DNA of 64,000 nt, taken from contig CP063848.1 in the NCBI GenBank assembly GCA_015277795.1, forward strand, positions 5,146,001 through 5,210,000. The letters are read 5' to 3'. Shown here piece by piece: positions 1 to 64,000 of this stretch. This DNA is from Massilia sp. UMI-21. Its GTDB lineage: Bacteria > Pseudomonadota > Gammaproteobacteria > Burkholderiales > Burkholderiaceae_D. The notes below the pieces were generated by a model that was not told the origin of the DNA, made no database searches, and was given only the letters and a program-made list of their open reading frames with translations. The position numbers were made by a program, and so were the translations under genes. The stretch's first letter is position 1. Each line of letters starts with the position of its first letter.

Positions 1-1
1 C

Positions 2-352
2 GACCTCGGCTCGCTGCTGCGCGACGCCTACATCCAGTGGGACGAAGAGATCGTGCTGGACTGGGTGGTGCGCTACTGGCAGAGCGCCAAACAGGTCGGC
101 CTGCCGGTCAACCCGGACATCGACGCCTTCTACCGCGACTTCGAATTCATGGCCCTGCAGCGCCACCTGAAGATCCTCGGCATCTTCTGCCGCCTGAACT
201 ACCGCGACAACAAGCCGCACTACCTGGGCGACCTGCCGACCGTGATGAACTACGTGCGCCGCACCGCCAACCGCTACACCGAACTGAAACCGCTGCTCCG
301 CCTCCTCGACGCGCTCGAGGACAAGGCGCCGGCGGTCGGCTACACCTTCTGA
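2..352 (+). CDS. amgK: AmgK-type anomeric sugar kinase for cell-wall recycling, 3' part only
   Basis: The reading frame is open from the window edge to TGA at 350-352, so this is the last 116 residues of a gene that starts upstream. The fragment looks like the C-terminal helical part of an aminoglycoside-phosphotransferase-fold kinase, with the segment FEFMALQRHLKILGIF typical of the phosphotransferases paired with MurU. AmgK phosphorylates N-acetylmuramate and N-acetylglucosamine at the anomeric position in the recycling route that bypasses de novo UDP-MurNAc synthesis. The identification rests largely on the neighbour: murU follows after 16 bases, in the same order as in Pseudomonas. The catalytic loop lies outside the window and cannot be checked. 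A generic phosphotransferase is the alternative. Confidence 0.72.
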   Translation, partial: DLGSLLRDAYIQWDEEIVLDWVVRYWQSAKQVGLPVNPDIDAFYRDFEFMALQRHLKILGIFCRLNYRDNKPHYLGDLPTVMNYVRRTANRYTELKPLLRLLDALEDKAPAVGYTF

Positions 353-368
353 GGACGATTCCCTTTTC

Positions 369-1091
369 ATGAAAGCCATGATTTTCGCCGCCGGCCGCGG
401 CGAGCGCATGCGCCCGCTCACGGACGCCTGCCCCAAGCCGCTGCTCAAGGTGCGCGGACGGCCGATGATCACCTACCACGTGCTGAACCTGGTGCGCGCC
501 GGGATCAAGGACATCGTCATCAACCACTCGCACCTCGGCCACATGATCGAGGAAGAACTCGGCGACGGCAGCAGGTACGGCGCGCGCATCGTGTACTCGC
601 ACGAGCCGACCCCGCTCGAGACCGCGGGCGGCATCGCCAATGCGCTGCACCTGCTGGGCGACGAGCCTTTCCTCGCGGTGTCGGGCGACATCTACGCGCC
701 CTACTTCGACTTTTCGCAGGTGGTCGACGTCCTGAAGGACAAGGACATGCTGGGCATTCCCTACCCGCCCGACAAGCGCGACATCGCCTGGCTGTGGCTG
801 ACGCCGAACCCCTGGCACAACCCGGACGGCGACTTCGCGCTCGACATGTACACGCTGCGCAACGAAGGCCAGGTGAAGTGGAATTTTGCCGGCATCGGCG
901 TCTACCGTCCCGAGATGTTCGACGGCATCGAGGCCGGCGACTTCGTCAAGTTCGGCCCCCTGATGCGCAAGTTCATCGAGCAGGGCCGCGTCGGCGGCGA
1001 GCTGTACCAGGGACCATGGGTCAACGTCGGCACCGCGCACCAGCTCGAAGAACTCAACGCGCCGCTGGGTGCGGCCAAAACAGGTTCATGA
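369..1091 (+). CDS. murU: N-acetylmuramate alpha-1-phosphate uridylyltransferase MurU
   Basis: This 240-residue protein is a single nucleotidyltransferase domain. Its N-terminal signature (residues 6-25) contains AAGRGERMRPLT followed by PKPLLKV, the nucleotide-binding loop and lysine of sugar-1-phosphate nucleotidyltransferases. A metal-binding SGD motif lies near residue 114. MurU transfers UMP to MurNAc-1-phosphate to give UDP-MurNAc in peptidoglycan recycling, and it acts directly after the AmgK kinase encoded upstream. The length matches the short MurU type rather than longer glucose-1-phosphate transferases. The start at 369 follows GAGGA about 12 bases upstream. The stop overlaps the next start as ATGA at 1088, so translation with pepP is probably coupled. 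A related mannose-1-phosphate guanylyltransferase is the alternative. Confidence 0.85.
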   Translation: MKAMIFAAGRGERMRPLTDACPKPLLKVRGRPMITYHVLNLVRAGIKDIVINHSHLGHMIEEELGDGSRYGARIVYSHEPTPLETAGGIANALHLLGDEPFLAVSGDIYAPYFDFSQVVDVLKDKDMLGIPYPPDKRDIAWLWLTPNPWHNPDGDFALDMYTLRNEGQVKWNFAGIGVYRPEMFDGIEAGDFVKFGPLMRKFIEQGRVGGELYQGPWVNVGTAHQLEELNAPLGAAKTGS

Positions 1092-2461
1092 CTGCACCCG
1101 GGGTCATGACCGCGTCCGTCGCGTCCTGTATCGAACGCCGTGCGCGCCTGGCGGCGCGCATGCAGCCGGGATCGGTCGCGGTGCTGGCCACCGCCCCGGA
1201 AGTCCTGCGCAACGGCGACAGCGAGTATCCCTACCGGCACGACAGCTATTTCTATTACCTGACCGGCTTCACCGAACCGGAAAGCCTGCTGGTGCTCGTC
1301 GCGCCAGGCGGCGACGCGGCGGCACGCGCGATCCTGTTCTGCCGCGAGAAGAACCTGGAACGCGAGATCTGGGACGGCTACCGCTACGGCCCGGAAGCCG
1401 CGCGCCTGGCATTCGGCTTCGACGAAGCGTTTCCGATCAGCGAACTCGACGCCCAAATGGGCAAGCTGCTGGCCAATGCGCCGGCGCTGTACTACGCGCT
1501 CGGCCACAGCGCCGCGCTCGACGCCCAGGTCGGCGGCTGGCTCAAGGCGGTGCGCGCCCAGGGCCGCAGCGGCATCGCGGCGCCCGGCACCACCCACCAC
1601 CTGCTCGGCATCCTCGACGAGATGCGCCTGCTCAAGGATGCCGACGAACAGGACCTGATGGCACGCGCGGCCGGCATCGCCGCCGGCGCCCATGCGCGCG
1701 CGATGCGCTTTACCCGTCCCGGCGTGTTCGAGTACGAGATCGAGGCCGAGCTGCTGCACGAATTCCGCCGCCACGGCGCCCAGTTCCCGGCCTATACCCC
1801 GATCGTCGCCGCCGGCAGCAACGCCTGCGTGCTGCACTACAACCAGAACAATCGCCAATGCCGCGAGGGCGAGCTGGTGCTGGTCGACGCCGGCTGCGAG
1901 TTCGATGGCTACGCCTCGGACATCACGCGCACCTGGCCGGTGAATGGGCGTTTCAGCGAACCGCAGAAAGCCTTGTACGAGCTGGTGCTGCAGGCGCAGG
2001 AAGCCGCGCTCGCCGCGATCGCACCCGGCCGCCCCTACAGCGCCATGCACGAGGCGGCGGTGCGGGTGCTGGCCGCCGGCATGCTCGACCTGGGCCTGCT
2101 CGACAAGGCGAAATACGGCTCGCCTGAAGATGCGGTCGCCGACAAGGCGCACCTGCAGTTCTACATGCACGGCACCGGCCACTGGCTCGGGATGGATGTG
2201 CATGACGTCGGACCGTATCGCGACCTGGGCGCGGCCGAGCGGCCTTCGCGGCCCCTGCTGCCGGGCATGGCGCTGACGGTCGAGCCGGGCATGTATGTGC
2301 GCCCGGCCGAAGGCGTGCCGGAGCAGTACTGGAACATCGGCATCCGGGTCGAGGACGACGTGATCGTGCTGGATGACGGCTGCCGGGTGCTGTCCGGCGC
2401 CGCACCGAAGACGGTTGCGGACATTGAAAAGCTGATGGAGGAGCGCTTGAATGACGGATGA
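1088..2461 (+). CDS. pepP: Xaa-Pro aminopeptidase P
   Basis: This 457-residue cytoplasmic metallopeptidase removes N-terminal residues that precede proline. An aminopeptidase-P N-terminal domain covers roughly residues 8-140 and a pita-bread catalytic domain residues 175-440. The dinuclear metal ligands are visible in order: Asp in VLVDAGCEFDGY, Asp in ASDITRTW, His in HGTGHWLGMDVHD, Glu in TVEPGMYV and Glu in GIRVEDDV. I chose ATG 1088 because it overlaps the murU stop as ATGA; an in-frame ATG at 1106 is possible. The gene ends 11 bases inside the start of the next gene, and the pepP-ubiH order matches enterobacteria. Confidence 0.92.
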   Translation: MTAPGVMTASVASCIERRARLAARMQPGSVAVLATAPEVLRNGDSEYPYRHDSYFYYLTGFTEPESLLVLVAPGGDAAARAILFCREKNLEREIWDGYRYGPEAARLAFGFDEAFPISELDAQMGKLLANAPALYYALGHSAALDAQVGGWLKAVRAQGRSGIAAPGTTHHLLGILDEMRLLKDADEQDLMARAAGIAAGAHARAMRFTRPGVFEYEIEAELLHEFRRHGAQFPAYTPIVAAGSNACVLHYNQNNRQCREGELVLVDAGCEFDGYASDITRTWPVNGRFSEPQKALYELVLQAQEAALAAIAPGRPYSAMHEAAVRVLAAGMLDLGLLDKAKYGSPEDAVADKAHLQFYMHGTGHWLGMDVHDVGPYRDLGAAERPSRPLLPGMALTVEPGMYVRPAEGVPEQYWNIGIRVEDDVIVLDDGCRVLSGAAPKTVADIEKLMEERLNDG

Positions 2462-3611
2462 ACGCCTCGAAGTCGATGTGGCAATCTGCGGCGCCGGCCC
2501 GGTGGGACTGGCGCTGGCCGCCTTCCTGGTCCGCCGTGGCGTGGACGGCAAACGGATCGCCCTGATCGACGGCAAGTCGCTGGGCCAGGCGATTACCGAC
2601 CCGCGCTCGATCGCGCTGTCCTGGGGCAGCGTGCAGTTGCTGGAAGAAGTGCGGGCCTGGCCACTGCCGGCCACGCCGATCCACGAGATCCACGTCTCGC
2701 GCCGCGGCCAGCTGGGCCGCAGCCTGATGGACCGCGCCGAACACAAGCTGCCGGCGCTGGGCTACGTGGCGCGCTACGGCGACGTGGTGGACGCACTGGC
2801 GCGCGCCTGCGACAAGGCCGGCGTCGCCACCTTGCGCCCGGCCCGGGTCGCGGCCTTCGACGAGGAACACGATGGCGTGCAGCTGCGCCTGGACGACGGC
2901 CGCAGCGTGTTCGCGCAGCTGGCGGTGCAGGCCGAGGGCGGCGTGTTCGGCCAGCAGGCGGGCCTGGCGCAGCAGCGCGACTACGGCCAGACGGCCCTGA
3001 TCGCGCGCGTGAGCGTGAGCGCGCCTGTCGCCCACCGCGCCTTCGAGCGCTTCACCGACGAGGGTCCGCTGGCGCTGCTGCCGCAGGATGGCGCCGGCCC
3101 CCACCATGATGGTCATCAATATGCGCTGGTGTGGTGCATGACGCCGGAGCGTGCGACCGACGTCCAGCTGCTCGACGATGCCGCTTTTCTTGCGCAATTG
3201 GGCGAGGCCTTCGGCACCCGCCTCGGAACATTCACGGCGGCCTCGCCGCGCGTGGCCTTCCCGCTCGGCCTGAACGCCGAAGCGCGCGCCACCGCCCGCA
3301 CGGTCGCGATCGGCAACGCCGCGCAAACCCTGCACCCGGTGGCGGGACAGGGCCTGAACCTGGGCCTGCGCGACGCCGCCGTGCTGGCGCGCCAGCTTGG
3401 GCGCGGCGCCACCCCGGGCGCGGTCGATGCTTTCATGGCCGAACGCGCGCAGGACCGCCGCCTGACGATCTCGCTGACCGACACCATGGCGCGCGCCTTT
3501 ACCGGCAGCGGCCCGCTGCAGCCGCTGCTCGGGCTGTCATTGGCGGCGCTGGATGTGCTCAAGCCGGCGCGCCTGCTGCTGGCCGAGCTGATGATGTTTG
3601 GCCGCCGCTAG
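2451..3611 (+). CDS. ubiH: UbiH/UbiF/VisC-family FAD-dependent ubiquinone hydroxylase
   Basis: This 386-residue flavoprotein hydroxylase has the dinucleotide-binding GAGPVGLALA near residues 13-22 and the family FAD/ribityl motif near residue 285, GNAAQTLHPVAGQGLNLGL. It should hydroxylate a polyprenyl-phenol ring in ubiquinone synthesis on the cytoplasmic face of the membrane. Which ring carbon is modified (UbiH, UbiI or UbiF activity) cannot be read from the sequence; the symbol follows the pepP-ubiH gene order. The start overlaps the end of pepP by 11 bases. Downstream lies a perfect 31-base palindrome and then the converging transhydrogenase operon. Confidence 0.83.
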   Translation: MTDERLEVDVAICGAGPVGLALAAFLVRRGVDGKRIALIDGKSLGQAITDPRSIALSWGSVQLLEEVRAWPLPATPIHEIHVSRRGQLGRSLMDRAEHKLPALGYVARYGDVVDALARACDKAGVATLRPARVAAFDEEHDGVQLRLDDGRSVFAQLAVQAEGGVFGQQAGLAQQRDYGQTALIARVSVSAPVAHRAFERFTDEGPLALLPQDGAGPHHDGHQYALVWCMTPERATDVQLLDDAAFLAQLGEAFGTRLGTFTAASPRVAFPLGLNAEARATARTVAIGNAAQTLHPVAGQGLNLGLRDAAVLARQLGRGATPGAVDAFMAERAQDRRLTISLTDTMARAFTGSGPLQPLLGLSLAALDVLKPARLLLAELMMFGRR

Positions 3612-3622
3612 CATATGTTTTT

Positions 3623-3653
3623 GTAGGGTGTACGGCTTCGCCGTACACCCTAC
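3623..3653. repeat. REP-like palindrome, single unit
   Basis: A perfect inverted repeat of 14-base arms around a TTC loop, beginning GTAGGGTGTACGGC. It fills the 66-base gap between the convergent ubiH and pntB genes. It shares the GTAGGGTG and CGGCTTCGCCG core with the longer paired elements at 8533, 20634 and 35346, so it is a short member of the same family. As RNA from either strand it would form a strong hairpin, and it may act as a bidirectional terminator although it has no clear T run. Confidence 0.85.
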
Positions 3654-3677
3654 GGGACAGGCAGACCCGCCACCCTG

Positions 3678-5135
3678 CTACTCGACCGCCTTGACCATCG
3701 ATTCGATCACCTTCTTGGCGTCGCCGAACACCATCATCGTGTTCGGCTGGTAGAACAGGTCGTTGTCCAGGCCGGCATAGCCGGACGCCATCGAGCGTTT
3801 ATTCACGATGATGCTCTTGGCCTTGTACGCTTCCAGGATCGGCATGCCGGCGATCGGCGACTTCGGATCTTTCGCCGCCGGGTTCACCACGTCGTTCGCG
3901 CCCAGCACCAGCACCACGTCGGTCTGGCCGAACTCGCCATTGATGTCTTCCATCTCGACCACCTGGTCGTACGGCACCTCGGCCTCGGCCAGCAGCACGT
4001 TCATGTGGCCCGGCATGCGGCCCGCCACCGGGTGGATCGCGTAGCGCACCTGCACCCCGTGCGCGATCAGCTTGTCGACCAGTTCCTTCACCGAGTGCTG
4101 GGCGCGCGCCACCGCCAGGCCGTAGCCGGGGACGATGATCACCGATTCCGCGTTCTGCAGGATGAAGGCGGCGTCGTCGGCCGAGCCGGACTTGACCGGC
4201 CGCTGTTCCCTGGCGCCGCCATCGTCGACCACGGCCTCGCCGCCGAAGCCGCCCAGGATCACGTTGAAGAAGGAGCGGTTCATCGCCTTGCACATGATGT
4301 ACGAGAGGATCGCGCCGCTCGACCCCACCAGCGAGCCGGCGATGATCAGCATCGCATTGTTCAGCGAGAAGCCGATGCCTGCCGCCGCCCAGCCCGAGTA
4401 CGAGTTCAGCATCGACACCACCACCGGCATGTCGGCGCCGCCGATCGGAATGATGATCAGCACGCCCAGCACGAAGGACAGCGCGGCCATGATGATGAAC
4501 GGCGTCCAGCTGGGCGCGACGCCGTCGGCGAAGCAGAACACCAGGCCCAGCGCGACGATCGCGATCGCCAGCACCAGGTTCAGGATGTGCTGCCCGGCGA
4601 AGCGCACCGGCGCGCCCTGGAACAGGCGGAACTTGTATTTGCCCGACAGCTTGCCGAAGGCGATCACCGAACCCGAAAAGGTCACCGCGCCGACAAAGGT
4701 GCCGATGAACAGTTCGAGCCGGTTGCCGAAGGGGAGCGGGGTATCGCGGGTGGCGATATTGAAGGCCCAGGGCTCGGACACCGCGGCGATCGCGATGCAC
4801 ACGGCGGCCAGGCCGATCAGCGAGTGCATGGCCGCGACCAGTTCCGGCATCTTGGTCATCTCGACCTTTTTTGCCGCCACCGCGCCGATCGCGCCGCCGA
4901 CCACCACGCCCAGCAGCACCAGGGTGAAGCCCATGCCGCTTCCGGTGGCAAGCTCGGCCTGCAGCTTGAGCATCAGGGCAATGGTGGTGACGACCGCGAT
5001 CGCCATGCCGGCCATGCCGAAGCTGTTGCCGATGCGCGCCGTCGACGGCGAGGACAGGCCCTTGAGCGCCTGGATGAAGCAGACCGAGGCCACCAGGTAG
5101 AACAGCGTCACGAGGTTCATGCTGATGAAATTCAT
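3678..5135 (-). CDS. pntB: NAD(P) transhydrogenase subunit beta
   Basis: This 485-residue protein has about nine predicted membrane helices over residues 1-270, then a soluble NADP(H)-binding domain III over residues 300-485. That domain begins with the motif [15 protein letters not shown] and includes [20 protein letters not shown], both hallmarks of PntB. With the two upstream gene products it forms the inner-membrane enzyme that uses the proton gradient to reduce NADP+ with NADH. Its start overlaps the stop of the preceding gene as ATGA. It is the last gene of the operon and converges on ubiH, with a palindrome between. Confidence 0.95.
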
Positions 5136-5473
5136 GCGCGCTTCTCCGTTGCAGTGGTCTTGGCGGCCGGATCGGCGGACCGTTTCGGCTCCTTCTTCTT
5201 GAACATTTCGAGCATGCGGCGCGTGACCATGAACCCGCCGAAGACGTTCACGGCGGCCAGCGCCACCGCGATGGTGCCGGCCACTTGCCCGGCCAGTCCT
5301 TCGGTGAGGCCGGCGGCCAGCATGGCGCCGACGATGATGATGGCCGAGATCGCGTTGGTGACCGCCATCAGCGGCGTGTGCAGTGCGGGGGTGACGTTCC
5401 AGACCACGTGGTAGCCGACATAGATGGCCAGCACGAAGATGATCAGGTTGATGATGGTATGGCTGATGTCCAT
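5132..5473 (-). CDS. pntAB: NAD(P) transhydrogenase alpha-2 (membrane) subunit
   Basis: This 113-residue protein carries three to four hydrophobic helices and a charged, Lys-rich C-terminal tail. It corresponds to the C-terminal membrane part of the fused E. coli PntA and is encoded separately here, as in Rhodospirillum and many betaproteobacteria. It supplies part of the proton channel of domain II. It lies 22 bases downstream of the alpha-1 gene and overlaps pntB by four bases, so the three are almost certainly one operon. Confidence 0.92.
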
Positions 5474-5495
5474 GCTTCGCTCCTCGGGTCTGTTC

Positions 5496-6608
<1,113 letters not shown>

Positions 6609-6869
6609 GAATCCCTCCGTTCAATGGACACATCTGTCCACAATCTAACATGTATTTATATCAAGTGCGCATGAGAGTTGCTGAAAAACAAATACTAAAA
6701 ACTTAATGCTTGATTCTCGCGAAAACCTTACAGGCCGGCTAGCACCAAGGACCAATTGTTTGCAGTAAATCAAGGCGATTTAACGACAGGCAAGCACACC
6801 GTAGCGTCGAGGGATGAGCAGAGATGCCATCTGTCAAGGTAGAATGTCGGCTCATTTTCAAGGACGCGC

Positions 6870-7352
6870 ATGACCGACATCTTCAAACCATCCGTGACCG
6901 TCGCTGCGATCATCGAGCGCGATGGACGTTTCCTGCTGATCGAGGAAGAGACGAGCGAAGGCGTGAAGCTGAACCAGCCGGCCGGCCACCTCGACCCGCA
7001 CGAGTCGCTCGAACAGGCGGTGGTGCGCGAGGCGCTGGAGGAAACCGCGCACGAGTTCATCCCGACCGGGCTGGTGGGCATGTACATGTCGCGTTACTAC
7101 TCGAAATCGCGCGGCGCCGACGTCACCTACCTGCGCTTCACCTTCTGCGGCCACGCCGGCCGCGAACTGGACCAGCCGCTCGACGACGGCATCCTGCGCA
7201 CCATGTGGATGACGCGCGACGAGATCGCCGCCACCGCCGAGCGCCACCGCAGCCCGATCGTGCTGCAGTGCGTGGACGACTACCTGGCCGGCCGCCGTAC
7301 CCCGCTGCACCTGCTGTACACCCACCCGTCGGTCTTCGAAGGCGGTATCTGA
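6870..7352 (+). CDS. nudJ: NudJ-like Nudix phosphohydrolase
   Basis: This 160-residue Nudix hydrolase has the Nudix box around residues 37-60: Gly, five residues, Glu, seven residues, then REALEET. The usual Gly after the EE pair is Ala-like here (EETAHEF), a common variation in the NudJ group. NudJ enzymes hydrolyse nucleoside tri- and diphosphates and thiamine pyrophosphate precursors. The adjacent mnmA downstream (63-base gap) is a frequent arrangement in proteobacteria (nudJ-mnmA), which supports the assignment. A TAGAAT hexamer at 6840-6845 is a plausible -10 element. Confidence 0.82.
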   Translation: MTDIFKPSVTVAAIIERDGRFLLIEEETSEGVKLNQPAGHLDPHESLEQAVVREALEETAHEFIPTGLVGMYMSRYYSKSRGADVTYLRFTFCGHAGRELDQPLDDGILRTMWMTRDEIAATAERHRSPIVLQCVDDYLAGRRTPLHLLYTHPSVFEGGI

Positions 7353-7415
7353 TGGAACATCGGCAAACCTGCTGCGACGGTTTCCCGATGTCCCATTACT
7401 TAAATTGGAATTGAA

Positions 7416-8528
7416 ATGAGCAAGAAAAAAGTCGTGATCGGGATGTCGGGCGGTGTCGACTCCTCGGTCGCGGCGTGGATGCTGAAGGAACAGGGCTACG
7501 AAGTCATCGGCCTGTTCATGAAAAACTGGGAAGACGACGACGACTCCGAATACTGCTCGACGCGCCAGGACTGGATCGACGCGGCCAGCGTGGCCGACGT
7601 GGTTGGCGTGGACATCGAAGCGGTCAACTTCGCCGCCGAATACAAGGACCGCGTGTTCTCGGAATTCCTGCGCGAATACCAGGCCGGCCGTACCCCGAAC
7701 CCGGACGTGCTGTGCAATGCCGAGATCAAGTTCAAGGCCTTCCTCGACCATGCCATGAAGCTCGGCGCCGACCTGATCGCGACCGGCCACTATGCGCGCG
7801 TGCGCGAGAACGACGGCCGCTTCGAATTACTGAAGGCCCTCGATCACACCAAGGACCAGAGTTACTTCCTGCACCGCCTGAACCAGGCCCAGCTGTCGAA
7901 GTCGCTGTTCCCGCTGGGCGAGATTCCGAAGACCGAGGTGCGCCAGATCGCCGAGCGGCTCGGCCTGCCCAACGCGCAGAAGAAGGACTCGACCGGCATC
8001 TGCTTCATCGGCGAGCGCCCTTTCCGTGAATTCCTGAACCGCTACCTCTCGCACAAGCCGGGCCCGATGAAGCTCGACACCGGCGAGACCGTGGGCGAGC
8101 ACATCGGCCTGTCCTTCTACACCCTGGGCCAGCGCAAGGGCATCGGGATCGGCGGCCTGAAATCGCGCAAGAACGCGGACGGCACCAGCGAGCCGTGGTT
8201 CGTGGCGCGCAAGGACGTGGCCACCAACACGCTCTACATCGTGCAGGGACACGATCACCCGTGGCTGCTGTCGCCGCGCCTGGAAGCCGGCCAGGCCAGC
8301 TGGACCGCGGGCGAGCCGCCGGCCCCGCCAGGCGAAGGCCGCGTGCTGTCGGCCAAGACCCGCTACCGCCAGGCCGACGTGGCCTGCACCGTGCGCGCCG
8401 ATGGGATGGCGCGCTTCTCTCTCGATTTCGACGAACCGCAGTGGGCGGTGACGCCGGGGCAGTCGGCCGTGCTGTACGACGGCGATGTTTGCCTGGGCGG
8501 CGGGATCATCGACGCCAACGCCTTCTGA
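7416..8528 (+). CDS. mnmA: tRNA-specific 2-thiouridylase MnmA
   Basis: This 370-residue enzyme installs the 2-thio group at U34 of tRNA-Lys, -Glu and -Gln. The PP-loop ATP motif [10 protein letters not shown] is at residues 10-19. Both catalytic cysteines are present, one in the [12 protein letters not shown] segment and one in [12 protein letters not shown]. The central tRNA-binding domain and C-terminal beta-barrel are full length. The start at ATG 7416 is consistent with [13 protein letters not shown], the usual N-terminus. It ends just before a paired palindromic repeat that separates it from the convergent EAL gene. Confidence 0.96.
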
Positions 8529-8532
8529 TTTC

Positions 8533-8639
8533 GTAGGGTGGGCGGCTTCGCCGCCCACGCGTTCAGCCAGCAGAAGAACAGCCGAGCAGGCAGCATTTCC
8601 TTGATTTGAACGCGTGGGCGGGAGACCCGCCCACCCTAC
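8533..8639. repeat. REPIN-like paired palindromic repeat
   Basis: This 107-base element occupies nearly all of the gap between the convergent mnmA and EAL genes. The left arm is GTAGGGTGGGCGGC, TTC, GCCGCCCACGCGTTC. The right arm is its near reverse complement, GAACGCGTGGGCGGG, AGA, CCCGCCCACCCTAC. The spacer contains a short conserved segment ending GCAGGCAGCAT. The same design and length recur at 20634-20740 and, slightly shorter, at 35346-35446. The end-to-end inverted arrangement of two REP units is what defines REPINs. Confidence 0.9.
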
Positions 8640-8640
8640 A

Positions 8641-10401
8641 TTACCTGCTTGCCAGCCAGGTAGCCACCGCCGCCGGCGCCATCGGGCGCCCATAGAGATA
8701 GCCCTGCGCCTCGTCGCAGCCCGCCGCGCGCAGCAGCTGCGCCACCGCTTCCGTCTCCACGCCCTCCCCCACCACCCGGTAGCCCAGGTCATGCGACAGC
8801 TTGATCATGGTCGTCACCAGCGCTCGCGTGCGCTCGTCCTTTTCCATGCCGCGGACAAACGACTGGTCGATCTTGACCACGTCGGCCGGCATGTCCTGCA
8901 GGTAGGACAGGCTGCTGTAGCCGGTGCCGAAGTCGTCGATGGCGATCTTCACGCCGCCCTGGGCCAGGCGCGCCATCGTCTCGTGCGCCACCTTCGGTTT
9001 GCGCATCAGCGCGCTTTCCGTCATCTCCAGCGCCAGGCAGGAAGGCGGCAGGCCGTGCTGCGCCAGGCCATCGAGCACGCGGTCGCTGAAGTCGGGCTCC
9101 TCGAGGTTCACCGCGGAGACATTCACCGCCACCTGCAAGCGCACGCCGAGCGCGCGCCAGGCCGCCAGCTGGCGCAAGGCTGCCGCCAGCACCCATTCCG
9201 TCGTGGCGCGCGCCAACGAGGTGGTTTCGACGATCGGCATGAATTCGCCGGGCGGAATCAGGCCGGCCTCCGGATGGTTCCAGCGCAGCAGGGCTTCCAC
9301 GCCAAGGCAGCTGCCATCGATCAGCGAGACCTTGGGCTGGAAGACCAGGTGCAGTTCGCTCGGTTGCGCCAGCGCGCGACCGAGCTCGCTGATCAGCCAG
9401 AAGCGGTGGCGATAGGCGGCGTCCTGCTCGGGCGAGTACACCCGCAGGCTGGATTCGGCGTCGCGCGCGTCGTGGGCGGCGCTATGCAGGTTGCGCAGCA
9501 CGTCGAGCGGCGCATCCTGGCCGACGGCGAAGCGCACCAGGCCCACGGTGGCGGTGGTCAGGAAGCCCGCCTGCCCCATCGGCATACGCGCGGCCAGCCA
9601 GTCCATCAGCATGCCGCTGAAGCGCGCCAGGGACAGGCCGAGCGGGGCCAGGAAGGCGAACTGGGTCGGGCCGACGTGGTAGATCTTGCCGCCGCCGGCC
9701 AGGCGGCGCAGCGCCGGCACGGCCGCACGCACGATCTCGTCGAGCCAGGCGCTGCCCATCACGCGCATCGCATCGCTGAGCTCTTCCGGCGTGGCCAGGC
9801 TGACCAGAGCGGCCAGCTGGGGCGAGCCCTGGGCGCTGACGATGGCGAGGTCGCGCACGTCGCTGACGAACTGGTTCCGGTTGGGCAGGCCGCTGACCGG
9901 GTCGATCCGGCCCAGCGCATGCTGCAGTTCGATCTGCGCCATCACCATGGCCGCCAGGTCGCTGAGCGTGCTGCGGTCCGCCTCGGTGACGGCGCGCGGC
10001 TCGGTGCCGAGCACGCACATCGCCCCCAGGCAGTGGCCGGCCTTCGTCACCAGCGGCGCGCCGAGATAGAACCGGACCCCGCTGTCGGCCAGCGGGCTGT
10101 CGCGGAAACTCGCGCTCTCCAGCAGGTCCGGCACTTCCAGCATGGCGCCGCTGTCGGCCACCGCCGCGCACGGCGCCTTGACGCGCGGGATTGCGCTGTG
10201 CTCGACGCCCACCTTCGACTTGAACCACTGGCGGTCGGTATCGGTCAGCGAGACCGCGGCGATCGGCAAGCCAAGCAGCTGCGCGGCCATGCGCGTGATG
10301 CGGTCGAAGGCTTCGCTGGGAGCGGTGTCGAGCAAGTCCAGCTGACGCAGGGCGTCCAGGCGGCTGGCTTCCTGTATCGACAGGTCGTACGTTGAATGCA
10401 T
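8641..10401 (-). CDS. GAF-GGDEF(degenerate)-EAL cyclic-di-GMP phosphodiesterase
   Basis: This 586-residue signalling protein has no membrane segment. Residues about 10-150 are a GAF domain. Residues about 165-320 are a GGDEF-like domain that keeps the entry motif DPVSGLPNRNQF but has VGPTQFAF in place of the active-site GGDEF, so cyclase activity is unlikely. Residues about 330-586 are an EAL domain with the expected catalytic features: GVEALLRWNHP, LEMTES, DDFGTGYSS, VVKIDQSF, GEGVET and QGYLYGRP. It should hydrolyse c-di-GMP under control of a GAF ligand or partner. I chose the ATG at 10401 (MHSTYDL) because the GAF domain starts directly after it; an upstream in-frame extension to 10497 would run into the divergent promoter region. 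Confidence 0.88.
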   Translation of the reverse strand: MHSTYDLSIQEASRLDALRQLDLLDTAPSEAFDRITRMAAQLLGLPIAAVSLTDTDRQWFKSKVGVEHSAIPRVKAPCAAVADSGAMLEVPDLLESASFRDSPLADSGVRFYLGAPLVTKAGHCLGAMCVLGTEPRAVTEADRSTLSDLAAMVMAQIELQHALGRIDPVSGLPNRNQFVSDVRDLAIVSAQGSPQLAALVSLATPEELSDAMRVMGSAWLDEIVRAAVPALRRLAGGGKIYHVGPTQFAFLAPLGLSLARFSGMLMDWLAARMPMGQAGFLTTATVGLVRFAVGQDAPLDVLRNLHSAAHDARDAESSLRVYSPEQDAAYRHRFWLISELGRALAQPSELHLVFQPKVSLIDGSCLGVEALLRWNHPEAGLIPPGEFMPIVETTSLARATTEWVLAAALRQLAAWRALGVRLQVAVNVSAVNLEEPDFSDRVLDGLAQHGLPPSCLALEMTESALMRKPKVAHETMARLAQGGVKIAIDDFGTGYSSLSYLQDMPADVVKIDQSFVRGMEKDERTRALVTTMIKLSHDLGYRVVGEGVETEAVAQLLRAAGCDEAQGYLYGRPMAPAAVATWLASR

Positions 10402-10582
10402 GGCGGCCTTGGCAGTCGCACACCCGAGAAGGCGCACGTTTTTATCAGAAATGACGATTATAGAGCGTTTCCCCGATAAAGTAATGCTCACAGTCAATTA
10501 TAGTTTGTTATCGCGATCATTTCCGTCAAATATTGGCACTTTTCCGGTAGAATGGCCGGATCGACCACAAATACATCAGAAC

Positions 10583-11302
10583 ATGAGCAAGGATGATCCG
10601 ATCCTGACCACGCGGGAAGCGGCGCGCCTGCTGGGCGTTGCCGTCAGCACCGTGCAGATCTGGATCGAGAGCGGCGCATTGCCGGCCTGGAAGACACCCG
10701 GCGGACACCGGCGTGTGCGCCTGAGCGGGGTGCGCCAACTGCAGGAGCGCCAGCAGCAGGGGCAAGCAGAGCGCGACACGCCCGGCAATCCTGGTGCGCC
10801 GGACGCCGGGGCAGGCATGGCGTCCGCCCCGGGTGAGCATGCATTGCCGGCCTTGAAGGCGCCGTCCAGCCAGGCGCTGCTCGACACGCCGTCCGAGGAG
10901 GTCTTCGACCGCCTGGTGCGGCTGGCCGCGCAGGTGACGGACTGCCCGATGGCCCTGGTCACGGTATTGACCCCGCAGCGCCAGTGGTTCAAGGCGCGCG
11001 TCGGCCTCGACCTGCGGGAAACGCCGCGCGAATGGGCATTCTGCAACCAGGCGCTGGCTTCCAGCGAAGCCTTCGTGGTGGGCGACGCCGCCGGCGACGT
11101 GAGGTTCGCCGCCAATCCGCTGGTCACGCAGGCGCCGCACGTGCGCTTCTATGCCGGGGTGCCGCTGGAAGATGCGCAGGGCCGGCGTTTCGGCACCCTG
11201 TGCGTGCTGGACCGCGAGCCGCGCCGCTTGCGCGGGCGCGAACTGCGCGCCCTGCTCGAGCTCGCGGCGATCGCATCGGACGAGATCAAGCGGCGCGGCT
11301 GA
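10583..11302 (+). CDS. Excisionase/MerR-type HTH protein with C-terminal GAF domain
   Basis: This 239-residue protein has a helix-turn-helix of the excisionase (HTH_17) type at residues 8-55, recognisable by TTREAARLLGVAVSTVQIWI and the wing segment TPGGHRRVR. A low-complexity linker (60-90) leads to a GAF domain over about 95-235. The GAF domain resembles that of the divergently transcribed EAL protein: both have LDT, a DR pair, QWFK, and GxPL followed by GT/AxCVLxxEPR. It is probably a ligand-responsive regulator, perhaps of the adjacent EAL gene across the 181-base gap; that is inference. ATG 10583 is the natural start because the HTH begins right after it. Confidence 0.8.
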   Translation: MSKDDPILTTREAARLLGVAVSTVQIWIESGALPAWKTPGGHRRVRLSGVRQLQERQQQGQAERDTPGNPGAPDAGAGMASAPGEHALPALKAPSSQALLDTPSEEVFDRLVRLAAQVTDCPMALVTVLTPQRQWFKARVGLDLRETPREWAFCNQALASSEAFVVGDAAGDVRFAANPLVTQAPHVRFYAGVPLEDAQGRRFGTLCVLDREPRRLRGRELRALLELAAIASDEIKRRG

Positions 11303-11330
11303 GCGCCCGCAACGGCCGCGCGCGACGCGG

Positions 11331-11729
11331 CTACCCGGCGTTGCCGGCGCCGGCCTGCTGCTTGCGCACCACCGCGATCACGGTATTGCGAATCGTCTTG
11401 AGCACGGCGTCGGCCTTGAAGGGCTTGACGATGAAGCCATGCACGCCGCGCCCCAGCGCCTGCTGGATGGCGACCGCGTCGAGCGTGCCCGAGACCATGA
11501 ACACCATCGCCTTCGGCAACTGGGCGCGCAGTTCCTCGACGATGCGGCTGCCGTCCTCGACCTGCTCGCGCGCGATGCAGACGATTTGCGGGCGGTGCTT
11601 CATCGCCAGTCCATAGCCCAGCGTGCCGGTATGGGTCTGCGCGACGACCTCGTAGCCGCCGTCGGTCAGCACGGTGTTGAGCAGGCCGCGCGCGATGGCG
11701 CTGCCGTCCACGATCAATGCCTTGAGCAT
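11331..11729 (-). CDS. Stand-alone receiver-like protein lacking the phosphoacceptor Asp
   Basis: This 132-residue CheY-fold protein has a single domain. The first acidic pair is reduced to one Asp (LIVDGS, with Gly9 at the second position). The residue that aligns with the phosphorylated Asp57 of CheY is Ala53 (PQIVCIAREQ). The conserved Thr position is Ser (VSGT) and the switch Lys is kept (IVKPF). It is therefore a pseudo-receiver that cannot be phosphorylated in the normal way. It ends 29 bases from the converging HTH-GAF gene and lies 12 bases downstream of the nuclease gene, so it may be co-transcribed with that gene. Confidence 0.82.
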   Translation of the reverse strand: MLKALIVDGSAIARGLLNTVLTDGGYEVVAQTHTGTLGYGLAMKHRPQIVCIAREQVEDGSRIVEELRAQLPKAMVFMVSGTLDAVAIQQALGRGVHGFIVKPFKADAVLKTIRNTVIAVVRKQQAGAGNAG

Positions 11730-11741
11730 CGCCTCTTCCCT

Positions 11742-12527
11742 TCAGTTCGATTCATAAGCCAGCATGTTCCAGGTCACGCCCAGGCGCACGTCCAGCTTGA
11801 GCGACACCAGGCAGCGCGATATCTCGAGTATCTCACGCTCGGCGCGCAGTCTTTCGCCCAGCGGCGTCTTGAGGATGCCGGCGCCCGCCACCACGGCATC
11901 CAGGTTGCCGTAGGCGTTGAGCAGGCGCGCCGCCGTCTTCATGCCGATCTTCGACACGCCCGGCACGCCGTCGGTCGGGTCGCCCATCAGCGCCAGCAGG
12001 TCGTGCAGCAGTTCGGGCGCCACGCCGAAGCGCTGGCGCACCCAGGCGTCGTCATGCCATTCGTTCTTGAAGTGGTCCCACACCAGCGCGCCGTGCGCGA
12101 TCAGGACGTGCAGGTCCTTGTCGGTGGTCGCGACGATCGCCTCGCCCCGCCCTTCCTGCAGCCAGCGCATCACGCCGGTCGCGATCACGTCGTCGGCCTC
12201 GACCTCGGGCACCGCCAGCACCTGCAGGCCGGCCTGGCGCAGGCGCTCGTGGAACTCGGGCAGGGCCGCGCGCAGCGGCGCCGGCATCGCGGCGCGGCCC
12301 TCGCGGTAACGCGGGTAGATGGCATGGCGCCAGTTGGGGCCGCCGTAATCGAAGGCCGCCAGCACGTGGGTCGGCGCGTGCGTTTCCAGCACCTTGCGAA
12401 AGGACGAGAACGCATGGCGCAGCGCGATGCCGGCCTTCAGGTCGGAATCCGGTTCGGGGCTGGCCTCGTAGACGCGGCGCACGATGTTCAGGCCATCGAT
12501 CGCGAGCAGCTTTCCCTGTTTGCTCAT
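11742..12527 (-). CDS. xni: 5'-3' exonuclease / flap endonuclease of the Xni (ExoIX) type
   Basis: This 261-residue protein matches the 5' nuclease domain found in DNA polymerase I and Xni, without a polymerase part. Metal-binding acidic motifs appear in order: LAIDGLN near residue 8, AFDYGG near 59, EADDVIAT near 110, TTDKDLHVL near 133, and the helix-hairpin-helix region GDPTDGVPGVSKIGMKTA near 181. It should bind branched DNA and remove flaps or act in repair. E. coli Xni is nearly nuclease-inactive because it lacks some metal ligands; most appear present here. Start ATG 12527. Confidence 0.87.
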   Translation of the reverse strand: MSKQGKLLAIDGLNIVRRVYEASPEPDSDLKAGIALRHAFSSFRKVLETHAPTHVLAAFDYGGPNWRHAIYPRYREGRAAMPAPLRAALPEFHERLRQAGLQVLAVPEVEADDVIATGVMRWLQEGRGEAIVATTDKDLHVLIAHGALVWDHFKNEWHDDAWVRQRFGVAPELLHDLLALMGDPTDGVPGVSKIGMKTAARLLNAYGNLDAVVAGAGILKTPLGERLRAEREILEISRCLVSLKLDVRLGVTWNMLAYESN

Positions 12528-12604
12528 GGTGGTGGAATGGTTGATACGGCGCCGTCATGATAAACCGGGCGCGCCGCCGAAGAAAGTGGCCGGCGCCCCG
12601 CCTG

Positions 12605-13285
12605 TCATGCGTAGTCGTATTTGCCGCCGCGCTCCAGCGCGCGCCCGTAGGCCGGACGCGCGTGGATCTTCTGCAGGAAGGCCGCCAGCTTCGGATACTG
12701 GCTGCCGAGTCCCCCGCGCGAGGCGGCCGCTTCCAGCGCAAAGCTCATCTGGATGTCGGCGGCGCTGAATTCCTCGCCGGCGAACCAGCTGGATTTGCCA
12801 AGCTCCGCTTCGAGGAAGTCGAGCTGGCTGCGGATGTTCGGCATGATGAAGCCGTCCTTGACCTTGCGCGCGATCGCACGCGCGATCGGCTTGGCGAAGA
12901 AAGGCATCGGCCCCTTCTCGACCTTGTCGAACACCAGCTTCATCAGGAGCGGCGACATGGCCGAGCCTTCGGCGAAATGCAAAAAGTACGTGTAGCGCAG
13001 GCGCTCCGGCGTGCCCGCAGCCGGCACCAGGCGCCCGTTGTCGTAGCGGCCGGTCAGGTATTCGACGATTGCGCCGGACTCCGCCACGACGATGGGTTCG
13101 CCGGGGCCGTCGTCGGTGATCACCGGCGACTTGCCGAGCGGGTGCACCGCCTTCAGTTCCGGCGGCGCCAGCATCGTCTTCGGATCGCGCTGGTACTTCT
13201 TGATCTCGTAGTCGAGCCCCAGTTCTTCGAGCAGCCACAGGATGCGCTGCGAGCGCGAATTGTTCAGGTGATGGACGACGATCAT
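12605..13285 (-). CDS. Glutathione S-transferase family protein
   Basis: This 226-residue protein has a thioredoxin-like N-terminal domain (residues 1-82) and an all-helical C-terminal domain (95-226). The N-terminal segment HHLNNSRSQRILWLLEELGLDYE contains the catalytic Ser/Asn region of beta- or theta-like GSTs. The cis-Pro motif is in LGKSPVI, and the glutathione-binding ESGAIVEYL motif follows. The substrate is not predictable. It is a single gene divergent from the small secreted protein at 13527 and lies 77 bases upstream of xni in the same direction. Confidence 0.86.
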   Translation of the reverse strand: MIVVHHLNNSRSQRILWLLEELGLDYEIKKYQRDPKTMLAPPELKAVHPLGKSPVITDDGPGEPIVVAESGAIVEYLTGRYDNGRLVPAAGTPERLRYTYFLHFAEGSAMSPLLMKLVFDKVEKGPMPFFAKPIARAIARKVKDGFIMPNIRSQLDFLEAELGKSSWFAGEEFSAADIQMSFALEAAASRGGLGSQYPKLAAFLQKIHARPAYGRALERGGKYDYA

Positions 13286-13526
13286 GGGCGTGGTTTCGTG
13301 GTTGTTCGACAGGCCGCCAGCTTAGCATGTCGTGCGCCTGCCCACGGACGAGCCGCTGATATCGTCAGGCCATGCATGGAGCGCGTGGCATCGATCTTGC
13401 CTGCCGGCGCCGCGAGCCCGGAGACGCCCCCGCCGGTTGGCGTTCGATTGCGGCGGTGGCGTCCCTGGACGCGCGCACGGGCTAGAATGGACCTCCACCC
13501 ACGCAGTGACCGACCAGGAGGCCATC

Positions 13527-13910
13527 ATGAAATTGCTTCGCGTCAGTACCGCCGTCCTCAGCACCCTGCTGTTTTCCGCCACCGCCCTCGGCGCCGACAG
13601 CGCGCCCTTGAAAACCGCGAACGGCGTGCTCGTCGATAGCGCCGGCATGACGGTCTATATCTACGACAAGGACACGCCGGACAGCGGCAAGAGCGCGTGC
13701 GTCGCCACCTGCGCCAGGAACTGGCCGCCGGTGGTGGCCGATGGCGTCCCGGCGACGCCTTATTCGGTCGTCACGCGCGAAGACGGCATGAAGCAACTGG
13801 CGTACAAGGGCAAGCCCCTGTACACCTTCGTGAAGGACAAGAAAGCGGGAGACAAGACCGGCGACGGCGTCGGCGGCGCCTGGCACGTCGTCAGCGTGAC
13901 GGCGCCCTGA
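13527..13910 (+). CDS. Small secreted protein of the COG4315 (Yx(F/W/Y)xxD repeat) family
   Basis: This 127-residue exported protein has a Sec signal peptide over about residues 1-22 (cleavage near TALGA). The mature part carries two copies of the family pattern, VDSAGMTVYIYDKD near residue 40 and YKGKPLYTFVKDK near 93, with a conserved CVATCARNWPP segment whose two cysteines could form a disulphide. Members of this family are periplasmic proteins of unknown function. The ribosome site AGGAGG sits six bases before ATG 13527, which fixes the start. A TAGAAT at 13483-13488 is a plausible -10. Confidence 0.85.
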   Translation: MKLLRVSTAVLSTLLFSATALGADSAPLKTANGVLVDSAGMTVYIYDKDTPDSGKSACVATCARNWPPVVADGVPATPYSVVTREDGMKQLAYKGKPLYTFVKDKKAGDKTGDGVGGAWHVVSVTAP

Positions 13911-13925
13911 GCGCTGCCGGCGCGG

Positions 13926-14198
13926 CTAGCGCCGCTCGTGGATCTTGATGACCTTGCCGTTGCCCCTGCCGGGCGGCGGCACGGGTTCGGCCGCTTGCTC
14001 GTCGCCGCAGGTATTGCAGCTGTCGCAGCCGCTGCCGCAGCTGGCCGAGGTGTCCAGCCATTTCACCAGCCTGGACTGCTGTCCGCCCCGCGATAAGCGG
14101 TGCACGAGAGCGCGGCGCCAGGCGGCTGGCAGGTACTTCGCGCCGGCGTACAGGGCCGCCAGCGCGACGATCACTCCGACGATCAACTCCTGCCACAT
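13926..14198 (-). CDS. Cys-rich single-span membrane protein at the end of the feo operon
   Basis: This 90-residue protein has one N-terminal membrane helix (residues 4-22) and a soluble tail carrying a four-cysteine cluster, CGSGCDSCNTC, near residue 54. It begins nine bases after the feoB stop. Small Cys-rich proteins downstream of feoB are common in betaproteobacteria (DUF6587-like) and occupy the place of FeoC or the FeoB-associated Cys-rich membrane protein of other groups. A role in sensing or handling iron, or an Fe-S cluster, is inference from position and cysteines. The function is not established. Confidence 0.78.
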   Translation of the reverse strand: MWQELIVGVIVALAALYAGAKYLPAAWRRALVHRLSRGGQQSRLVKWLDTSASCGSGCDSCNTCGDEQAAEPVPPPGRGNGKVIKIHERR

Positions 14199-14207
14199 GG
14201 TGTTTCC

Positions 14208-16088
14208 TTATGCCCCGGTGAAGTACAGCGCCACGCGGTAGGTGATGAACGAGGCCGCGTAGGCCAGCGCGAACATGTAGCCGGCCATGATCCAGGCGTA
14301 CTTCACGCTGCCGGTCTCGCGGCGCACCACCGACAGGGTGGCGATGCACTGCGGCGCGTACACGTACCAGGCCAGCAGCGACAGCGCGGTGGCCAGCGGC
14401 CAGGCCTGCGAGATCACCGGCGCCAGCGCGTCGGCCACTTCTTCGCCGCCCGACAGCGCGTACACGGTGCCGAGCGCGCCGACCGCGACTTCGCGCGCGG
14501 CCATGCCCGGGACCAGGGCGATGCAGATCTCCCAGCCGAAGCCGATCGGCGCGAACACCACCGCCAGGGCGCGGCCCAGCATGCCGGCCACGCTGTAGTA
14601 GATCGGCGGATGGATCGCGCCTTCCGGCGCGCCCGGGAAGCTCGACAGGAACCAGAGCAGGACCATCAGGGTCAGGATCACGGTGCCGACGCGGGTCAGG
14701 AAGATCCTGGCGCGCTCCCACAGGCCGACCGCCAGCGTGTGCAGGTGCGGCCAGTGGTAGGCCGGCAGCTCCAGCATCAGCGGCTGCTGGTGGTAGCCGC
14801 CGCGGCCCTTCAGGAACCAGGCCACGGCCATGGCGCTGACGATGCCGGCGAAATACAGGACGAACAGCACCAGACCCTGCAGGTTGAAGGCGCCGCCGAC
14901 CTGGCGGTCGGGAATGAAGGCGGCGATGATCAGGGCATACACCGGCAGGCGCGCCGAGCAGGTCATGAGCGGCGCGATCATGATCGTCACCAGGCGGTCG
15001 CGCGGGTTCTGGATGGTGCGCGCCGCCATCACGCCCGGGATCGCGCAGGCGAACGAGGACAGCAGCGGAATGAAGGCGCGGCCCGACAGGCCGACACTGC
15101 CCATGATGCGGTCCAGCAGGAAGGCCGCGCGCGGCAGGTAGCCGCAGTCTTCCAGCAGCAGGATGAAGAAGAACAGGATCAGGATCTGGGGCAGGAACAC
15201 CAGCACGCTGCCGACGCCGGCGATGATGCCGTCCACGATCAGGCTGCGCAGCGGCCCTTCCGCCATCAGGCTGCCGACCTGGGCGCCGATCGCTTCGACG
15301 CCGGCGCTGATCATGTCCATCGGCACCGCTGCCCAGGCGAACACCGACTGGAAGATCACGAACATCAGCGCCGCCAGGATCAGCGGGCCGGCGACCGGGT
15401 GCAGGATCACATGGTCGATCGATTCCGACAGGTTGCCCTTGTCGTGGGCATCGGCCACGGTGGCGGCCAGGATGCGGCGCACTTCCTTCTGGGTCTGTTC
15501 CACCGGCACGGCGTCGATCGCGGCCAGCGGATGGGGCGTGACGCGCTCGGCGAAGGGCATGCGGTCGAGCTGCTCGAGCAGGGCGGCTTCGCCGCCGGTG
15601 TGGATGGCCACGGTCTCGACCACCGGCATGCCGAGTTCTTGCGACAGCTTCGCGGTGTCGATCTCGATGCCGCGCTTCTTCGCGACGTCGACCATGTTCA
15701 GCGCCAGCACCATCGGCAGGCCGAGGCGGCGCACTTCCAGCACCAGGCGCAGGTTCAGGCGCAGGTTGGTGGCGTTGACGACGCAGATCAGCGCATCGGG
15801 CGAGGCTTCGCCGGCGCGCAGGCCGCCGATCACGTCGCGGGTGATGACTTCGTCCGGGGTCTGGGCCGACAGCGAATAGGCGCCCGGCAGATCCAGCACG
15901 CGGAAGGCGCGCCCGTCGGGCGAAGTGAAGCTGCCTTCCTTGCGTTCGATGGTCACGCCGGCGTAGTTCGCCACTTTCTGGCGCGCGCCGGTCAGGCGGT
16001 TGAACAGGGCGGTCTTGCCGCAGTTGGGATTGCCGAGCAGTGCGACCAGGGGCGTGCGCGACGCCACCTGTTGTTCCATGACGCCCAT
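14208..16088 (-). CDS. feoB: Ferrous iron transporter FeoB
   Basis: This 626-residue inner-membrane Fe(II) transporter has an N-terminal G domain with G1 GNPNCGKT (residues 18-25), G3 DLPGAYS and G4 NMVD, then a helical spacer, then two gate regions and about eight membrane helices. It is shorter than E. coli FeoB (773) but normal for betaproteobacterial forms. An internal ATG at 16079 (MEQQ) is an alternative start. FeoA lies three bases upstream and a Cys-rich protein downstream, giving a feoA-feoB-X operon that is probably Fur-controlled through a palindrome in the upstream gap. Confidence 0.95.
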   Translation of the reverse strand: MGVMEQQVASRTPLVALLGNPNCGKTALFNRLTGARQKVANYAGVTIERKEGSFTSPDGRAFRVLDLPGAYSLSAQTPDEVITRDVIGGLRAGEASPDALICVVNATNLRLNLRLVLEVRRLGLPMVLALNMVDVAKKRGIEIDTAKLSQELGMPVVETVAIHTGGEAALLEQLDRMPFAERVTPHPLAAIDAVPVEQTQKEVRRILAATVADAHDKGNLSESIDHVILHPVAGPLILAALMFVIFQSVFAWAAVPMDMISAGVEAIGAQVGSLMAEGPLRSLIVDGIIAGVGSVLVFLPQILILFFFILLLEDCGYLPRAAFLLDRIMGSVGLSGRAFIPLLSSFACAIPGVMAARTIQNPRDRLVTIMIAPLMTCSARLPVYALIIAAFIPDRQVGGAFNLQGLVLFVLYFAGIVSAMAVAWFLKGRGGYHQQPLMLELPAYHWPHLHTLAVGLWERARIFLTRVGTVILTLMVLLWFLSSFPGAPEGAIHPPIYYSVAGMLGRALAVVFAPIGFGWEICIALVPGMAAREVAVGALGTVYALSGGEEVADALAPVISQAWPLATALSLLAWYVYAPQCIATLSVVRRETGSVKYAWIMAGYMFALAYAASFITYRVALYFTGA

Positions 16089-16091
16089 CGC

Positions 16092-16352
16092 TTATTCCGG
16101 CTGGATCGACACCAGGGCCGCTTCGAAGCGGCGCAGCGCGAAGGTCGATTGGCCCACCTTGACCGCCAGCGGACCGCCCGGCAGGCCGCGCTTGAGCATG
16201 CGGATGCGCTCGCCCGGCACGAAACCGAGTTCCATCAGGCGGCGCTGGACGTCGATGCCACCCTGCTGCGCGGTGGGCGCCAGGTGGATCACGGTGGCGC
16301 TCTGGCCGGCTTGCAGGGCATCGAGCGTGGTGAGGGTCGGGGCTAGGGTCAT
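16092..16352 (-). CDS. feoA: Ferrous iron transport protein FeoA
   Basis: This is an 86-residue SH3-like FeoA domain. It contains LMELGFVPGERIRMLKRGLPGGPLAV in conserved form (positions about 40-65), typical of the FeoA/DtxR C-terminal fold, and interacts with FeoB on the cytoplasmic side. The start at 16352 (MTLAPT) is preferred because the domain follows at once. An in-frame upstream Met at 16406 would add 18 residues and would place the start inside the likely promoter. Confidence 0.88.
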   Translation of the reverse strand: MTLAPTLTTLDALQAGQSATVIHLAPTAQQGGIDVQRRLMELGFVPGERIRMLKRGLPGGPLAVKVGQSTFALRRFEAALVSIQPE

Positions 16353-16412
16353 GGTCGCGTCCGGAATGTGCTGGTGTAGCGCTGATGAGACAGATATGAG
16401 CATCATAAACCT

Positions 16413-16435
16413 AAATGCGAATTATTTCTATTTGC
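16413..16435. promoter_or_regulatory. Weak Fur-box-like palindrome upstream of feoA
   Basis: The sequence AAATGCGAATTATTTCTATTTGC is an imperfect AT-rich inverted repeat. It resembles the 19-base Fur consensus in its AATNNNAATTATT core. It lies 60-80 bases upstream of feoA, on the promoter side. Assignment is by pattern and context only; it is weaker than the site at 16521. Confidence 0.45.
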
Positions 16436-16520
16436 GCTTTGATCACAGACCACGGAAAGCGCGCACAAACGCGAAATTCCTGTTGCAAACGCGATCGAGT
16501 TTACGGAGAATAGAACACGA

Positions 16521-16539
16521 ATGAGATTGATTCTCATTT
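16521..16539. promoter_or_regulatory. Fur box upstream of bfd
   Basis: AATGAGATTGATTCTCATT is a 19-base palindrome with perfect 7-base arms (AATGAGA / TCTCATT). It closely matches the Fur operator consensus of proteobacteria. It is centred 40 bases before the bfd start, in the gap shared with the feoA operon, so it probably lets Fe-Fur repress bfd. Confidence 0.75.
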
Positions 16540-16569
16540 ATTTGGCAAAAACGTCAAGGAATCCAAACG

Positions 16570-16779
16570 ATGATCGTCTGTGTCTGCAACAACATCTCCG
16601 ACCGTGAAATCCGCCAGGCGGTCGACCTCGGCATCTCCTCGGTCGCCGACCTGCACCGCGAGCTGGGGGTGGGTACGATGTGCGGCAAGTGCGTCAGCTA
16701 TGCGCGCGAAGTGTTGAACGAACACCTGGAAAGCAAGACCGTCGTCACCGAACTGCGCCGCACGCCACAGGCGGCCTGA
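16570..16779 (+). CDS. bfd: Bacterioferritin-associated ferredoxin Bfd
   Basis: This 69-residue [2Fe-2S] ferredoxin has four cysteine ligands, Cys4 and Cys6 (VCVC) and Cys38 and Cys41 (CGKC), the exact BFD pattern. It reduces the haem of bacterioferritin so that stored iron is released. It lies directly behind a Fur box and upstream of bfr, separated by 118 bases that contain a GC-rich hairpin (16799-16818, no T run). Expression when iron is low would mobilise the Bfr store while feoAB imports iron. Confidence 0.93.
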   Translation: MIVCVCNNISDREIRQAVDLGISSVADLHRELGVGTMCGKCVSYAREVLNEHLESKTVVTELRRTPQAA

Positions 16780-16897
16780 GCGCATTGCGCTGTTTCCTCC
16801 CGCCCTGGCCCGGGCGGGCGATTTGCGCAGCTTGCGCTTCCCCTGCGCCCGCCGTGGTTTGCTATGATGTTGGCGTTCACATCACCGAAAGCAATCC

Positions 16898-17368
16898 ATG
16901 AAGGGCGATCCCAACATCATCCGGCTGCTCAACGCGCAGCTGACCAACGAGCTCACCGCGGTCAACCAGTATTTCCTGCATGCGCGCATGTACCGCCACT
17001 GGGGTTTCGGCAAGCTGGCCAAGAAGGAATACGACGAATCGATCGGCGAGATGAAGCACGCCGACAAGCTGATCGACCGCATCCTGATGCTCGACGGCCT
17101 GCCGAACCTGCAGGCGCTGCACAAGCTGCTCATCGGTGAGTCGACCCAGGAAATGCTGGAATGCGACCTCAAGCTCGAGCGCGCGGCCCAGGTGACGGTC
17201 AAGGAAGGCATCGCGGCGGCCGAAGCGGCGGCGGACTACGTGTCCCGCGACCTGTTCCTGATGATCCTCGAGGATACCGAAGAGCACATCGAGTGGCTGG
17301 AGACCCAGCTGGACCTGATCGTGAAGGTGGGTATTCAGAATTATCTGCAGAGCCAGATCGGCGAGTAA
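16898..17368 (+). CDS. bfr: Bacterioferritin
   Basis: This 156-residue four-helix-bundle iron store belongs to the 24-subunit haem-containing type. The haem ligand Met52 is present, as are ferroxidase ligands Glu18, Glu51, His54, Glu94 and His130. The residue in line with Glu127 is Thr (LEDTEEH), with Glu at 128 and 129. The gene may have its own promoter: a TATGAT -10-like element lies at 16863-16868. It follows bfd and ends before a paired palindromic repeat that separates it from the convergent sugar kinase. Confidence 0.95.
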   Translation: MKGDPNIIRLLNAQLTNELTAVNQYFLHARMYRHWGFGKLAKKEYDESIGEMKHADKLIDRILMLDGLPNLQALHKLLIGESTQEMLECDLKLERAAQVTVKEGIAAAEAAADYVSRDLFLMILEDTEEHIEWLETQLDLIVKVGIQNYLQSQIGE

Positions 17369-17386
17369 GGCTGCGCTGCGTGAACC

Positions 17387-17503
17387 TGGATCCCGGCCTG
17401 CGCCGGGAGTCATGGGCGCCAGTGGCGCGCATGACGAATCGAACGTTAGCGGTATCAAGCGCGCCAAGCGCAAGACCGTCGTTCCGGCGCAGGCCGGAAC
17501 CCA
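17387..17503. repeat. Paired inverted palindromes, second REP-like family
   Basis: The left unit reads TGGATCCCGGCCTGCGCCGG and the right unit, on the opposite strand, TGGGTTCCGGCCTGCGCCGG. Each is itself a palindrome (CCCGGC-CTGC-GCCGGG and TTCCGGC-GCAG-GCCGGAA). They face each other across about 75 bases in the gap between convergent bfr and the kinase gene. The sequence differs from the GTAGGGTG family elsewhere in this window and resembles a repeat type widespread in proteobacteria. Confidence 0.75.
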
Positions 17504-17520
17504 ATTTCGCTAGCTCAGCA

Positions 17521-18467
17521 CTACCGCCACTTCCTCATCCACTGGTCGTAAAAACCCAGGTCGCGCGGCACCGCGCCCGAGATGGCGCAGATCGCGCCCG
17601 CGAACTCGTTGGCCCGCGCCAGGCTGACATCCAGCGGCCAGCCGCGCATCTTCCCCAGCAGGAAAATCGCCGAGAAGGCATCCCCCGCTCCCACCGTGTC
17701 GATGACGAACGGCGGCGCCGGATTGTCGCGGTTCATGATCACGCCGCCGTCCGATCCGAAGTACACCGAGCCCCGGTGCCCCAGCGTGACGATCAGCGCG
17801 TCGAGCGAAAACATCTGCAGCAGCGCCTGGCAGGAGGCGCGTACTTCCTCGGCCGCCAGGGCCGGATCGTCCGGCTTGATCTGGAAGTACCAGCTGAACA
17901 GCGCCTGCAGTTCTTCTTCGTTGACCTTGGCGATGTTCGCTTCCTGCAGCGAGCGCGTGACGGTGCGTTCTTCGACCTGGCCCTCGCGCAGGTTCAGGTC
18001 GAGGAAGCGCAGCGCCGGCGTGGCCCCGAGCAGCGCCATCAGGGTGGTGCGCGAGCGTTCGTTGCGCTGGGCCAGGGTGCCGAAATAGAAAATGCCGGGC
18101 CGGGTGTTCTCCAGCGCCGCCTGCGCCCGGGCGAGGTCGATGAAATCGTAGGCCTGGTTCGGCAGGATCGTGAAGCGGTGACCGCGCGCGCCGCGCTCGA
18201 CCAGCACGCGGCCGGTTTCCTCGAGGGGGTCGAGCTGCAGGCCGGCTTCGCTCATCGCGAAACGTTCGAATTCGGCGCGTACCGCCAGGCCCGGCTTGTC
18301 GTTGCCGATACGGGTGAGCATCAGCTGCGGCGCCATGAAGGCGGCCAGGTGGCGCGCCACGTTGAAGGGCGCGCCGCCGACCACCTGCTCGGTGCTGAAA
18401 TCGTCGACCAGCGCTTCGCCGAATACCACCGTGGCGACGCTGCTCGCCTGGGCTTGGGCCGGGACGC

Positions 18468-18471
<4 letters not shown>
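17521..18471 (-). CDS. PfkB-family carbohydrate kinase (fructokinase-like)
   Basis: This 316-residue ribokinase-fold sugar kinase has the N-terminal substrate loop GGAPFNVARHLA near residue 28 and the catalytic/anion-hole motif DTVGAGDAFSA near residue 255, with the base Asp present. It probably phosphorylates fructose or another ketose; the sugar cannot be fixed from the sequence. I place the start at GTG 18471 because it forms a GTGA overlap with the stop of the upstream glutathione transferase gene, and because upstream codons do not resemble the family. The pairing with a GST is unusual. Confidence 0.82.
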
Positions 18472-20631
<2,160 letters not shown>

Positions 20632-20633
20632 TC

Positions 20634-20740
20634 CTAGGGTGGACGGCTTCGCCGTCCGCGCGTTCAAGCAGCGCAAGAACGGCCGCGCAGGCAGCATCAG
20701 GTTGACGCGAACGCGCGGGCGGGAGACCCGCCCATCCTAC
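20634..20740. repeat. REPIN-like paired palindromic repeat
   Basis: This 107-base element starts three bases after the purB stop, in the convergent gap with the TonB receptor gene. The left arm is CTAGGGTGGACGGC, TTC, GCCGTCCGCGCGTTC. The right arm is GCGGGCGGG, AGA, CCCGCCCATCCTAC. The inner spacer includes GCGCAGGCAGCATC, shared with the copy at 8533. It has the same length as that copy but several compensating changes in the arms (for example GGAC with GTCC), which suggests selection for base pairing. Confidence 0.88.
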
Positions 20741-20763
20741 GCAAAACGCGCATTACACGCGTC

Positions 20764-22737
20764 TCAATACTCCCACATCAGCTTCACGCCCACCCGCCGC
20801 TCGACCTCGGCGCGGTACACGATCGTCCCGTACTCTCCATGCCCGCCGGTGAGGTTCTCGCCGGTCACCGACAGCTCCAGCCCCGGCCGGACGCGCCAGC
20901 CCAGGCGCGCGTCGAGCGCCGTGTAGGAAGGCACGTCCGGCGCGGACTTGCCGGCCACCTTGCGCACGCTCACTTCCAGGTCGCGGCGGTCGTCGATGTT
21001 GTACAGCGAACGCAGTTGCGCGGTGTGCGCCGGGTCGCGCGCCGCCGCCAGCGTCGCGTTGACGTCGGTGCTGCCGGGCTTGAGGCGCAGCTTCTGGTGC
21101 ATCGCCGTCCAGCCCGCGGACAGGCGCCAGCGCGGCATCACCTGCAAGCTGCCCCAGGCCTCGATGCCGCTCGAACGTCCTTCCATCAGGCTGTCGAAGG
21201 TGATGAAGCTGCGCGTCGGATCGAATTCGGTGGTGCGCAGGTGATCGTAATCGTGATGGAACAGCGTGACCGAATACGAAAGCGGCGCGATCGGCTGGCC
21301 ACGGTAGCCCAGCTCGAACACCTGCGACACTTCGCCGCGCACACGCGGTCCGCCACGCAGCAGGTAGGGAGCGCGTCCCGGCAGGAAGGCATCGGCATCG
21401 AGCCGGGAGGGTGCGCGTACCGTGCGCGAGGCCGCCGCCCACAGCGCGTGGCGCGGCGACAGGCGCCACGACAGGCGCGCACTCGGCAGCCATTCGAGGC
21501 GGGTGTACTCGTTGTACTCGAGGCGGCTGCCCAGGGCCAGGCGCCAGTCCTGCGCCAGCGCGATCTCGTCCTGCATGAACAGGCTGGCCCACTGCTGCGT
21601 GACGTGCGCCGGCAGGAAGGCGGCAAACTCGCTGTTGTCGACCCGGTCGCGGCTGGAACGGTAATTCGCGCCCCAGACGATGTTGTGCCGGCCGGCCGGG
21701 GCCAGCGTGTGCTGGAACTGCAGGTCGGTCGTGGTCAGGCGCTCGCCGAAGAACGGGTCGGCGCGCCGCAGCGTATGGTCGATATACGCCTGGGCCATCA
21801 GGCTGCCGCCCGCGTCGAGCGCGCGGTCCCAGCGCACACTGAGGTTGACGCCGTCCGAACGCACGCCGCCCAGCGCCGCCGGCCTGCTTGGCCCGGTAAT
21901 CTCGCCTGGCGCGGGCTGGCCGAAGCGGCCGCGATACGCGTTGCCGATGAGGCTGTAGCGGTCGCCGCCACGCTCCCAATCGGCGCGCACGCCCAGCAGG
22001 GTGCGGCGGTAGCCGTCGTCGACCGGTGCGCCGCTCGCCAGTTCGCTGTCCTCCCGGTAGGTGGTCTTGCCGAAGGCGCGCCAGGCGATGCCGCTCGCCG
22101 TGCTGCCGCCATGACGGAAGCCGGCCATGGCGCCGTCGGTCGCGGCCTGCATCACGGCCAGCGTGCCCTGGGTGGCGCGCGCCGAACGCGTGGTGATGTT
22201 GATGACGCCGTTGACGGCGTTCAGGCCCCACAGCACGCCTCCCGGGCCGCTGATCACCTCGATGCGCTCGATGTCTTCGAGCAGGACGTCCTGGGCATCC
22301 CAGAAGACGCCGGAAAACAGCGGGGTGTACACCGAACGGCCGTCGATCAGCACCAGCAATTTGTTCGAGAGGCTGTTGCCGCTCTGGTTCATGCCGCGTG
22401 CGCTGATCGAATAGGCGTAGCTGCTGAGCCGCGCCACATGCAGGTTGGGCGCCCGGCGCAACACGCCCGGCAGGGTCGTGGCGCCGGAGCGGCGGATGTC
22501 GTCCGCCGTGATGACGAACACGGCCGCGGCGGCGTCCTGCAGCCGCTCGGGGCGCTTGGACACCGACAGCACCGGAATGTTGGCCAGTTCTTCGATCGAC
22601 AGGTCGACCAGCTGCTCAGGCTGGAGGTCGCGCTCCTCGGCAAGCGCCGGCATGGCCGGCGACAGCGCCACGCAGGCGGCCACCAGGACCCTGAGCGTGA
22701 AAATGGAAGGACACGGCATAGTGTGGTTGACGATCAT
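20764..22737 (-). CDS. TonB-dependent outer membrane receptor
   Basis: This 657-residue receptor has an N-terminal signal peptide (residues about 1-33), a plug domain (about 60-165) and a 22-strand barrel ending in the aromatic WEY. The plug contains VSKRPERLQDAAAAVFVIT (a TonB-box-like start), GATTLPGVLRRAPNLHVAR and VLIDGRSVY. It belongs to the colicin I / vitamin B12-type receptors often annotated as siderophore or heme receptors, but the ligand is not evident and no biosynthesis or uptake partner adjoins it. An alternative start at 22719 (MPCPS) would give a tighter signal peptide. It is divergent from cytochrome b561 across 205 bases, which contain the inverted repeat GTTAGTTCTAAC (22902-22913), a possible operator. 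Confidence 0.85.
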   Translation of the reverse strand: MIVNHTMPCPSIFTLRVLVAACVALSPAMPALAEERDLQPEQLVDLSIEELANIPVLSVSKRPERLQDAAAAVFVITADDIRRSGATTLPGVLRRAPNLHVARLSSYAYSISARGMNQSGNSLSNKLLVLIDGRSVYTPLFSGVFWDAQDVLLEDIERIEVISGPGGVLWGLNAVNGVINITTRSARATQGTLAVMQAATDGAMAGFRHGGSTASGIAWRAFGKTTYREDSELASGAPVDDGYRRTLLGVRADWERGGDRYSLIGNAYRGRFGQPAPGEITGPSRPAALGGVRSDGVNLSVRWDRALDAGGSLMAQAYIDHTLRRADPFFGERLTTTDLQFQHTLAPAGRHNIVWGANYRSSRDRVDNSEFAAFLPAHVTQQWASLFMQDEIALAQDWRLALGSRLEYNEYTRLEWLPSARLSWRLSPRHALWAAASRTVRAPSRLDADAFLPGRAPYLLRGGPRVRGEVSQVFELGYRGQPIAPLSYSVTLFHHDYDHLRTTEFDPTRSFITFDSLMEGRSSGIEAWGSLQVMPRWRLSAGWTAMHQKLRLKPGSTDVNATLAAARDPAHTAQLRSLYNIDDRRDLEVSVRKVAGKSAPDVPSYTALDARLGWRVRPGLELSVTGENLTGGHGEYGTIVYRAEVERRVGVKLMWEY

Positions 22738-22942
22738 CTTTTGCGTACTGGCACCATATGGTTTCGCCAGTTATTTCTGCTAAATGTTCTGTTGAGGCGA
22801 TTTTACATTCCGCCGCCGCCTGCTGTGCATGTTTTGCAATCCGTGCTAGTGTACCCAGCGAAAATATCGGCGGGCAGCAGCATGAAGTAAAGACTGGTAT
22901 AGTTAGTTCTAACACGTACAACTTTCCAACATAATCATCTTT

Positions 22943-23479
22943 ATGCAACGCTACACCACCCCGGCCATCGTGCTGCACTGGCTGCTCGCGCTGCTGATCG
23001 TCGGCACCTTCACGCTCGGGTGGGTGATGACCGACATCCCCGGCATCACGCCGACCAAGCTGAAGTATTTCAACTGGCATAAATGGGCCGGCGTCAGCGT
23101 GCTGCTGCTGGCCGCCCTGCGCCTGCTGTGGCGGCTGCTGCGCCACCCGCCCGCCTACGCCGACAGCATGCCGGCCTGGCAGCGCGGTGCGGCGCACGGC
23201 CTGCACTGGCTGCTGTACTTCCTGATGTTCGCGGTGCCCCTGTCGGGCTACCTCTACAGCCTGGCGAGCGGCTATCCGATCGTCTGGTTCGGCGTGCTCG
23301 AGCTGCCGGTGCTGATCGGGCCCGATCCTGCTCTCAAGCCGGTACTGAAGGACATCCACTACTGGCTCAACATGCTGCTGGCCGGGCTGGTCGGCCTGCA
23401 CGTGGCGGCCGCGTTCAAGCACCTGCTCGTCGACCGTGACGGCGTGATGGCGCGCATGCTGCCTTTTTCTACCCGTTAG
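22943..23479 (+). CDS. Cytochrome b561 family protein
   Basis: This 178-residue four-helix di-haem b membrane protein has conserved His residues in VLHWLLAL (helix 1), FNWHKWAGV (helix 2), GLHWLLYFLM (helix 3) and GLHVAAAFKH (helix 4). The family takes electrons from quinol, or supplies them to periplasmic targets such as superoxide. It lies eight bases upstream of a yceI gene, a standard cybB-yceI arrangement, and all three genes to 24666 look like one transcription unit ending in a strong terminator. Confidence 0.9.
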   Translation: MQRYTTPAIVLHWLLALLIVGTFTLGWVMTDIPGITPTKLKYFNWHKWAGVSVLLLAALRLLWRLLRHPPAYADSMPAWQRGAAHGLHWLLYFLMFAVPLSGYLYSLASGYPIVWFGVLELPVLIGPDPALKPVLKDIHYWLNMLLAGLVGLHVAAAFKHLLVDRDGVMARMLPFSTR

Positions 23480-23487
23480 GAGTTCTC

Positions 23488-24036
23488 ATGAAGACAATCA
23501 AGGGCCTGCTGCTGGCCTCCGCGCTGGCCAGCGCCCTCGCCGGCGCCGCAGTGCTGAAGACCGACCCCGCAAGAAGCAGCGTGACGGCCACGTTCAAGCA
23601 GATGGGCGTGCCGGTCGAGGCGAAGTTCAAGGCATTCAGCGCGCAGATCGACTACGACGCCGCCAGGCCGGCCGCCTCGAAGGCCAGCGTCGAGATCCAG
23701 ACCGCCAGCTTCGACCTGGGCGACCCGGAATACAACAAGGAAGTCGCCAAGAAGGAATGGTTCAACGCCGCCCAGTTCCCGAAGGCGACGTTCGTGTCCA
23801 CGGCCATCGCCCCGGCCGGCCCGGGCAAGCTGGACGTCAAAGGCAAGCTGAGCATCAAAGGCCGCAGCGCCGACGTGCGCTTCCCGCTGAGCGTGAAGAC
23901 CGAAGGCGGCAAACAGGTATTCGAAGGGCAGCTGCCGATCAAGCGGCTGGCCTTCAACATCGGCGAAGGCGAGTGGAAGGACACCAGCATGGTCGCCGAT
24001 GAAGTCGTCATTAAATTCCGCGTTGCAGCCCAATAA
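23488..24036 (+). CDS. YceI family periplasmic protein (first copy)
   Basis: This 182-residue lipocalin-like protein has a short signal peptide (residues 1-20). The YceI features include FKQMGVPVEAKFKAFSAQIDYD and the loop FNAAQFPKATF, followed by GKLSIKGRSADVRFPL. YceI proteins bind polyisoprenoid lipids; several are encoded beside cytochrome b561, as here. The ribosome site TAGGAG is placed eight bases before ATG 23488. It shares only family-level similarity with the second copy downstream. Confidence 0.9.
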   Translation: MKTIKGLLLASALASALAGAAVLKTDPARSSVTATFKQMGVPVEAKFKAFSAQIDYDAARPAASKASVEIQTASFDLGDPEYNKEVAKKEWFNAAQFPKATFVSTAIAPAGPGKLDVKGKLSIKGRSADVRFPLSVKTEGGKQVFEGQLPIKRLAFNIGEGEWKDTSMVADEVVIKFRVAAQ

Positions 24037-24090
24037 GCGCGGCCCCCGCATCAAGGTCACAAGCACTTCAACACACGCAAGGAAAAATCC

Positions 24091-24666
24091 ATGAAAATCA
24101 AGCACCTGATCACGGCCCTGGCCGCTTCGAGCACCCTTGGCGCCGGCATCGCCTTCGCCGCCGACACCTACAAGATCGAACCGAACCACACCTACCCGAG
24201 CTTCGAAGCCGACCACATGGGCATCTCGGTCTGGCGCGGCAAGTTCAACAAGACCGAAGGCACCGTCACCCTGGACCGCAAGGCCAAGACCGGCACCCTC
24301 GACATCACCGTGGACATCGACAGCATCGACTTCGGCCACGACAAGATGAATGCGCACGCCAAATCGCCGGACATCTTCGACGCCGCCCAATTCCCGACCG
24401 CGACCTTCAAGTCGAAGTCGATCAAGTTCACCGGCGACGTCCCGACCGCGGCCGAAGGCGAGCTGACCCTGCATGGCGTGACCAAGCCGCTGACCCTGAA
24501 CATCAGCAAGTTCAAGTGCATCGACCACCCGATGCTCAAGCGCGAGGTGTGCGGCGCCGACGTGAGCGGCAGCTTCCAGCGCAGCGACTTCGGCATCAAC
24601 TACGGCCTGCCGCGCTTCTCGCCGGAAGTGAAGCTGGCGATCCAGGTGGAAGCGGTCAAGCAGTAA
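24091..24666 (+). CDS. YceI family periplasmic protein (second copy)
   Basis: This 191-residue secreted YceI protein has a signal peptide cleaved after about AFA (residue 23) to leave [19 protein letters not shown], a classic mature start. Further on come [20 protein letters not shown] and [16 protein letters not shown]. Two cysteines (in FKCIDH and REVCGAD) could form a disulphide. It is the last gene of the cybB-yceI-yceI unit and is followed 18 bases later by an intrinsic terminator. Confidence 0.92.
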
Positions 24667-24684
24667 TCCGTTTCACCAAAGAAA

Positions 24685-24713
24685 AAGCCTCGGTGCAGCA
24701 CCGAGGCTTTTTT
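24685..24713 (+). terminator. Intrinsic terminator after the yceI operon
   Basis: An 11-base-pair stem AAGCCTCGGTG / CACCGAGGCTT with a CAG loop is followed by six T residues. It is preceded by an A run, so it can also function on the opposite strand for the converging stress-protein gene. Confidence 0.92.
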
Positions 24714-24733
24714 CGTTCTACGAGAACCGCTGC

Positions 24734-26251
24734 TTAGCGGCCGTCGTGGTCCGCGTCACCCGGGATGGCGCGCTCGACCTTGTGCCATGCGGCGCGCGAG
24801 GCGTGCTTGGCCTGGTCCCAGTTCAGGCGCGACGTGCCCTTGGTACGCTCCCACTCGCTCGACAGGTCCTGCTCGTGCATGTCGTAGCTACCCGGATAGC
24901 GGCCTGCCGAGTTGTAGCCCAGCGCGTAGGCCGGTGCATAGTCGTCGTAGGTGTAGCCCGGGGTGTAATACGGCTGGGTCTGGTACTGACCGCGCCAGTG
25001 GGCGTCTTCCTCTTGCGGGTTGACCATCTTGGCCACGCCCTTGCCGGCCATGCCGCCGATGGCCGCGCCGATGCCGGCCCCTGCCACCGCACCGATCGGG
25101 CCGCCCACCGCGCCACCGAGGGCCGCACCGCCGACAGCGGCGCCGGCGCCGGCGCCGGCACCGGTCGCCAGGTGGTGGTCACGCAGTTCGTCGTCGCGTT
25201 TCGGGTTGACGACTTCGCCCGTGCCCTGGCCAGCCGCGCCGCCGGCCAGGCCGCCGATCACGGCGCCTGCGGCGGTGCCGATCGGGCCGGCCACCGAGCC
25301 TGCCGCCGCACCCACGGCCGCGCCGCCGGCGCCGCCGACGCCTTGTGCCAGGTGATGGTCGTTCAGGTCGTCATTGCCTTTCGGGTTCACGACTTCGCCC
25401 GCGCCGCGGCCGGCTGCGCCGCCCGCCAGGCCGCCCACCACCGCACCGGCAGCCATGCCGATCGGGCCGGCCGCCGCGCCTGCGATGGCGCCGACCGCGG
25501 CACCGCCGCTCGAGCCGACGCCCTTGGCCAGGTAGTGTTCCGACAGGTCGTCGCCCGCTTTCGGGTTGACGACTTCGCCCACGCCCTTGCCGGCCATGCC
25601 GCCGGTGACCGCGCCGATGGCGGCGCCCGCCACGGTGCCGATCGGACCGGCTGCCGAACCGATGGCCGCGCCGGCGACCGCGCCGCCGGCGGCGCCGATG
25701 CCGGCGCCGATCACGTGGCTACCGCCATTGTCGGTGAACGATTGTTCGATGTGGCGTGCGTCTTCGTCCGAACGTGCGTGCACGCCCATCACGATGCCGC
25801 CGCGCTTGATGCCTTCTTCGTAGTGCGCGGCACGCTCTTCCGGAATACCGGCGCCGATCAGTGCGCCGATCAGGCCGCCGGTGATGCCGCCGGCGCCGGC
25901 GCCGGCCAGGGCCGCGGCCAGCGGGCCGGCCACCACCAGGCCAACGCCCGGCAGTACGAGGGTGGTGCCGACGGCGGCAATACCTGCCAGCACGGCGCCG
26001 ATGGTGCCGCCGATGCCGGCACCGATGCCGGCGCCTTCGGCGGCTTTGCTGCCCAGTTCGGTGTCGGTGTCCTTGAAGTGGGTCTTGCGGGCCTCGTCCG
26101 ACATCATCAGGTTGACGTCGTCCTTGCCGTAACCACGGGTCGAGATCGAGGAGTAGGCACGTTCTGCACTGGCGCGGTCAGGGAACAGGCCCGTGACCAT
26201 GCGGGAATTCTGGGTGCGGCTCTGGTTGTTATTCGAATCGTAGTTACTCAT
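24734..26251 (-). CDS. General-stress-type protein with tandem 60-residue glycine-zipper repeats
   Basis: This 505-residue protein begins with a general-stress (YflT/GSP17M-like) domain: VTGLFPDRASAERAYSSIS near residue 19, then an inserted glycine-zipper block (72-135), then the remainder GIPEERAAHYEEGIKRGG. Residues 181-420 are four tandem repeats of exactly or nearly 60 residues, each with AGPIG, a run of Gly/Ala zipper motifs, then GEVVNP and a charged DDLxxHHLA segment (VVNP at 227, 287 and 347, MVNP at 409). The tail is Tyr-rich, then ends with an amphipathic helix. Glycine zippers suggest membrane-associated helices. Start 26251 has MSNYDSNNN. The opposite-strand frame is open only because of the repeat composition. 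No precise function is known. Confidence 0.82.
   Translation of the reverse strand: MSNYDSNNNQSRTQNSRMVTGLFPDRASAERAYSSISTRGYGKDDVNLMMSDEARKTHFKDTDTELGSKAAEGAGIGAGIGGTIGAVLAGIAAVGTTLVLPGVGLVVAGPLAAALAGAGAGGITGGLIGALIGAGIPEERAAHYEEGIKRGGIVMGVHARSDEDARHIEQSFTDNGGSHVIGAGIGAAGGAVAGAAIGSAAGPIGTVAGAAIGAVTGGMAGKGVGEVVNPKAGDDLSEHYLAKGVGSSGGAAVGAIAGAAAGPIGMAAGAVVGGLAGGAAGRGAGEVVNPKGNDDLNDHHLAQGVGGAGGAAVGAAAGSVAGPIGTAAGAVIGGLAGGAAGQGTGEVVNPKRDDELRDHHLATGAGAGAGAAVGGAALGGAVGGPIGAVAGAGIGAAIGGMAGKGVAKMVNPQEEDAHWRGQYQTQPYYTPGYTYDDYAPAYALGYNSAGRYPGSYDMHEQDLSSEWERTKGTSRLNWDQAKHASRAAWHKVERAIPGDADHDGR
24992..25711. repeat. Four 180-base coding tandem repeats
   Basis: These bases encode residues 181-420 of the glycine-zipper protein. 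The first three repeats are exactly 60 codons; the fourth diverges at its end (MVNPQEEDAHW). The units differ at many third positions, so the array is not a fresh slippage product but is held in register. Confidence 0.85.
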
Positions 26252-26535
26252 GGCGAATCCTTTCAGAAGGTTCAGGTGCTTGGTCCTGCAAACGGGAATT
26301 GGTATTGCAAGTGTTGAAACCTTATGCGCCGCACCAGACCTCTTCTGTTCGCTGACGCACTCTATCCGTTTCTTTTCGCTCAGCCGTACGGCGGACAAGA
26401 ACGGGCTTGCAGATTCGCCGTCTAACGTTCGTTGCCGCACCGACCTGAAGGGGACTGGTCTCTAGACTTTTCTCCATGGCCACGGCAATTCATCGGCCTG
26501 GGGGTATGTTTTCTTACACTTGAAGGAGGTACACC

Positions 26536-26805
26536 ATGTTGTTCATCATTTGGATCGTTGTCGGTGGCATTCTGGGCTGGCTCGCCAGCATGGTCATGAA
26601 AACCGACGCTGAGCAGGGCATGATTCTCAATGTCGTGGTTGGTATTGTCGGCGCCTTCCTGGGCGGCTGGCTCCTGTCGCCGCTGTTCGGCTCGGGTACC
26701 ATCAACTCGGACGACTTCAGCGTTTCGTCGCTGCTGGTCTCGTTCCTGGGTGCTGTCATCCTGCTGGCTATCGTGAACCTGCTGCGTCGCGGCCGTGTCC
26801 GTTAA
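26536..26805 (+). CDS. GlsB/YeaQ/YmgE family stress-associated membrane protein
   Basis: This 89-residue protein has three membrane helices and the family pattern WIVVGGILGWLASMVMKTD followed by NVVVGIVGAFLGGWLL. Members are stress-induced (transglycosylase-associated) proteins of unclear function. A strong ribosome site, GAAGGAGG, lies eight bases before the ATG. The gene is divergent from the glycine-zipper stress protein across 284 bases (26252-26535); that gap must hold both promoters, but I recognise no specific operator in it. Confidence 0.9.
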   Translation: MLFIIWIVVGGILGWLASMVMKTDAEQGMILNVVVGIVGAFLGGWLLSPLFGSGTINSDDFSVSSLLVSFLGAVILLAIVNLLRRGRVR

Positions 26806-26830
26806 TCTGCAGTGAAAAGCTCTTTCTAAA

Positions 26831-26858
26831 AACCAACGCTTCGTGCGTTGGTTTTTTT
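26831..26858 (+). terminator. Intrinsic terminator after the GlsB-like gene
   Basis: The stem AACCAACGC / GCGTTGGTT has a TTCGT loop and is followed by a run of seven T. It ends only 16 bases before the next start codon at 26875, so it separates the two genes or acts as an attenuator for the second. Confidence 0.9.
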
Positions 26859-26874
26859 ACGCCTGCAATTCATC

Positions 26875-28152
26875 ATGACACCAAAACGATTCTGGACGAT
26901 CCTGGTCACGGCCGCACTCACGCTGGTCGCCGGCATATTCGTGCTCAACTTCATGCCAGGCGAAACGCAGATCGAAAGCCGCCTGACACGGCAGTACGAC
27001 ACCAACGACCCGCAGTTCCGTCGCTCGCTCGGCGTCCTGCTTGGCCCGCCCATCCTCGAAGGCAACAAGGTAGATGTGCTGCTCAACGGGGACCAGATCT
27101 TCCCAGCCATGCTGGACGCGATCCGCTCGGCCGAGAAATCGATTACTTTCGAAACCTATATCTACTGGTCCGGCAGCATCGGACGCGAATTCACCGAAGC
27201 CTTGATCGAGCGTGCCCGTGCCGGCGTCAAGGTCCATGTGATGCTGGATTTCATGGGCAGCATCAAGCTTGGCCTCGCGCAGATCGACGCCATGAAGCAG
27301 GCCGGCGTGCAGGTGCAGCGCTACCATAAGCCGGTCTGGTGGAAGCTGGCGCGACTGAACAACCGTACCCACCGCAAACTGCTGGTGATCGACGGCAAGA
27401 TCGGTTTCACCGGCGGCGTCGGGATCGCCGACCAATGGCGCGGCAACGCCCAGGACCAGGATCACTGGCGCGACACGCATTTCCGCATCCAGGGCCCGGT
27501 GGTCGGCCAGGTGCAGGCTGTGTTCAACGATAACTGGACCAAGGCGACCGGTACCGTGCTGGACGGTGCCGACTATTTTCCGGCCCTTGAACCGGTCGGG
27601 GACATGCCGGCCCAGATGTTCTCCAGCTCGCCGACCGGCGGCGCGGAATCGATGCACCTGATGTACCTGATGGCGATCACCGCGGCGCGCCACGCCATCG
27701 ACCTGTCGGCCGCCTACTTCGTGCCCGACGACCTCACCATCCGCACCCTGATCGCCGCGGCCAAGCGCGGCGTGCGCGTGCGTATCCTGATGCCGGGCAA
27801 GCATATCGACTCGGACCTGGTCAAGGCGGCCTCGCGCGAGCGCTGGGGCGAACTGCTGGCCGCCGGCGTGCAGCTTGCCGAATACCAGCCCACGATGTAC
27901 CACGTGAAGGCGCTGATCGTCGACAATCTGCTGGTGTCGGTGGGATCGACCAACTTCGACAACCGCTCGTTCAGCATCAACGACGAAGCCAACCTCAACG
28001 TCCTGCATGCGGGCTTCGCACGCGAACAGACGGCGATCTTCGAGGATGACTGGCGGCATGCGAACCGGGTGACGAAGGCGGAATTCCGGGAGCGCTCATG
28101 GTGGCAGCGCTTCACCACCAAAATGGCCTCGTTGGTCGGTGCCCAACTCTAA
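26875..28152 (+). CDS. Cardiolipin synthase-like phospholipase D family protein
   Basis: This 425-residue protein has one N-terminal membrane helix (residues 8-26) and two phospholipase D domains. The HKD motifs are HRKLLVIDGKIGFTGG near residue 162 and HVKALIVDNLLVSVGSTN near 343, with both catalytic His-Lys pairs intact. It should transfer phosphatidyl groups to make cardiolipin (ClsB-like) at the inner membrane. The ATG at 26875 has no clear ribosome site and lies just after a terminator; an in-frame TTG at 26848 inside the hairpin is the only upstream alternative. Confidence 0.88.
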   Translation: MTPKRFWTILVTAALTLVAGIFVLNFMPGETQIESRLTRQYDTNDPQFRRSLGVLLGPPILEGNKVDVLLNGDQIFPAMLDAIRSAEKSITFETYIYWSGSIGREFTEALIERARAGVKVHVMLDFMGSIKLGLAQIDAMKQAGVQVQRYHKPVWWKLARLNNRTHRKLLVIDGKIGFTGGVGIADQWRGNAQDQDHWRDTHFRIQGPVVGQVQAVFNDNWTKATGTVLDGADYFPALEPVGDMPAQMFSSSPTGGAESMHLMYLMAITAARHAIDLSAAYFVPDDLTIRTLIAAAKRGVRVRILMPGKHIDSDLVKAASRERWGELLAAGVQLAEYQPTMYHVKALIVDNLLVSVGSTNFDNRSFSINDEANLNVLHAGFAREQTAIFEDDWRHANRVTKAEFRERSWWQRFTTKMASLVGAQL

Positions 28153-28240
28153 GAACAAGCTGCCAGACAAGGTCGTAAAGGCAAAACAATCCTTTGGCAG
28201 GGCGAAATAGTGGTTGACGATGCACATGTGGATTACGGAT

Positions 28241-28270
28241 ACTCATGGATGCTCCGCGGAGCCCATGAGT
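28241..28270. promoter_or_regulatory. Strong hairpin in the leader of the S46 peptidase gene
   Basis: ACTCATGG pairs with CCATGAGT, enclosing AT and the self-complementary GCTCCGCGGAGC. The element ends 25 bases before the peptidase start. There is no T run, so it is not a typical terminator; a 5' leader structure or operator is possible. Confidence 0.6.
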
Positions 28271-28295
28271 TCCCATCCCAACCAGACAGACGCGA

Positions 28296-30455
28296 ATGAA
28301 AAAGACCCTCCTCTCGCTGGCCATCCTGACCAGCTTCGCCGCACAAGCGGACGAAGGCATGTGGATGCCGCAGCAGCTGCCACAAGTAGCCAAGCAACTG
28401 AAAGCCGCCGGCCTCAAGCTGGACCCGGCGTCCCTGACCAAGCTGACCGAATTCCCGATGGGCGCGATCGTGAGCCTGGGCGGCTGCTCGGCCTCGTTCG
28501 TCTCGCCGCAGGGCCTGGTCGTCACCAACCACCACTGCGTGTACAACAGCGTGGCGGTCAACTCGACCCCGGAACGCGACCTGCTCGCCAACGGTTTCCT
28601 GGCCAAGACCATGGGCGACGAGCTGCCGGCCGCGCCGGGCAGCCGCGTCTACGTGACCGAGGAAGTGGCGAACGTCACCAACCAGGTCATCACCCCGGAA
28701 GTGGCCAAGCTGAACGGCAAGGCACGCATCGACGCCATCGAGAAGAACCAGAAGAAGCTGGTGGCCGCATGCGAACAGGAAGCCGGCTACCGCTGCACCG
28801 TGGCCAGCTACTACGGCGGACTGGAGTTCTATCGCCTGAAGCAGCTCGAAATCCGTGACGTGCGCCTGGTGCACGCGCCGCCGGCCGGCGTCGGCAAGTT
28901 CGGCGGCGACACCGACAACTGGATGTGGCCGCGCCACACCGGCGACTACGGTTTCTACCGCGCCTACGTGAGCAAGGACGGCAAGGCTGCCGAGTTCTCC
29001 AAGGACAACGTGCCCTACCAGCCGAAACACCACCTGAAGATCGCCACCGAAGGCTCGAAGGAAGGCGATTTCATCATGGTGCTGGGCTACCCGGGCCGCA
29101 CCAACCGCCACCGCCTGCCATCCGAAGTGGCGTCGACCTTCACCTGGAACTACCCGGCCTTCGTGCAGGCATCGGGCGAAGTCCTGGCGATCATCGAGCG
29201 TGAGACCAAGAACGATCCGGCTGCCAGGCTGAAGTATGCCGGCCAGATTGCCGGCGTCAACAACTACTACAAAAACCGCAAGGGCATGCTGACGTCGTAC
29301 GCGAACAGCGACTTCCTGCAGCGCAAGACCGCCGAACACAATGCCCTGAAGGCCTGGGTCAACGCGGATCCGGCGCGCAAGGCGCAATACGCCGCCGACA
29401 TCGAAGCGGCCGAGAAACTGATCGCCGAGCGCGACGCCAATGCCAAGAAGGAATTCTTCCTGGGCTACTCCCAGCCGAAGTTCCTGTCCTCGGCACGTTC
29501 GCTGTACCGCCTGGCCAACGAGCGCACCAAGCCGGACGCCGAGCGCAAGTCGGGCTACCAGGAACGCGACCTGCCGCGCTGGAACTCGATCATCGCCGGC
29601 CAGGACCGCACCTACGACGAAAAGGTCGACAAGGCGCTGGTGCTGAACTTCCTGACCAAGTACAACGCGCAACCGTCCAGCGAGCATGACGCCGCCTTCG
29701 ACGCCGCCCTGGGCATCAAGCCGGGCATGACTGATGCCGAGCTGAAGGCCGCGCTGGACCGCATCTACGCCGGTTCGAAGCTGGCCAACAAGGAAGCGCG
29801 CACTGCGTGGCTGACGAAGTCGCCGGCCGAATTCCAGGCCTCGGACGACAGCTTCATCAAGGCTGCGGTCGCCATGTACGACGCCGCCATGCGCGAAGAA
29901 GCCCAGGAAGAAGAACTGGCCGGCAAGATCCAGCAGGCTTACGCGAACTACATGAAGGCCAAGATCGCCTTCATGAACAGCAAGGGCCAGGCCGTCTATC
30001 CGGATGCCAACGGCACCCTGCGCGCGACCTTCGGCAAGATCGCCGGCCGTGACGTCGGCGCCGACGGCACCGAAGGCTGGACCGCGTTCACCACCGTCAA
30101 GGGCGTGGTGGCCAAGCACACCGGCGAAGGCGAGTTCGATGCGCCGGATGCCCAGCTGGCCGCGATCAAGGCCAAGGACTTCGGCAAGTACGTCGATCCG
30201 AAGCTGAAGACCGTGCCGGTCAACTACCTGGCGACGCTGGACATCACCGGCGGCAACTCGGGTTCGGCCGCGCTGAACTCGAAGGCCGAGCTGATCGGCC
30301 TGGCCTTCGACGGCACCCTGGACTCGATCATCTCGGACTGGGACTTCAACAAGGCCATGACCCGCGACATCCAGGTCGACATCCGCTACATCCTGTGGAA
30401 CATGAAACACGTGGACAAGGCGGACAACCTGCTGAAGGAAATGAACGTGCAATAA
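28296..30455 (+). CDS. S46 family dipeptidyl peptidase (DPP7-like)
   Basis: This 719-residue periplasmic serine exopeptidase has a signal peptide of about 18 residues (cleavage near AAQA). The chymotrypsin-like double barrel has the catalytic His in TNHHCVY (His80), an Asp region in GGDTDNWMWPRHTGD (about residue 205-220), and the nucleophile Ser in GGNSGSA near residue 600. Eighteen residues after that Ser is Gly (FDG), the position that is Gly in DPP7 and Arg in DPP11. This favours hydrophobic P1 residues over acidic ones. The central helical domain is full length. It would release dipeptides from peptide N-termini, which fits the neighbouring peptidase and amino acid permease. A terminator follows at 30490. 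Confidence 0.9.
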   Translation: MKKTLLSLAILTSFAAQADEGMWMPQQLPQVAKQLKAAGLKLDPASLTKLTEFPMGAIVSLGGCSASFVSPQGLVVTNHHCVYNSVAVNSTPERDLLANGFLAKTMGDELPAAPGSRVYVTEEVANVTNQVITPEVAKLNGKARIDAIEKNQKKLVAACEQEAGYRCTVASYYGGLEFYRLKQLEIRDVRLVHAPPAGVGKFGGDTDNWMWPRHTGDYGFYRAYVSKDGKAAEFSKDNVPYQPKHHLKIATEGSKEGDFIMVLGYPGRTNRHRLPSEVASTFTWNYPAFVQASGEVLAIIERETKNDPAARLKYAGQIAGVNNYYKNRKGMLTSYANSDFLQRKTAEHNALKAWVNADPARKAQYAADIEAAEKLIAERDANAKKEFFLGYSQPKFLSSARSLYRLANERTKPDAERKSGYQERDLPRWNSIIAGQDRTYDEKVDKALVLNFLTKYNAQPSSEHDAAFDAALGIKPGMTDAELKAALDRIYAGSKLANKEARTAWLTKSPAEFQASDDSFIKAAVAMYDAAMREEAQEEELAGKIQQAYANYMKAKIAFMNSKGQAVYPDANGTLRATFGKIAGRDVGADGTEGWTAFTTVKGVVAKHTGEGEFDAPDAQLAAIKAKDFGKYVDPKLKTVPVNYLATLDITGGNSGSAALNSKAELIGLAFDGTLDSIISDWDFNKAMTRDIQVDIRYILWNMKHVDKADNLLKEMNVQ

Positions 30456-30489
30456 ACGTTCTCCCGGCACCGGCGGGGCCGGAATAAAG

Positions 30490-30526
30490 AAGCCACGCCG
30501 CCGCAAGGCCGCGTGGCTTTTCTTTT
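30490..30526 (+). terminator. Intrinsic terminator after the S46 peptidase gene
   Basis: The stem AGCCACGC / GCGTGGCT encloses a GC-rich loop and is followed by TTTTCTTTT. It lies 36 bases after the stop codon. Confidence 0.8.
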
Positions 30527-30636
30527 CCCGGATGGCCGGCGCCGTTCGTGCCGCCGATCCTGCAGTCCGTCGCGCGCCGGATGCAGGCATGCAGATGCGG
30601 CGCTATGCTCCTTCCATCGACAGGAAAGGAGCACCT

Positions 30637-31725
30637 ATGAAGAAAATCTGGCTGTTGATCGGTGCGCTGCTGGCCTCGGCCTCGGCATGCACCCTGGCGC
30701 AGGATGCGCCCGACCCGTATGCGAAGGCGCGCGCCATCGTCGCAGACCTGGGCCGCATCAGCGCGCCGAGCGGCGTGCAGGAGTCGTACAAGACCCGCAT
30801 CGGCGGGGTCGAGCAGTGGCTGAACGTGCGTGGCCAGGACCGCGACAATCCCATGATCCTGTTCGTGCACGGCGGCCCGGCGTCGCCCGTGACGCCGACC
30901 ATGTGGCAGTTCCAGCGCCCGATCGAGGAATACTTCACCGTGGCGAACTGGGACCAGCGCGGCGCCGGCAAGAGCTACGGCGAGACCGATCCCGACAAGG
31001 TGGCCGACACCATCCGCATCGCGCGCTACGTCGATGACGCGATCGAGGTGGCCGAGCACCTGCAGGCGCGCTACGGCAAGCGCAAGCTGATCCTGATGGG
31101 CCACAGCTGGGGCACCATCATCGGCATGCGCGCAGCGCTCAAGCGTCCCGACCTGTTCCATGCCTACGTGGGCATCGGCCAGGTGCTGAACATGCGCGAG
31201 AACGAGCGCATCAGCTTCGACTATGCCTTCGAGCGCGCCAGGCGCGAGAACAATGCCGAAGCGGTCAAGGAGATGGCCTCGATCGCGCCCTACCCGGGCG
31301 GGCAGCCGATCACGCGCGAACGCATCATCATCGCGCGCAAGTGGCCGCAATACTACGGCGGCCTGTCGGCCTTCCGCGGCGAGTCGGCCTACTTCTTCCG
31401 CGGCCCCCTGCTCTCGCCCGACTACACGCCGGCCCAGGTGAAGGACATCGACCAGGGCAGCGTGCTGACGCTGGGCCGCGTACTGCCGGAATTCCTCGAA
31501 GTCGATTTTTCAGGCGTGAAGCGCTTCCCGATCCCGGTCGTGATGTTCCTGGGGCGGCACGACTACACCACGCCGGCCGCGCCCACGGTGGCCTGGATGG
31601 AGAAGGTGGACGCGCCCTACAAGCGCATCGTCTGGTTCGAACGCTCGGCGCACATGATTCCCTGGGAAGAACCGGGCAAGCTTCTCGTCAGCCTGCTCGA
31701 GGTGGTCAGGCCGCTGGTGAAGTGA
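30637..31725 (+). CDS. Exported alpha/beta hydrolase, proline iminopeptidase-like
   Basis: This 362-residue S33-family hydrolase has a signal peptide (MKKIWLLIGALLASASA, cleavage near residue 17-20). Catalytic features are the oxyanion motif VHGGPA near residue 75, the nucleophile elbow GHSWGT near 154, the Asp in LGRHDYTTP near 308 and the His in RSAHMIPWEEP near 341. The two-Gly-Pro motif marks the prolyl aminopeptidase group, which removes N-terminal proline. Start 30637 is supported by AAAGGAG eight bases upstream. Its last 20 bases overlap the end of the converging CAT-like gene. Confidence 0.84.
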   Translation: MKKIWLLIGALLASASACTLAQDAPDPYAKARAIVADLGRISAPSGVQESYKTRIGGVEQWLNVRGQDRDNPMILFVHGGPASPVTPTMWQFQRPIEEYFTVANWDQRGAGKSYGETDPDKVADTIRIARYVDDAIEVAEHLQARYGKRKLILMGHSWGTIIGMRAALKRPDLFHAYVGIGQVLNMRENERISFDYAFERARRENNAEAVKEMASIAPYPGGQPITRERIIIARKWPQYYGGLSAFRGESAYFFRGPLLSPDYTPAQVKDIDQGSVLTLGRVLPEFLEVDFSGVKRFPIPVVMFLGRHDYTTPAAPTVAWMEKVDAPYKRIVWFERSAHMIPWEEPGKLLVSLLEVVRPLVK

Positions 31726-32371
31726 GACTGCGCATGATCGCTTCCAGCTCGGCCGCGATCTGCTCGGCCAGCCGGTGGATGTGGAAGCCGTCGACAAAGC
31801 CGTGGTGCGCCTGCACCGAGAACGGCAGCTCCAGGCGGCCGCTCCCGGCGTCGCGGAACTTGCCCCAGGCGAAGGATGGGATGTCCGGCTGCGCCAGCGA
31901 GGCGCTCGGATGCTGGATCGCCGTGAAGGCCAGCCAGGGGATGCAGGTGACAAAGACCTGCTCCTTGGCCTGCAGCGGCGTGCGGGCGGCATACGCCATG
32001 TTCAGCGCCGCCATGCTGCTGGCCGCTTCGCGCGCCGCGATGCCGCGCGCGACGAACTCGCGCACATCGTCGCTCCAGTCGAACTGGGCGAAGTTCAGGT
32101 CATGGTGCTGGTTGACCACCGTGAAGGACGGAATCAGGCGGTCGATGCGGATCACCTCGCCGTCGAGGACGCGGTAGCGGAAATTCTCCACCTCGAGCAC
32201 CGCGCGCAGCACGGCGCACAAGAGCACGTGGAACGGCGCCAGGCCCTGCTCCTTGCACCAGGGCCGGAAATCCGGCAGCGCGAGCGGGAAGCAGATGTTG
32301 ACCGCCGCGCTGTCCATGCCGTCGAACAGCGCGAAGCGGTCGCGCCGCCGTTCGAAATTCTCCACCACCAC
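31706..32371 (-). CDS. Chloramphenicol acetyltransferase-fold protein
   Basis: This 221-residue protein shows the type A CAT fold. The N-terminal segment ENFERRRDRFALFDG corresponds to the conserved W/F-x-R-x-x-x-F-x-x-F start. The catalytic motif HHGFVDGFHI near residue 188 keeps the His of HHxxxDGxH. It is an acetyl-CoA-dependent O-acetyltransferase by family. Real chloramphenicol resistance cannot be inferred, and the position six bases behind an amino acid permease suggests a metabolic role. The start is one of three consecutive GTG codons at 32371-32363. It overlaps the convergent hydrolase gene by 20 bases at its 3' end. Confidence 0.78.
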   Translation of the reverse strand: MVVENFERRRDRFALFDGMDSAAVNICFPLALPDFRPWCKEQGLAPFHVLLCAVLRAVLEVENFRYRVLDGEVIRIDRLIPSFTVVNQHHDLNFAQFDWSDDVREFVARGIAAREAASSMAALNMAYAARTPLQAKEQVFVTCIPWLAFTAIQHPSASLAQPDIPSFAWGKFRDAGSGRLELPFSVQAHHGFVDGFHIHRLAEQIAAELEAIMRSLTSPAA

Positions 32372-32377
32372 CCCTGC

Positions 32378-33841
32378 TTACTGCGCCTTGTTCAGGCGGC
32401 TGTGACGCACGCTGTACAGGAAGTAGGTCGCCACCGCCACGCCCATCCAGATGAAGAATACGCGGAAGGTGGCCGGCGACAGGTCCTTCATGATGTACAG
32501 GCAGGCCAGCACCGACAGGCCCGGGATCACGTAGGGGCCGAAAGGGACGCGGAAGGCGCCCGGCTCGCCGTGGCCCTGCTTGGCGCGGATCACCGGCACC
32601 GCGATCGAGACCACGATGAAGGCGGTCAGCGTGCCCATGCTCACCATGTCCCACAAGAAGGTCGAATCGACCAGGCCGGCCACCGCGCCCACCACCAGGC
32701 AGACGATGATGGTATTGCTGACCGGGGCCAGGGTGCGCTGGTTCACCTTCTGGAAGGTCTTCGGGATCAGGCCGTCGCGGCTGATCGCGTACAGGATGCG
32801 CGTCTGGCCGTAGATGGTCACCAGGGTCACCGAGAACACCGACACCACGGCGCCGAGCGACAGCACCAGCGCCGGCCAGGCCTTGCCGCTCACGTTCTGC
32901 AGGATCACCGCCAGGCCGGCCTCCTGCCCCGCGAACATGTGCGAAGGCTGGGCGCCGACCGCGGCCACCGCCACCAGCAGGTAGAAGGCGGTGACGATCA
33001 CCAGCGCTGCCAGGATCCCGAGCGGCACGTTGCGGCGCGGGTTGTTGGTTTCCTCGCCGGCGGTGGCGATGGTGTCGATGCCGATAAAGGAGAAGAACAC
33101 GGTGCCGGCGGCGGCGGTCACGCCGGCCATGCCCACATAGCCGCTCTCCCGGTCAGGGTTGAAGAAAGGCGTGAAGTTGGCGGCATCGAAGCCGGTGAAG
33201 GCGATCACCGCGAAGAAGATCAGGATCGCCAGCTTGATCAGCACCATGATGGCATTGGTGGTCGCCGATTCCTTGGTGCCGCGGATCAGGAGCAGGCAGC
33301 ACATCGCCACCAGGATCACCGGCGGCAGGTTGAAATTGCCCGGACTGAAGTGGACGTTATGGTGATCGGATACGAACATCGGCGAGCGCAGGTGGGCCGG
33401 AATCTCCCAGCCGAAGGCGTTTACCAGGAAGTTGTTCAGGTAGTCCGACCAGCCGATCGCCACGGCGCTGCCGGCCAGGCCGTATTCGAGCAGCAGGCAG
33501 GCGGCCACGATGAAGGCGGCGAACTCGCCGACGGTCGCATAGGCGAAGGAATACGAGGAACCGGCGGCCGGCACCCGGCCCGCCAGTTCGGCGTAGCACA
33601 GCGCGGTCAGGCCGGCGGTGAGCGCGGCCAGCAGGAAGGAAAGGACCACGGCCGGACCCGCCTTCGGTACCGCCTCGACCATCGTAAAGAAGATGCCGGT
33701 GCCGATGGTGGCGCCGACGCCGATCATCGTCAGCGGGAACAGGCCGAGCGAACGCTGCAGGCCCCCTCCCGTGTGTTCGCCTTCACGATGGCGTTCAGCC
33801 TGTTTGGTACGAATCAGCTTTTGGCCCAGGGTCAGATTCAC
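32378..33841 (-). CDS. APC family amino acid permease (cationic amino acid transporter type)
   Basis: This 487-residue transporter has twelve or more predicted membrane helices. The substrate-binding helix 1 motif IGVGATIGTGIFF is near residue 40. Further conserved elements are CYAELAGRVPAAGSSYSFAYATVGE near 82 and FIGIDTIATAGEETNNPRRNVP near 245. This is the YfnA/CAT-1-like branch, which imports amino acids, often cationic or branched ones. The start is GTG at 33841 with AAAGGA nine bases upstream; the out-of-frame ATGCCGTGA just before it forms a two-codon mini-ORF overlapping the start. Its peptidase neighbours suggest peptide-derived amino acid uptake. Confidence 0.9.
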   Translation of the reverse strand: MNLTLGQKLIRTKQAERHREGEHTGGGLQRSLGLFPLTMIGVGATIGTGIFFTMVEAVPKAGPAVVLSFLLAALTAGLTALCYAELAGRVPAAGSSYSFAYATVGEFAAFIVAACLLLEYGLAGSAVAIGWSDYLNNFLVNAFGWEIPAHLRSPMFVSDHHNVHFSPGNFNLPPVILVAMCCLLLIRGTKESATTNAIMVLIKLAILIFFAVIAFTGFDAANFTPFFNPDRESGYVGMAGVTAAAGTVFFSFIGIDTIATAGEETNNPRRNVPLGILAALVIVTAFYLLVAVAAVGAQPSHMFAGQEAGLAVILQNVSGKAWPALVLSLGAVVSVFSVTLVTIYGQTRILYAISRDGLIPKTFQKVNQRTLAPVSNTIIVCLVVGAVAGLVDSTFLWDMVSMGTLTAFIVVSIAVPVIRAKQGHGEPGAFRVPFGPYVIPGLSVLACLYIMKDLSPATFRVFFIWMGVAVATYFLYSVRHSRLNKAQ

Positions 33842-33990
33842 GGCATGTCCTTTGGTGGCGCAGCCTTGCGCGGCGCGGTTTGTCTCACATTGGCAGCTTG
33901 CGTGGTTACCAATTTCTTAGTTACTGATCAAAACCAGTCAAACCAGCGATTATAGGGGTTTTGCGTACGCTCAATAAAATTGTTTGCCCA

Positions 33991-34013
33991 AAGATGCATT
34001 TACTCAGCATCTT
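33991..34013 (+). promoter_or_regulatory. NsrR-type operator in the hmp promoter
   Basis: AAGATGC-N9-GCATCTT is a 23-base inverted repeat that closely matches the NsrR consensus (AAGATGCATTT, spacer, and its complement). A TAGAAT -10-like element follows at 34018-34023, so the site covers the -35 region, a repressor position. Nitric oxide would relieve repression of the flavohaemoglobin gene 123 bases downstream. Confidence 0.8.
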
Positions 34014-34078
34014 TTGATAGAATGGCGGCGTCCGCACCCATCCACCTGCCAGTCCGGACCATTTTTTTGGCTTTAAAC

Positions 34079-34121
34079 ATGCATTATTTATGCATCTATA
34101 AGCGGCATCTATAAGCGGCAT
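34079..34121 (+). repeat. Palindrome and tandem 13-mers in the hmp leader
   Basis: ATGCAT-N5-ATGCAT (34079-34095) is followed directly by two tandem copies of CTATAAGCGGCAT (34096-34108 and 34109-34121) and a partial third, CCATAAGGA, that supplies the ribosome site. The whole array lies between the promoter and the hmp start. Confidence 0.8.
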
Positions 34122-34136
34122 CCATAAGGAACCAAC

Positions 34137-35327
34137 ATGATCTCGAGCGCTTCCCGTCCCTACATCGACGCTTCCGTTCCCGTCCTGCGCGAACACGGCC
34201 TGACCATCACCACCACCTTCTACCGCAGCATGTTCGAAGCCCATCCGGAGCTGAAGAACCTGTTCAACATGGGTAACCAGACCAGCGGCGTGCAGCAACA
34301 GTCGCTGGCCTCGGCGGTGTTCGCGTATGCCGCCAATATCGGCAACGCCGCCGCGCTCGGTCCCGTGGTGGGCCGTATCGTGCACAAGCACGCCTCGGTG
34401 GGCATCCGTGCCGACCATTACCCGATCGTCGGCCACCACCTGCTGGGCGCGATCAAGACCGTGCTGGGCGATGCCGCCACCGAGCCACTGCTCAAGGCAT
34501 GGGAAGAGGCCTATACCTCGCTGGCCCGCCTGCTGATCGATGCGGAAGCGAAGATGTACGAGGAAGCCGGCGTGCGGCCGGGCGAGACCCGCGCGATGCG
34601 CGTGACGGAAGTGGTGCGCGAGAGCGACAACGTGATCTCGATCCGCCTTGTCCCGCTGGACGGCGGCGCCCTGCCGCCCTTCAAGGCCGGCCAGTACGTG
34701 AGCGTGGCGGTCGATTTCAAGGACGGCCGCCGCCAACTGCGCCAGTACAGCCTGTCGGACGCCAACGGCAAGGACAGCATGCGCATTTCGGTCAAGCGCG
34801 AAGATGGCAACAGCGTGGCGGCGCCCGGGGAGGTGTCGACCTGGCTGCACAATCACGTGAACGTGGGCGACGTGCTGAACGTGACCCATCCGTTCGGCGA
34901 CTTCCTGCCCGATACCGAGTCGAACGAACCGGTCGTGCTGCTGTCGGCGGGCGTCGGCATCACGCCGATGATCGCGGCGCTCAACCGCATCGCGACGGTC
35001 AATCCCGAGCGCCGCGTGATCTTCGCCCACGCCGCACGCAACGAGGCGCACCATGCGCACCAGGCCGATATCGCCGCCGCCAGGGCGCGCATGCCGTACC
35101 TGCACGTGGTGACCTTCTACGAAGACGGGGAAGCAGCCGACGCCCTGAAGGGAAAAATGGACCTCGAGCGCCTGCCCTCGTGGCCGCGCGGCGAGACCGA
35201 TGTCTACCTGTGCGGACCGCTGCCCTTCATGCAGGCCCAGTGGAACGCCCTGCTGGCGGCAGGCGCGCCGGCGGCCCGCCTGCACCGCGAGGTGTTCGGT
35301 CCGGACCTGCTGGACAACCTGCTGTAA
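34137..35327 (+). CDS. hmp: Flavohaemoglobin (nitric oxide dioxygenase)
   Basis: This 396-residue cytoplasmic enzyme converts NO to nitrate with NADPH or NADH. A globin domain occupies residues 1-140 with the proximal His in VHKHASVGI (His85). The FAD-binding reductase domain (150-255) has RQYSLSD. The NAD-binding domain (260-396) has SAGVGITPM and CGPLPFMQ. It is full length and isolated, with an NsrR-type operator upstream and a REPIN-like element downstream. ATG 34137 follows AAGGA at a good distance. Confidence 0.95.
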   Translation: MISSASRPYIDASVPVLREHGLTITTTFYRSMFEAHPELKNLFNMGNQTSGVQQQSLASAVFAYAANIGNAAALGPVVGRIVHKHASVGIRADHYPIVGHHLLGAIKTVLGDAATEPLLKAWEEAYTSLARLLIDAEAKMYEEAGVRPGETRAMRVTEVVRESDNVISIRLVPLDGGALPPFKAGQYVSVAVDFKDGRRQLRQYSLSDANGKDSMRISVKREDGNSVAAPGEVSTWLHNHVNVGDVLNVTHPFGDFLPDTESNEPVVLLSAGVGITPMIAALNRIATVNPERRVIFAHAARNEAHHAHQADIAAARARMPYLHVVTFYEDGEAADALKGKMDLERLPSWPRGETDVYLCGPLPFMQAQWNALLAAGAPAARLHREVFGPDLLDNLL

Positions 35328-35345
35328 TTTCAAGCACCACAACGC

Positions 35346-35446
35346 GTAGGGTGGGCGGCTTTGCCGCCCACGCGTTCAAGCAGTGCATGCTGTGCATCGA
35401 CGCATCCGATAGTTGAACGCGCGGTCGGGAGACCCGACCGCCCTAC
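35346..35446. repeat. REPIN-like paired palindromic repeat
   Basis: This 101-base element lies in the convergent gap between hmp and the lipoprotein gene. The left arm is GTAGGGTGGGCGGC, TTT, GCCGCCCACGCGTTC. The right arm is GAACGCGCGGTCGGG, AGA, CCCGACCGCCCTAC. The inner spacer differs from the other copies and contains its own short palindrome, TGCATGCTGTGCA. The right arm shows paired substitutions (GGTCGGG with CCCGACC). Confidence 0.88.
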
Positions 35447-35450
35447 AACA

Positions 35451-36320
35451 TCAATCCAGCAGATGCACGTTACGCCCCGTGACGCTGCGCTGCGCCGGAT
35501 GGCCGTACACCCGGATCCCGCCCGAACCGCCGCCGTGCGCGACCAGCGATTGCTTCACGGTGGCGCGGATGCCGCCCGAACCGTCGGCCGCCAGGTCGGC
35601 GTCCTGGGTCGACAGCGCCGCCAGGTCCAGGCTGCCCGAACCGGCGACGCGGGCATTCAGCGAGCGCACCGCGCCCGCCGCCTGCAGCACGCCGGAACCG
35701 GCCACGCTCACGCGCGCATAGTCGCCGCGAATCTCGCCGATGTGCACGCGGCCCGAACCCGACAGGCCGAGATCCGCACTGGCGCTGCGCAGCTCGCCCG
35801 CGTCGAGCACGCCCGAGCCGCTCACGCGCGCATGCAGGCTGTCGACCTTCCCGGCCAGCGCTACCCGTCCGGAACCGCTCTTGCGCACTTCCAGCGGCGC
35901 GCCGTTCAGGTCGCGCACGAACACCTGGCCGGAACCCGAGGCCCGCACTTCGCTCAGGCGCGGCGTGGTGTAGACGATGCGCACCGGCGTCTTGCTGCGC
36001 AGGTGGCGCTCGTTGGAAATCTGCAGCGTATTGCCGCGCGTCTCGGTACGGATGTAGGGCAGCAGGTTGGCGTCGCTTTCGACCAGCAGCGAGGGCGCCG
36101 GGCCGACGCGCACCTCGACCTGCATCGAGCCGCTCACGTCCAGTTCGCCGAGCGCCGCCACCTGGCGCTGGTCGCGCGCGGCCACGCCGTCGCCCTCGAC
36201 CGTGCTGTCGCTGAATACCGTATGCATGCGCACGTCGCCGTCGTTGGGCGACACGATGATGGCGCAGCCGCCCAGGGAGGCGACGGCGGCGATGGTGGCA
36301 AGGGCGATAAGCGAACGCAT
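35451..36320 (-). CDS. DUF2807 (head GIN domain) lipoprotein
   Basis: This 289-residue protein has a lipoprotein signal: MRSLIALATIAAVASLGGC, with the lipobox Cys at residue 19. The mature part has at least eight copies of an (A/V/K)SGSGxV-type turn about every 20 residues (for example ASGSGQV, KSGSGRV, VSGSGVL, LSGSGRV), the pattern of the right-handed beta-helix of putative auto-transporter adhesin head GIN domains. The function is unknown; it is probably a periplasmic or surface-facing structural lipoprotein. Start 36320 is set by the signal peptide. Confidence 0.85.
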   Translation of the reverse strand: MRSLIALATIAAVASLGGCAIIVSPNDGDVRMHTVFSDSTVEGDGVAARDQRQVAALGELDVSGSMQVEVRVGPAPSLLVESDANLLPYIRTETRGNTLQISNERHLRSKTPVRIVYTTPRLSEVRASGSGQVFVRDLNGAPLEVRKSGSGRVALAGKVDSLHARVSGSGVLDAGELRSASADLGLSGSGRVHIGEIRGDYARVSVAGSGVLQAAGAVRSLNARVAGSGSLDLAALSTQDADLAADGSGGIRATVKQSLVAHGGGSGGIRVYGHPAQRSVTGRNVHLLD

Positions 36321-36432
36321 GGTGTTTCCTTCGTGGTTGTTGACGGATATGACTCTAACAACCCTCCTGTCGCGCCGCGCGCGGCGTGCGACAGGCTGCA
36401 AGAAACGCCGGCTGAGCTGCGCCTGGGCGTCG

Positions 36433-37542
36433 TCAGACGCGTGAGGAGGAGAACAAATCCTTGTGTTCACGCGGCTGCGAACGCCAGTACTGCGGCGGCG
36501 CGAACACCTGCTCGCCCAGCTGCGCCGCCGCATGCCAGGGCCAGCGCGGGTCGTACAACATGGCGCGCGCCATGCCGATGAAGTCGGCCTGGCCCTGCTG
36601 CAGGATGCTTTCCGCATGCCGGGCCTCGGTGATCAGGCCCACGCCGATGGTCGGCATGCCGGTGGCGCGCTTGATGCGCTCGGCGAAATCGACCTGGTAG
36701 CCCGGCTTGAGGGGAATCTGCTGCAGTGGCGACAGGCCGCCGCTGGAAACGTGGATGAAGTCGCAGCCGCGCTCCTTGAGCGCGGCTGCGAAGCGCAGGC
36801 TCTGTTCGATCTCCCAGCCGCCCTCGACCCAGTCGGTGGCCGAGATGCGCACGCCCACCGCCATCTCGCGCGGCACGGCGGCGCGCACCGCATCGACGAC
36901 CTCGAGCGGGAAGCGCATGCGGTTTTCCAACGAGCCGCCGTAGTCGTCGTCGCGCGTGTTCGACAGCGGCGACAGGAACTGGTGCATCAGGTAGCCATGG
37001 GCCGCATGCAGCTCGATGCCGTCCAGGCCCAGTGCATGCGCGCGGCGGGCGGCATCCACGAAACCCTGCCTGACGCGCGCCAGGCCTTGCGCGTCGAGCG
37101 CCAGCGGCGGCACATCGCCTTCGGTGTGCGCCAGGCCCGACGGCGCAAGGGTCTGCCAGCCGCGCGCCTGGTCCGGCGCGATCTGGGCGCCGCCTTCCCA
37201 TGGGACCGCGGTCGAGGCCTTGCGGCCGGCGTGGGCCAGCTGGATCGCGATTTTGATGGGGGAATAGCGACGTATGGCGCGGATCACCGGCGCCAGCGCT
37301 TGCTGGTGGAGGTCGGACCACAGGCCCAGGTCGTCCGGGGAAATGCGTCCCTCGGGCGTGACGGCCGTGGCTTCGATGATGAGCAGGCCGGCGCCGGACA
37401 GCGCCAGGTTACCGAGGTGGATGGTGTGCCAGTCGGTCGGCAGGCCGTCGATGCTCGAATACTGGCACATCGGGGCGATGACGATACGGTTGGGGACGTG
37501 CAGGGGACCCAGGTTGGCTGGGGAAAAAAGCATGCTGCTCAT
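36433..37542 (-). CDS. NADH:flavin oxidoreductase, YqjM/NamA-type Old Yellow Enzyme
   Basis: This 369-residue FMN-dependent ene-reductase is a single TIM barrel. The N-terminal motif IAPMCQYSSIDG contains the Cys that sets redox potential in the YqjM class. The substrate-binding HGYLMHQFLSPLSNTRDDDYGG and the following ENRMRFPLEV are at residues 175-205. It reduces activated double bonds with NADPH. It lies 112 bases upstream of the lipoprotein gene on the same strand. Confidence 0.9.
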   Translation of the reverse strand: MSSMLFSPANLGPLHVPNRIVIAPMCQYSSIDGLPTDWHTIHLGNLALSGAGLLIIEATAVTPEGRISPDDLGLWSDLHQQALAPVIRAIRRYSPIKIAIQLAHAGRKASTAVPWEGGAQIAPDQARGWQTLAPSGLAHTEGDVPPLALDAQGLARVRQGFVDAARRAHALGLDGIELHAAHGYLMHQFLSPLSNTRDDDYGGSLENRMRFPLEVVDAVRAAVPREMAVGVRISATDWVEGGWEIEQSLRFAAALKERGCDFIHVSSGGLSPLQQIPLKPGYQVDFAERIKRATGMPTIGVGLITEARHAESILQQGQADFIGMARAMLYDPRWPWHAAAQLGEQVFAPPQYWRSQPREHKDLFSSSRV

Positions 37543-37610
37543 GCGGCCTCCGCTTTGCGCAAAGGCGTCAGTCTAGCTTGGTGGCGGTTTCGGTGCTGCG
37601 GGCTTGCCTG

Positions 37611-37636
37611 AAAAAAAGGGGGAGCAATGCTCCCCC
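37611..37636 (-). terminator. Intrinsic terminator at the end of the ast operon
   Basis: Read on the minus strand, GGGGGAGC-ATT-GCTCCCCC is followed by seven T. It lies 12 bases after the astE stop and marks the end of the arginine catabolic transcription unit. Confidence 0.93.
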
Positions 37637-37647
37637 GGTGTATCTGC

Positions 37648-38661
37648 TCAGCCGATCCGCGTGACCATCAGGCCCGCACGCAAGCCGATCCGCACATCCG
37701 GATTCGGAAACACGACCAGTTCCTCGTCATGCTCCACGCGGTACACGGTCTCGCCATCGGTCGCGATCACCTCCCCCTTCTTCATCGACGTGAAGTTCCA
37801 GGTCTCGCGCCCGACCGACATGCTGAATGCATCCGACAGCTTGATCACTTGCCGCGCGGTGGCGAACACGTGCGGCGCCGCCTTGGCCGGCAGGCCGGGC
37901 AGGCCACGCAGCAGACGGTCCAGCGCGCTGGAGGCATCGGCGAACTGCGACAGGTCGTTCTGCCCCAGCGTACCGACCCGCCCCAGCTCCACCGTGCTGC
38001 CGGCGGCGCCATGGTGCTCCGCCGAGTAGTAGCTGTAGGTGCCCACCGATTTCGGGTTCATGATGACGGCGCCGATCGCCGCCTGCCCCAGCCAGTCGAG
38101 CAAGACCTTGCGCGGTGCATCGGCAATGATCTCGGGCACGATCGCGAACATCGGATAGTGCGAGGGCCGGATGGCCGTGTGCAGGTCGAGGTGCCAGCGC
38201 TGCGGCCCCGCCCCGTCGAAGAAGGCGCAGGTGGCAGCAATCAGCGCATCGGCCCGCCCCGCTTCGGCGGCCGTGGCCAGCGCCCCCCTGTCCGCACGGA
38301 ACATGCGGTTCAGGTCGGCGTCGATGAAGCGCTTGCCGGCGGCGATCGCGTCGATGTTCCCGACGCAGAGCATCAGGTCCACCGCCAGCGCCTCCGGAGT
38401 GCGCGACAGGGCTTCGATGAGCCAGGCCAGCATCTCGATCGGCCCGGTCTCGTCGCCGTGCACGCCCACCGACACCAGCACGCTCGGGCGCTGCACGTCG
38501 GCTGCGGCGCCCTTCACGGTGAGGATGCCGGGCGCCGGCAGGCCGACCGCGAAGCCGGCCTGTGCGAAGCGCTGCGCGACCGCGCCGAAATCGGCTTCGG
38601 CCAGCGCACGCACCGCCTCCGGCAGCGCAGCGCTGTTACCCTTGTTGGCGTCCGCGCTCAT
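37648..38661 (-). CDS. astE: Succinylglutamate desuccinylase
   Basis: This 337-residue zinc hydrolase of the M14/AspA-AstE family catalyses the last step of the arginine succinyltransferase pathway, releasing glutamate and succinate. Zinc ligands appear in SVGVHGDETGPIEML (His and Glu, near residue 67) and HLDLHTAIR (His, near residue 162). The catalytic Glu region is GSTVELGRVG. It starts four bases after the glutamate dehydrogenase stop, so its product can be fed directly to the enzyme encoded just upstream. Confidence 0.93.
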   Translation of the reverse strand: MSADANKGNSAALPEAVRALAEADFGAVAQRFAQAGFAVGLPAPGILTVKGAAADVQRPSVLVSVGVHGDETGPIEMLAWLIEALSRTPEALAVDLMLCVGNIDAIAAGKRFIDADLNRMFRADRGALATAAEAGRADALIAATCAFFDGAGPQRWHLDLHTAIRPSHYPMFAIVPEIIADAPRKVLLDWLGQAAIGAVIMNPKSVGTYSYYSAEHHGAAGSTVELGRVGTLGQNDLSQFADASSALDRLLRGLPGLPAKAAPHVFATARQVIKLSDAFSMSVGRETWNFTSMKKGEVIATDGETVYRVEHDEELVVFPNPDVRIGLRAGLMVTRIG

Positions 38662-38665
38662 CTGC

Positions 38666-41600
38666 TTATGCCGCCAGGCGTTCCGGGCTGGAGCCTTCCG
38701 ACAGCGCCCAGACGTCCAGCATGGCCTGCTCGAGCTCGACCGGCTGTGCGAAGCCGGTCAGGCCACGCGCCTTGGTCACTTCCTCGACAGCTGCGAGCGG
38801 GTCGACGCCCTGGCCGGCACGCTCGATCACTTGCAGCAGCAGGCGCTGCTGGGTGCGGCGCAGGGCCTGCATCGCGTAGTTGCGCAGCTGTTCCTGCGCC
38901 TTGCTCTGCGCCGGCAGCTTCAGGCCGCGCTCCAGCATGTCGATGCCGGCCTGCTGGCGCAGGGCCATGCCGACCTGCAGGAACTGGGCCAGGCTCATGC
39001 CGCCCGGACGCTGCACCGAAACCGCCGCGAACAGGAAGGTGGCCAGCGACTCGATGGTCTCGACCGCTTTCCAGGCCGCGTTGAAGGGCGCCGGCAGGCC
39101 GCTGTGACCGTCCGCTTCCGAACGGGCCGGGCTCAAGACGCGGAGCTGGTCGGCCTGGGCGAACAAGGTCGACAGCTCGGCCATGCCGTCGGTGCCGCTC
39201 GGGAGCGACAGCACGCCTTCGATCACGGCGCGCAGCAGCGAACGGGTGCGCGCATCGACCGCCATCGAGACGTCACGCGGCACCTTCAGCGCGTCGGCGT
39301 CGAGGGCATCGAACACCGGCGCCAGGTGCAGCGCCGACCAGGCGCGCGCCCAGGCCTTGACCACTTCGGTTTCGTCGACGCGGTGCTCGGCAGCCAGGTC
39401 GCGCAGCATCAGCGGACCGCAGCGGTTGACCGCCTCGTTGGCCAGCACGGTGGCCAGGATGGCATTGGCCAGCGGGTGGTTCAGCGGATCGCGGGTAGCG
39501 ACCAGCTGCGCCGGGAAGTACGGACGCAGCAGCGATTCGGCCCAGACCTCCTTGGTGAGATCGAGCGCCGCCAGGGTGCGCTTGAAGCGGTTCTTCACGT
39601 TGGCGACGACGACCGCCAGTTCCGGTGCGCTCAGGCCCAGGCCGAGTGCCTTGCGGCGGGCAAGCTCGGCATCGGTCGGCAGCTGTTCCAGCTCGCGCGA
39701 GACGGCGCCTTCCGATTCCAGGTTGGTGATCAGGGCGGCATAGCCGTCCACCACCGAAGCGGTGGCCTGCGCCTGCGCTTCGCGGGTCAGGAGGTGGGTC
39801 TGCAGCGTGTTGTCGCGCAGGACCAGGTCTTCGACCGCGCCGGTCATATCGTTCAGCACGCGGTTACGGTCTTCTTCCGTCAGCTCACCGGCGTTGACTT
39901 CGGTGTCCAGCCAGATCTTGATGTTGACTTCGTGGTCCGAGCAGTCCACGCCGGCCGAGTTGTCGATCGCATCGGTGAAGATGCGGCCGCCGCACAGGGC
40001 GAACTCGATACGGCCGGCCTGGGTCGCGCCCAGGTTGCCGCCCTCGGCCACCACCTTGCAGCGCAATTCGTTGCCATCGACGCGGATGCGGTCGTTGGCG
40101 CGGTCCTTGACCTGGGCGTGGGTCTCGCTCGAGCACTTGATGTAGGTGCCGATGCCGCCGTTGTAGAACAGGTCCACCGGCGCCAGCAGGATGCGGTGCA
40201 TCAGCTCTTCCGGCGACAGCGAGCTTTCCGCGATGTCGAGCGCGGCGCGCACTTCCGGGCTCAGGTCGATCGAGCGCGCATTGCGCGGGTACACGCCGCC
40301 GCCCTGCGAGATCAGGCTCTTGTCATAGTCTTCCCACGAGGAGCGTGGGAGCGCGAACATGCGTTCGCGTTCCTTGAACGAGACTTCGACATCCGGGGTC
40401 GGGTCCAGGAAGATGTGGCGGTGGTCGAACGCGGCCAGCAGCTTGAGCTGGCGCGACAGCAGCACGCCGTTGCCGAACACGTCGCCCGACATGTCGCCCA
40501 CGCCCACCATGGTCACCGGGGTTGTGTTCATGTCGTGGCCCAGTTCGTAGAAGTGGCGCTTGACCGCTTCGAACGCGCCCTTGGCGGTGATGCCCATCTT
40601 CTTGTGATCGTAGCCGTTCGAGCCGCCCGAGGCGAAGGCGTCGCCCAGCCAGAAGCCGCGCTTGACGGCGATGCTGTTGGCGATGTCCGAGAAGGTCGCG
40701 GTGCCTTTGTCGGCGGCCACCACCAGGTACGGATCGTCCTGGTCGTAGCGCACGGTGTTCTCCGGCGGAACGATGGTGCCGCGCAAGCGGTTGTCGGTCA
40801 CTTCCAGCAGGCTGGAGATGAACAGGCGGTATACCGACTCGCCCTCGGCCGCCACCACTTCACGCGGGGCGTTGGCCGGCATCTGCTTGCACACGAAGCC
40901 GCCCTTCGAACCGGCCGGCACGATGACGGCGTTCTTCACCATCTGCGCCTTCACCAGGCCCAGCACTTCGGTGCGGTAGTCTTCCATGCGGTCCGACCAG
41001 CGCAGGCCGCCGCGGGCGACCGGGCCGCCGCGCAGGTGCACGCCTTCGAAGCGGCGCGAGAACACGTAGATCTCGCGGTACGGACGCGGTTCCGGCGCCA
41101 GCGCCAGGTTGCTGGTGTCGACCTTGAAGATTATTTTGTCACCGCTGGAGCCTTGCTCCAGCTTCTGGAAGTAGTTGGTGCGCACCGTGGCCAGCACCAG
41201 GTCGACCAGGGCCGCCATGATTTCCTCGGTGTCGGCGTGGTTCACGCTCGACAGGCCGGCCTTCAGGGCGACCAGCTTGGCGGTGCCCGAAGCCTGCTCG
41301 GCCTCGCCGAGCTTCGGATCGAAGCGCAGCAGGAAGCCGGTGACGAATTCCATCGCCAGGGCCGGCTGGGTGCGCAGGGTTTCGGCCATGTAGCGCACCG
41401 AGAACTTCGAGCCCAGCTGGCGCCAGTAGCTGATGTAGGCGCGCACCAGCTGCACTTCGCGCACCGACAGGCCGCCCTCGATGGTCAGGCCGTTCATGCG
41501 GCCGTCTTCGGCCTCGTCGTTGAACAGGGCGGTGAACAGCTCTTCGGCCACCTCGGCGATGCCCGGCTTGATCAGCTTGGCGCCGCTTTCATCGTCCACG

Positions 41601-43393
41601 GCCAGCGCGGTGACGTTGTGGCGCTTGCCGTCCGCGGTGGTGAACGACCAGGTCTGCTCGCGGTCGACCGCGATGCCGGCGTTCTGCAGGGCCGGCAGGA
41701 TGCGCGACAGCGACGGCACGGTCTCGCCCGAGTACAGGCGAATCGAGGCGTCGCGCGCCGCGGTGCCGCGGCTCGCGCCCGGCTCGATGCGCACGCTGAC
41801 GCGGTCGTGCTGGCCGTTCTTCAGCACCGCCTGCAGGTCGCGGAAAGCGATTTCCGGCGCGGTGGCGGTGACGAACGAGACCGGAAGGTTGGCGCCGAGC
41901 TTGCGCAGGCTGCTGCGATGCGCGTGGTCTTCGACCGCGTTGCACATGGCGGCGAAACGGTCATGCCAGCCATCCAGCACCGCCAGCAGCGGCTGCTGGA
42001 TGTCGGTTTCGAGGTCGAGCGGGTAGCGGGCGGCATGCGCGATCAGGTAGACGCGCGCCAGCGGGCCGTCGGCCACCAGGGTCTGGACGCGCACGTCGCG
42101 CGCGCCCGAACTGTCCTTCAGGGCCGAGGCCAGGCTCGATGCCACGGCGGCGCTGAAGCGCTCGCGCGGCAGGTAGACCAGCACGTTCAGGTGGCGCGCA
42201 TACACGTCGCGGCGTGCGAAGACCTTCGGGCGCGGTTGCTTGTACAGCGACACGACCGAGCTGCACACCTGGGCCAGCCATTCCGGATCGGCTTCCAGCG
42301 CTTCGGTGCGCGGCAGCGACTCGAGGATCTCGACGAACTTCTCGGCGCGGAAACCTTCCTGGCGCACGCCGGCGATCGACAGCACCTTGGCGACGCGGCC
42401 GCGCGCGAACGGCAGGCGCGCCAGCGGGGTCGCGGTGGCGGCGCGGGTGAACAGGCCGACGAAGCAGTGCTCGCCCAGGATCTTGCCCTGGGCATCGGTG
42501 TCGCGCACGCCGATGAAGTCGAGCGGCTGGTCGCGGTGCAGCGTGCCCTCGACGTCGGCCTTGACGATCGACAGGGTGTCGGCACGGCGCGACAGGGTTT
42601 CGAAGTCGCCCGGGATGTTCGCCAGGCAGGTGCCATAGACTGGGTGGGCGGTGTCGGCGAGCACGCCGATGCGGCTCGGGATGTCGCGCTCGAGCTCGCG
42701 CACGCCCTCTTTCACCACATAGTAGGCGTAGCCGAACGGCTCGAAGCCTTCGTTCTTGGCCCACTCGAGGAAGGCGGCCACTTCCTGGCCTTCCGGGGTG
42801 CCGGCGTTGGCAGCAGCCGCGGCCACCGCGGTCAAGCGGTCGGCCATCTTGACGGCGTCGCGGTTCACGGTGGCGGCGTCGTTGGCGACCATGCGGATGC
42901 GCGCGGTCAGGGCATCCAGTTCGGAGAATTCGAGCTCGTCGCTCATCAGGATCAGCACGATCGATTCCAGCGGTGCGCCGGCTTCGCCGACGGCGCTTGC
43001 CAGGCCGCTCGCGTCACGGCGCACCGGCAGCACGGCGTTCATCACGCCGGCGGCGCTCTGGCGCTCCTTGCGCAGGGCCATGACGAAGGAATCGACCAGG
43101 TAAGGCATGTCGTCGTTCAGGATCAGCAGGGCAGTCGCCATGCCGCCGCGGCTGTCCGCATAGCGCATCGTGGCGATCTGGCAGCCGGGGCCGCTGCGCT
43201 GGGCCAGCTGCGAGAATCCTTCCCACAGCACCGGGGCCAGGCTCTCGGGCGCGGTGCCGGCCAGGTCCTCGTCGTCGAGCGAACCGAGCCAGGCGCTGAT
43301 GAGCGCTCCCACCTGCGCATTGGCGCCGGTGGACTGGTTTGCGTCCACCAGCGCGAGCGTCTGGCTACGCAAGTCTTGAGACATGTCTTTCAT
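38666..43393 (-). CDS. gdhB: NAD-specific glutamate dehydrogenase, large (about 180 kDa) type
   Basis: This 1575-residue enzyme oxidises glutamate to 2-oxoglutarate and ammonia with NAD. The N-terminal 700 residues carry ACT-like regulatory modules. The catalytic core near residues 780-1200 includes PRGGLRWSDRMEDYRTEVLGL and NAVIVPAGSKGGFV (substrate Lys), and later YIKCSSETHAQVKDRAND and the NAD-binding AEGGNLGATQ segment. It belongs to the Pseudomonas GdhB class. I place the start at 43393 (MKDMSQ) because GGAGAAG is eight bases upstream; 43384 is possible. It sits inside the ast operon between astB and astE. The opposite strand is open for almost 1800 codons, but that frame has no recognisable family. 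Confidence 0.93.
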   Translation of the reverse strand: MKDMSQDLRSQTLALVDANQSTGANAQVGALISAWLGSLDDEDLAGTAPESLAPVLWEGFSQLAQRSGPGCQIATMRYADSRGGMATALLILNDDMPYLVDSFVMALRKERQSAAGVMNAVLPVRRDASGLASAVGEAGAPLESIVLILMSDELEFSELDALTARIRMVANDAATVNRDAVKMADRLTAVAAAAANAGTPEGQEVAAFLEWAKNEGFEPFGYAYYVVKEGVRELERDIPSRIGVLADTAHPVYGTCLANIPGDFETLSRRADTLSIVKADVEGTLHRDQPLDFIGVRDTDAQGKILGEHCFVGLFTRAATATPLARLPFARGRVAKVLSIAGVRQEGFRAEKFVEILESLPRTEALEADPEWLAQVCSSVVSLYKQPRPKVFARRDVYARHLNVLVYLPRERFSAAVASSLASALKDSSGARDVRVQTLVADGPLARVYLIAHAARYPLDLETDIQQPLLAVLDGWHDRFAAMCNAVEDHAHRSSLRKLGANLPVSFVTATAPEIAFRDLQAVLKNGQHDRVSVRIEPGASRGTAARDASIRLYSGETVPSLSRILPALQNAGIAVDREQTWSFTTADGKRHNVTALAVDDESGAKLIKPGIAEVAEELFTALFNDEAEDGRMNGLTIEGGLSVREVQLVRAYISYWRQLGSKFSVRYMAETLRTQPALAMEFVTGFLLRFDPKLGEAEQASGTAKLVALKAGLSSVNHADTEEIMAALVDLVLATVRTNYFQKLEQGSSGDKIIFKVDTSNLALAPEPRPYREIYVFSRRFEGVHLRGGPVARGGLRWSDRMEDYRTEVLGLVKAQMVKNAVIVPAGSKGGFVCKQMPANAPREVVAAEGESVYRLFISSLLEVTDNRLRGTIVPPENTVRYDQDDPYLVVAADKGTATFSDIANSIAVKRGFWLGDAFASGGSNGYDHKKMGITAKGAFEAVKRHFYELGHDMNTTPVTMVGVGDMSGDVFGNGVLLSRQLKLLAAFDHRHIFLDPTPDVEVSFKERERMFALPRSSWEDYDKSLISQGGGVYPRNARSIDLSPEVRAALDIAESSLSPEELMHRILLAPVDLFYNGGIGTYIKCSSETHAQVKDRANDRIRVDGNELRCKVVAEGGNLGATQAGRIEFALCGGRIFTDAIDNSAGVDCSDHEVNIKIWLDTEVNAGELTEEDRNRVLNDMTGAVEDLVLRDNTLQTHLLTREAQAQATASVVDGYAALITNLESEGAVSRELEQLPTDAELARRKALGLGLSAPELAVVVANVKNRFKRTLAALDLTKEVWAESLLRPYFPAQLVATRDPLNHPLANAILATVLANEAVNRCGPLMLRDLAAEHRVDETEVVKAWARAWSALHLAPVFDALDADALKVPRDVSMAVDARTRSLLRAVIEGVLSLPSGTDGMAELSTLFAQADQLRVLSPARSEADGHSGLPAPFNAAWKAVETIESLATFLFAAVSVQRPGGMSLAQFLQVGMALRQQAGIDMLERGLKLPAQSKAQEQLRNYAMQALRRTQQRLLLQVIERAGQGVDPLAAVEEVTKARGLTGFAQPVELEQAMLDVWALSEGSSPERLAA

Positions 43394-43463
43394 GTTGCTT
43401 CTCCAAAGTTTGTGTGCAGGGGCGCGCTCTTGCTTGTGGCTTCGCGCCGACCCGGCTTTATAT

Positions 43464-43482
43464 GGACGGGGGTCTCCCGTCC
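43464..43482. repeat. Half-REP palindrome in the astB-gdhB gap
   Basis: GGACGGG-GGTCT-CCCGTCC is a 19-base palindrome with the GGG-AGA-CCC style core (opposite strand) of the right arm of the GTAGGGTG repeat family, but no flanking arm. It is within the 152-base gap between astB and gdhB, the longest gap inside the operon. It may be a decayed copy. Confidence 0.5.
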
Positions 43483-43545
43483 GAATTCCGTGCGCGCCCG
43501 TATTCCCGGCGCGCCAATCCGTTATTAGAACATGCCGGCGGCGCT

Positions 43546-44898
43546 TTACGACAGATCGTAAAGACCAGGCAGGCCGAGAATGCGTTCCAGCTCCTCGAGC
43601 GCCGCGGCGCATTCGATGGCCAGCTGCGGGTCGGCCAGGTCTTTCGGCTCGACGCGGTCGCGATAGTGCTTCTCGACCCACGCGACCAGCAGCGCGTACA
43701 GGGCATCGTTCATGATCACGCCGCCGTGCATGGCCTGCGCTTCGTCCGCGGTCAGGGCGACGCGCAGGCGCAGGCAGGCCGGTCCGCCGCCGTTGCGCAT
43801 GCTCTGGCGCAGGTCGAACTCGATCAGTTCGTCGATCGGGCCGCCGCCGGCGACCATGCCGCCCAGGTAGCGGTCGACCGCCCCGTTCTCGCGGCACTCG
43901 TGCGGCACCACCAGGGCCATGCGGCCATCCGGCTTGGTGAGCAGCTGGCTGTTGAACAGGTAGCTGGCCACGGCGTCGGCCACCGGCACCTGGGCGCTGG
44001 CCACGCGCACCGGCACCAGGTCGGTATCGACGCCGGCCAGGGCGCGGCGCAGCGCGTCCAGGGTGACCGCTTCGTCGACGAAGGCCTGCTCGTGGTAGAA
44101 CAGCACGTTGCCGTTGCCGACCGAGATCACGTCGTTGTGGAACACGCCCTGGTCGATCACGTCCGGGTTCTGCGAGGCGAACACGGTACGCGCCGGGTCC
44201 AGGCCGTGCAGGCGGGCCACCGCCTGCGAGGCTTCCAGCGTCTGGCGCGCCGGGTACTTCTTCGGGAACGGTGCCGCCGGGTCGAACTCGGTGCGGCCGT
44301 ACACGAAGAACTCGACGCCGGCCGCGCCGTGCGCGCTGGCGAAGCGGGTGTGATTGGCCGCGCCTTCGTCACCGAAGGCAGGCACCGGCGGCAGTGCGTC
44401 GTGCACCACGAAGCGGCTCGAATCCTTGAAGATTGCGCGCAGCGTGCGGGTAGCCTGCAGGTGCTCTTCCGAACGGTGCAGCTTGTTGTTCAGGTTGGCC
44501 GGCGTGAAATGCACACGGCCGTCCGCGGTGTCGCTCGAGGGGCTGACGGTGGCCGCGTTGGCGGTCCACATCGGCGCCGCCGAATAGGCGCAGGCCAGGA
44601 TCACCGGCGCTTCGCGGAAGGCACGCGCCAGCACGTCGGCGTCGGTGCCTGAAAAACCGATGCGGCGCAGCAGGCGGAAATTGGGGCGCGCCTGCGGCGG
44701 CATCACGGCCTGCGCGAAACCGCGCGCAGCCAGTTCGCGCATCTTGGCCAGGCCCTGCAGGGCGGCCTGGCGCGGGTTCGAGGCGCTGCGTACATTGCTG
44801 AACGAGGCGACGTTGCCGAACGAGAGGCCGGCGTAGTTATGGGACGGCCCGACCAGGCCGTCGAAGTTGTATTCGCGAGCAGTCAGCATAAGCGGCAT
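43546..44898 (-). CDS. astB: N-succinylarginine dihydrolase
   Basis: This 450-residue enzyme of the amidinotransferase fold hydrolyses succinylarginine to succinylornithine, CO2 and two ammonia. The N-terminal [18 protein letters not shown] and the C-terminal [14 protein letters not shown] with the catalytic Cys (near residue 368) are both standard. His residues are in LHRSEEH and [10 protein letters not shown]. The start at 44898 (MPLMLT) lies five bases after the astD stop; 44889 is equally possible and gives the E. coli length (447). Confidence 0.94.
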
Positions 44899-44903
44899 GG
44901 GTC

Positions 44904-46385
44904 TTAAAAGGTCAGGCCGGGCGACAGCTTGGCCGGCAGTTCGAGTTCGGCCGTCTCGATCGAGGCGACCGGATAGGCGCAGTAGTCGGCGGCGTAGTAG
45001 GCGCTCGGGCGGTGGTTGCCCGACTTGCCGACGCCGCCGAACGGCGCCGAGCTGGCCGCGCCGGTGGTCGGGCGGTTCCAGTTGACGATGCCGGCCCTGG
45101 CGCGCACCGCGAAGCGCTTCCACAGTTCTTCCGACGGCGACAGCAGGGCCGCGGCCAGGCCGTACTCGGTGGCGTTGGCCACGCGCAGCGCCTGGTCGAA
45201 GTCCTTCACGCGGATCACCTGCAGCAGCGGGCCGAACCACTCTTCGTCGGGGATGCCCTGCGCGTCGGTGGTGTCGACGATGCCGGCGGTGACGAAACCG
45301 GCATTCGGATCGAGTTGCGTCATCTGCAACAGCACCTTGCCGCCCTTGGCGGCCATGTCGGCCTGGGCCTGCACCAGGCGGGCGGCCACGGCGCTCGAGA
45401 CGACCGGGCCCATGAAAGGCTGCGGCTCGGCCGTCGAGGGGCCGGGCTGCAGGGTCGCGGCGATGTTGACCAAGCGGTCAAGAAACGCCGCGGCTTGCGG
45501 GCCGTCCTGGACAATCAGGCGGCGCGCGCAGGTGCAGCGCTGGCCGGCCGAGATAAAGGCCGACATCACGGTGTGGTGCACGGCGGCGTCGAGCAGCTTG
45601 GGGTCTTGCGGGATGTCCCACACCACCAGCGGGTTGTTGCCGCCCATTTCCAGCGCCAGCATCTTGCCCGGCTGGCCGCCGAACTGCTTGTGCAGGGCCA
45701 TGCCGGTCTGGCTGCTGCCGGTGAACAGGATGCCGTCGATGTCCGGGTTCTGGCCGAGCGCCACGCCGGTGTCGCGGCCGCCGTTGACCAGGTTCAGCAC
45801 GCCCTTGGGCAGGCCGGCCTGCTCCCACAGCTGCACGGTTTTCACCGCGGTGCGCGGCGCATACTCGCTCGGCTTGAACACCACGGTATTGCCGGCGATC
45901 AGGGCCGGCACGATGTGGCCGTTGGGCAGGTGGCCCGGGAAGTTGTACGGGCCGTAGACGGCGAACACGCCATGCGGACGGTGGCGCAGCACGGCATTGC
46001 CGTCGGCGACCTTGGAGGCGGTCTCGCCGGTGCGGGCGCCATGGGACTGGACCGAGATGTCGATCTTGTTGGCCATGGTGGCCACCTCGGTGCGCGCTTC
46101 CCACAGCGGCTTGCCGACTTCCTCGGCGATGATCGATGCCAGTTCTTCGCTGTGCTCCTTGAGCAGGTCGCGGAAGCGCGTGCAGACCGCGATGCGCTGC
46201 GCCAAAGGCGCGAGCGCCCAGGCTTCGAAGGCATTGCGGGCGGCCGTGGCGGCGCGCGCCACGTCTTCCTCGGTGGAGGCCTTGCTGGTCCAGGTCTGGC
46301 GGCCGGTCGACGGGTCGATGGTGACCAGTTCGGGACCGCTGCCGGCGAGCCACTCGCCGTCGATGTAGTTCGAGAGATTAGGCAT
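44904..46385 (-). CDS. astD: Succinylglutamate semialdehyde dehydrogenase
   Basis: This 493-residue NAD-dependent aldehyde dehydrogenase oxidises succinylglutamate semialdehyde to succinylglutamate. The general base Glu is in [11 protein letters not shown] (near residue 248) and the catalytic Cys in [12 protein letters not shown] (near residue 282). The cofactor segment is [14 protein letters not shown]. The start 46385 overlaps the end of the upstream succinyltransferase gene by eight bases. Confidence 0.94.
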
Positions 46386-47412
46386 TCGCGTTCTTCCTTG
46401 TGTTGAGGGGCAGCGTGCGCACATCGTCGCCGGCCTGCACGCGCAGCTGCGACAGCTCCTGGGCCGACAATGCGACACGGGTGGCGCCGGGCACGGCGCG
46501 GGTGAGGATCATGCGGAAATCGGCCAGGTCGGTGTTCGATACCAGCAGGTGTTCGGTTTCGCCTTCGGGCATGCCTTCCTCGGCAAGCGCCAGCACGCTG
46601 TCGCGCACCGCGCGCAGCTCGGACACGCGGCCCTGCAGCACCGGGCCGGCGTCGAAGATGTCGACGTAGCCTTCGTAGTGCATGCCTTCCTTCTCCAGCA
46701 GCTTGCGCGCCGGCAGGGTCGAGGTGTGGACCTTGCCGATGACCTCGCGCGCCGATTCCGGCAGGTAGTCGACGTACAGCGGCTGGCGCGGCATCAGCTC
46801 GGCAATGAAGGACTTCTTGCCGAGCGCGGTCAGGCCGTCGACGTGGTCGAAATCCATCTTGAAGAAGTGGCGGCCCAGGCCTTCGTAGAAGGGCGAGGTG
46901 CCGCTCTCGTCCTGGAAGCCGCGCATCTCGGCGATGATCTTTTCGGTGAACAGCTGCTGGAACTGGGCGATGAACAGGAAACGGCTCTTGGACAGCCACT
47001 TGCCGTTGAAGCCGGCGCGGTATTGGGGCAGCAGGAACAGCGAGCACAGTTCGGATGAACCGGTCAGGTCGTTCGACAGGTACAGGGTCTCCATACGCGT
47101 GAACACGTTCAGTTCGCGGCTGCAGTGCACCAGGGTGCCGATGCGGTAGTTGTAGAACGGCTCGGTCAGGCCGACCGCACCCTTGATCGCGCACACGCCG
47201 GCGATGCTGCCATGGTCGGTGTGCTCGAGCACGAACATGTAGTCGCGCTGTTCGGGCGGAATGGTCTGGTTGAAGGAGGCCACTGCGGTCGCCACGCGGT
47301 CGCCCAGCATCTTGCGATCGGGTTTCAGCGTGGTCATGCCGCTGCCGGCCTGGCGCGCCATCTCGATCAGGGCGTCCAGGTCGTCGGTTTTCACTGCACG
47401 GATTACGAGCAT
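46378..47412 (-). CDS. astA: Arginine N-succinyltransferase, second (beta, AruG-like) subunit
   Basis: This 344-residue GNAT-related enzyme transfers succinate from succinyl-CoA to the alpha-amino group of arginine. The family N-terminus LVIRAVKTDDLDALIEMARQ and the segment GLGRHFFKMDFDHVDGL are standard. Many betaproteobacteria and pseudomonads have two homologous subunits (AruF and AruG); this one corresponds to the more conserved AruG. The stop overlaps astD, and the start is 11 bases after the upstream paralogue. Confidence 0.93.
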   Translation of the reverse strand: MLVIRAVKTDDLDALIEMARQAGSGMTTLKPDRKMLGDRVATAVASFNQTIPPEQRDYMFVLEHTDHGSIAGVCAIKGAVGLTEPFYNYRIGTLVHCSRELNVFTRMETLYLSNDLTGSSELCSLFLLPQYRAGFNGKWLSKSRFLFIAQFQQLFTEKIIAEMRGFQDESGTSPFYEGLGRHFFKMDFDHVDGLTALGKKSFIAELMPRQPLYVDYLPESAREVIGKVHTSTLPARKLLEKEGMHYEGYVDIFDAGPVLQGRVSELRAVRDSVLALAEEGMPEGETEHLLVSNTDLADFRMILTRAVPGATRVALSAQELSQLRVQAGDDVRTLPLNTRKNANA

Positions 47413-47423
47413 CGGGTCCTCTC

Positions 47424-48452
47424 TCAGATGCGCACGCAGGTGACGCTGTCGCCTGCGGAAACGCCCAAGGCCTGTTGGGCCTCGCGCGGCAGGCAGATCG
47501 CCTGGCTGGATTCGGCCGGCGGGCAGGCGGCGATGACGGCGCGGAAGTTCTGTTCGGTGCTGGCCACGGCATAATTGACCAGCTCGTCGCCGCCGGCGGC
47601 GCGGCCGGCGCTCTCGACCTGGCGCAACTGCGACGCGCTGAAGGAACGCAGGGCATTGCGGTGGGCCTGCAGGATCGGGCCGCCGTCGAAGATGTCGATG
47701 TACTCGTCGGCCTGGAAGCCCTCTTGCGTGAGCAGGTTGAAGGCGAGCTGGCCGCTCGGATGGATCTGGCCCAGCGCGGCCTGGGCGTCGCCCGGCAGCA
47801 GCGGCACGTAGACCGGATAGTGCGGCATCAGCTCGACGATCAGGGTGCGGTTGCGGGCGCCCTCGATGACGCGCTCGGCTTCGAGGAAGTCCATCTTGAA
47901 GAACTTGCGACCCAGCGCATTCCAGAACGGCGACTGGCCGTCCTGGTCGGTCACGCCGGCCAGCGGCACGAAGAAACGGTCGCCGAAGCGGTGCGGGGCC
48001 AGCACGGCGTACAGCAGGCGCGCGCGCGACAGCAGCGCGGCTTCCGCGCCCGCGCTGTCGCGGTTGCGGATATAAAAGCCCGACAGGTGCGAATAGGCGG
48101 TCAGCTCCGAGCACAGGGTCAGGGCATGCACGCTGTGGCTGATGTTCAGGTCGCGCGAGACCTGCTGGATCACGTCGTTGCGGAACGCGAAATAGGTGCC
48201 GTTCGAGCCGGCCGAGGCGTGGATCGACGAGGTGCCGACCACTTCGCGCGTGCGCAGGTCTTCCAGCACGAACTGGTACGACTCCTCGCTCGGGATGTCG
48301 ACGTGGGCGGCAAACGAGGCGATCGAACGCTCGACCGCCGCGACGATGGCTTCGCGCGTGCGCGGCAGCGTGTGCACGCCGGGGATCGTCACCGCGCCCA
48401 AGGCCTCGAGGGCGCCGATATCCGCGCGTTCAACCGGACGAACTACATACAT
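47424..48452 (-). CDS. aruF: Arginine/ornithine N-succinyltransferase, first (alpha, AruF-like) subunit
   Basis: This 342-residue paralogue of the downstream gene shares the RPVERADIGALEALG start pattern and ALGRKFFKMDFLEAERV motif. It is the AruF-type alpha subunit, which together with AruG forms the hetero-oligomeric succinyltransferase in Pseudomonas. The start at 48452 (MYVVRP) is supported by AGGAG seven bases upstream; a Met at 48479 is unlikely. It is the second structural gene of the operon. Confidence 0.92.
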   Translation of the reverse strand: MYVVRPVERADIGALEALGAVTIPGVHTLPRTREAIVAAVERSIASFAAHVDIPSEESYQFVLEDLRTREVVGTSSIHASAGSNGTYFAFRNDVIQQVSRDLNISHSVHALTLCSELTAYSHLSGFYIRNRDSAGAEAALLSRARLLYAVLAPHRFGDRFFVPLAGVTDQDGQSPFWNALGRKFFKMDFLEAERVIEGARNRTLIVELMPHYPVYVPLLPGDAQAALGQIHPSGQLAFNLLTQEGFQADEYIDIFDGGPILQAHRNALRSFSASQLRQVESAGRAAGGDELVNYAVASTEQNFRAVIAACPPAESSQAICLPREAQQALGVSAGDSVTCVRI

Positions 48453-48545
48453 GCGGACTCCTGGAAAGAGATCAAACAAGCAGCGAGGCCGGCCAGGCCC
48501 GGAAAGAATGCTTTCCCGGGCCGGCCGGCCGTGGTCGCACCGGTG

Positions 48546-49787
48546 TTACGCGGCGATGAGGGCCTGCACGGCTTCGCGCATCAGGCGGTCCGCCTCCGCG
48601 ATCTGCTCGTCCGACACCACCAGGGCCGGGGCCAGGCGCACCACGTCCGGGCCGGCGATCAGGAGCATCAGGCCGAGTTTTTCGCAGAGCTTGGTGTAGT
48701 CCTTGGAACGGCCCTTGTAGTCGCCGGCCATCGGCAGGCCGATCAGGAGACCCAGGCCGCGCGGCTTGCCGAACACCTGCGGGTACTCGCCTGCCAGCTT
48801 CTCGAGGTTGGCGAAGATCCTGGCGCTGGCTTCCTTGACGCGCGCCAGGAAGCTTGGGGTGTTGATGGTTTCGACGACCTTCAGGGCGACGGTGCTGGCC
48901 AGCGGGTTGCCGCCGTAGGTGGTGCCGTGCGAGCCGACGTTGAAGTGCTGGCCGATCTCGTCGGTGGTCAGCATGGCGCCGATCGGGTAGCCGTTGCCCA
49001 GCGCCTTGGCCGAGGTCAGGATGTCCGGAGTGACGCCGGTGTCCATGTAGGCGTAGAAGGCGCCGGTGCGGCCGACGCCCGACTGCACTTCGTCGAACAC
49101 CAGCAGCGCGCCGGTCTTGTCGCACAACTCGCGCACGGCCTTCAGGTAGGCATGATCGCCCGGGATCACGCCACCCTCGCCCTGGATCGGTTCGACGATC
49201 ACGGCGGCCACGTCGTCGGTAATCGCGGCGCGCGCGGCGTCGATGTCGTTGTACGGGATGTGGCTCAGTTCCTGCGGCAGCGGCTCGAAGCCTTCGGTGT
49301 ACTTCGGCTGGCCGCCCACCGACACGGTGAACAGGGTGCGGCCATGGAAGGACGACAGGCAGGACACGATGCGCGACTTGTGCGCGCCGAACTTGGTGTG
49401 CGCATATTTGCGCGCCAGCTTCAGGGCCGCTTCGTTGGCTTCGGCGCCCGAGTTGCAGAAGAAAGCGCGGTCGGCGAAGGTGGCTTCGGTCAGGGCCAGG
49501 GCCAGGCGCAGCACCGGCTCGTTGGTGTAGCCGTTGCCCAGGTGCCAGATCTTGCCCAGCTGTTCGGTCAGCGCCGAGACCAGGGCCGGGTTGCAGTGGC
49601 CCAGGCTCGACACGGCGATGCCCGAGGTGAAGTCCAGGTAACGCTTGCCTTCCTGGTCCCACAGGTCCAGGCCCGCTGCGCGCACCGGCACCATCGCGGC
49701 CGGGGCGTAGGTCGGGACCAGGACGTCGTCGAAGGTCTGCCGGGTGACAGGCCGCGTGGTGACACCGGAATCAAGGTTTGCGTTCAT
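48546..49787 (-). CDS. astC: Succinylornithine/acetylornithine aminotransferase
   Basis: This 413-residue class III PLP aminotransferase has the PLP Lys in TSAKALGNGYPIGAML near residue 260 and the cofactor motifs FCNSGAEANEAALKLARKY and VFDEVQSGVGRTG. In this operon it should convert succinylornithine to the semialdehyde (AruC/AstC), and may double as ArgD. The start at 49787 (MNANLDS) follows GAGGAAG. The operon promoter and an ArgR-type site lie just upstream. Confidence 0.93.
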   Translation of the reverse strand: MNANLDSGVTTRPVTRQTFDDVLVPTYAPAAMVPVRAAGLDLWDQEGKRYLDFTSGIAVSSLGHCNPALVSALTEQLGKIWHLGNGYTNEPVLRLALALTEATFADRAFFCNSGAEANEAALKLARKYAHTKFGAHKSRIVSCLSSFHGRTLFTVSVGGQPKYTEGFEPLPQELSHIPYNDIDAARAAITDDVAAVIVEPIQGEGGVIPGDHAYLKAVRELCDKTGALLVFDEVQSGVGRTGAFYAYMDTGVTPDILTSAKALGNGYPIGAMLTTDEIGQHFNVGSHGTTYGGNPLASTVALKVVETINTPSFLARVKEASARIFANLEKLAGEYPQVFGKPRGLGLLIGLPMAGDYKGRSKDYTKLCEKLGLMLLIAGPDVVRLAPALVVSDEQIAEADRLMREAVQALIAA

Positions 49788-49845
49788 GGCTTCTTCCTCA
49801 TCAATGATCGTTGTGCGCGGCGAAAGGTCCGCACAGGCTCGAGCC

Positions 49846-49888
49846 ATTATAGAAAGCCGCCCTGACAAGTTCTTGCAGAAGTGCGACA
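49846..49888 (-). promoter_or_regulatory. ast operon promoter with tandem ArgR-type half-sites
   Basis: On the minus strand, TGTCGC-N8-AA (49888-49873) exactly matches the half-site described for the AraC-type ArgR of Pseudomonas (TGTCGCN8AAN5). Twenty-one bases on, in exact register, a weaker half-site TGTCAG (49867-49862) follows. It abuts a perfect TATAAT (49851-49846). The sites thus replace the -35 element, as expected for an activator-dependent promoter. Confidence 0.75.
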
Positions 49889-49957
49889 GGGATTTTCGTT
49901 TTTAGTCGAAGAAATATTGCGGGTTTGGCAATCCACTTGGCCCGGCGCCCCCCCGCT

Positions 49958-50899
49958 TTACTGCCCCAGCTTGCGCTGGCGCTCTTCGCGCGGGGTCTTC
50001 CCGAACAGGGCCCCGAAGGCCGTCGAAAAGTGCGAGCCCGAGGAAAAGCCGCACATCAGGCCCACCTGCACGATCGAATTATTGGTCTCGAGCAGCAGTT
50101 TGCGCGCCCGTTGCAGGCGCAGCTCGAGGTAGTAGCGCGACGGCAGGCTGCCCAGGTATTGCTTGAACAGGCGCTCCAACTGGCGCCGCGACACGCCGGC
50201 CAGCTGCGCGATCTCGTCGGTCGAGAGTGGCTCTTCGATGTTGGCTTCCATCAGGGCCACTGCCTCGGTCAGCTTCGGCTGCAGGGTGCCGAAGCGCGCC
50301 TGCAGCGCCACCCGCTGGCGCTCGTCCTGGCCGCGCACCCGGTCCACGCACAGGATTTCCTTGACCTGGGCCTCCAGCTTCGCGCCGAACAGCATCTCGA
50401 CCAGGGTCAGCGCAAAATCGATGCTGGCCGCGCCGCCGCAGCAGGTCAGGCGGTTGCGGTCGAATTCGTACAGGTTGGGGGTGAACAGGGCCTGCTCGGC
50501 CAGCGCATTGGTGTCCGGGTACAGCGCCCAGGGCAGCGCGGTGCGCACGCCGTGCAGGGCGCCGGCATCGGCCAGCCACAGCACCCCGGCGCCGACCCCG
50601 CCCCAGAACGGCGCGGCGCGGCAGCGTTCCACCAGGGCGCGGCAGTTGGCCGGCTTCAGGGCGGCCTCGGCCTCGTCGGCGACCAGCAGCACCAGGTGCC
50701 AATGGCGCGCGGCGTCGCCCGTGAATTTGTCGGGGCTGCGCACGTCGACGTGCAGCAGCTCGGGGCCCAGCAGTTTGGCCGCCAGCCGCAGCGGCTGGAC
50801 CAGGCCGGACCAGGTCAGCATGTCCGGCTCGCCCGCGTTCACCAGCAGCACGCGCAGCGGCCGCTCCTGCGCCAGTTGGGACAGGTCAGCAGGCTGCAT
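49958..50899 (-). CDS. argR: AraC-family transcriptional regulator, ArgR-like (GlxA type)
   Basis: This 313-residue protein has an N-terminal DJ-1/PfpI-like (class I amidotransferase-like) domain over about residues 15-180 and a C-terminal pair of AraC helix-turn-helix units over 215-305. The second unit has the signature VGLMCGFSSGSHFSTAFGALFGKTPREER. In Pseudomonas the regulator with this architecture, ArgR, activates the aru operon in response to arginine. Its position immediately upstream of astC, with a matching operator between, supports the same role. A possible half-site TGTCAT-N8-AA at 50916-50931 may serve autoregulation. Confidence 0.85.
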   Translation of the reverse strand: MQPADLSQLAQERPLRVLLVNAGEPDMLTWSGLVQPLRLAAKLLGPELLHVDVRSPDKFTGDAARHWHLVLLVADEAEAALKPANCRALVERCRAAPFWGGVGAGVLWLADAGALHGVRTALPWALYPDTNALAEQALFTPNLYEFDRNRLTCCGGAASIDFALTLVEMLFGAKLEAQVKEILCVDRVRGQDERQRVALQARFGTLQPKLTEAVALMEANIEEPLSTDEIAQLAGVSRRQLERLFKQYLGSLPSRYYLELRLQRARKLLLETNNSIVQVGLMCGFSSGSHFSTAFGALFGKTPREERQRKLGQ

Positions 50900-51066
50900 C
50901 GGAATGGATCGGCGCTGTCATCAAGGGGGAAAGGGCATGGCGTCCGGCGGACCGCATCGGCCGTTATGATACCGGAGATAAAGAGCGAAGGATAAAGAGC
51001 AGGCGAACAAGCACCACGGCCCCGTCCGCCACGTGATGCCGATCCGGCAAAAGCCCGAGGGGCGGC

Positions 51067-51072
51067 TATAAT
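51067..51072 (+). promoter_or_regulatory. -10 element of a probable leaderless marR transcript
   Basis: A perfect TATAAT ends seven bases before the ATG at 51080, so transcription would begin at or within a base of the start codon. The -35 position (51044-51049, CCGGCA) is weak. Confidence 0.55.
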
Positions 51073-51079
51073 CCTGCCC

Positions 51080-51547
51080 ATGGGGGAACGATATCTAAAG
51101 AGTGTGCGGCTGCTGGCCGAGTGCATGCAGGGCTTCGAACGTTTTTCCGGCGAAGCGGTGCGCCAGCACGGACTGACGCACGCGCAGTTCGATATCATTG
51201 CCACACTGGGCAATACGCCCGGCATGAGCTACAAGGAGCTCGGCGAGCGTACCCTGATCACCAAGGGCACACTCACCGGCGTGATCGAGCGGCTGGAACA
51301 GAAGGGCTTGGTGGTGCGCGAACGCAGCAGCGACGACAAGCGCTCTTTCTTCGTGCGCCTCACGCCCGCCGGCGACACGGCCTTCGCCAACGTGTTTCCC
51401 AAGGTGGTGGCGCGCGGCAGGCAGCTGTTCCACCATTACGCCGATGCCGACTTCGACGCCCTGGACAGCGTGTTGCGCAAGCTGCGCGACCAGATCGCCG
51501 CCGCCGGCCTTCCTCCCCACCCATCACAAGCAAAGGAATTGCCTTGA
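51080..51547 (+). CDS. MarR family transcriptional regulator
   Basis: This 155-residue winged-helix regulator has the recognition helix region MSYKELGERTLITKGTLTGVIERLEQKGLVVRE (positions 45-77) and the wing RSSDDKRSFFVRLTPAG. The effector and targets are not evident. Its last bases overlap the following small gene (TTGA), so the two are co-translated. It is divergent from argR across 180 bases. Confidence 0.9.
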   Translation: MGERYLKSVRLLAECMQGFERFSGEAVRQHGLTHAQFDIIATLGNTPGMSYKELGERTLITKGTLTGVIERLEQKGLVVRERSSDDKRSFFVRLTPAGDTAFANVFPKVVARGRQLFHHYADADFDALDSVLRKLRDQIAAAGLPPHPSQAKELP

Positions 51548-51825
51548 AAACATCCCTGATCGACGGCAAAAAGCCTGCCCATTTCGACAAACACATCATC
51601 GGTAACATCCTGCTCGACGTCGCGCCCCTGGACGAAGTCCAGCAGGAAGTCATGCTGATCGGCGTGCGCAACGAATCCGGCGAGATCTACCGCCTCATCG
51701 GCGCCACCAAGCTCAACAGTTTCATGAATGCCACCGAAGAGCTGCTCGACCTTGGCCTGGTCGACGAACTGCAGGATACCGAAGAGCAGAAAGAAGGCTG
51801 CGACGCCATCTTCAGCGAACCCTGA
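51544..51825 (+). CDS. Conserved small acidic protein, function unknown
   Basis: This 93-residue protein is read from a TTG start at 51544 that overlaps the marR stop (TTGA); AAGGAATT provides a ribosome site. It contains IIGNILLDVAPLDEVQQEVMLIGVRNESGEIYRLIG and an acidic C-terminus. I recognise no family. The clean coupling to marR and a typical codon pattern support a real gene. It has no signal peptide or membrane helix. Confidence 0.7.
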   Translation: MKTSLIDGKKPAHFDKHIIGNILLDVAPLDEVQQEVMLIGVRNESGEIYRLIGATKLNSFMNATEELLDLGLVDELQDTEEQKEGCDAIFSEP

Positions 51826-51892
51826 ATCCCCAACCAGGTCGTGAAAACAATGCCATAAGGCAATTTTTTACGACTGGACAGTGGGATCGGCG

Positions 51893-51898
51893 TATAAT
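51893..51898 (+). promoter_or_regulatory. -10 element of a probable leaderless HDOD transcript
   Basis: A perfect TATAAT ends six bases before the ATG at 51905. Initiation at the usual spacing would fall on the start codon. No Shine-Dalgarno sequence precedes that ATG. An in-frame ATG upstream at 51881 lies before the -10 and would need another promoter. Confidence 0.55.
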
Positions 51899-51904
51899 TT
51901 TTTG

Positions 51905-52750
51905 ATGGACCGACTCTCCGCCCTCAAGAGCATCGCCGCCGAGGTCAGCCGCGGCGAACTCAGCTTTCCTACGAACGTCGACGCGACGCTCAAGCTGCAG
52001 CGCGCCCTGAACGAAGCCGACTGCCACACCGACATGGCGGCGCGCCTGGTGCAGGCCGAGCCGCTGCTGGCCGCGCGCACCGTGGCGATCGCCAATTCGG
52101 TGGCCTACAACCGCGCCGGACACGACGTCACCAATGTCCGCGCAGCGGTGCAGCGGGTCGGTTTCCGTACGCTCGGTGCACTGGCGGCCTCGGTCATCGT
52201 GCGCCAACTGGCCAGCGAAATCGTCGACCCCGGCCTGCGCGCCAAGGCCGACGCCCTCTGGATCCATTCGGCCCACGTGGCCGCGCTGGCCCAGGTGATC
52301 GCGCGCCGCGTCTCCTTCGTCGATCCGGAAACGGCCATGTTCGCCGGCATCGTGCATGACGTCGGCGGCTTTTACGTGCTCTCGCGTGCCGAGGAGTTTC
52401 CGGGCCTGCTGGACGGCGCCGCCGAGGGTGGCGCCGACGAGTGGATCGAACACGGCGAAGTGGCGATCGGCCGCGGCGTCCTGCTCAAGCTGGGCGTGCC
52501 GGTGCCGGTGATGGGCGCCATCGAAGCCCTGTGGAACGGCATGCGCGCCCTGCCGCCGGAAACCCTGGGCGATACCCTGCTGCTGGCCAAGGACCTGGCC
52601 CCCTTCCCCTCCCCGCTGTACGAGCGCCCGGGCGCGACCACGCTCGACTCGGCAGCCACCATCGACTTCACCGTCGGCGAAGGCACCCTGGCGCACGTGC
52701 TGGCCGAGTCGGCCGACGAAGTCAAGAGCCTGACTACCGCCCTGCTGTAA
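51905..52750 (+). CDS. HDOD domain protein
   Basis: This 281-residue protein is mostly an HDOD domain (residues about 10-210), a metal-dependent phosphohydrolase-like fold usually linked to signalling. The segment FAGIVHDVGGFYVLSRAEEFP near residue 145 gives an HD pair, and the second region HGEVAIGRGVLLKLGVP follows. Most HDOD proteins lack catalysis and act as adaptors. No partner domain is fused here. The start at 51905 is preferred over 51881 because of the promoter position. Confidence 0.85.
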   Translation: MDRLSALKSIAAEVSRGELSFPTNVDATLKLQRALNEADCHTDMAARLVQAEPLLAARTVAIANSVAYNRAGHDVTNVRAAVQRVGFRTLGALAASVIVRQLASEIVDPGLRAKADALWIHSAHVAALAQVIARRVSFVDPETAMFAGIVHDVGGFYVLSRAEEFPGLLDGAAEGGADEWIEHGEVAIGRGVLLKLGVPVPVMGAIEALWNGMRALPPETLGDTLLLAKDLAPFPSPLYERPGATTLDSAATIDFTVGEGTLAHVLAESADEVKSLTTALL

Positions 52751-52891
52751 GCGGGCGACGATGCGCCGATACCGATACGGGTATCGGCCGCCGCATTAAT
52801 CTCATTAGTAAAACGACAGAGACTTCTTCACTCTTGCATGCAGCGCTCGTCCGGGCCGGAATCACGACAATAACGATCACGGAGACATGCA

Positions 52892-55234
52892 ATGAAGAAC
52901 ACCCTTTCGCTATGGGGGATGGGGGCCTTGTTGGCCGCCTCCCTGGCATCCTCGCACGCCGCCGCCCGTCCGGGCGTCACCCCGATCAGCTTCAAGAACG
53001 CATCGGTCCACGACCCTTCGGTGATCAAGGCCGGCGACACCTATTACGTCTTCGGCTCGCACCTGGCCGCCGCGAAGTCCACCGACCTGATGAACTGGCA
53101 GCAGGTAAGCAACGGCGTCGGCGCCAGCAATCCCCTGTTCCTGAACGGCGCCGCCAACGTGTTCACGGAACTGGCCGACACCTTTGCCTGGGCCCAATCG
53201 AACACCTTGTGGGCGGCCGACGTCAGGCAACTGGCCGACGGCAGGTTCTACATGTACTACAACGCCTGCAAGGGCGACTCCCCGCGCTCCGCCCTGGGCG
53301 TGGCGGTGGCCGAGCGCATCGAAGGACCCTACGTCGACAAGGGCATCATCCTGCGCTCGGGCATGTGGGGCCAGCCCAGCCCCGACGGCACGGTGTACGA
53401 CGCCCTGAAGCATCCGAACACGGTCGACCCGCATGTGTTCTCCGACAATGCCGGCCGCCTGTGGATGGTCTACGGCTCGTATTCGGGCGGCATCTTCATC
53501 ATGCAGATGAACCCGACCAACGGCATGCCGCTGCCGGGCCAGGGCTACGGCAAGCGCCTGATGGGCGGCAACTACAGCCGCATCGAAGGGGCGTTCGTAC
53601 TGTACAGCCCGGCCACGTCCTACTACTACCTGTTCACCTCCTTCGGCGGCCTGGATGCGAACGGCGGCTACAACATGCGGGTGGCGCGCTCGCTCAAGCC
53701 GGACGGCCCCTACCTGGACGCCCAGGGCAACGACATGGCCAGGGTCAAGTCCGATCCGGCCAGGCCGCTGTTCGACGACGCCTCGATCGCGCCCTACGGC
53801 GTCAAGCTGATGGGAAGTTACCTGTTCGAGCGCAAGCTCGGCGAAGCGGGGACCGGCATCGGCACCGGCTACGTGTCGCCCGGCCATAACTCGGCCTACT
53901 ACGATGCCGCGACCGGCAAGCATTTCCTGGTGTTCCATGCGCGCTTCCCCGAGCGCGGCGAACAGCACGAAGTCCGGGTACACCAGATGTTCATGAATGC
54001 CGACGGCTGGCCGGTCGTCGCGCCCTATCGCTACGCAAAAGAAAGCGCGAGCGCCGTGCCGCGCGGCTTCGTGCATGGCGACTACCTGTTCGTCAACCAT
54101 GGCAAGGACATCTCTGCCGCCGTCAAGAAGTCCCAGCCGGTCACGCTGCACGCCAATGGCGCGGTGAGCGGCGCCGTGACGGGCAGCTGGCTGCTGTCCG
54201 GCAGCAATGGCGTCGAGCTGCGGCTGTCCGGCTCCCCCTCGCCCTACAAGGGGGTCTTGCTGAACCAGTGGGACGAAACCTCGCAAAGCTACGTCATGAC
54301 CCTGTCGGCCCTGTCGCGCGAAGGGGTGGCGGTGTTCGGCAGCCGCCTGGTCCAGCGTAGCGATCCGCAGGTGGTAAAGGCCATCTACGACGAGCTCAGC
54401 CTGGGCAATACCGCGGCCGTGAGCGCCAACCTGAACCTGCCGACCTCGGCGGCGCGCGGCGCGACCATCGGCTGGAGCTCGTCGAACCCGGCCGTCGTCA
54501 GCAACAGCGGGGTCGTGACGCCGGCCGCGACCGACCTCACTGTGACCTTGAGCGCACGCATCAGCAAGGGCCCGGCCAGCATGGTGAAAACCTTCACGGT
54601 CACGGTGCGCAAGGCCGGCGGCCTGCTGGCGCACTACCCCTTCGACGGCAACCTGCTCGACGCCAGCGGCGCATCCGCAGCGGGCGCGGTCGTCGGCAAC
54701 CGGATCGACGCCGCGGGCGGCAGCATCGGCTTCGAGGCGGGCGTCAAGGGCAAGGCCGCAGTCTTCAACGGCGCCAGCGGCATCCGCCTGCCCAACGGCC
54801 TGATCAGCTCCAACAGCTACACCGTCGCACTCTGGCTCAAGCCGGCGCAACTGACGGCGTTCACGCCCACCTTCTTCGGCGCCCGGACCACGGATTCCTG
54901 GATCAGCTTCCTGCCGAAGGGACATGAATTCGTCAACGGCGCCTCGATGCTGTGGTCGGGAACGGCCTGGTACGACGCCGGCGTCGGCATGAACCTGCCG
55001 GTGGGCCGCTGGTCGCACGTGGCCTTCAGCGTCAGGAACGGCGCCGTCAATGTCTACGTGGACGGGGTGAAGCGCTTCAGCGGCAGCAACTTCCCGAACG
55101 TGTTCAGCACCACCGGCGGCGTGTTCGCGCTGGGGGTGAACTGGTGGGATGCGCCCTACCAGGGCGCCATGGATGAGCTGCGCATCTATGGCGGCGCCCT
55201 GGGCGATGCCGACATCGCCGCCCTGGCGCGCTGA
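52892..55234 (+). CDS. Secreted GH43 arabinan endo-1,5-alpha-L-arabinosidase with LamG domain
   Basis: This 780-residue exported enzyme begins with a signal peptide (residues 1-26). Residues about 30-370 form a GH43 five-bladed propeller: the catalytic Asp in ASVHDPSVIKAG, the general acid Glu in YSRIEGAFVLY, and HNSAYYDAATGKHFLVFH. Residues about 390-490 match the C-terminal domain of extracellular arabinanases (FVNHGKDISAAVKKS). Residues 494-570 are an atrophied bacterial Ig-like domain (IGWSSSNPAVVSNSGVVT), and 575-780 a LamG/concanavalin-like carbohydrate-binding domain. It should cut arabinan outside the cell. No other polysaccharide genes adjoin it. Confidence 0.9.
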   Translation: MKNTLSLWGMGALLAASLASSHAAARPGVTPISFKNASVHDPSVIKAGDTYYVFGSHLAAAKSTDLMNWQQVSNGVGASNPLFLNGAANVFTELADTFAWAQSNTLWAADVRQLADGRFYMYYNACKGDSPRSALGVAVAERIEGPYVDKGIILRSGMWGQPSPDGTVYDALKHPNTVDPHVFSDNAGRLWMVYGSYSGGIFIMQMNPTNGMPLPGQGYGKRLMGGNYSRIEGAFVLYSPATSYYYLFTSFGGLDANGGYNMRVARSLKPDGPYLDAQGNDMARVKSDPARPLFDDASIAPYGVKLMGSYLFERKLGEAGTGIGTGYVSPGHNSAYYDAATGKHFLVFHARFPERGEQHEVRVHQMFMNADGWPVVAPYRYAKESASAVPRGFVHGDYLFVNHGKDISAAVKKSQPVTLHANGAVSGAVTGSWLLSGSNGVELRLSGSPSPYKGVLLNQWDETSQSYVMTLSALSREGVAVFGSRLVQRSDPQVVKAIYDELSLGNTAAVSANLNLPTSAARGATIGWSSSNPAVVSNSGVVTPAATDLTVTLSARISKGPASMVKTFTVTVRKAGGLLAHYPFDGNLLDASGASAAGAVVGNRIDAAGGSIGFEAGVKGKAAVFNGASGIRLPNGLISSNSYTVALWLKPAQLTAFTPTFFGARTTDSWISFLPKGHEFVNGASMLWSGTAWYDAGVGMNLPVGRWSHVAFSVRNGAVNVYVDGVKRFSGSNFPNVFSTTGGVFALGVNWWDAPYQGAMDELRIYGGALGDADIAALAR

Positions 55235-55241
55235 GCCGGAC

Positions 55242-55302
55242 AAAAAAATGCCCGCTCCACAGAGCGGGCAAAGTCCAAAACTAGGGATGTCCTGAAAGAG
55301 AC
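55242..55302 (-). ncRNA. Putative small RNA gene, tandem copy 1
   Basis: Read leftward, a TATAGT -10-like element (55314-55309) is followed by about 60 bases that contain GTCTCTTTCAGGACATCCC and end in a 9-base-pair hairpin, TGCCCGCTC / GAGCGGGCA, with seven T. That is the layout of a short stand-alone transcript with its own terminator. The segment from the -10 to GGACTT is nearly identical in the second copy. It has no coding potential. It resembles the multicopy tandem toxic small RNAs described in betaproteobacteria, with a C/U-rich stretch at the 5' end; that match is from memory and unverified. Confidence 0.6.
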
Positions 55303-55385
55303 GGTTCCACTATAGGTCTCGCACGAGCCCGCTTCCGTGCGCTGGTTCACACAGGAGCGCATTTCTTCACGCCGGCGCGACAGGC

Positions 55386-55449
55386 AAAAAAAACCCGCGC
55401 CGGTGAGGGAGCGGGTGAAGTCCAAAACTAGGGATGTCCTGAAAGAGAC
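55386..55449 (-). ncRNA. Putative small RNA gene, tandem copy 2
   Basis: Second copy, 147 bases upstream of the first in the direction of transcription. A TATAGT (55461-55456) is followed by the same conserved body (GTCTCTTTCAGGACATCCC, one base different just after the -10), then a different terminator stem, ACCCGC / GCGGGT, with extra inner pairs and eight T. The terminator sequences differ but the structure is kept, as expected for functional RNA genes rather than simple duplications. Confidence 0.6.
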
Positions 55450-55532
55450 AGTTCCACTATAAGCGTGTCGGTCCAGGCGCTCTGTGCGCTGACACACCTT
55501 GGCGCGCCCGACGGTGACGGGCTAATGCAGCG

Positions 55533-56462
55533 TCAGGTGCGTGCAAAGCGCGCGCACAGCGCCAGGACAGTGTCGGTGCCTGTATTGTCGCAGCCAATCG
55601 CCAGTCCCTCGCACAGTTCCGGGGCGGTCAGATTGGTCAGCACCAGGCCCGGCGGCATTTCCACCGCCAGGCGGGCGCCGCGCTCCCAGGCCAGGCGCGC
55701 GGTGTCGCCCCAGCGCACCTGGCGCGCCATATTGGTCGCGAGATCCTCGGCAATGCGCAGCGGATCGGCCAGCATGCGCGCCATGCTACTGCTGAGGAAG
55801 GTCGTGTGCGGACGGCGCAGGGCGACCTGGCCGAAGGCCGCCAGCATGTCGTCGGCCGCGGCGTCGAACAGCGCGCAGTGCGAGGGTACGCTGACGGCCA
55901 GGCGTTCCGCCTTGCTGGCGCCTTGCGCGCGCGCCAATGCCATCACGGCATCGAGTGCGGCGTCGGCGCCGGAAATCACCAGTTGCCGCTCGGCGTTCAG
56001 ATTGGCCAGGTAGACCGGACTGGCCGCCGTGTGCACCCCGTCGATCAGGGGGTCGAGTTGCGGCTGGGTCAGGCCGACGATGGCCGCCATCCCGTAGCCA
56101 TGGGGAAAAGCTTCGTCCATCAGCCTGCCCCGCCGCGCGACCAGCGCGACGGCGTCGGGGTAATCCAGCGCGCCCGCAATGACCGCCGCCGGATAGGCGC
56201 CGATCGACAATCCCGCCACCATGCCCGGCTGCGCGCCCATCGCGGTCAAGCTGCGTGCCATTGCCACGCCGGCAATGAGCAGGCATAGCTGAACCGCCCT
56301 GCTGGACGCCAGCGCCTGGGGCGTGTCCAGCGCCAGCGGGTCGGTCCCGAGCACCTCGCCGGTTTCGGCCAGCGTGCGCGCGGCCTCGGCATGGTCCGGC
56401 AGGCGGTGCAGCATGTCCGGGCGCTGGGCGCCCTGGCCGGGGAAGGTGAACAGCACGGTCAT
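55533..56462 (-). CDS. mdcH: Malonate decarboxylase malonyl-CoA acyltransferase subunit (epsilon)
   Basis: This 309-residue FabD-like acyltransferase starts VLFTFPGQGAQRPDML and has the nucleophile elbow GLSIGAYPAAV near residue 87 and the His in SVPSHCALFDAA near residue 195. It loads malonyl onto the acetyl-ACP subunit during activation of malonate decarboxylase. The start overlaps the mdcG stop as ATGA. It is the last gene of the operon. The 298-base region beyond it (55235-55532) contains two putative sRNA genes. Confidence 0.9.
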   Translation of the reverse strand: MTVLFTFPGQGAQRPDMLHRLPDHAEAARTLAETGEVLGTDPLALDTPQALASSRAVQLCLLIAGVAMARSLTAMGAQPGMVAGLSIGAYPAAVIAGALDYPDAVALVARRGRLMDEAFPHGYGMAAIVGLTQPQLDPLIDGVHTAASPVYLANLNAERQLVISGADAALDAVMALARAQGASKAERLAVSVPSHCALFDAAADDMLAAFGQVALRRPHTTFLSSSMARMLADPLRIAEDLATNMARQVRWGDTARLAWERGARLAVEMPPGLVLTNLTAPELCEGLAIGCDNTGTDTVLALCARFART

Positions 56463-57091
56463 GGCGCCTCCCACGGATCGTCGGTCATGCGCGGTCCGGT
56501 ATCGGTCTTGAGCAGCACCCGGCCGCCGTTCCTGATCCATTCGGCAAAGGCGAAACCGCCATGTCCGGTATCGATCTGCAGGTCCACGCGGCATGCGGCG
56601 TCCGCGCTCACCTCCTGCAGCAGGCTTGCCTGGCTTGCCGTCAGCGGAGTCGGGGCGCGTACCAGCAAGTCGATATCGCTGGCCGGATGGAGGACCGGCC
56701 AGCCGGTCGCCAGGGCGAAGCCGAGCCCGCCGGTGGGCCCCCACGCCAGGCCACTGCCATCGAGTCGGGGAGCGAGCCGGCGCAGCGCAGTCAGGATCGG
56801 CGCCGCGCCTGGCTGCGTCAACTCGCGCCGGACCAGCGTCTCGGGGCTGGCGCACGCGCGTACCGCCGAGCGCCGGAGCACGCCGGCCAGCCGCTCGCTG
56901 CGTGCTTCGCCGCGCAGTCCCACCGGGAGCAAGGCATCGCTGGCGGTGCGCGCGCGCCGCACGACGAGCGGGCAGCCGCGGCGCTGCGCCGCCTCGGCCC
57001 ACGACGGCAGGGCGCCGTCGGGCTCGAACGCCTGCCAGTCCGATACCCACAGCAGATCGTGTGGGCGCAGCGGTGGGAGATGGGCGTGCAT
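56459..57091 (-). CDS. mdcG: Malonate decarboxylase holo-ACP synthase (phosphoribosyl-dephospho-CoA transferase)
   Basis: This 210-residue nucleotidyltransferase-like enzyme attaches the 2'-phosphoribosyl-dephospho-CoA prosthetic group to the MdcC acyl carrier protein. The motifs WGPTGGLGFALATG and ASDIDLLVR (paired Asp) match MdcG. The N-terminal half is less conserved, as in the family. It is coupled to mdcH by ATGA and follows madM after seven bases. Confidence 0.9.
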   Translation of the reverse strand: MHAHLPPLRPHDLLWVSDWQAFEPDGALPSWAEAAQRRGCPLVVRRARTASDALLPVGLRGEARSERLAGVLRRSAVRACASPETLVRRELTQPGAAPILTALRRLAPRLDGSGLAWGPTGGLGFALATGWPVLHPASDIDLLVRAPTPLTASQASLLQEVSADAACRVDLQIDTGHGGFAFAEWIRNGGRVLLKTDTGPRMTDDPWEAP

Positions 57092-57098
57092 GATGGCC

Positions 57099-57872
57099 TC
57101 AGGCGAACAGCGCCCTGGTGGCGAAGAACAGGACCGATGGCCCCATCAGGCAACCGAGCCCGGTGTAGAAGGTCGAGGTCATGGCGCCGTAGGGAACCAG
57201 CTTGGGATCGATCGCCGCCAGGCTGCCGCATACGCCACTGGTCGTGCCTATCATCCCGCCGTACACCATCGCGGTGCGCGGGTTATCCAGGCCGATCGAC
57301 TTGGCGAAGAACGGCGCCCCCACCATCACCAGCACCGACTTGACCAGTCCCGCGGCGATGCTCAGCGCCACCACATCGGAACTGGCGCCGATGGCGGCCC
57401 CCGTCACCGGGCCAACGATATAGGTGACCGCGCCGGCGCCGATGGTGGTCATGCTGACCACGTCGGTATACCCGAACGCATAGGCGACGCCGGCCCCGAT
57501 CACGAAGGACAGGACCACGCCGAGCAGCAGCGCGACGATGCCCGAGAGTCCGCAACGGCGCATGTCGGACAGGCTGGCGCCGTAGGCGGTGGAGACGATG
57601 GCGAAGTCGCGCAGCATGGCGCCGCCCAGCAGGCCCATGCCCGATAGGAGCTTCAGGTCCACCACGCCCTTGGTGCCGCCGGTCGCGGTGCCGGCCATGT
57701 AGGCCAGCAGCAGCCCGATCATGATGGCCAGCGCCGAACCGTGCAGGTGTCCACGCGTCAGGCGCGCGGACAGGAAGTAGGAAATCCACATCGTCAGGCC
57801 GACCACCGCGAAGGCGGTCAGCAGGCCGTTCTTGGCCAACAGGTCGACCAGGATGTCTTGCGTCGTATTCAT
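57099..57872 (-). CDS. madM: Malonate transporter subunit MadM
   Basis: This 257-residue membrane protein has eight to nine hydrophobic segments. The family features are WISYFLSARLTRGHLHGSALAI near residue 28 and GVVDLKLLSGMGLLGGAMLRDFAIVSTAYG near 70. With MadL it forms the two-component malonate:Na+ or H+ symporter first described in Malonomonas. It is encoded 15 bases behind madL. Confidence 0.93.
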   Translation of the reverse strand: MNTTQDILVDLLAKNGLLTAFAVVGLTMWISYFLSARLTRGHLHGSALAIMIGLLLAYMAGTATGGTKGVVDLKLLSGMGLLGGAMLRDFAIVSTAYGASLSDMRRCGLSGIVALLLGVVLSFVIGAGVAYAFGYTDVVSMTTIGAGAVTYIVGPVTGAAIGASSDVVALSIAAGLVKSVLVMVGAPFFAKSIGLDNPRTAMVYGGMIGTTSGVCGSLAAIDPKLVPYGAMTSTFYTGLGCLMGPSVLFFATRALFA

Positions 57873-57887
57873 GCCGTTCTCCCTGGA

Positions 57888-58307
57888 TCAACGTTGCGCA
57901 CTGGCGGCGCCGGACGGGTCGGGGGCGCCGACCGGCGGGCCGGGACCGTAGCGGCCCTTGCCGATCTTCGCGACCAGCGGAATCAGCGCGAAGCAGACCA
58001 CGACAGCCAGCACGCCGGCCAGGATCGCCGCGGGCCCGCCCTTGACGGCGCCGACCACGTTCTGCTGCGCCGCCATCGCGACCACGATCGGAATGTACAT
58101 CGCAGTCCAGAATCCGATGCCTTGCTCGGATGCGTGGACCAGCATGCCGCGCCGCTTGAACAGGTCGGTCAGGAACAACAGCAGCAGCATGGCAAAGCCG
58201 ACACCGCCGACATTCGCTTTCACGCCAAGCAAGGCGCCAAGGACATCGCCGATGAACAGCCCGGCCAATGTGCAGAACGCGAGAAGTGCTACACCAAAAA
58301 CAATCAT
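57888..58307 (-). CDS. madL: Malonate transporter subunit MadL
   Basis: This 139-residue subunit has four membrane helices, with ALLAFCTLAGLFIGDVLGALLGVKANVGGVGFAML at residues 7-41. It is the small partner of MadM. It lies 100 bases downstream of mdcE; no strong terminator is visible in that gap, so transcription from mdcA may run through. Confidence 0.93.
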   Translation of the reverse strand: MIVFGVALLAFCTLAGLFIGDVLGALLGVKANVGGVGFAMLLLLFLTDLFKRRGMLVHASEQGIGFWTAMYIPIVVAMAAQQNVVGAVKGGPAAILAGVLAVVVCFALIPLVAKIGKGRYGPGPPVGAPDPSGAASAQR

Positions 58308-58407
58308 GATCAGTCTCCAATAGATTGGTTGTCTTGCTTTTATTGTTGTGCTTACTGCTGCTGCCCGCTGGGCAGCGTCGTGGGAACAAGCGGGTGCCGG
58401 TCTCCTT

Positions 58408-59253
58408 TCAGCCGTGAGTCGGGTCGGATTGCCATTGGGCCCGCATCAGTTCGCGGACCTTGCGCGAGGCGCTGCGGTTGTCGGCGTCGAGACGTCCGCT
58501 CAAGCCGCGATCAAGCGTGGCCCGGATGTCCGCCAGCGCCGCCAGCAAGCTGCTGCGCACCAGTTCGACATCGCCGTCGGACGCTGCGTCGGCGTCGGCC
58601 ACCGACAACAGGCGCCACAGCAGTCCGAGCGAGGCGTAATTGCGGATGTCGTAGGCCATCGGCGGAACCTGGGCGGCGAGCTGTTCGAGCGCTTCGACCG
58701 AACGCAGCGTGATGCGGGCCGCCGATGCCTTACCCATTGCATGCACGCTGACCGCGTCGTCGTCGAACGCGATGATGCGGTTGGCCTGGTAGCCGTGCGC
58801 CAGGAAGCCGCCGGAAATCGCCTTGCCGACGATGAGCGCAATCACCGGATGCCCGGCCAGCCGCGCATCGGCGTAGGCGGCTGCGGCGGCGGCGAGCGCC
58901 TGGTGGATGCCGAAGGCTTCCTCGCGCCGGCCATAGGCCTGGCTGGTGACGTCGACGATCGCGACGATCGCGCTCTTGCTGTCCTGCTCGCGCTCGGCCT
59001 CGGCCAGTTCACGCACGGCCCTGGCGATTTCCCATCCCTCGACCAGTCCGACTTCGCCGTCGCGTACCCGTGGGAAGCGGTTGTCCGGATCGGGCACGAC
59101 CGCGATGAAGCGCGCCGGGTGGCCGTCCAGGTCTGCATCCGCGACGCGCAGCGCCTGGCTGTAGCCGGGGACGGGAGAGGCCTGGCCGGTCAGCCTGGAG
59201 AACCAGGTCAGGCCGCGGCTGGGATTCAGCTTCGGATTCGGAACGGTGCTCAC
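58408..59253 (-). CDS. mdcE: Malonate decarboxylase gamma subunit (carboxylase-fold)
   Basis: This 281-residue crotonase-fold subunit forms, with MdcD, the decarboxylase that removes CO2 from malonyl-ACP. The oxyanion-hole region is VGKAISGGFLAHGYQANR near residue 130. The start is GTG at 59253, which forms a GTGA overlap with the mdcD stop; upstream codons in frame are not MdcE-like. It is the last of the five enzyme genes before the transporter. Confidence 0.9.
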   Translation of the reverse strand: MSTVPNPKLNPSRGLTWFSRLTGQASPVPGYSQALRVADADLDGHPARFIAVVPDPDNRFPRVRDGEVGLVEGWEIARAVRELAEAEREQDSKSAIVAIVDVTSQAYGRREEAFGIHQALAAAAAAYADARLAGHPVIALIVGKAISGGFLAHGYQANRIIAFDDDAVSVHAMGKASAARITLRSVEALEQLAAQVPPMAYDIRNYASLGLLWRLLSVADADAASDGDVELVRSSLLAALADIRATLDRGLSGRLDADNRSASRKVRELMRAQWQSDPTHG

Positions 59254-60116
59254 GATGCGCTTCCTTTCGTGTAAATGTGGCGGACGCTCTCCGCGGTGGC
59301 CTGGACCGAGGTGTCGACCTCGGCCAGCCGGGCCAGGTAGTCGCGGAAGCGGTCGCTGCGATGCTGCCGCGGCAGGCCGGCGCGCAGGCACTGCAGGACG
59401 GCTGCATGGATCTGTGCCAGGTCGTCCTGCACGTAGGCATCCACCAGCCCGCTCTGGTAGCGCTGCTCGCCGCCGGTCAGGCTCCAGATGAAGGGTTTGT
59501 CGCGCGAGTCGAATTCGGCGATGCCGGCTTCCTGCTCGATGACTTGCGGCCCGTTCAGGCCCAGGCGGGCGTCGCGGGTGCACACCAGGTAGCTGCACAG
59601 TCCGGCGGCGATCGACATCCCGCCGTAGCAGCCGACGGTGCCGGCGCTGACCCCGATCACCGGTTGATAGCGGCGCAGGTCGGCGATCCCCGCGTGGATG
59701 TCGGCGATGGCGGCCAGGCCGAGGTTGGCCTCCTGCAGGCGCACGCCGCCGGTTTCGAACAGGATGACCGCGCAGGTGGGCACGCCCTGCCGGTTGTCCT
59801 CGGCCGCCAATTCCAGCGCGGCGGCGATCTTGGCGCCGCCCACTTCGCCCATGCTGCCGCCCTCGTAGCCGCCTTCGATCGCCAGCACGACGGCCGGCTG
59901 CTGCCCGAGCGTGCCTTTCATCACCACCACGCCGTCGTCGGCCTGCGCCGTGATGCCCTGCGGTTCGAGCCAGGGCGACTTGACGCGGTCGAACGGCCCC
60001 AGCAGTTCACGGGCGGTGCCCTGGTCGAGCAATGCAATGGCGCGCTGGCGCGCGCCCAGCTCGATGAAACTGTCGCGTTGCCGGAAATCCGTGCTGTTCA
60101 TGGCTGTCGTACTCAT
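59250..60116 (-). CDS. mdcD: Malonate decarboxylase beta subunit (carboxylase-fold)
   Basis: This 288-residue carboxyltransferase-like subunit has FIELGARQRAIALLD near residue 17 and the acyl-binding GGVRLQEANLGLAAIADIHA near 122, then GTVGCYGGMSIAAGLCSYLV near 157. It pairs with MdcE. Start 60116 overlaps the mdcC stop as ATGA; a second Met at 60101 is possible. Confidence 0.92.
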   Translation of the reverse strand: MSTTAMNSTDFRQRDSFIELGARQRAIALLDQGTARELLGPFDRVKSPWLEPQGITAQADDGVVVMKGTLGQQPAVVLAIEGGYEGGSMGEVGGAKIAAALELAAEDNRQGVPTCAVILFETGGVRLQEANLGLAAIADIHAGIADLRRYQPVIGVSAGTVGCYGGMSIAAGLCSYLVCTRDARLGLNGPQVIEQEAGIAEFDSRDKPFIWSLTGGEQRYQSGLVDAYVQDDLAQIHAAVLQCLRAGLPRQHRSDRFRDYLARLAEVDTSVQATAESVRHIYTKGSAS

Positions 60117-60412
60117 GGTTTCTTCGCCTCTTCCATCGCCTCTTCCAGGCGCATGCGGACCACGCCCGGCGTGGCGCCGCAGTCGTTGATGTCGATGTTC
60201 ACGGCCGGCAGGCCGGCGCCGTCGAACATCCGCTCCAGCACGGCGTTCCAGACCGCCTGCTTGCCGTCGACCGAGGTCGTGACCGTGATGCTGGTGGCGC
60301 CGTCGCTGGCGGGTTCGACCAGCACTTCGAGGTCGCCGGAACCCACCACCCCGGCCATGGCGCGCCGCGGCGCCGGTGCGGCGGCGGCGAATTGTCTCGT
60401 GAATTTTTCCAT
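60113..60412 (-). CDS. mdcC: Malonate decarboxylase acyl carrier protein (delta subunit)
   Basis: This 99-residue acyl carrier protein has the serine for the dephospho-CoA-derived prosthetic group in GVVGSGDLEVLVEP near residue 27. The acetyl thioester on this group is exchanged for malonyl, which is then decarboxylated. It starts two bases after the mdcB stop and overlaps mdcD by four bases. Confidence 0.93.
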   Translation of the reverse strand: MEKFTRQFAAAAPAPRRAMAGVVGSGDLEVLVEPASDGATSITVTTSVDGKQAVWNAVLERMFDGAGLPAVNIDINDCGATPGVVRMRLEEAMEEAKKP

Positions 60413-60414
60413 GT

Positions 60415-61326
60415 TTAGTCCTTGCGCTGTCGGTTCGATCGTTGGTGCTGGAGGCGGTCCAGGAACAGGGTGGCGGCCAGCAAGTCCGCCGCGCCGCCGG
60501 GCGAAACCCTCAGCCCGACCATCAGCCCATCCAGCGTGCGCAGCGCACGCTTGCCGCTGGCCGTGCCTGCACCGCCGGCGGCAAGCGCCTGCGCCGCCCC
60601 GTCCTGGATGGCCGCCAGCGCCTCGGTGCCGCCGCGCGACAGCACGCAGGTATCGTCGAGCTGCGCGATCAGGGCCAGCAGGCAGTCGAGCCGGGCGGTG
60701 ATCTCGCTGTTTCCCTGCCGGCGCGAAGCGCGCAGCCGCGGCAGGGCGCTGTCGACCACGGACGGAAAGCCCGCCTGGGCCTGGGCGCGCGCGCCGCCCA
60801 CGCCATAGCGCTTGCATGCGGCTTCGCCTTTGTTATTGGTATGAACCGGGGCAAAGCGATCGGGGCAACGGGCGAGCGCGCCGGCACGGCGGGCGATGTC
60901 CGATGCGCAGGCCGCGCCCGGGACCTGGGCGGCCGCCGTGACCAGCAGGCCCAGCGCCCAGATCGCACCGCGATGGGTGTTGATACCGCCGGTCGCCTCC
61001 AGCATGGCCGCTTCGCCCAGCCGGCCGATCTGGCCGATCCGGGCGCGCAGCGTGGGCATGTCGGGTATCGTGCCGCCGGCCTGGGCCAGCGCATCGAAGG
61101 TCGGATGCAGCACCCGCGCCGAATGGCACATCAGGCTCCAGTCCATGTCGCTGTGCGCCCCGCGGCCGCGCAGGTCGACCAGGCCGGGCTTGGGCGTCAG
61201 CATGGCTTCGTCGATCAGTGCGGCCACGGCGCCGTCGGCCAGCAGAGTGGCGGACTGGGCCGTCGGCCGGGTGGGTGCGCCGGCCGTGCGCGCTATCAGG
61301 GCGTCCATGATGTCCGGGCTGTTCAT
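60415..61326 (-). CDS. mdcB: Triphosphoribosyl-dephospho-CoA synthase
   Basis: This 303-residue CitG-like enzyme makes the 2'-(5''-triphosphoribosyl)-3'-dephospho-CoA precursor of the MdcC prosthetic group. Family motifs are LIDEAMLTPKPGLVD near residue 38, GAHSDMDWSLM near 56, GINTHRGAIWALGLL near 118 and PDRFAPVHTNNKGE near 160. The start ATG overlaps the mdcA stop as TAATG. Its position second in the operon is the usual order mdcA-B-C-D-E. Confidence 0.92.
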   Translation of the reverse strand: MNSPDIMDALIARTAGAPTRPTAQSATLLADGAVAALIDEAMLTPKPGLVDLRGRGAHSDMDWSLMCHSARVLHPTFDALAQAGGTIPDMPTLRARIGQIGRLGEAAMLEATGGINTHRGAIWALGLLVTAAAQVPGAACASDIARRAGALARCPDRFAPVHTNNKGEAACKRYGVGGARAQAQAGFPSVVDSALPRLRASRRQGNSEITARLDCLLALIAQLDDTCVLSRGGTEALAAIQDGAAQALAAGGAGTASGKRALRTLDGLMVGLRVSPGGAADLLAATLFLDRLQHQRSNRQRKD

Positions 61327-62958
61327 TACCAGCTCCTGAACTTTGCCGGGGGTTCGTACAAGCCCTCGGACCAGTCGACCAGGTCGCCGATGCTCTTCGC
61401 TGCCAGCAGCGAACGGGTAGCGTCGGCGCGCCGCACGCCGATATCCTCGGGCAGGGCGATCAGCCCGGCGCTGCGCATGCGCTGGGTCTCCTTGGGATCG
61501 TGGCGCATGCCGATCGGCGTGACGCCCGCGACGGCCGCCAGCATGGCCTTGCGCTCCTCGAGCGACTGCGACTTGTACAGGTAGGCGATGCCTTCCTCGG
61601 TCAGCACGTGGGTCACGTCGTCGCCGTAGATCATCACCGGGGCGAGCGGCATGCCGGTGTCGCGGCCCACCTGGACCGCGTCCAGGCTCTCGACGATGCT
61701 CGGCTGACCGTTGTCCTGGAAGGTCTCCACCATCTGCACGACCAGCTTTTTGCCGCGATTTAAGGGATCGGTTGCATCGATCATCGACATCCACGCCGGC
61801 GTGGCGTGGCGCCGCCCGTGCGGGTCGTGGCCCATGTTCGGCGCGCCGCCGAAGCCGGTCAGGCGGCCGCGCGTCACGGTCGACGAATTGCCCAGTCCAT
61901 CCATTTGCAAGGTCGAGCCGATGAACAGGTCGACCGCATACTGTCCGGCGAGCTGGCACAGCAGCCGGTTCGAGCGCAGCGAACCGTCACGGCCGGTGAA
62001 GAACACATCGGGGCGGGCGGCAACATAGTTCTCCATGCCCAGCTCGGCGCCGAAGCAGTGGACGCTCTCGACCCAGCCCGATTCGATGGCGGGAATCAAG
62101 GTCGGGTGCGGGTTCAGCGTCCAGTTGCGGCAAATCTTTCCCTTGAGCCCCAGTTGTTCGCCGTAGGTCGGCAGCAGCAGTTCGATCGCGGCGGTATTGA
62201 AGCCGATGCCGTGGTTCAGCGACTGCACCTGGTGGCGCTCGTACACGCCGCGGATGGCCATCATCGCCATCAGCACGTGAACAGGCTTGATGAGCCGGGG
62301 ATCGCGCGTGAACAGCGGTTCGATGAAAAACGGCTTGTCGGACTGCACCACGAAGTCGACCCAGGAGCCCGGGATGTCGACCCGCGGCAGGTCGGCCGGG
62401 TCGTCGACGATCTCGTTGACCTGGGCGATCACGATACCGTCGCGGAAGGCCGCGGCTTCGGTCAGGGCGGGCGTGTCTTCGGTGCTCGGGCCAGTGTAGA
62501 GATTGCCCTGCCGGTCGGCCTTGTAGCCGGCCACCATGACCACCTGCGGCGTCAGGTCCACATACAGGCGCGCATACAGTTCGACATAGGTGTGGATGGC
62601 GCCGACTTCCAGTTGGCCGTCCTTCAGGTACTGGGAGATGCGCAGGCTCTGCCCGCCGGCAAACGCGAAGTCGAGCTTGCGGGCGATGCCGAGTTCGAAC
62701 AGGTCGAGATGCTCGGGCAGGCTGACGCTGGGCATGATCAGGTGCAGATGGTTCACTTTCGCGGGATCCACCTGCACCAGCGCGCGGGCCAGGAAATCGG
62801 CCTGCTTCTGGTTGTTGCCCTCCAGGACGACGCGGTCGCCGGGGGGAGATCAGGGCTTCCAGCGCTGGAACGATCTGATCGGTCGGGATCACCCGGCCGG
62901 ATGCATACGGTTGGGCAAGTGCGAGGCGGCGCTGTTTTCCTGTCGCCGGCGGCTCCAC
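61326..62958 (-). CDS. mdcA: Malonate decarboxylase alpha subunit, interrupted by a +1 frameshift
   Basis: MdcA exchanges acetyl-ACP for malonyl-ACP and is normally near 545 residues. Here two frames must be joined. From GTG 62958 the protein reads RRLALAQPYASGRVIPTDQIVPALEALISP, then frame is lost in a run of six G at 62841-62846 (plus strand). With five G it would read on as GDRVVLEGNNQKQADFLARAL and into the long downstream frame (VDPAKVNHLHLIM to PAKFRSW), total 543 residues. All later motifs are intact (GFGGAPNMG, YGDDVTHVLTEEG). The downstream frame alone could start at about 62777 but would miss about 60 residues. Sequencing error, true mutation or phase variation are all possible. Confidence 0.85.
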
Positions 62959-62981
62959 TTGGGCGAGTTTTCTGTGACAAC

Positions 62982-63902
62982 ATGATCATCGACGAAGAAA
63001 TCACGCTCAAGAAACTCGAGATATTCCTGGCCTTCATGGAGCTAGGCAGCCTGGCGCGCGTGTCGGAAGTACTTGGCCAGAGCGCGGTCAGCATCCACCG
63101 GGCCTTGCATACCCTGGAGGAAGGCCTCGGCTGTCCGCTGTTCAAGCGCTCTGGACGACACCTGATTGCCCTCGAGACGGCGCACGTCTTCGCCGAGCAT
63201 GCGCGCAGGACGCTCGACGCTTGCCAGCAGGGCGTCAAGCGCGTACGCGAGCTCGCGAATGTGAACGCTACTAAACTGCGCATCGGCACGCTGCATTCGC
63301 TGACCCTGCATTGCATTCCACGCATCATCGTCGAACTGAAATTGCGCAAGCCGGACGTCGAGGTCAGCCTGACCATGGGCTCGAACCAGGCCCTGCTGCG
63401 CGACCTGAGCGAAGGCAACCTCGATGCCGTCATCATCGGCCTGATCGAGCCACCCACGGGCGGCGACCTGGTGTCGGTGCCGATCTTCGACGACGCGATC
63501 TACCTGGCCGTGCCGGCCGATTCGCCGTTCGCCAAGCTTCCCGAAGTCGACCTGGCAGACACCCTGGACCAGAAGTTCCTGACCTTGAAACAAGGGTTTG
63601 TGACCGCGCACAGTTTCTTCCACGCTTTTGACGGCAGTGGGCACAAGCCCAAGATCGCCATGGAGGTCAGCGACATTTTCTCGCTGATCAACCTGGTGGG
63701 CGAAGGGATGGGTTTTGCGCTGCTGCCTGGCCGGATCGCGTCCTTCAGTACCCGCATCAGGCTGGTGCCGCTGGCACGCAAGTTCGCATCGAAGCAATCG
63801 ATCACCCTGCTCTATTCCCAGCGGCGCGAGCGCGATCCGAACCTGCTGGCGCTGGCGGCCGAGTGCAGGATGTATGCGCGGCGAAAAGATCTGGTCGCCT
63901 GA
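62982..63902 (+). CDS. mdcR: LysR-family regulator of malonate utilisation
   Basis: This 306-residue LysR regulator has the winged HTH at residues 8-66 (LEIFLAFMELGSLARVSEVLGQSAVSIHRALHTLEE) and an effector-binding domain at 95-300. It is divergent from mdcA with only 23 bases between the start codons, and it is the standard mdc neighbour. It probably activates the operon when malonate is present. The promoters must overlap the coding sequence of one or both genes. A third copy of the putative sRNA element begins 60 bases after its stop. Confidence 0.88.
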   Translation: MIIDEEITLKKLEIFLAFMELGSLARVSEVLGQSAVSIHRALHTLEEGLGCPLFKRSGRHLIALETAHVFAEHARRTLDACQQGVKRVRELANVNATKLRIGTLHSLTLHCIPRIIVELKLRKPDVEVSLTMGSNQALLRDLSEGNLDAVIIGLIEPPTGGDLVSVPIFDDAIYLAVPADSPFAKLPEVDLADTLDQKFLTLKQGFVTAHSFFHAFDGSGHKPKIAMEVSDIFSLINLVGEGMGFALLPGRIASFSTRIRLVPLARKFASKQSITLLYSQRRERDPNLLALAAECRMYARRKDLVA

Positions 63903-63962
63903 CGCGCCTGGCGCCACACCAGCGCATTGTTGGCAAAGTATTGCCAAGGCCGCGCTCCGGGC

Positions 63963-64000
63963 AAAAAAAAACCGCTCCGGTTGGGGAGCGGGTGAAGTCC
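63963..64000 (-). ncRNA. Putative small RNA gene, third copy, 3' part only
   Basis: The window ends inside this element. Read leftward it shows GGACTTCACCCGCTCC, a hairpin CCGCTCC / GGAGCGG, and nine T. The GGACTT body end and the terminator layout match the copies at 55242 and 55386, in the same orientation. The 5' part and -10 lie beyond the window and cannot be checked. Confidence 0.5.

Follow-up and report, generated by a model that had tools for sequence, protein, structure and literature searches.

The closest described systems are the double-hairpin RNAs of Rfam family RF02278, which occur in several copies per genome in Burkholderiales and for which growth inhibition of E. coli upon cloning is regarded as a family trait. 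In Burkholderia cenocepacia, ncS27 and its kin are RF02278 RNAs with CU-rich sites predicted to lie over ribosome-binding sites, overexpression of ncS27 slows growth, and an upstream motif is common to three of the four RF02278 RNAs of this organism, as reported in the accessible part of PMC5688073. Four RF02278 sRNAs scoring 59.6-64.7 bits were reported in Herbaspirillum seropedicae (PMC7011215, in part). In Bordetella pertussis, S17 is reported to pair near the ribosome-binding site and repress a sigma-54 activator, while its overexpression was non-toxic to exponentially growing E. coli (PMC11722255, in part). The RNA type analyzed here, designated the window type, is not described in the accessible portions of PMC4603805, PMC5688073, PMC10987360, PMC11722255 and PMC7011215, and a search of the literature on Massilia and Oxalobacteraceae sRNAs, RF02278 and stressosome sRNAs found nothing on it among the papers listed.

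The window is a stretch of 64,000 nucleotides from the genome of Massilia sp. UMI-21. A sequence-only reading had proposed two near-identical units 147 bases apart with private terminators, and a third copy, starting at 63963, that was cut by the window end. The two units were indeed found to share a 53-nt direct repeat with 94% identity (55262-55314 and 55409-55461, 147 from start to start), and differing GC hairpins followed by T runs lie 3' of the units on the minus strand. The third copy is intact in the genome (RF02278 match at 5209963-5210027); past the window end come the remainder of its RNA, which extends to about window position 64026, and its promoter. The features are:

51881..52750, plus strand: HDOD-domain gene next to the array, a conserved neighbour with an uncertain real start
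52892..55234, plus strand: arabinan endo-arabinosidase-like gene, an insert separating copy 1 from the HDOD gene
55242..55303, minus strand: predicted sRNA copy 1, about 61 nt (RF02278, 42.4 bits; window-type model R1, 85.2 bits, R1 having been built with copy 1)
55242-55248, 55250-55269 and 55270-55302, minus strand: T run, terminator hairpin and body of copy 1, from the sequence
55309..55314, minus strand: -10 element TATAGT of copy 1, at a position conserved in 181 distinct copies
55336..55351, minus strand: palindrome of the CRP type upstream of copy 1, TGTG-N8-CACG with one change, centred at -41.5
55386..55450, minus strand: predicted sRNA copy 2, about 64 nt (RF02278, 37.6 bits; R1, 75.3 bits)
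55386-55393, 55394-55415 and up to 55449, minus strand: T run, terminator hairpin and body of copy 2
55456..55461, minus strand: -10 element TATAGT of copy 2, from the sequence
55483..55498, minus strand: palindrome of the CRP type upstream of copy 2, GGTG-N8-CACA with one change
55500..63902: a LysR gene together with genes for malonate decarboxylase and transport, an insert between copies 2 and 3
63963..64000, minus strand: 3' part of predicted sRNA copy 3 (RF02278, 36.2 bits)

On the minus strand each unit consists of the -10 element TATAGT, GGAAC, YGTCTCTTTCAGGACATCCCTAGTTTTGGACTT and then the copy-specific GC hairpin and T run, and the predicted RNA of about 61-65 nt runs leftward. The body had been said to begin at TATAGT; this hexamer is the promoter -10 element and not part of the RNA, the start of which is probably near YGUCUC. 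A whole-genome search for copies, which the sequence-only reading had suggested, located the 29-nt body (up to 3 mismatches) at three places and the reversed pattern at none. Since related copies were also found by BLAST in 60 of the 62 genomes of the genus, the repeats cannot be attributed to chance. A 103-aa open frame on the minus strand (55186-55497) spans both units and contains the repeated peptide YSGTVSFRTSLVLDF. A coding sequence was rejected on two grounds, 1) the body showed no third-codon-position variation and 2) in 54 of the 181 copies the -10 element is TAAGAT, a stop in this frame.

The terminators co-vary, with 95.5% of the cells paired, seven cells with two-sided changes and a covariation of 0.235, each a value reached by none of 500 shuffles; two further measures were reached by 10 and 13 of the 500. 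Together with the invariant body and the conserved promoter, this upheld the proposal of an RNA gene family. The two window units and the third copy are very likely real sRNA genes, for which transcription is predicted.

The window-type sRNA is usually represented by two or three genes per genome in Massilia-type soil bacteria. BLAST of 62 genomes of the genus (g1) found three copies in 21, two in 36, one in 3 and none in 2, a second, short match of genome G006 having been dropped, while the genera g4, g6, g12 and g40 had one window-type copy per genome among the matches listed. Exact bodies were present in 99 GTDB stretches; the 80 that were listed belonged to Massilia, Telluria, Pseudoduganella, Duganella, Rugamonas, Janthinobacterium, Herbaspirillum or less precise bins. 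In an order-level sample, the body was found within 3 mismatches in 6 of 399 genomes, all of them Oxalobacteraceae, and the reversed pattern in none.

A 21-nt core was identical in all 52 copies from 20 genus loci with up to 5 changes permitted; these loci were chosen by BLAST rather than by exact match, and two unrelated 5-mismatch regex matches were dropped. Among the 181 distinct copies, the body varied at three positions alone (in 1, 4 and 2 copies), an invariance inflated by the exact-match search that enriched this set. The diverged forms in g6, g40 and g12 had an altered 5' half or a single altered base and retained CCCUAGYUUUGGACUU. Four g40 loci (L195, L196, L197 and L207) have the different 5' half UCUCCUCUGGAGGAGA, a hairpin that would hide an anti-Shine-Dalgarno word, and an unaltered 3' core. 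In RF02278 the first hairpin is of the UCCA..UGGA type; for the window copies, two competing body hairpins of similar weight were predicted, a 5' hairpin with weights of 0.12 and 0.41 and a bridging hairpin with weights of 0.55 and 0.32. The g6, g40 and g12 forms were predicted to favour the 5' hairpin, with the core mostly single-stranded.

At gathering thresholds, Rfam had no match in the window. With relaxed thresholds, RF02278 was the top family, at 42.4 and 37.6 bits for the two window copies, and the next families scored at most 28.1 bits. The RF02278 cut-off is 50 bits, so that all window-type copies (42.4, 37.6 and 36.2 bits) fall below it. The genome contains eight RF02278 matches in total, these three and five canonical copies (65, 59.3, 50.4, 49.2 and 42.6 bits). 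The cut-off by itself does not divide the two types, because the canonical copies at 49.2 and 42.6 bits also miss it. The sequence does divide them, since the anti-Shine-Dalgarno word CUCCUC is present in all five canonical copies and absent from the window type. Moreover, the window body, GUCUCUUUCAGGACAUCCCUAG, has no CUCC, and exposed anti-Shine-Dalgarno words of the RF02278 kind were not found in its 5' end or first loop. The window copies have two other traits of the family, a second hairpin that is an intrinsic terminator and several copies per genome in Betaproteobacteria. They also resemble ncS03, ncS05, ncS27 and ncS62 of B. cenocepacia in size, in the 5' UGUCUC and in UUGGA-YUU ahead of a strong intrinsic terminator, but they occupy a locus of their own, and a palindrome at -41.5 replaces the canonical TTGG-type -35 (23 of 34 upstreams). 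RF02278 matches were found in 90 of 97 sampled Oxalobacteraceae genomes and in none of 14 control genomes. Tandem matches of 42-45 bits in other Oxalobacteraceae genera (G075:C1:961093-961529, spaced by about 185 bp, and G237:C32:397292-398540) were taken as canonical RF02278-like.

A window-type covariance model, R1, was built from 14 window-type sequences with the terminator alone paired. Of 190 Oxalobacteraceae genomes, 49, from genera g1, g4, g6, g12 and g40, had R1 matches of at least 68.4 bits, with some of the scored copies being in the model and stricter filters applied in the search; short terminator-only BLAST matches were excluded, as counting them (57 of 195) would overstate the spread. 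All other matches listed scored at most 47.2 bits, and this gap, among the matches listed, marks the window class as discrete. Kinship with RF02278 is indicated by the cross-scores and the common layout, of which the terminator is a part. The window type was not assigned to the family, because it lies below the cut-off, a weak test, and lacks CUCC. The sequence-only reading had pointed to a family of tandem toxic small RNAs in betaproteobacteria, and this was apt insofar as RF02278 is the best Rfam match, but the gathering score was missed and the class is separate. The window type is likely a subfamily in its own right, retargeted and akin to the RF02278 double-hairpin sRNAs, and it probably acts much as they do, by pairing at ribosome-binding sites, by way of a seed that differs from theirs and is narrower. 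S17 is similarly a short sRNA with single-stranded sites that pair at ribosome-binding sites; it differs from the window type in that its 27-nt 5' end is reported identical across Betaproteobacteria and that RNase E cuts it out of a 190-nt precursor (PMC11722255, in part).

The main alternative is that the copies are ordinary RF02278 sRNAs that use a C/U-rich anti-Shine-Dalgarno 5' end, GUCUCUUUC, to block numerous mRNAs, in the way that S17 and ncS27 are reported to act through such sites (accessible parts of PMC11722255 and PMC5688073). The best Rfam family and the failure of the score alone to separate the types both speak for this reading, which the loss of CUCCUC and the separate class recognized by R1 oppose. 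The pairing potential was compared at 319 gene starts, which had been called across 464 kb of the genome. Complementary 6-mers of the whole 33-nt body numbered 45 in the Shine-Dalgarno zone and 153 elsewhere (shuffles, 47.2 and 194), whereas the 20-nt 5' part of a canonical paralogue had 75 in the zone (shuffles, 33.6) and 27 elsewhere. The C/U-rich 5' end of the window type, taken alone, leaned to the zone (15 against 7), although the total is small and shuffles gave 15.2 there and 33.6 elsewhere. The earlier suggestion that this stretch could pair with Shine-Dalgarno sequences thus retains the lean of the 5' end, but not the whole body, for which a general anti-Shine-Dalgarno function is unsupported. 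On balance, we consider it unlikely that the window copies are ordinary members of the family. The 3' core, UCCCUAGUUUUGGA, is the better supported pairing element of the putative subfamily.

The complement of the core, TCCAAAACTAGGGA, had three non-self matches in the genome with at most 2 mismatches, upstream of the start codons of an RsbRD_N-STAS gene (8 nt), a GRDP-like gene (L293, 48 nt) and a glycine-zipper gene (4 nt). It is the places of these matches rather than their number that stand out, since the reversed pattern had two. The RsbRD_N-STAS gene is the first of an apparent stressosome-like operon, which also encodes an RsbS-like protein of 118 aa, so named from size and gene order alone, as well as an ATPase similar to RsbT and an ATPase-SpoIIE protein. 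The glycine-zipper gene was rejected as a target, since its site is not conserved (0 of 29 leaders in relatives in the best 5%). The strongest predicted partner of the core among the 319 leaders belongs to a thiolase-like gene, named by eye (GGGACUAGGGAGAGCAACAUG, L242:5992-7170); its duplex energy of -21.3, against -18.9 for RsbRD, made it the sole one of these leaders to surpass the latter.

Of 48 RsbRD-STAS leaders from fresh genus genomes, 16 fell in the best 5% of the 319-leader background and 32 outside it; the set includes the incomplete genomes G024 and G048, in which BLAST found no sRNA, and L362 had been dropped from it beforehand as its start was not located. The best 5% also held 4 of 9 leaders from genus genomes used earlier (5 of 9 by another cut), 5 of 7 from g4 and g40, and 1 of 20 in genera without the window-type sRNA among the matches listed. 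Orthologues share ancestry, so these leader counts are not independent, and the contrast between the sRNA genera and the genera without a listed sRNA (Fisher, 0.011) ignores ancestry. No shuffle of the core reached 16, neither among 150 full shuffles nor among 150 that kept UCCCU, the highest count being 9. In the same 57 leaders, the reversed core scored 3, the canonical 5' end 0 and the 5' part of the window body 0. RsbRD paralogues in g1 and g40 had the site in 2 of 5 distinct leaders. In the sRNA carriers g6 and g12, the site was found in 0 of 18 distinct RsbRD leaders, where the nearest RsbRD proteins are about 62% identical and perhaps paralogues, and where one g12 genome, G202, was not among the listed sRNA matches. 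Taken together, these counts make it plausible that the predicted target, the RsbRD-STAS gene, is bound at its ribosome-binding site by the core, UCCCUAGUUUUGGACUU.

The promoters of the window-type copies have a common organization. TGTG-N8-CACA with at most 1 change lies upstream of 156 of the 181 copies and is exact in 102, and its centre is at -41.5 in 135 of the 156 and at -42.5 in the other 21, if the transcription start is the G of GUCUC. TTG was found at -37..-29 in 5 of the 181, and the spacer between palindrome and -10 element is near random. Class II positions of CRP-family activators are centred at -41.5, and the palindrome near -41.5, with a -10 element and no -35 element, is the layout of a class II CRP/FNR-family promoter. 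Among the canonical upstreams (34 of 35, the short locus L213 having been left out), the palindrome occurred in 1 and the TTGG-type -35 in 23. In many of the canonical copies, a TANCNGRTAT-like motif was seen by eye upstream of AATTGG and a sigma70-like -10 (L212, L215-L217, L219, L220, L222 and L223). Six CRP/FNR-family proteins of the genome exceeded the cut-off. One of these, L188, has the helix SRETVTR, which we take to resemble the CRP helix, and the others look FNR-like or different. CRP-family control of the window-type promoters is plausible, with L188 as the candidate regulator. In other bacteria, CRP-controlled and tandem sibling sRNAs have one activator and several near-identical copies, a logic that the window type would share.

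The conserved gene order in the genus is queA, tgt, yajC, secD and secF, then the sRNA array, then the HDOD gene. As secF precedes the array and shares its strand, the units could be a terminator or attenuator of an operon ahead of them, with read-through from secF or mdc, or an RNA processed from a 3'-UTR rather than separate genes, but every copy has its own conserved -10 element and -41.5 palindrome with the near-random spacer between them, and we regard this explanation as very improbable.

SecF and HDOD genes were found in all 20 genus loci, and SecF or HDOD in 92 of the 99 GTDB stretches of at most 8 kb, 34 of which held both. None of the 20 loci was found to contain the malonate operon or the arabinanase gene, both of which synteny marks as local insertions outside the conserved locus. 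Some of the 20 loci have oxidoreductase or trehalase genes between the copies. The cargo among or next to the sRNA copies differs from species to species (L055, L048, L044 and window 52892-63902) and comprises trehalase and oxidoreductase genes, unnamed genes, an FAD oxidoreductase and, in the window, the malonate operon and the arabinanase gene. It is as if the repeated sRNA genes marked a hotspot of gene exchange. This variation of the cargo among species would also suit a body that is itself a DNA element, either a mobile repeat (REP/MITE-like) or a recombination substrate. Three observations make that reading still harder to sustain, 1) SecF or HDOD accompanies the body in nearly all of the GTDB stretches, 2) the genome has no additional copies at up to 3 mismatches and 3) megablast of phage and plasmid records found no match to the sRNA units, on which ground a phage or plasmid origin was also rejected. 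Least credible is an sRNA acting solely on the malonate (mdc) operon, the genes of which are flanked by copies 2 and 3 here, a link rejected by synteny as the locus is conserved without mdc (MdcA in 0 of 20 genus loci of 13-19 kb and 0 of 99 GTDB stretches of at most 8 kb, MadM in 0 of 99) and as, among the eight starts called from 52000 on, low duplex energy was seen in mdcB alone (0.041).

The reading that we favour, with some reservation, is that the units are tandem genes for trans-acting sRNAs of about 60-65 nt, activated by a CRP-family protein and forming a distinct RF02278-related subfamily that represses RsbRD-STAS by pairing. A CRP-family activator would switch on all of the copies from the class II position. 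With Hfq as its probable partner, the RNA would then expose the core, which would pair with the ribosome-binding sites of selected mRNAs and repress their translation. The best supported of these mRNAs would be that of the RsbRD-STAS gene at the head of the RsbR/S/T-like partner-switch operon. The extra copies would raise the dose or split the regulation, a role suggested by the body and promoter being kept while the terminators drift.

More tentatively, the anti-Shine-Dalgarno family may have split within Oxalobacteraceae. The tandem Massilia branch would have lost the general word for ribosome-binding sites and gained a CRP-type promoter and a new invariant seed, thereby coupling carbon status to an RsbR-type stress operon by translational repression. 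Few roles are known for the "toxic" sRNAs of Betaproteobacteria. A sister class that has an altered seed and promoter and coexists with canonical copies within one cell makes seed, structure and regulator separable by experiment, and the window-type sRNA offers a concrete predicted target and a candidate activator to test in soil bacteria.
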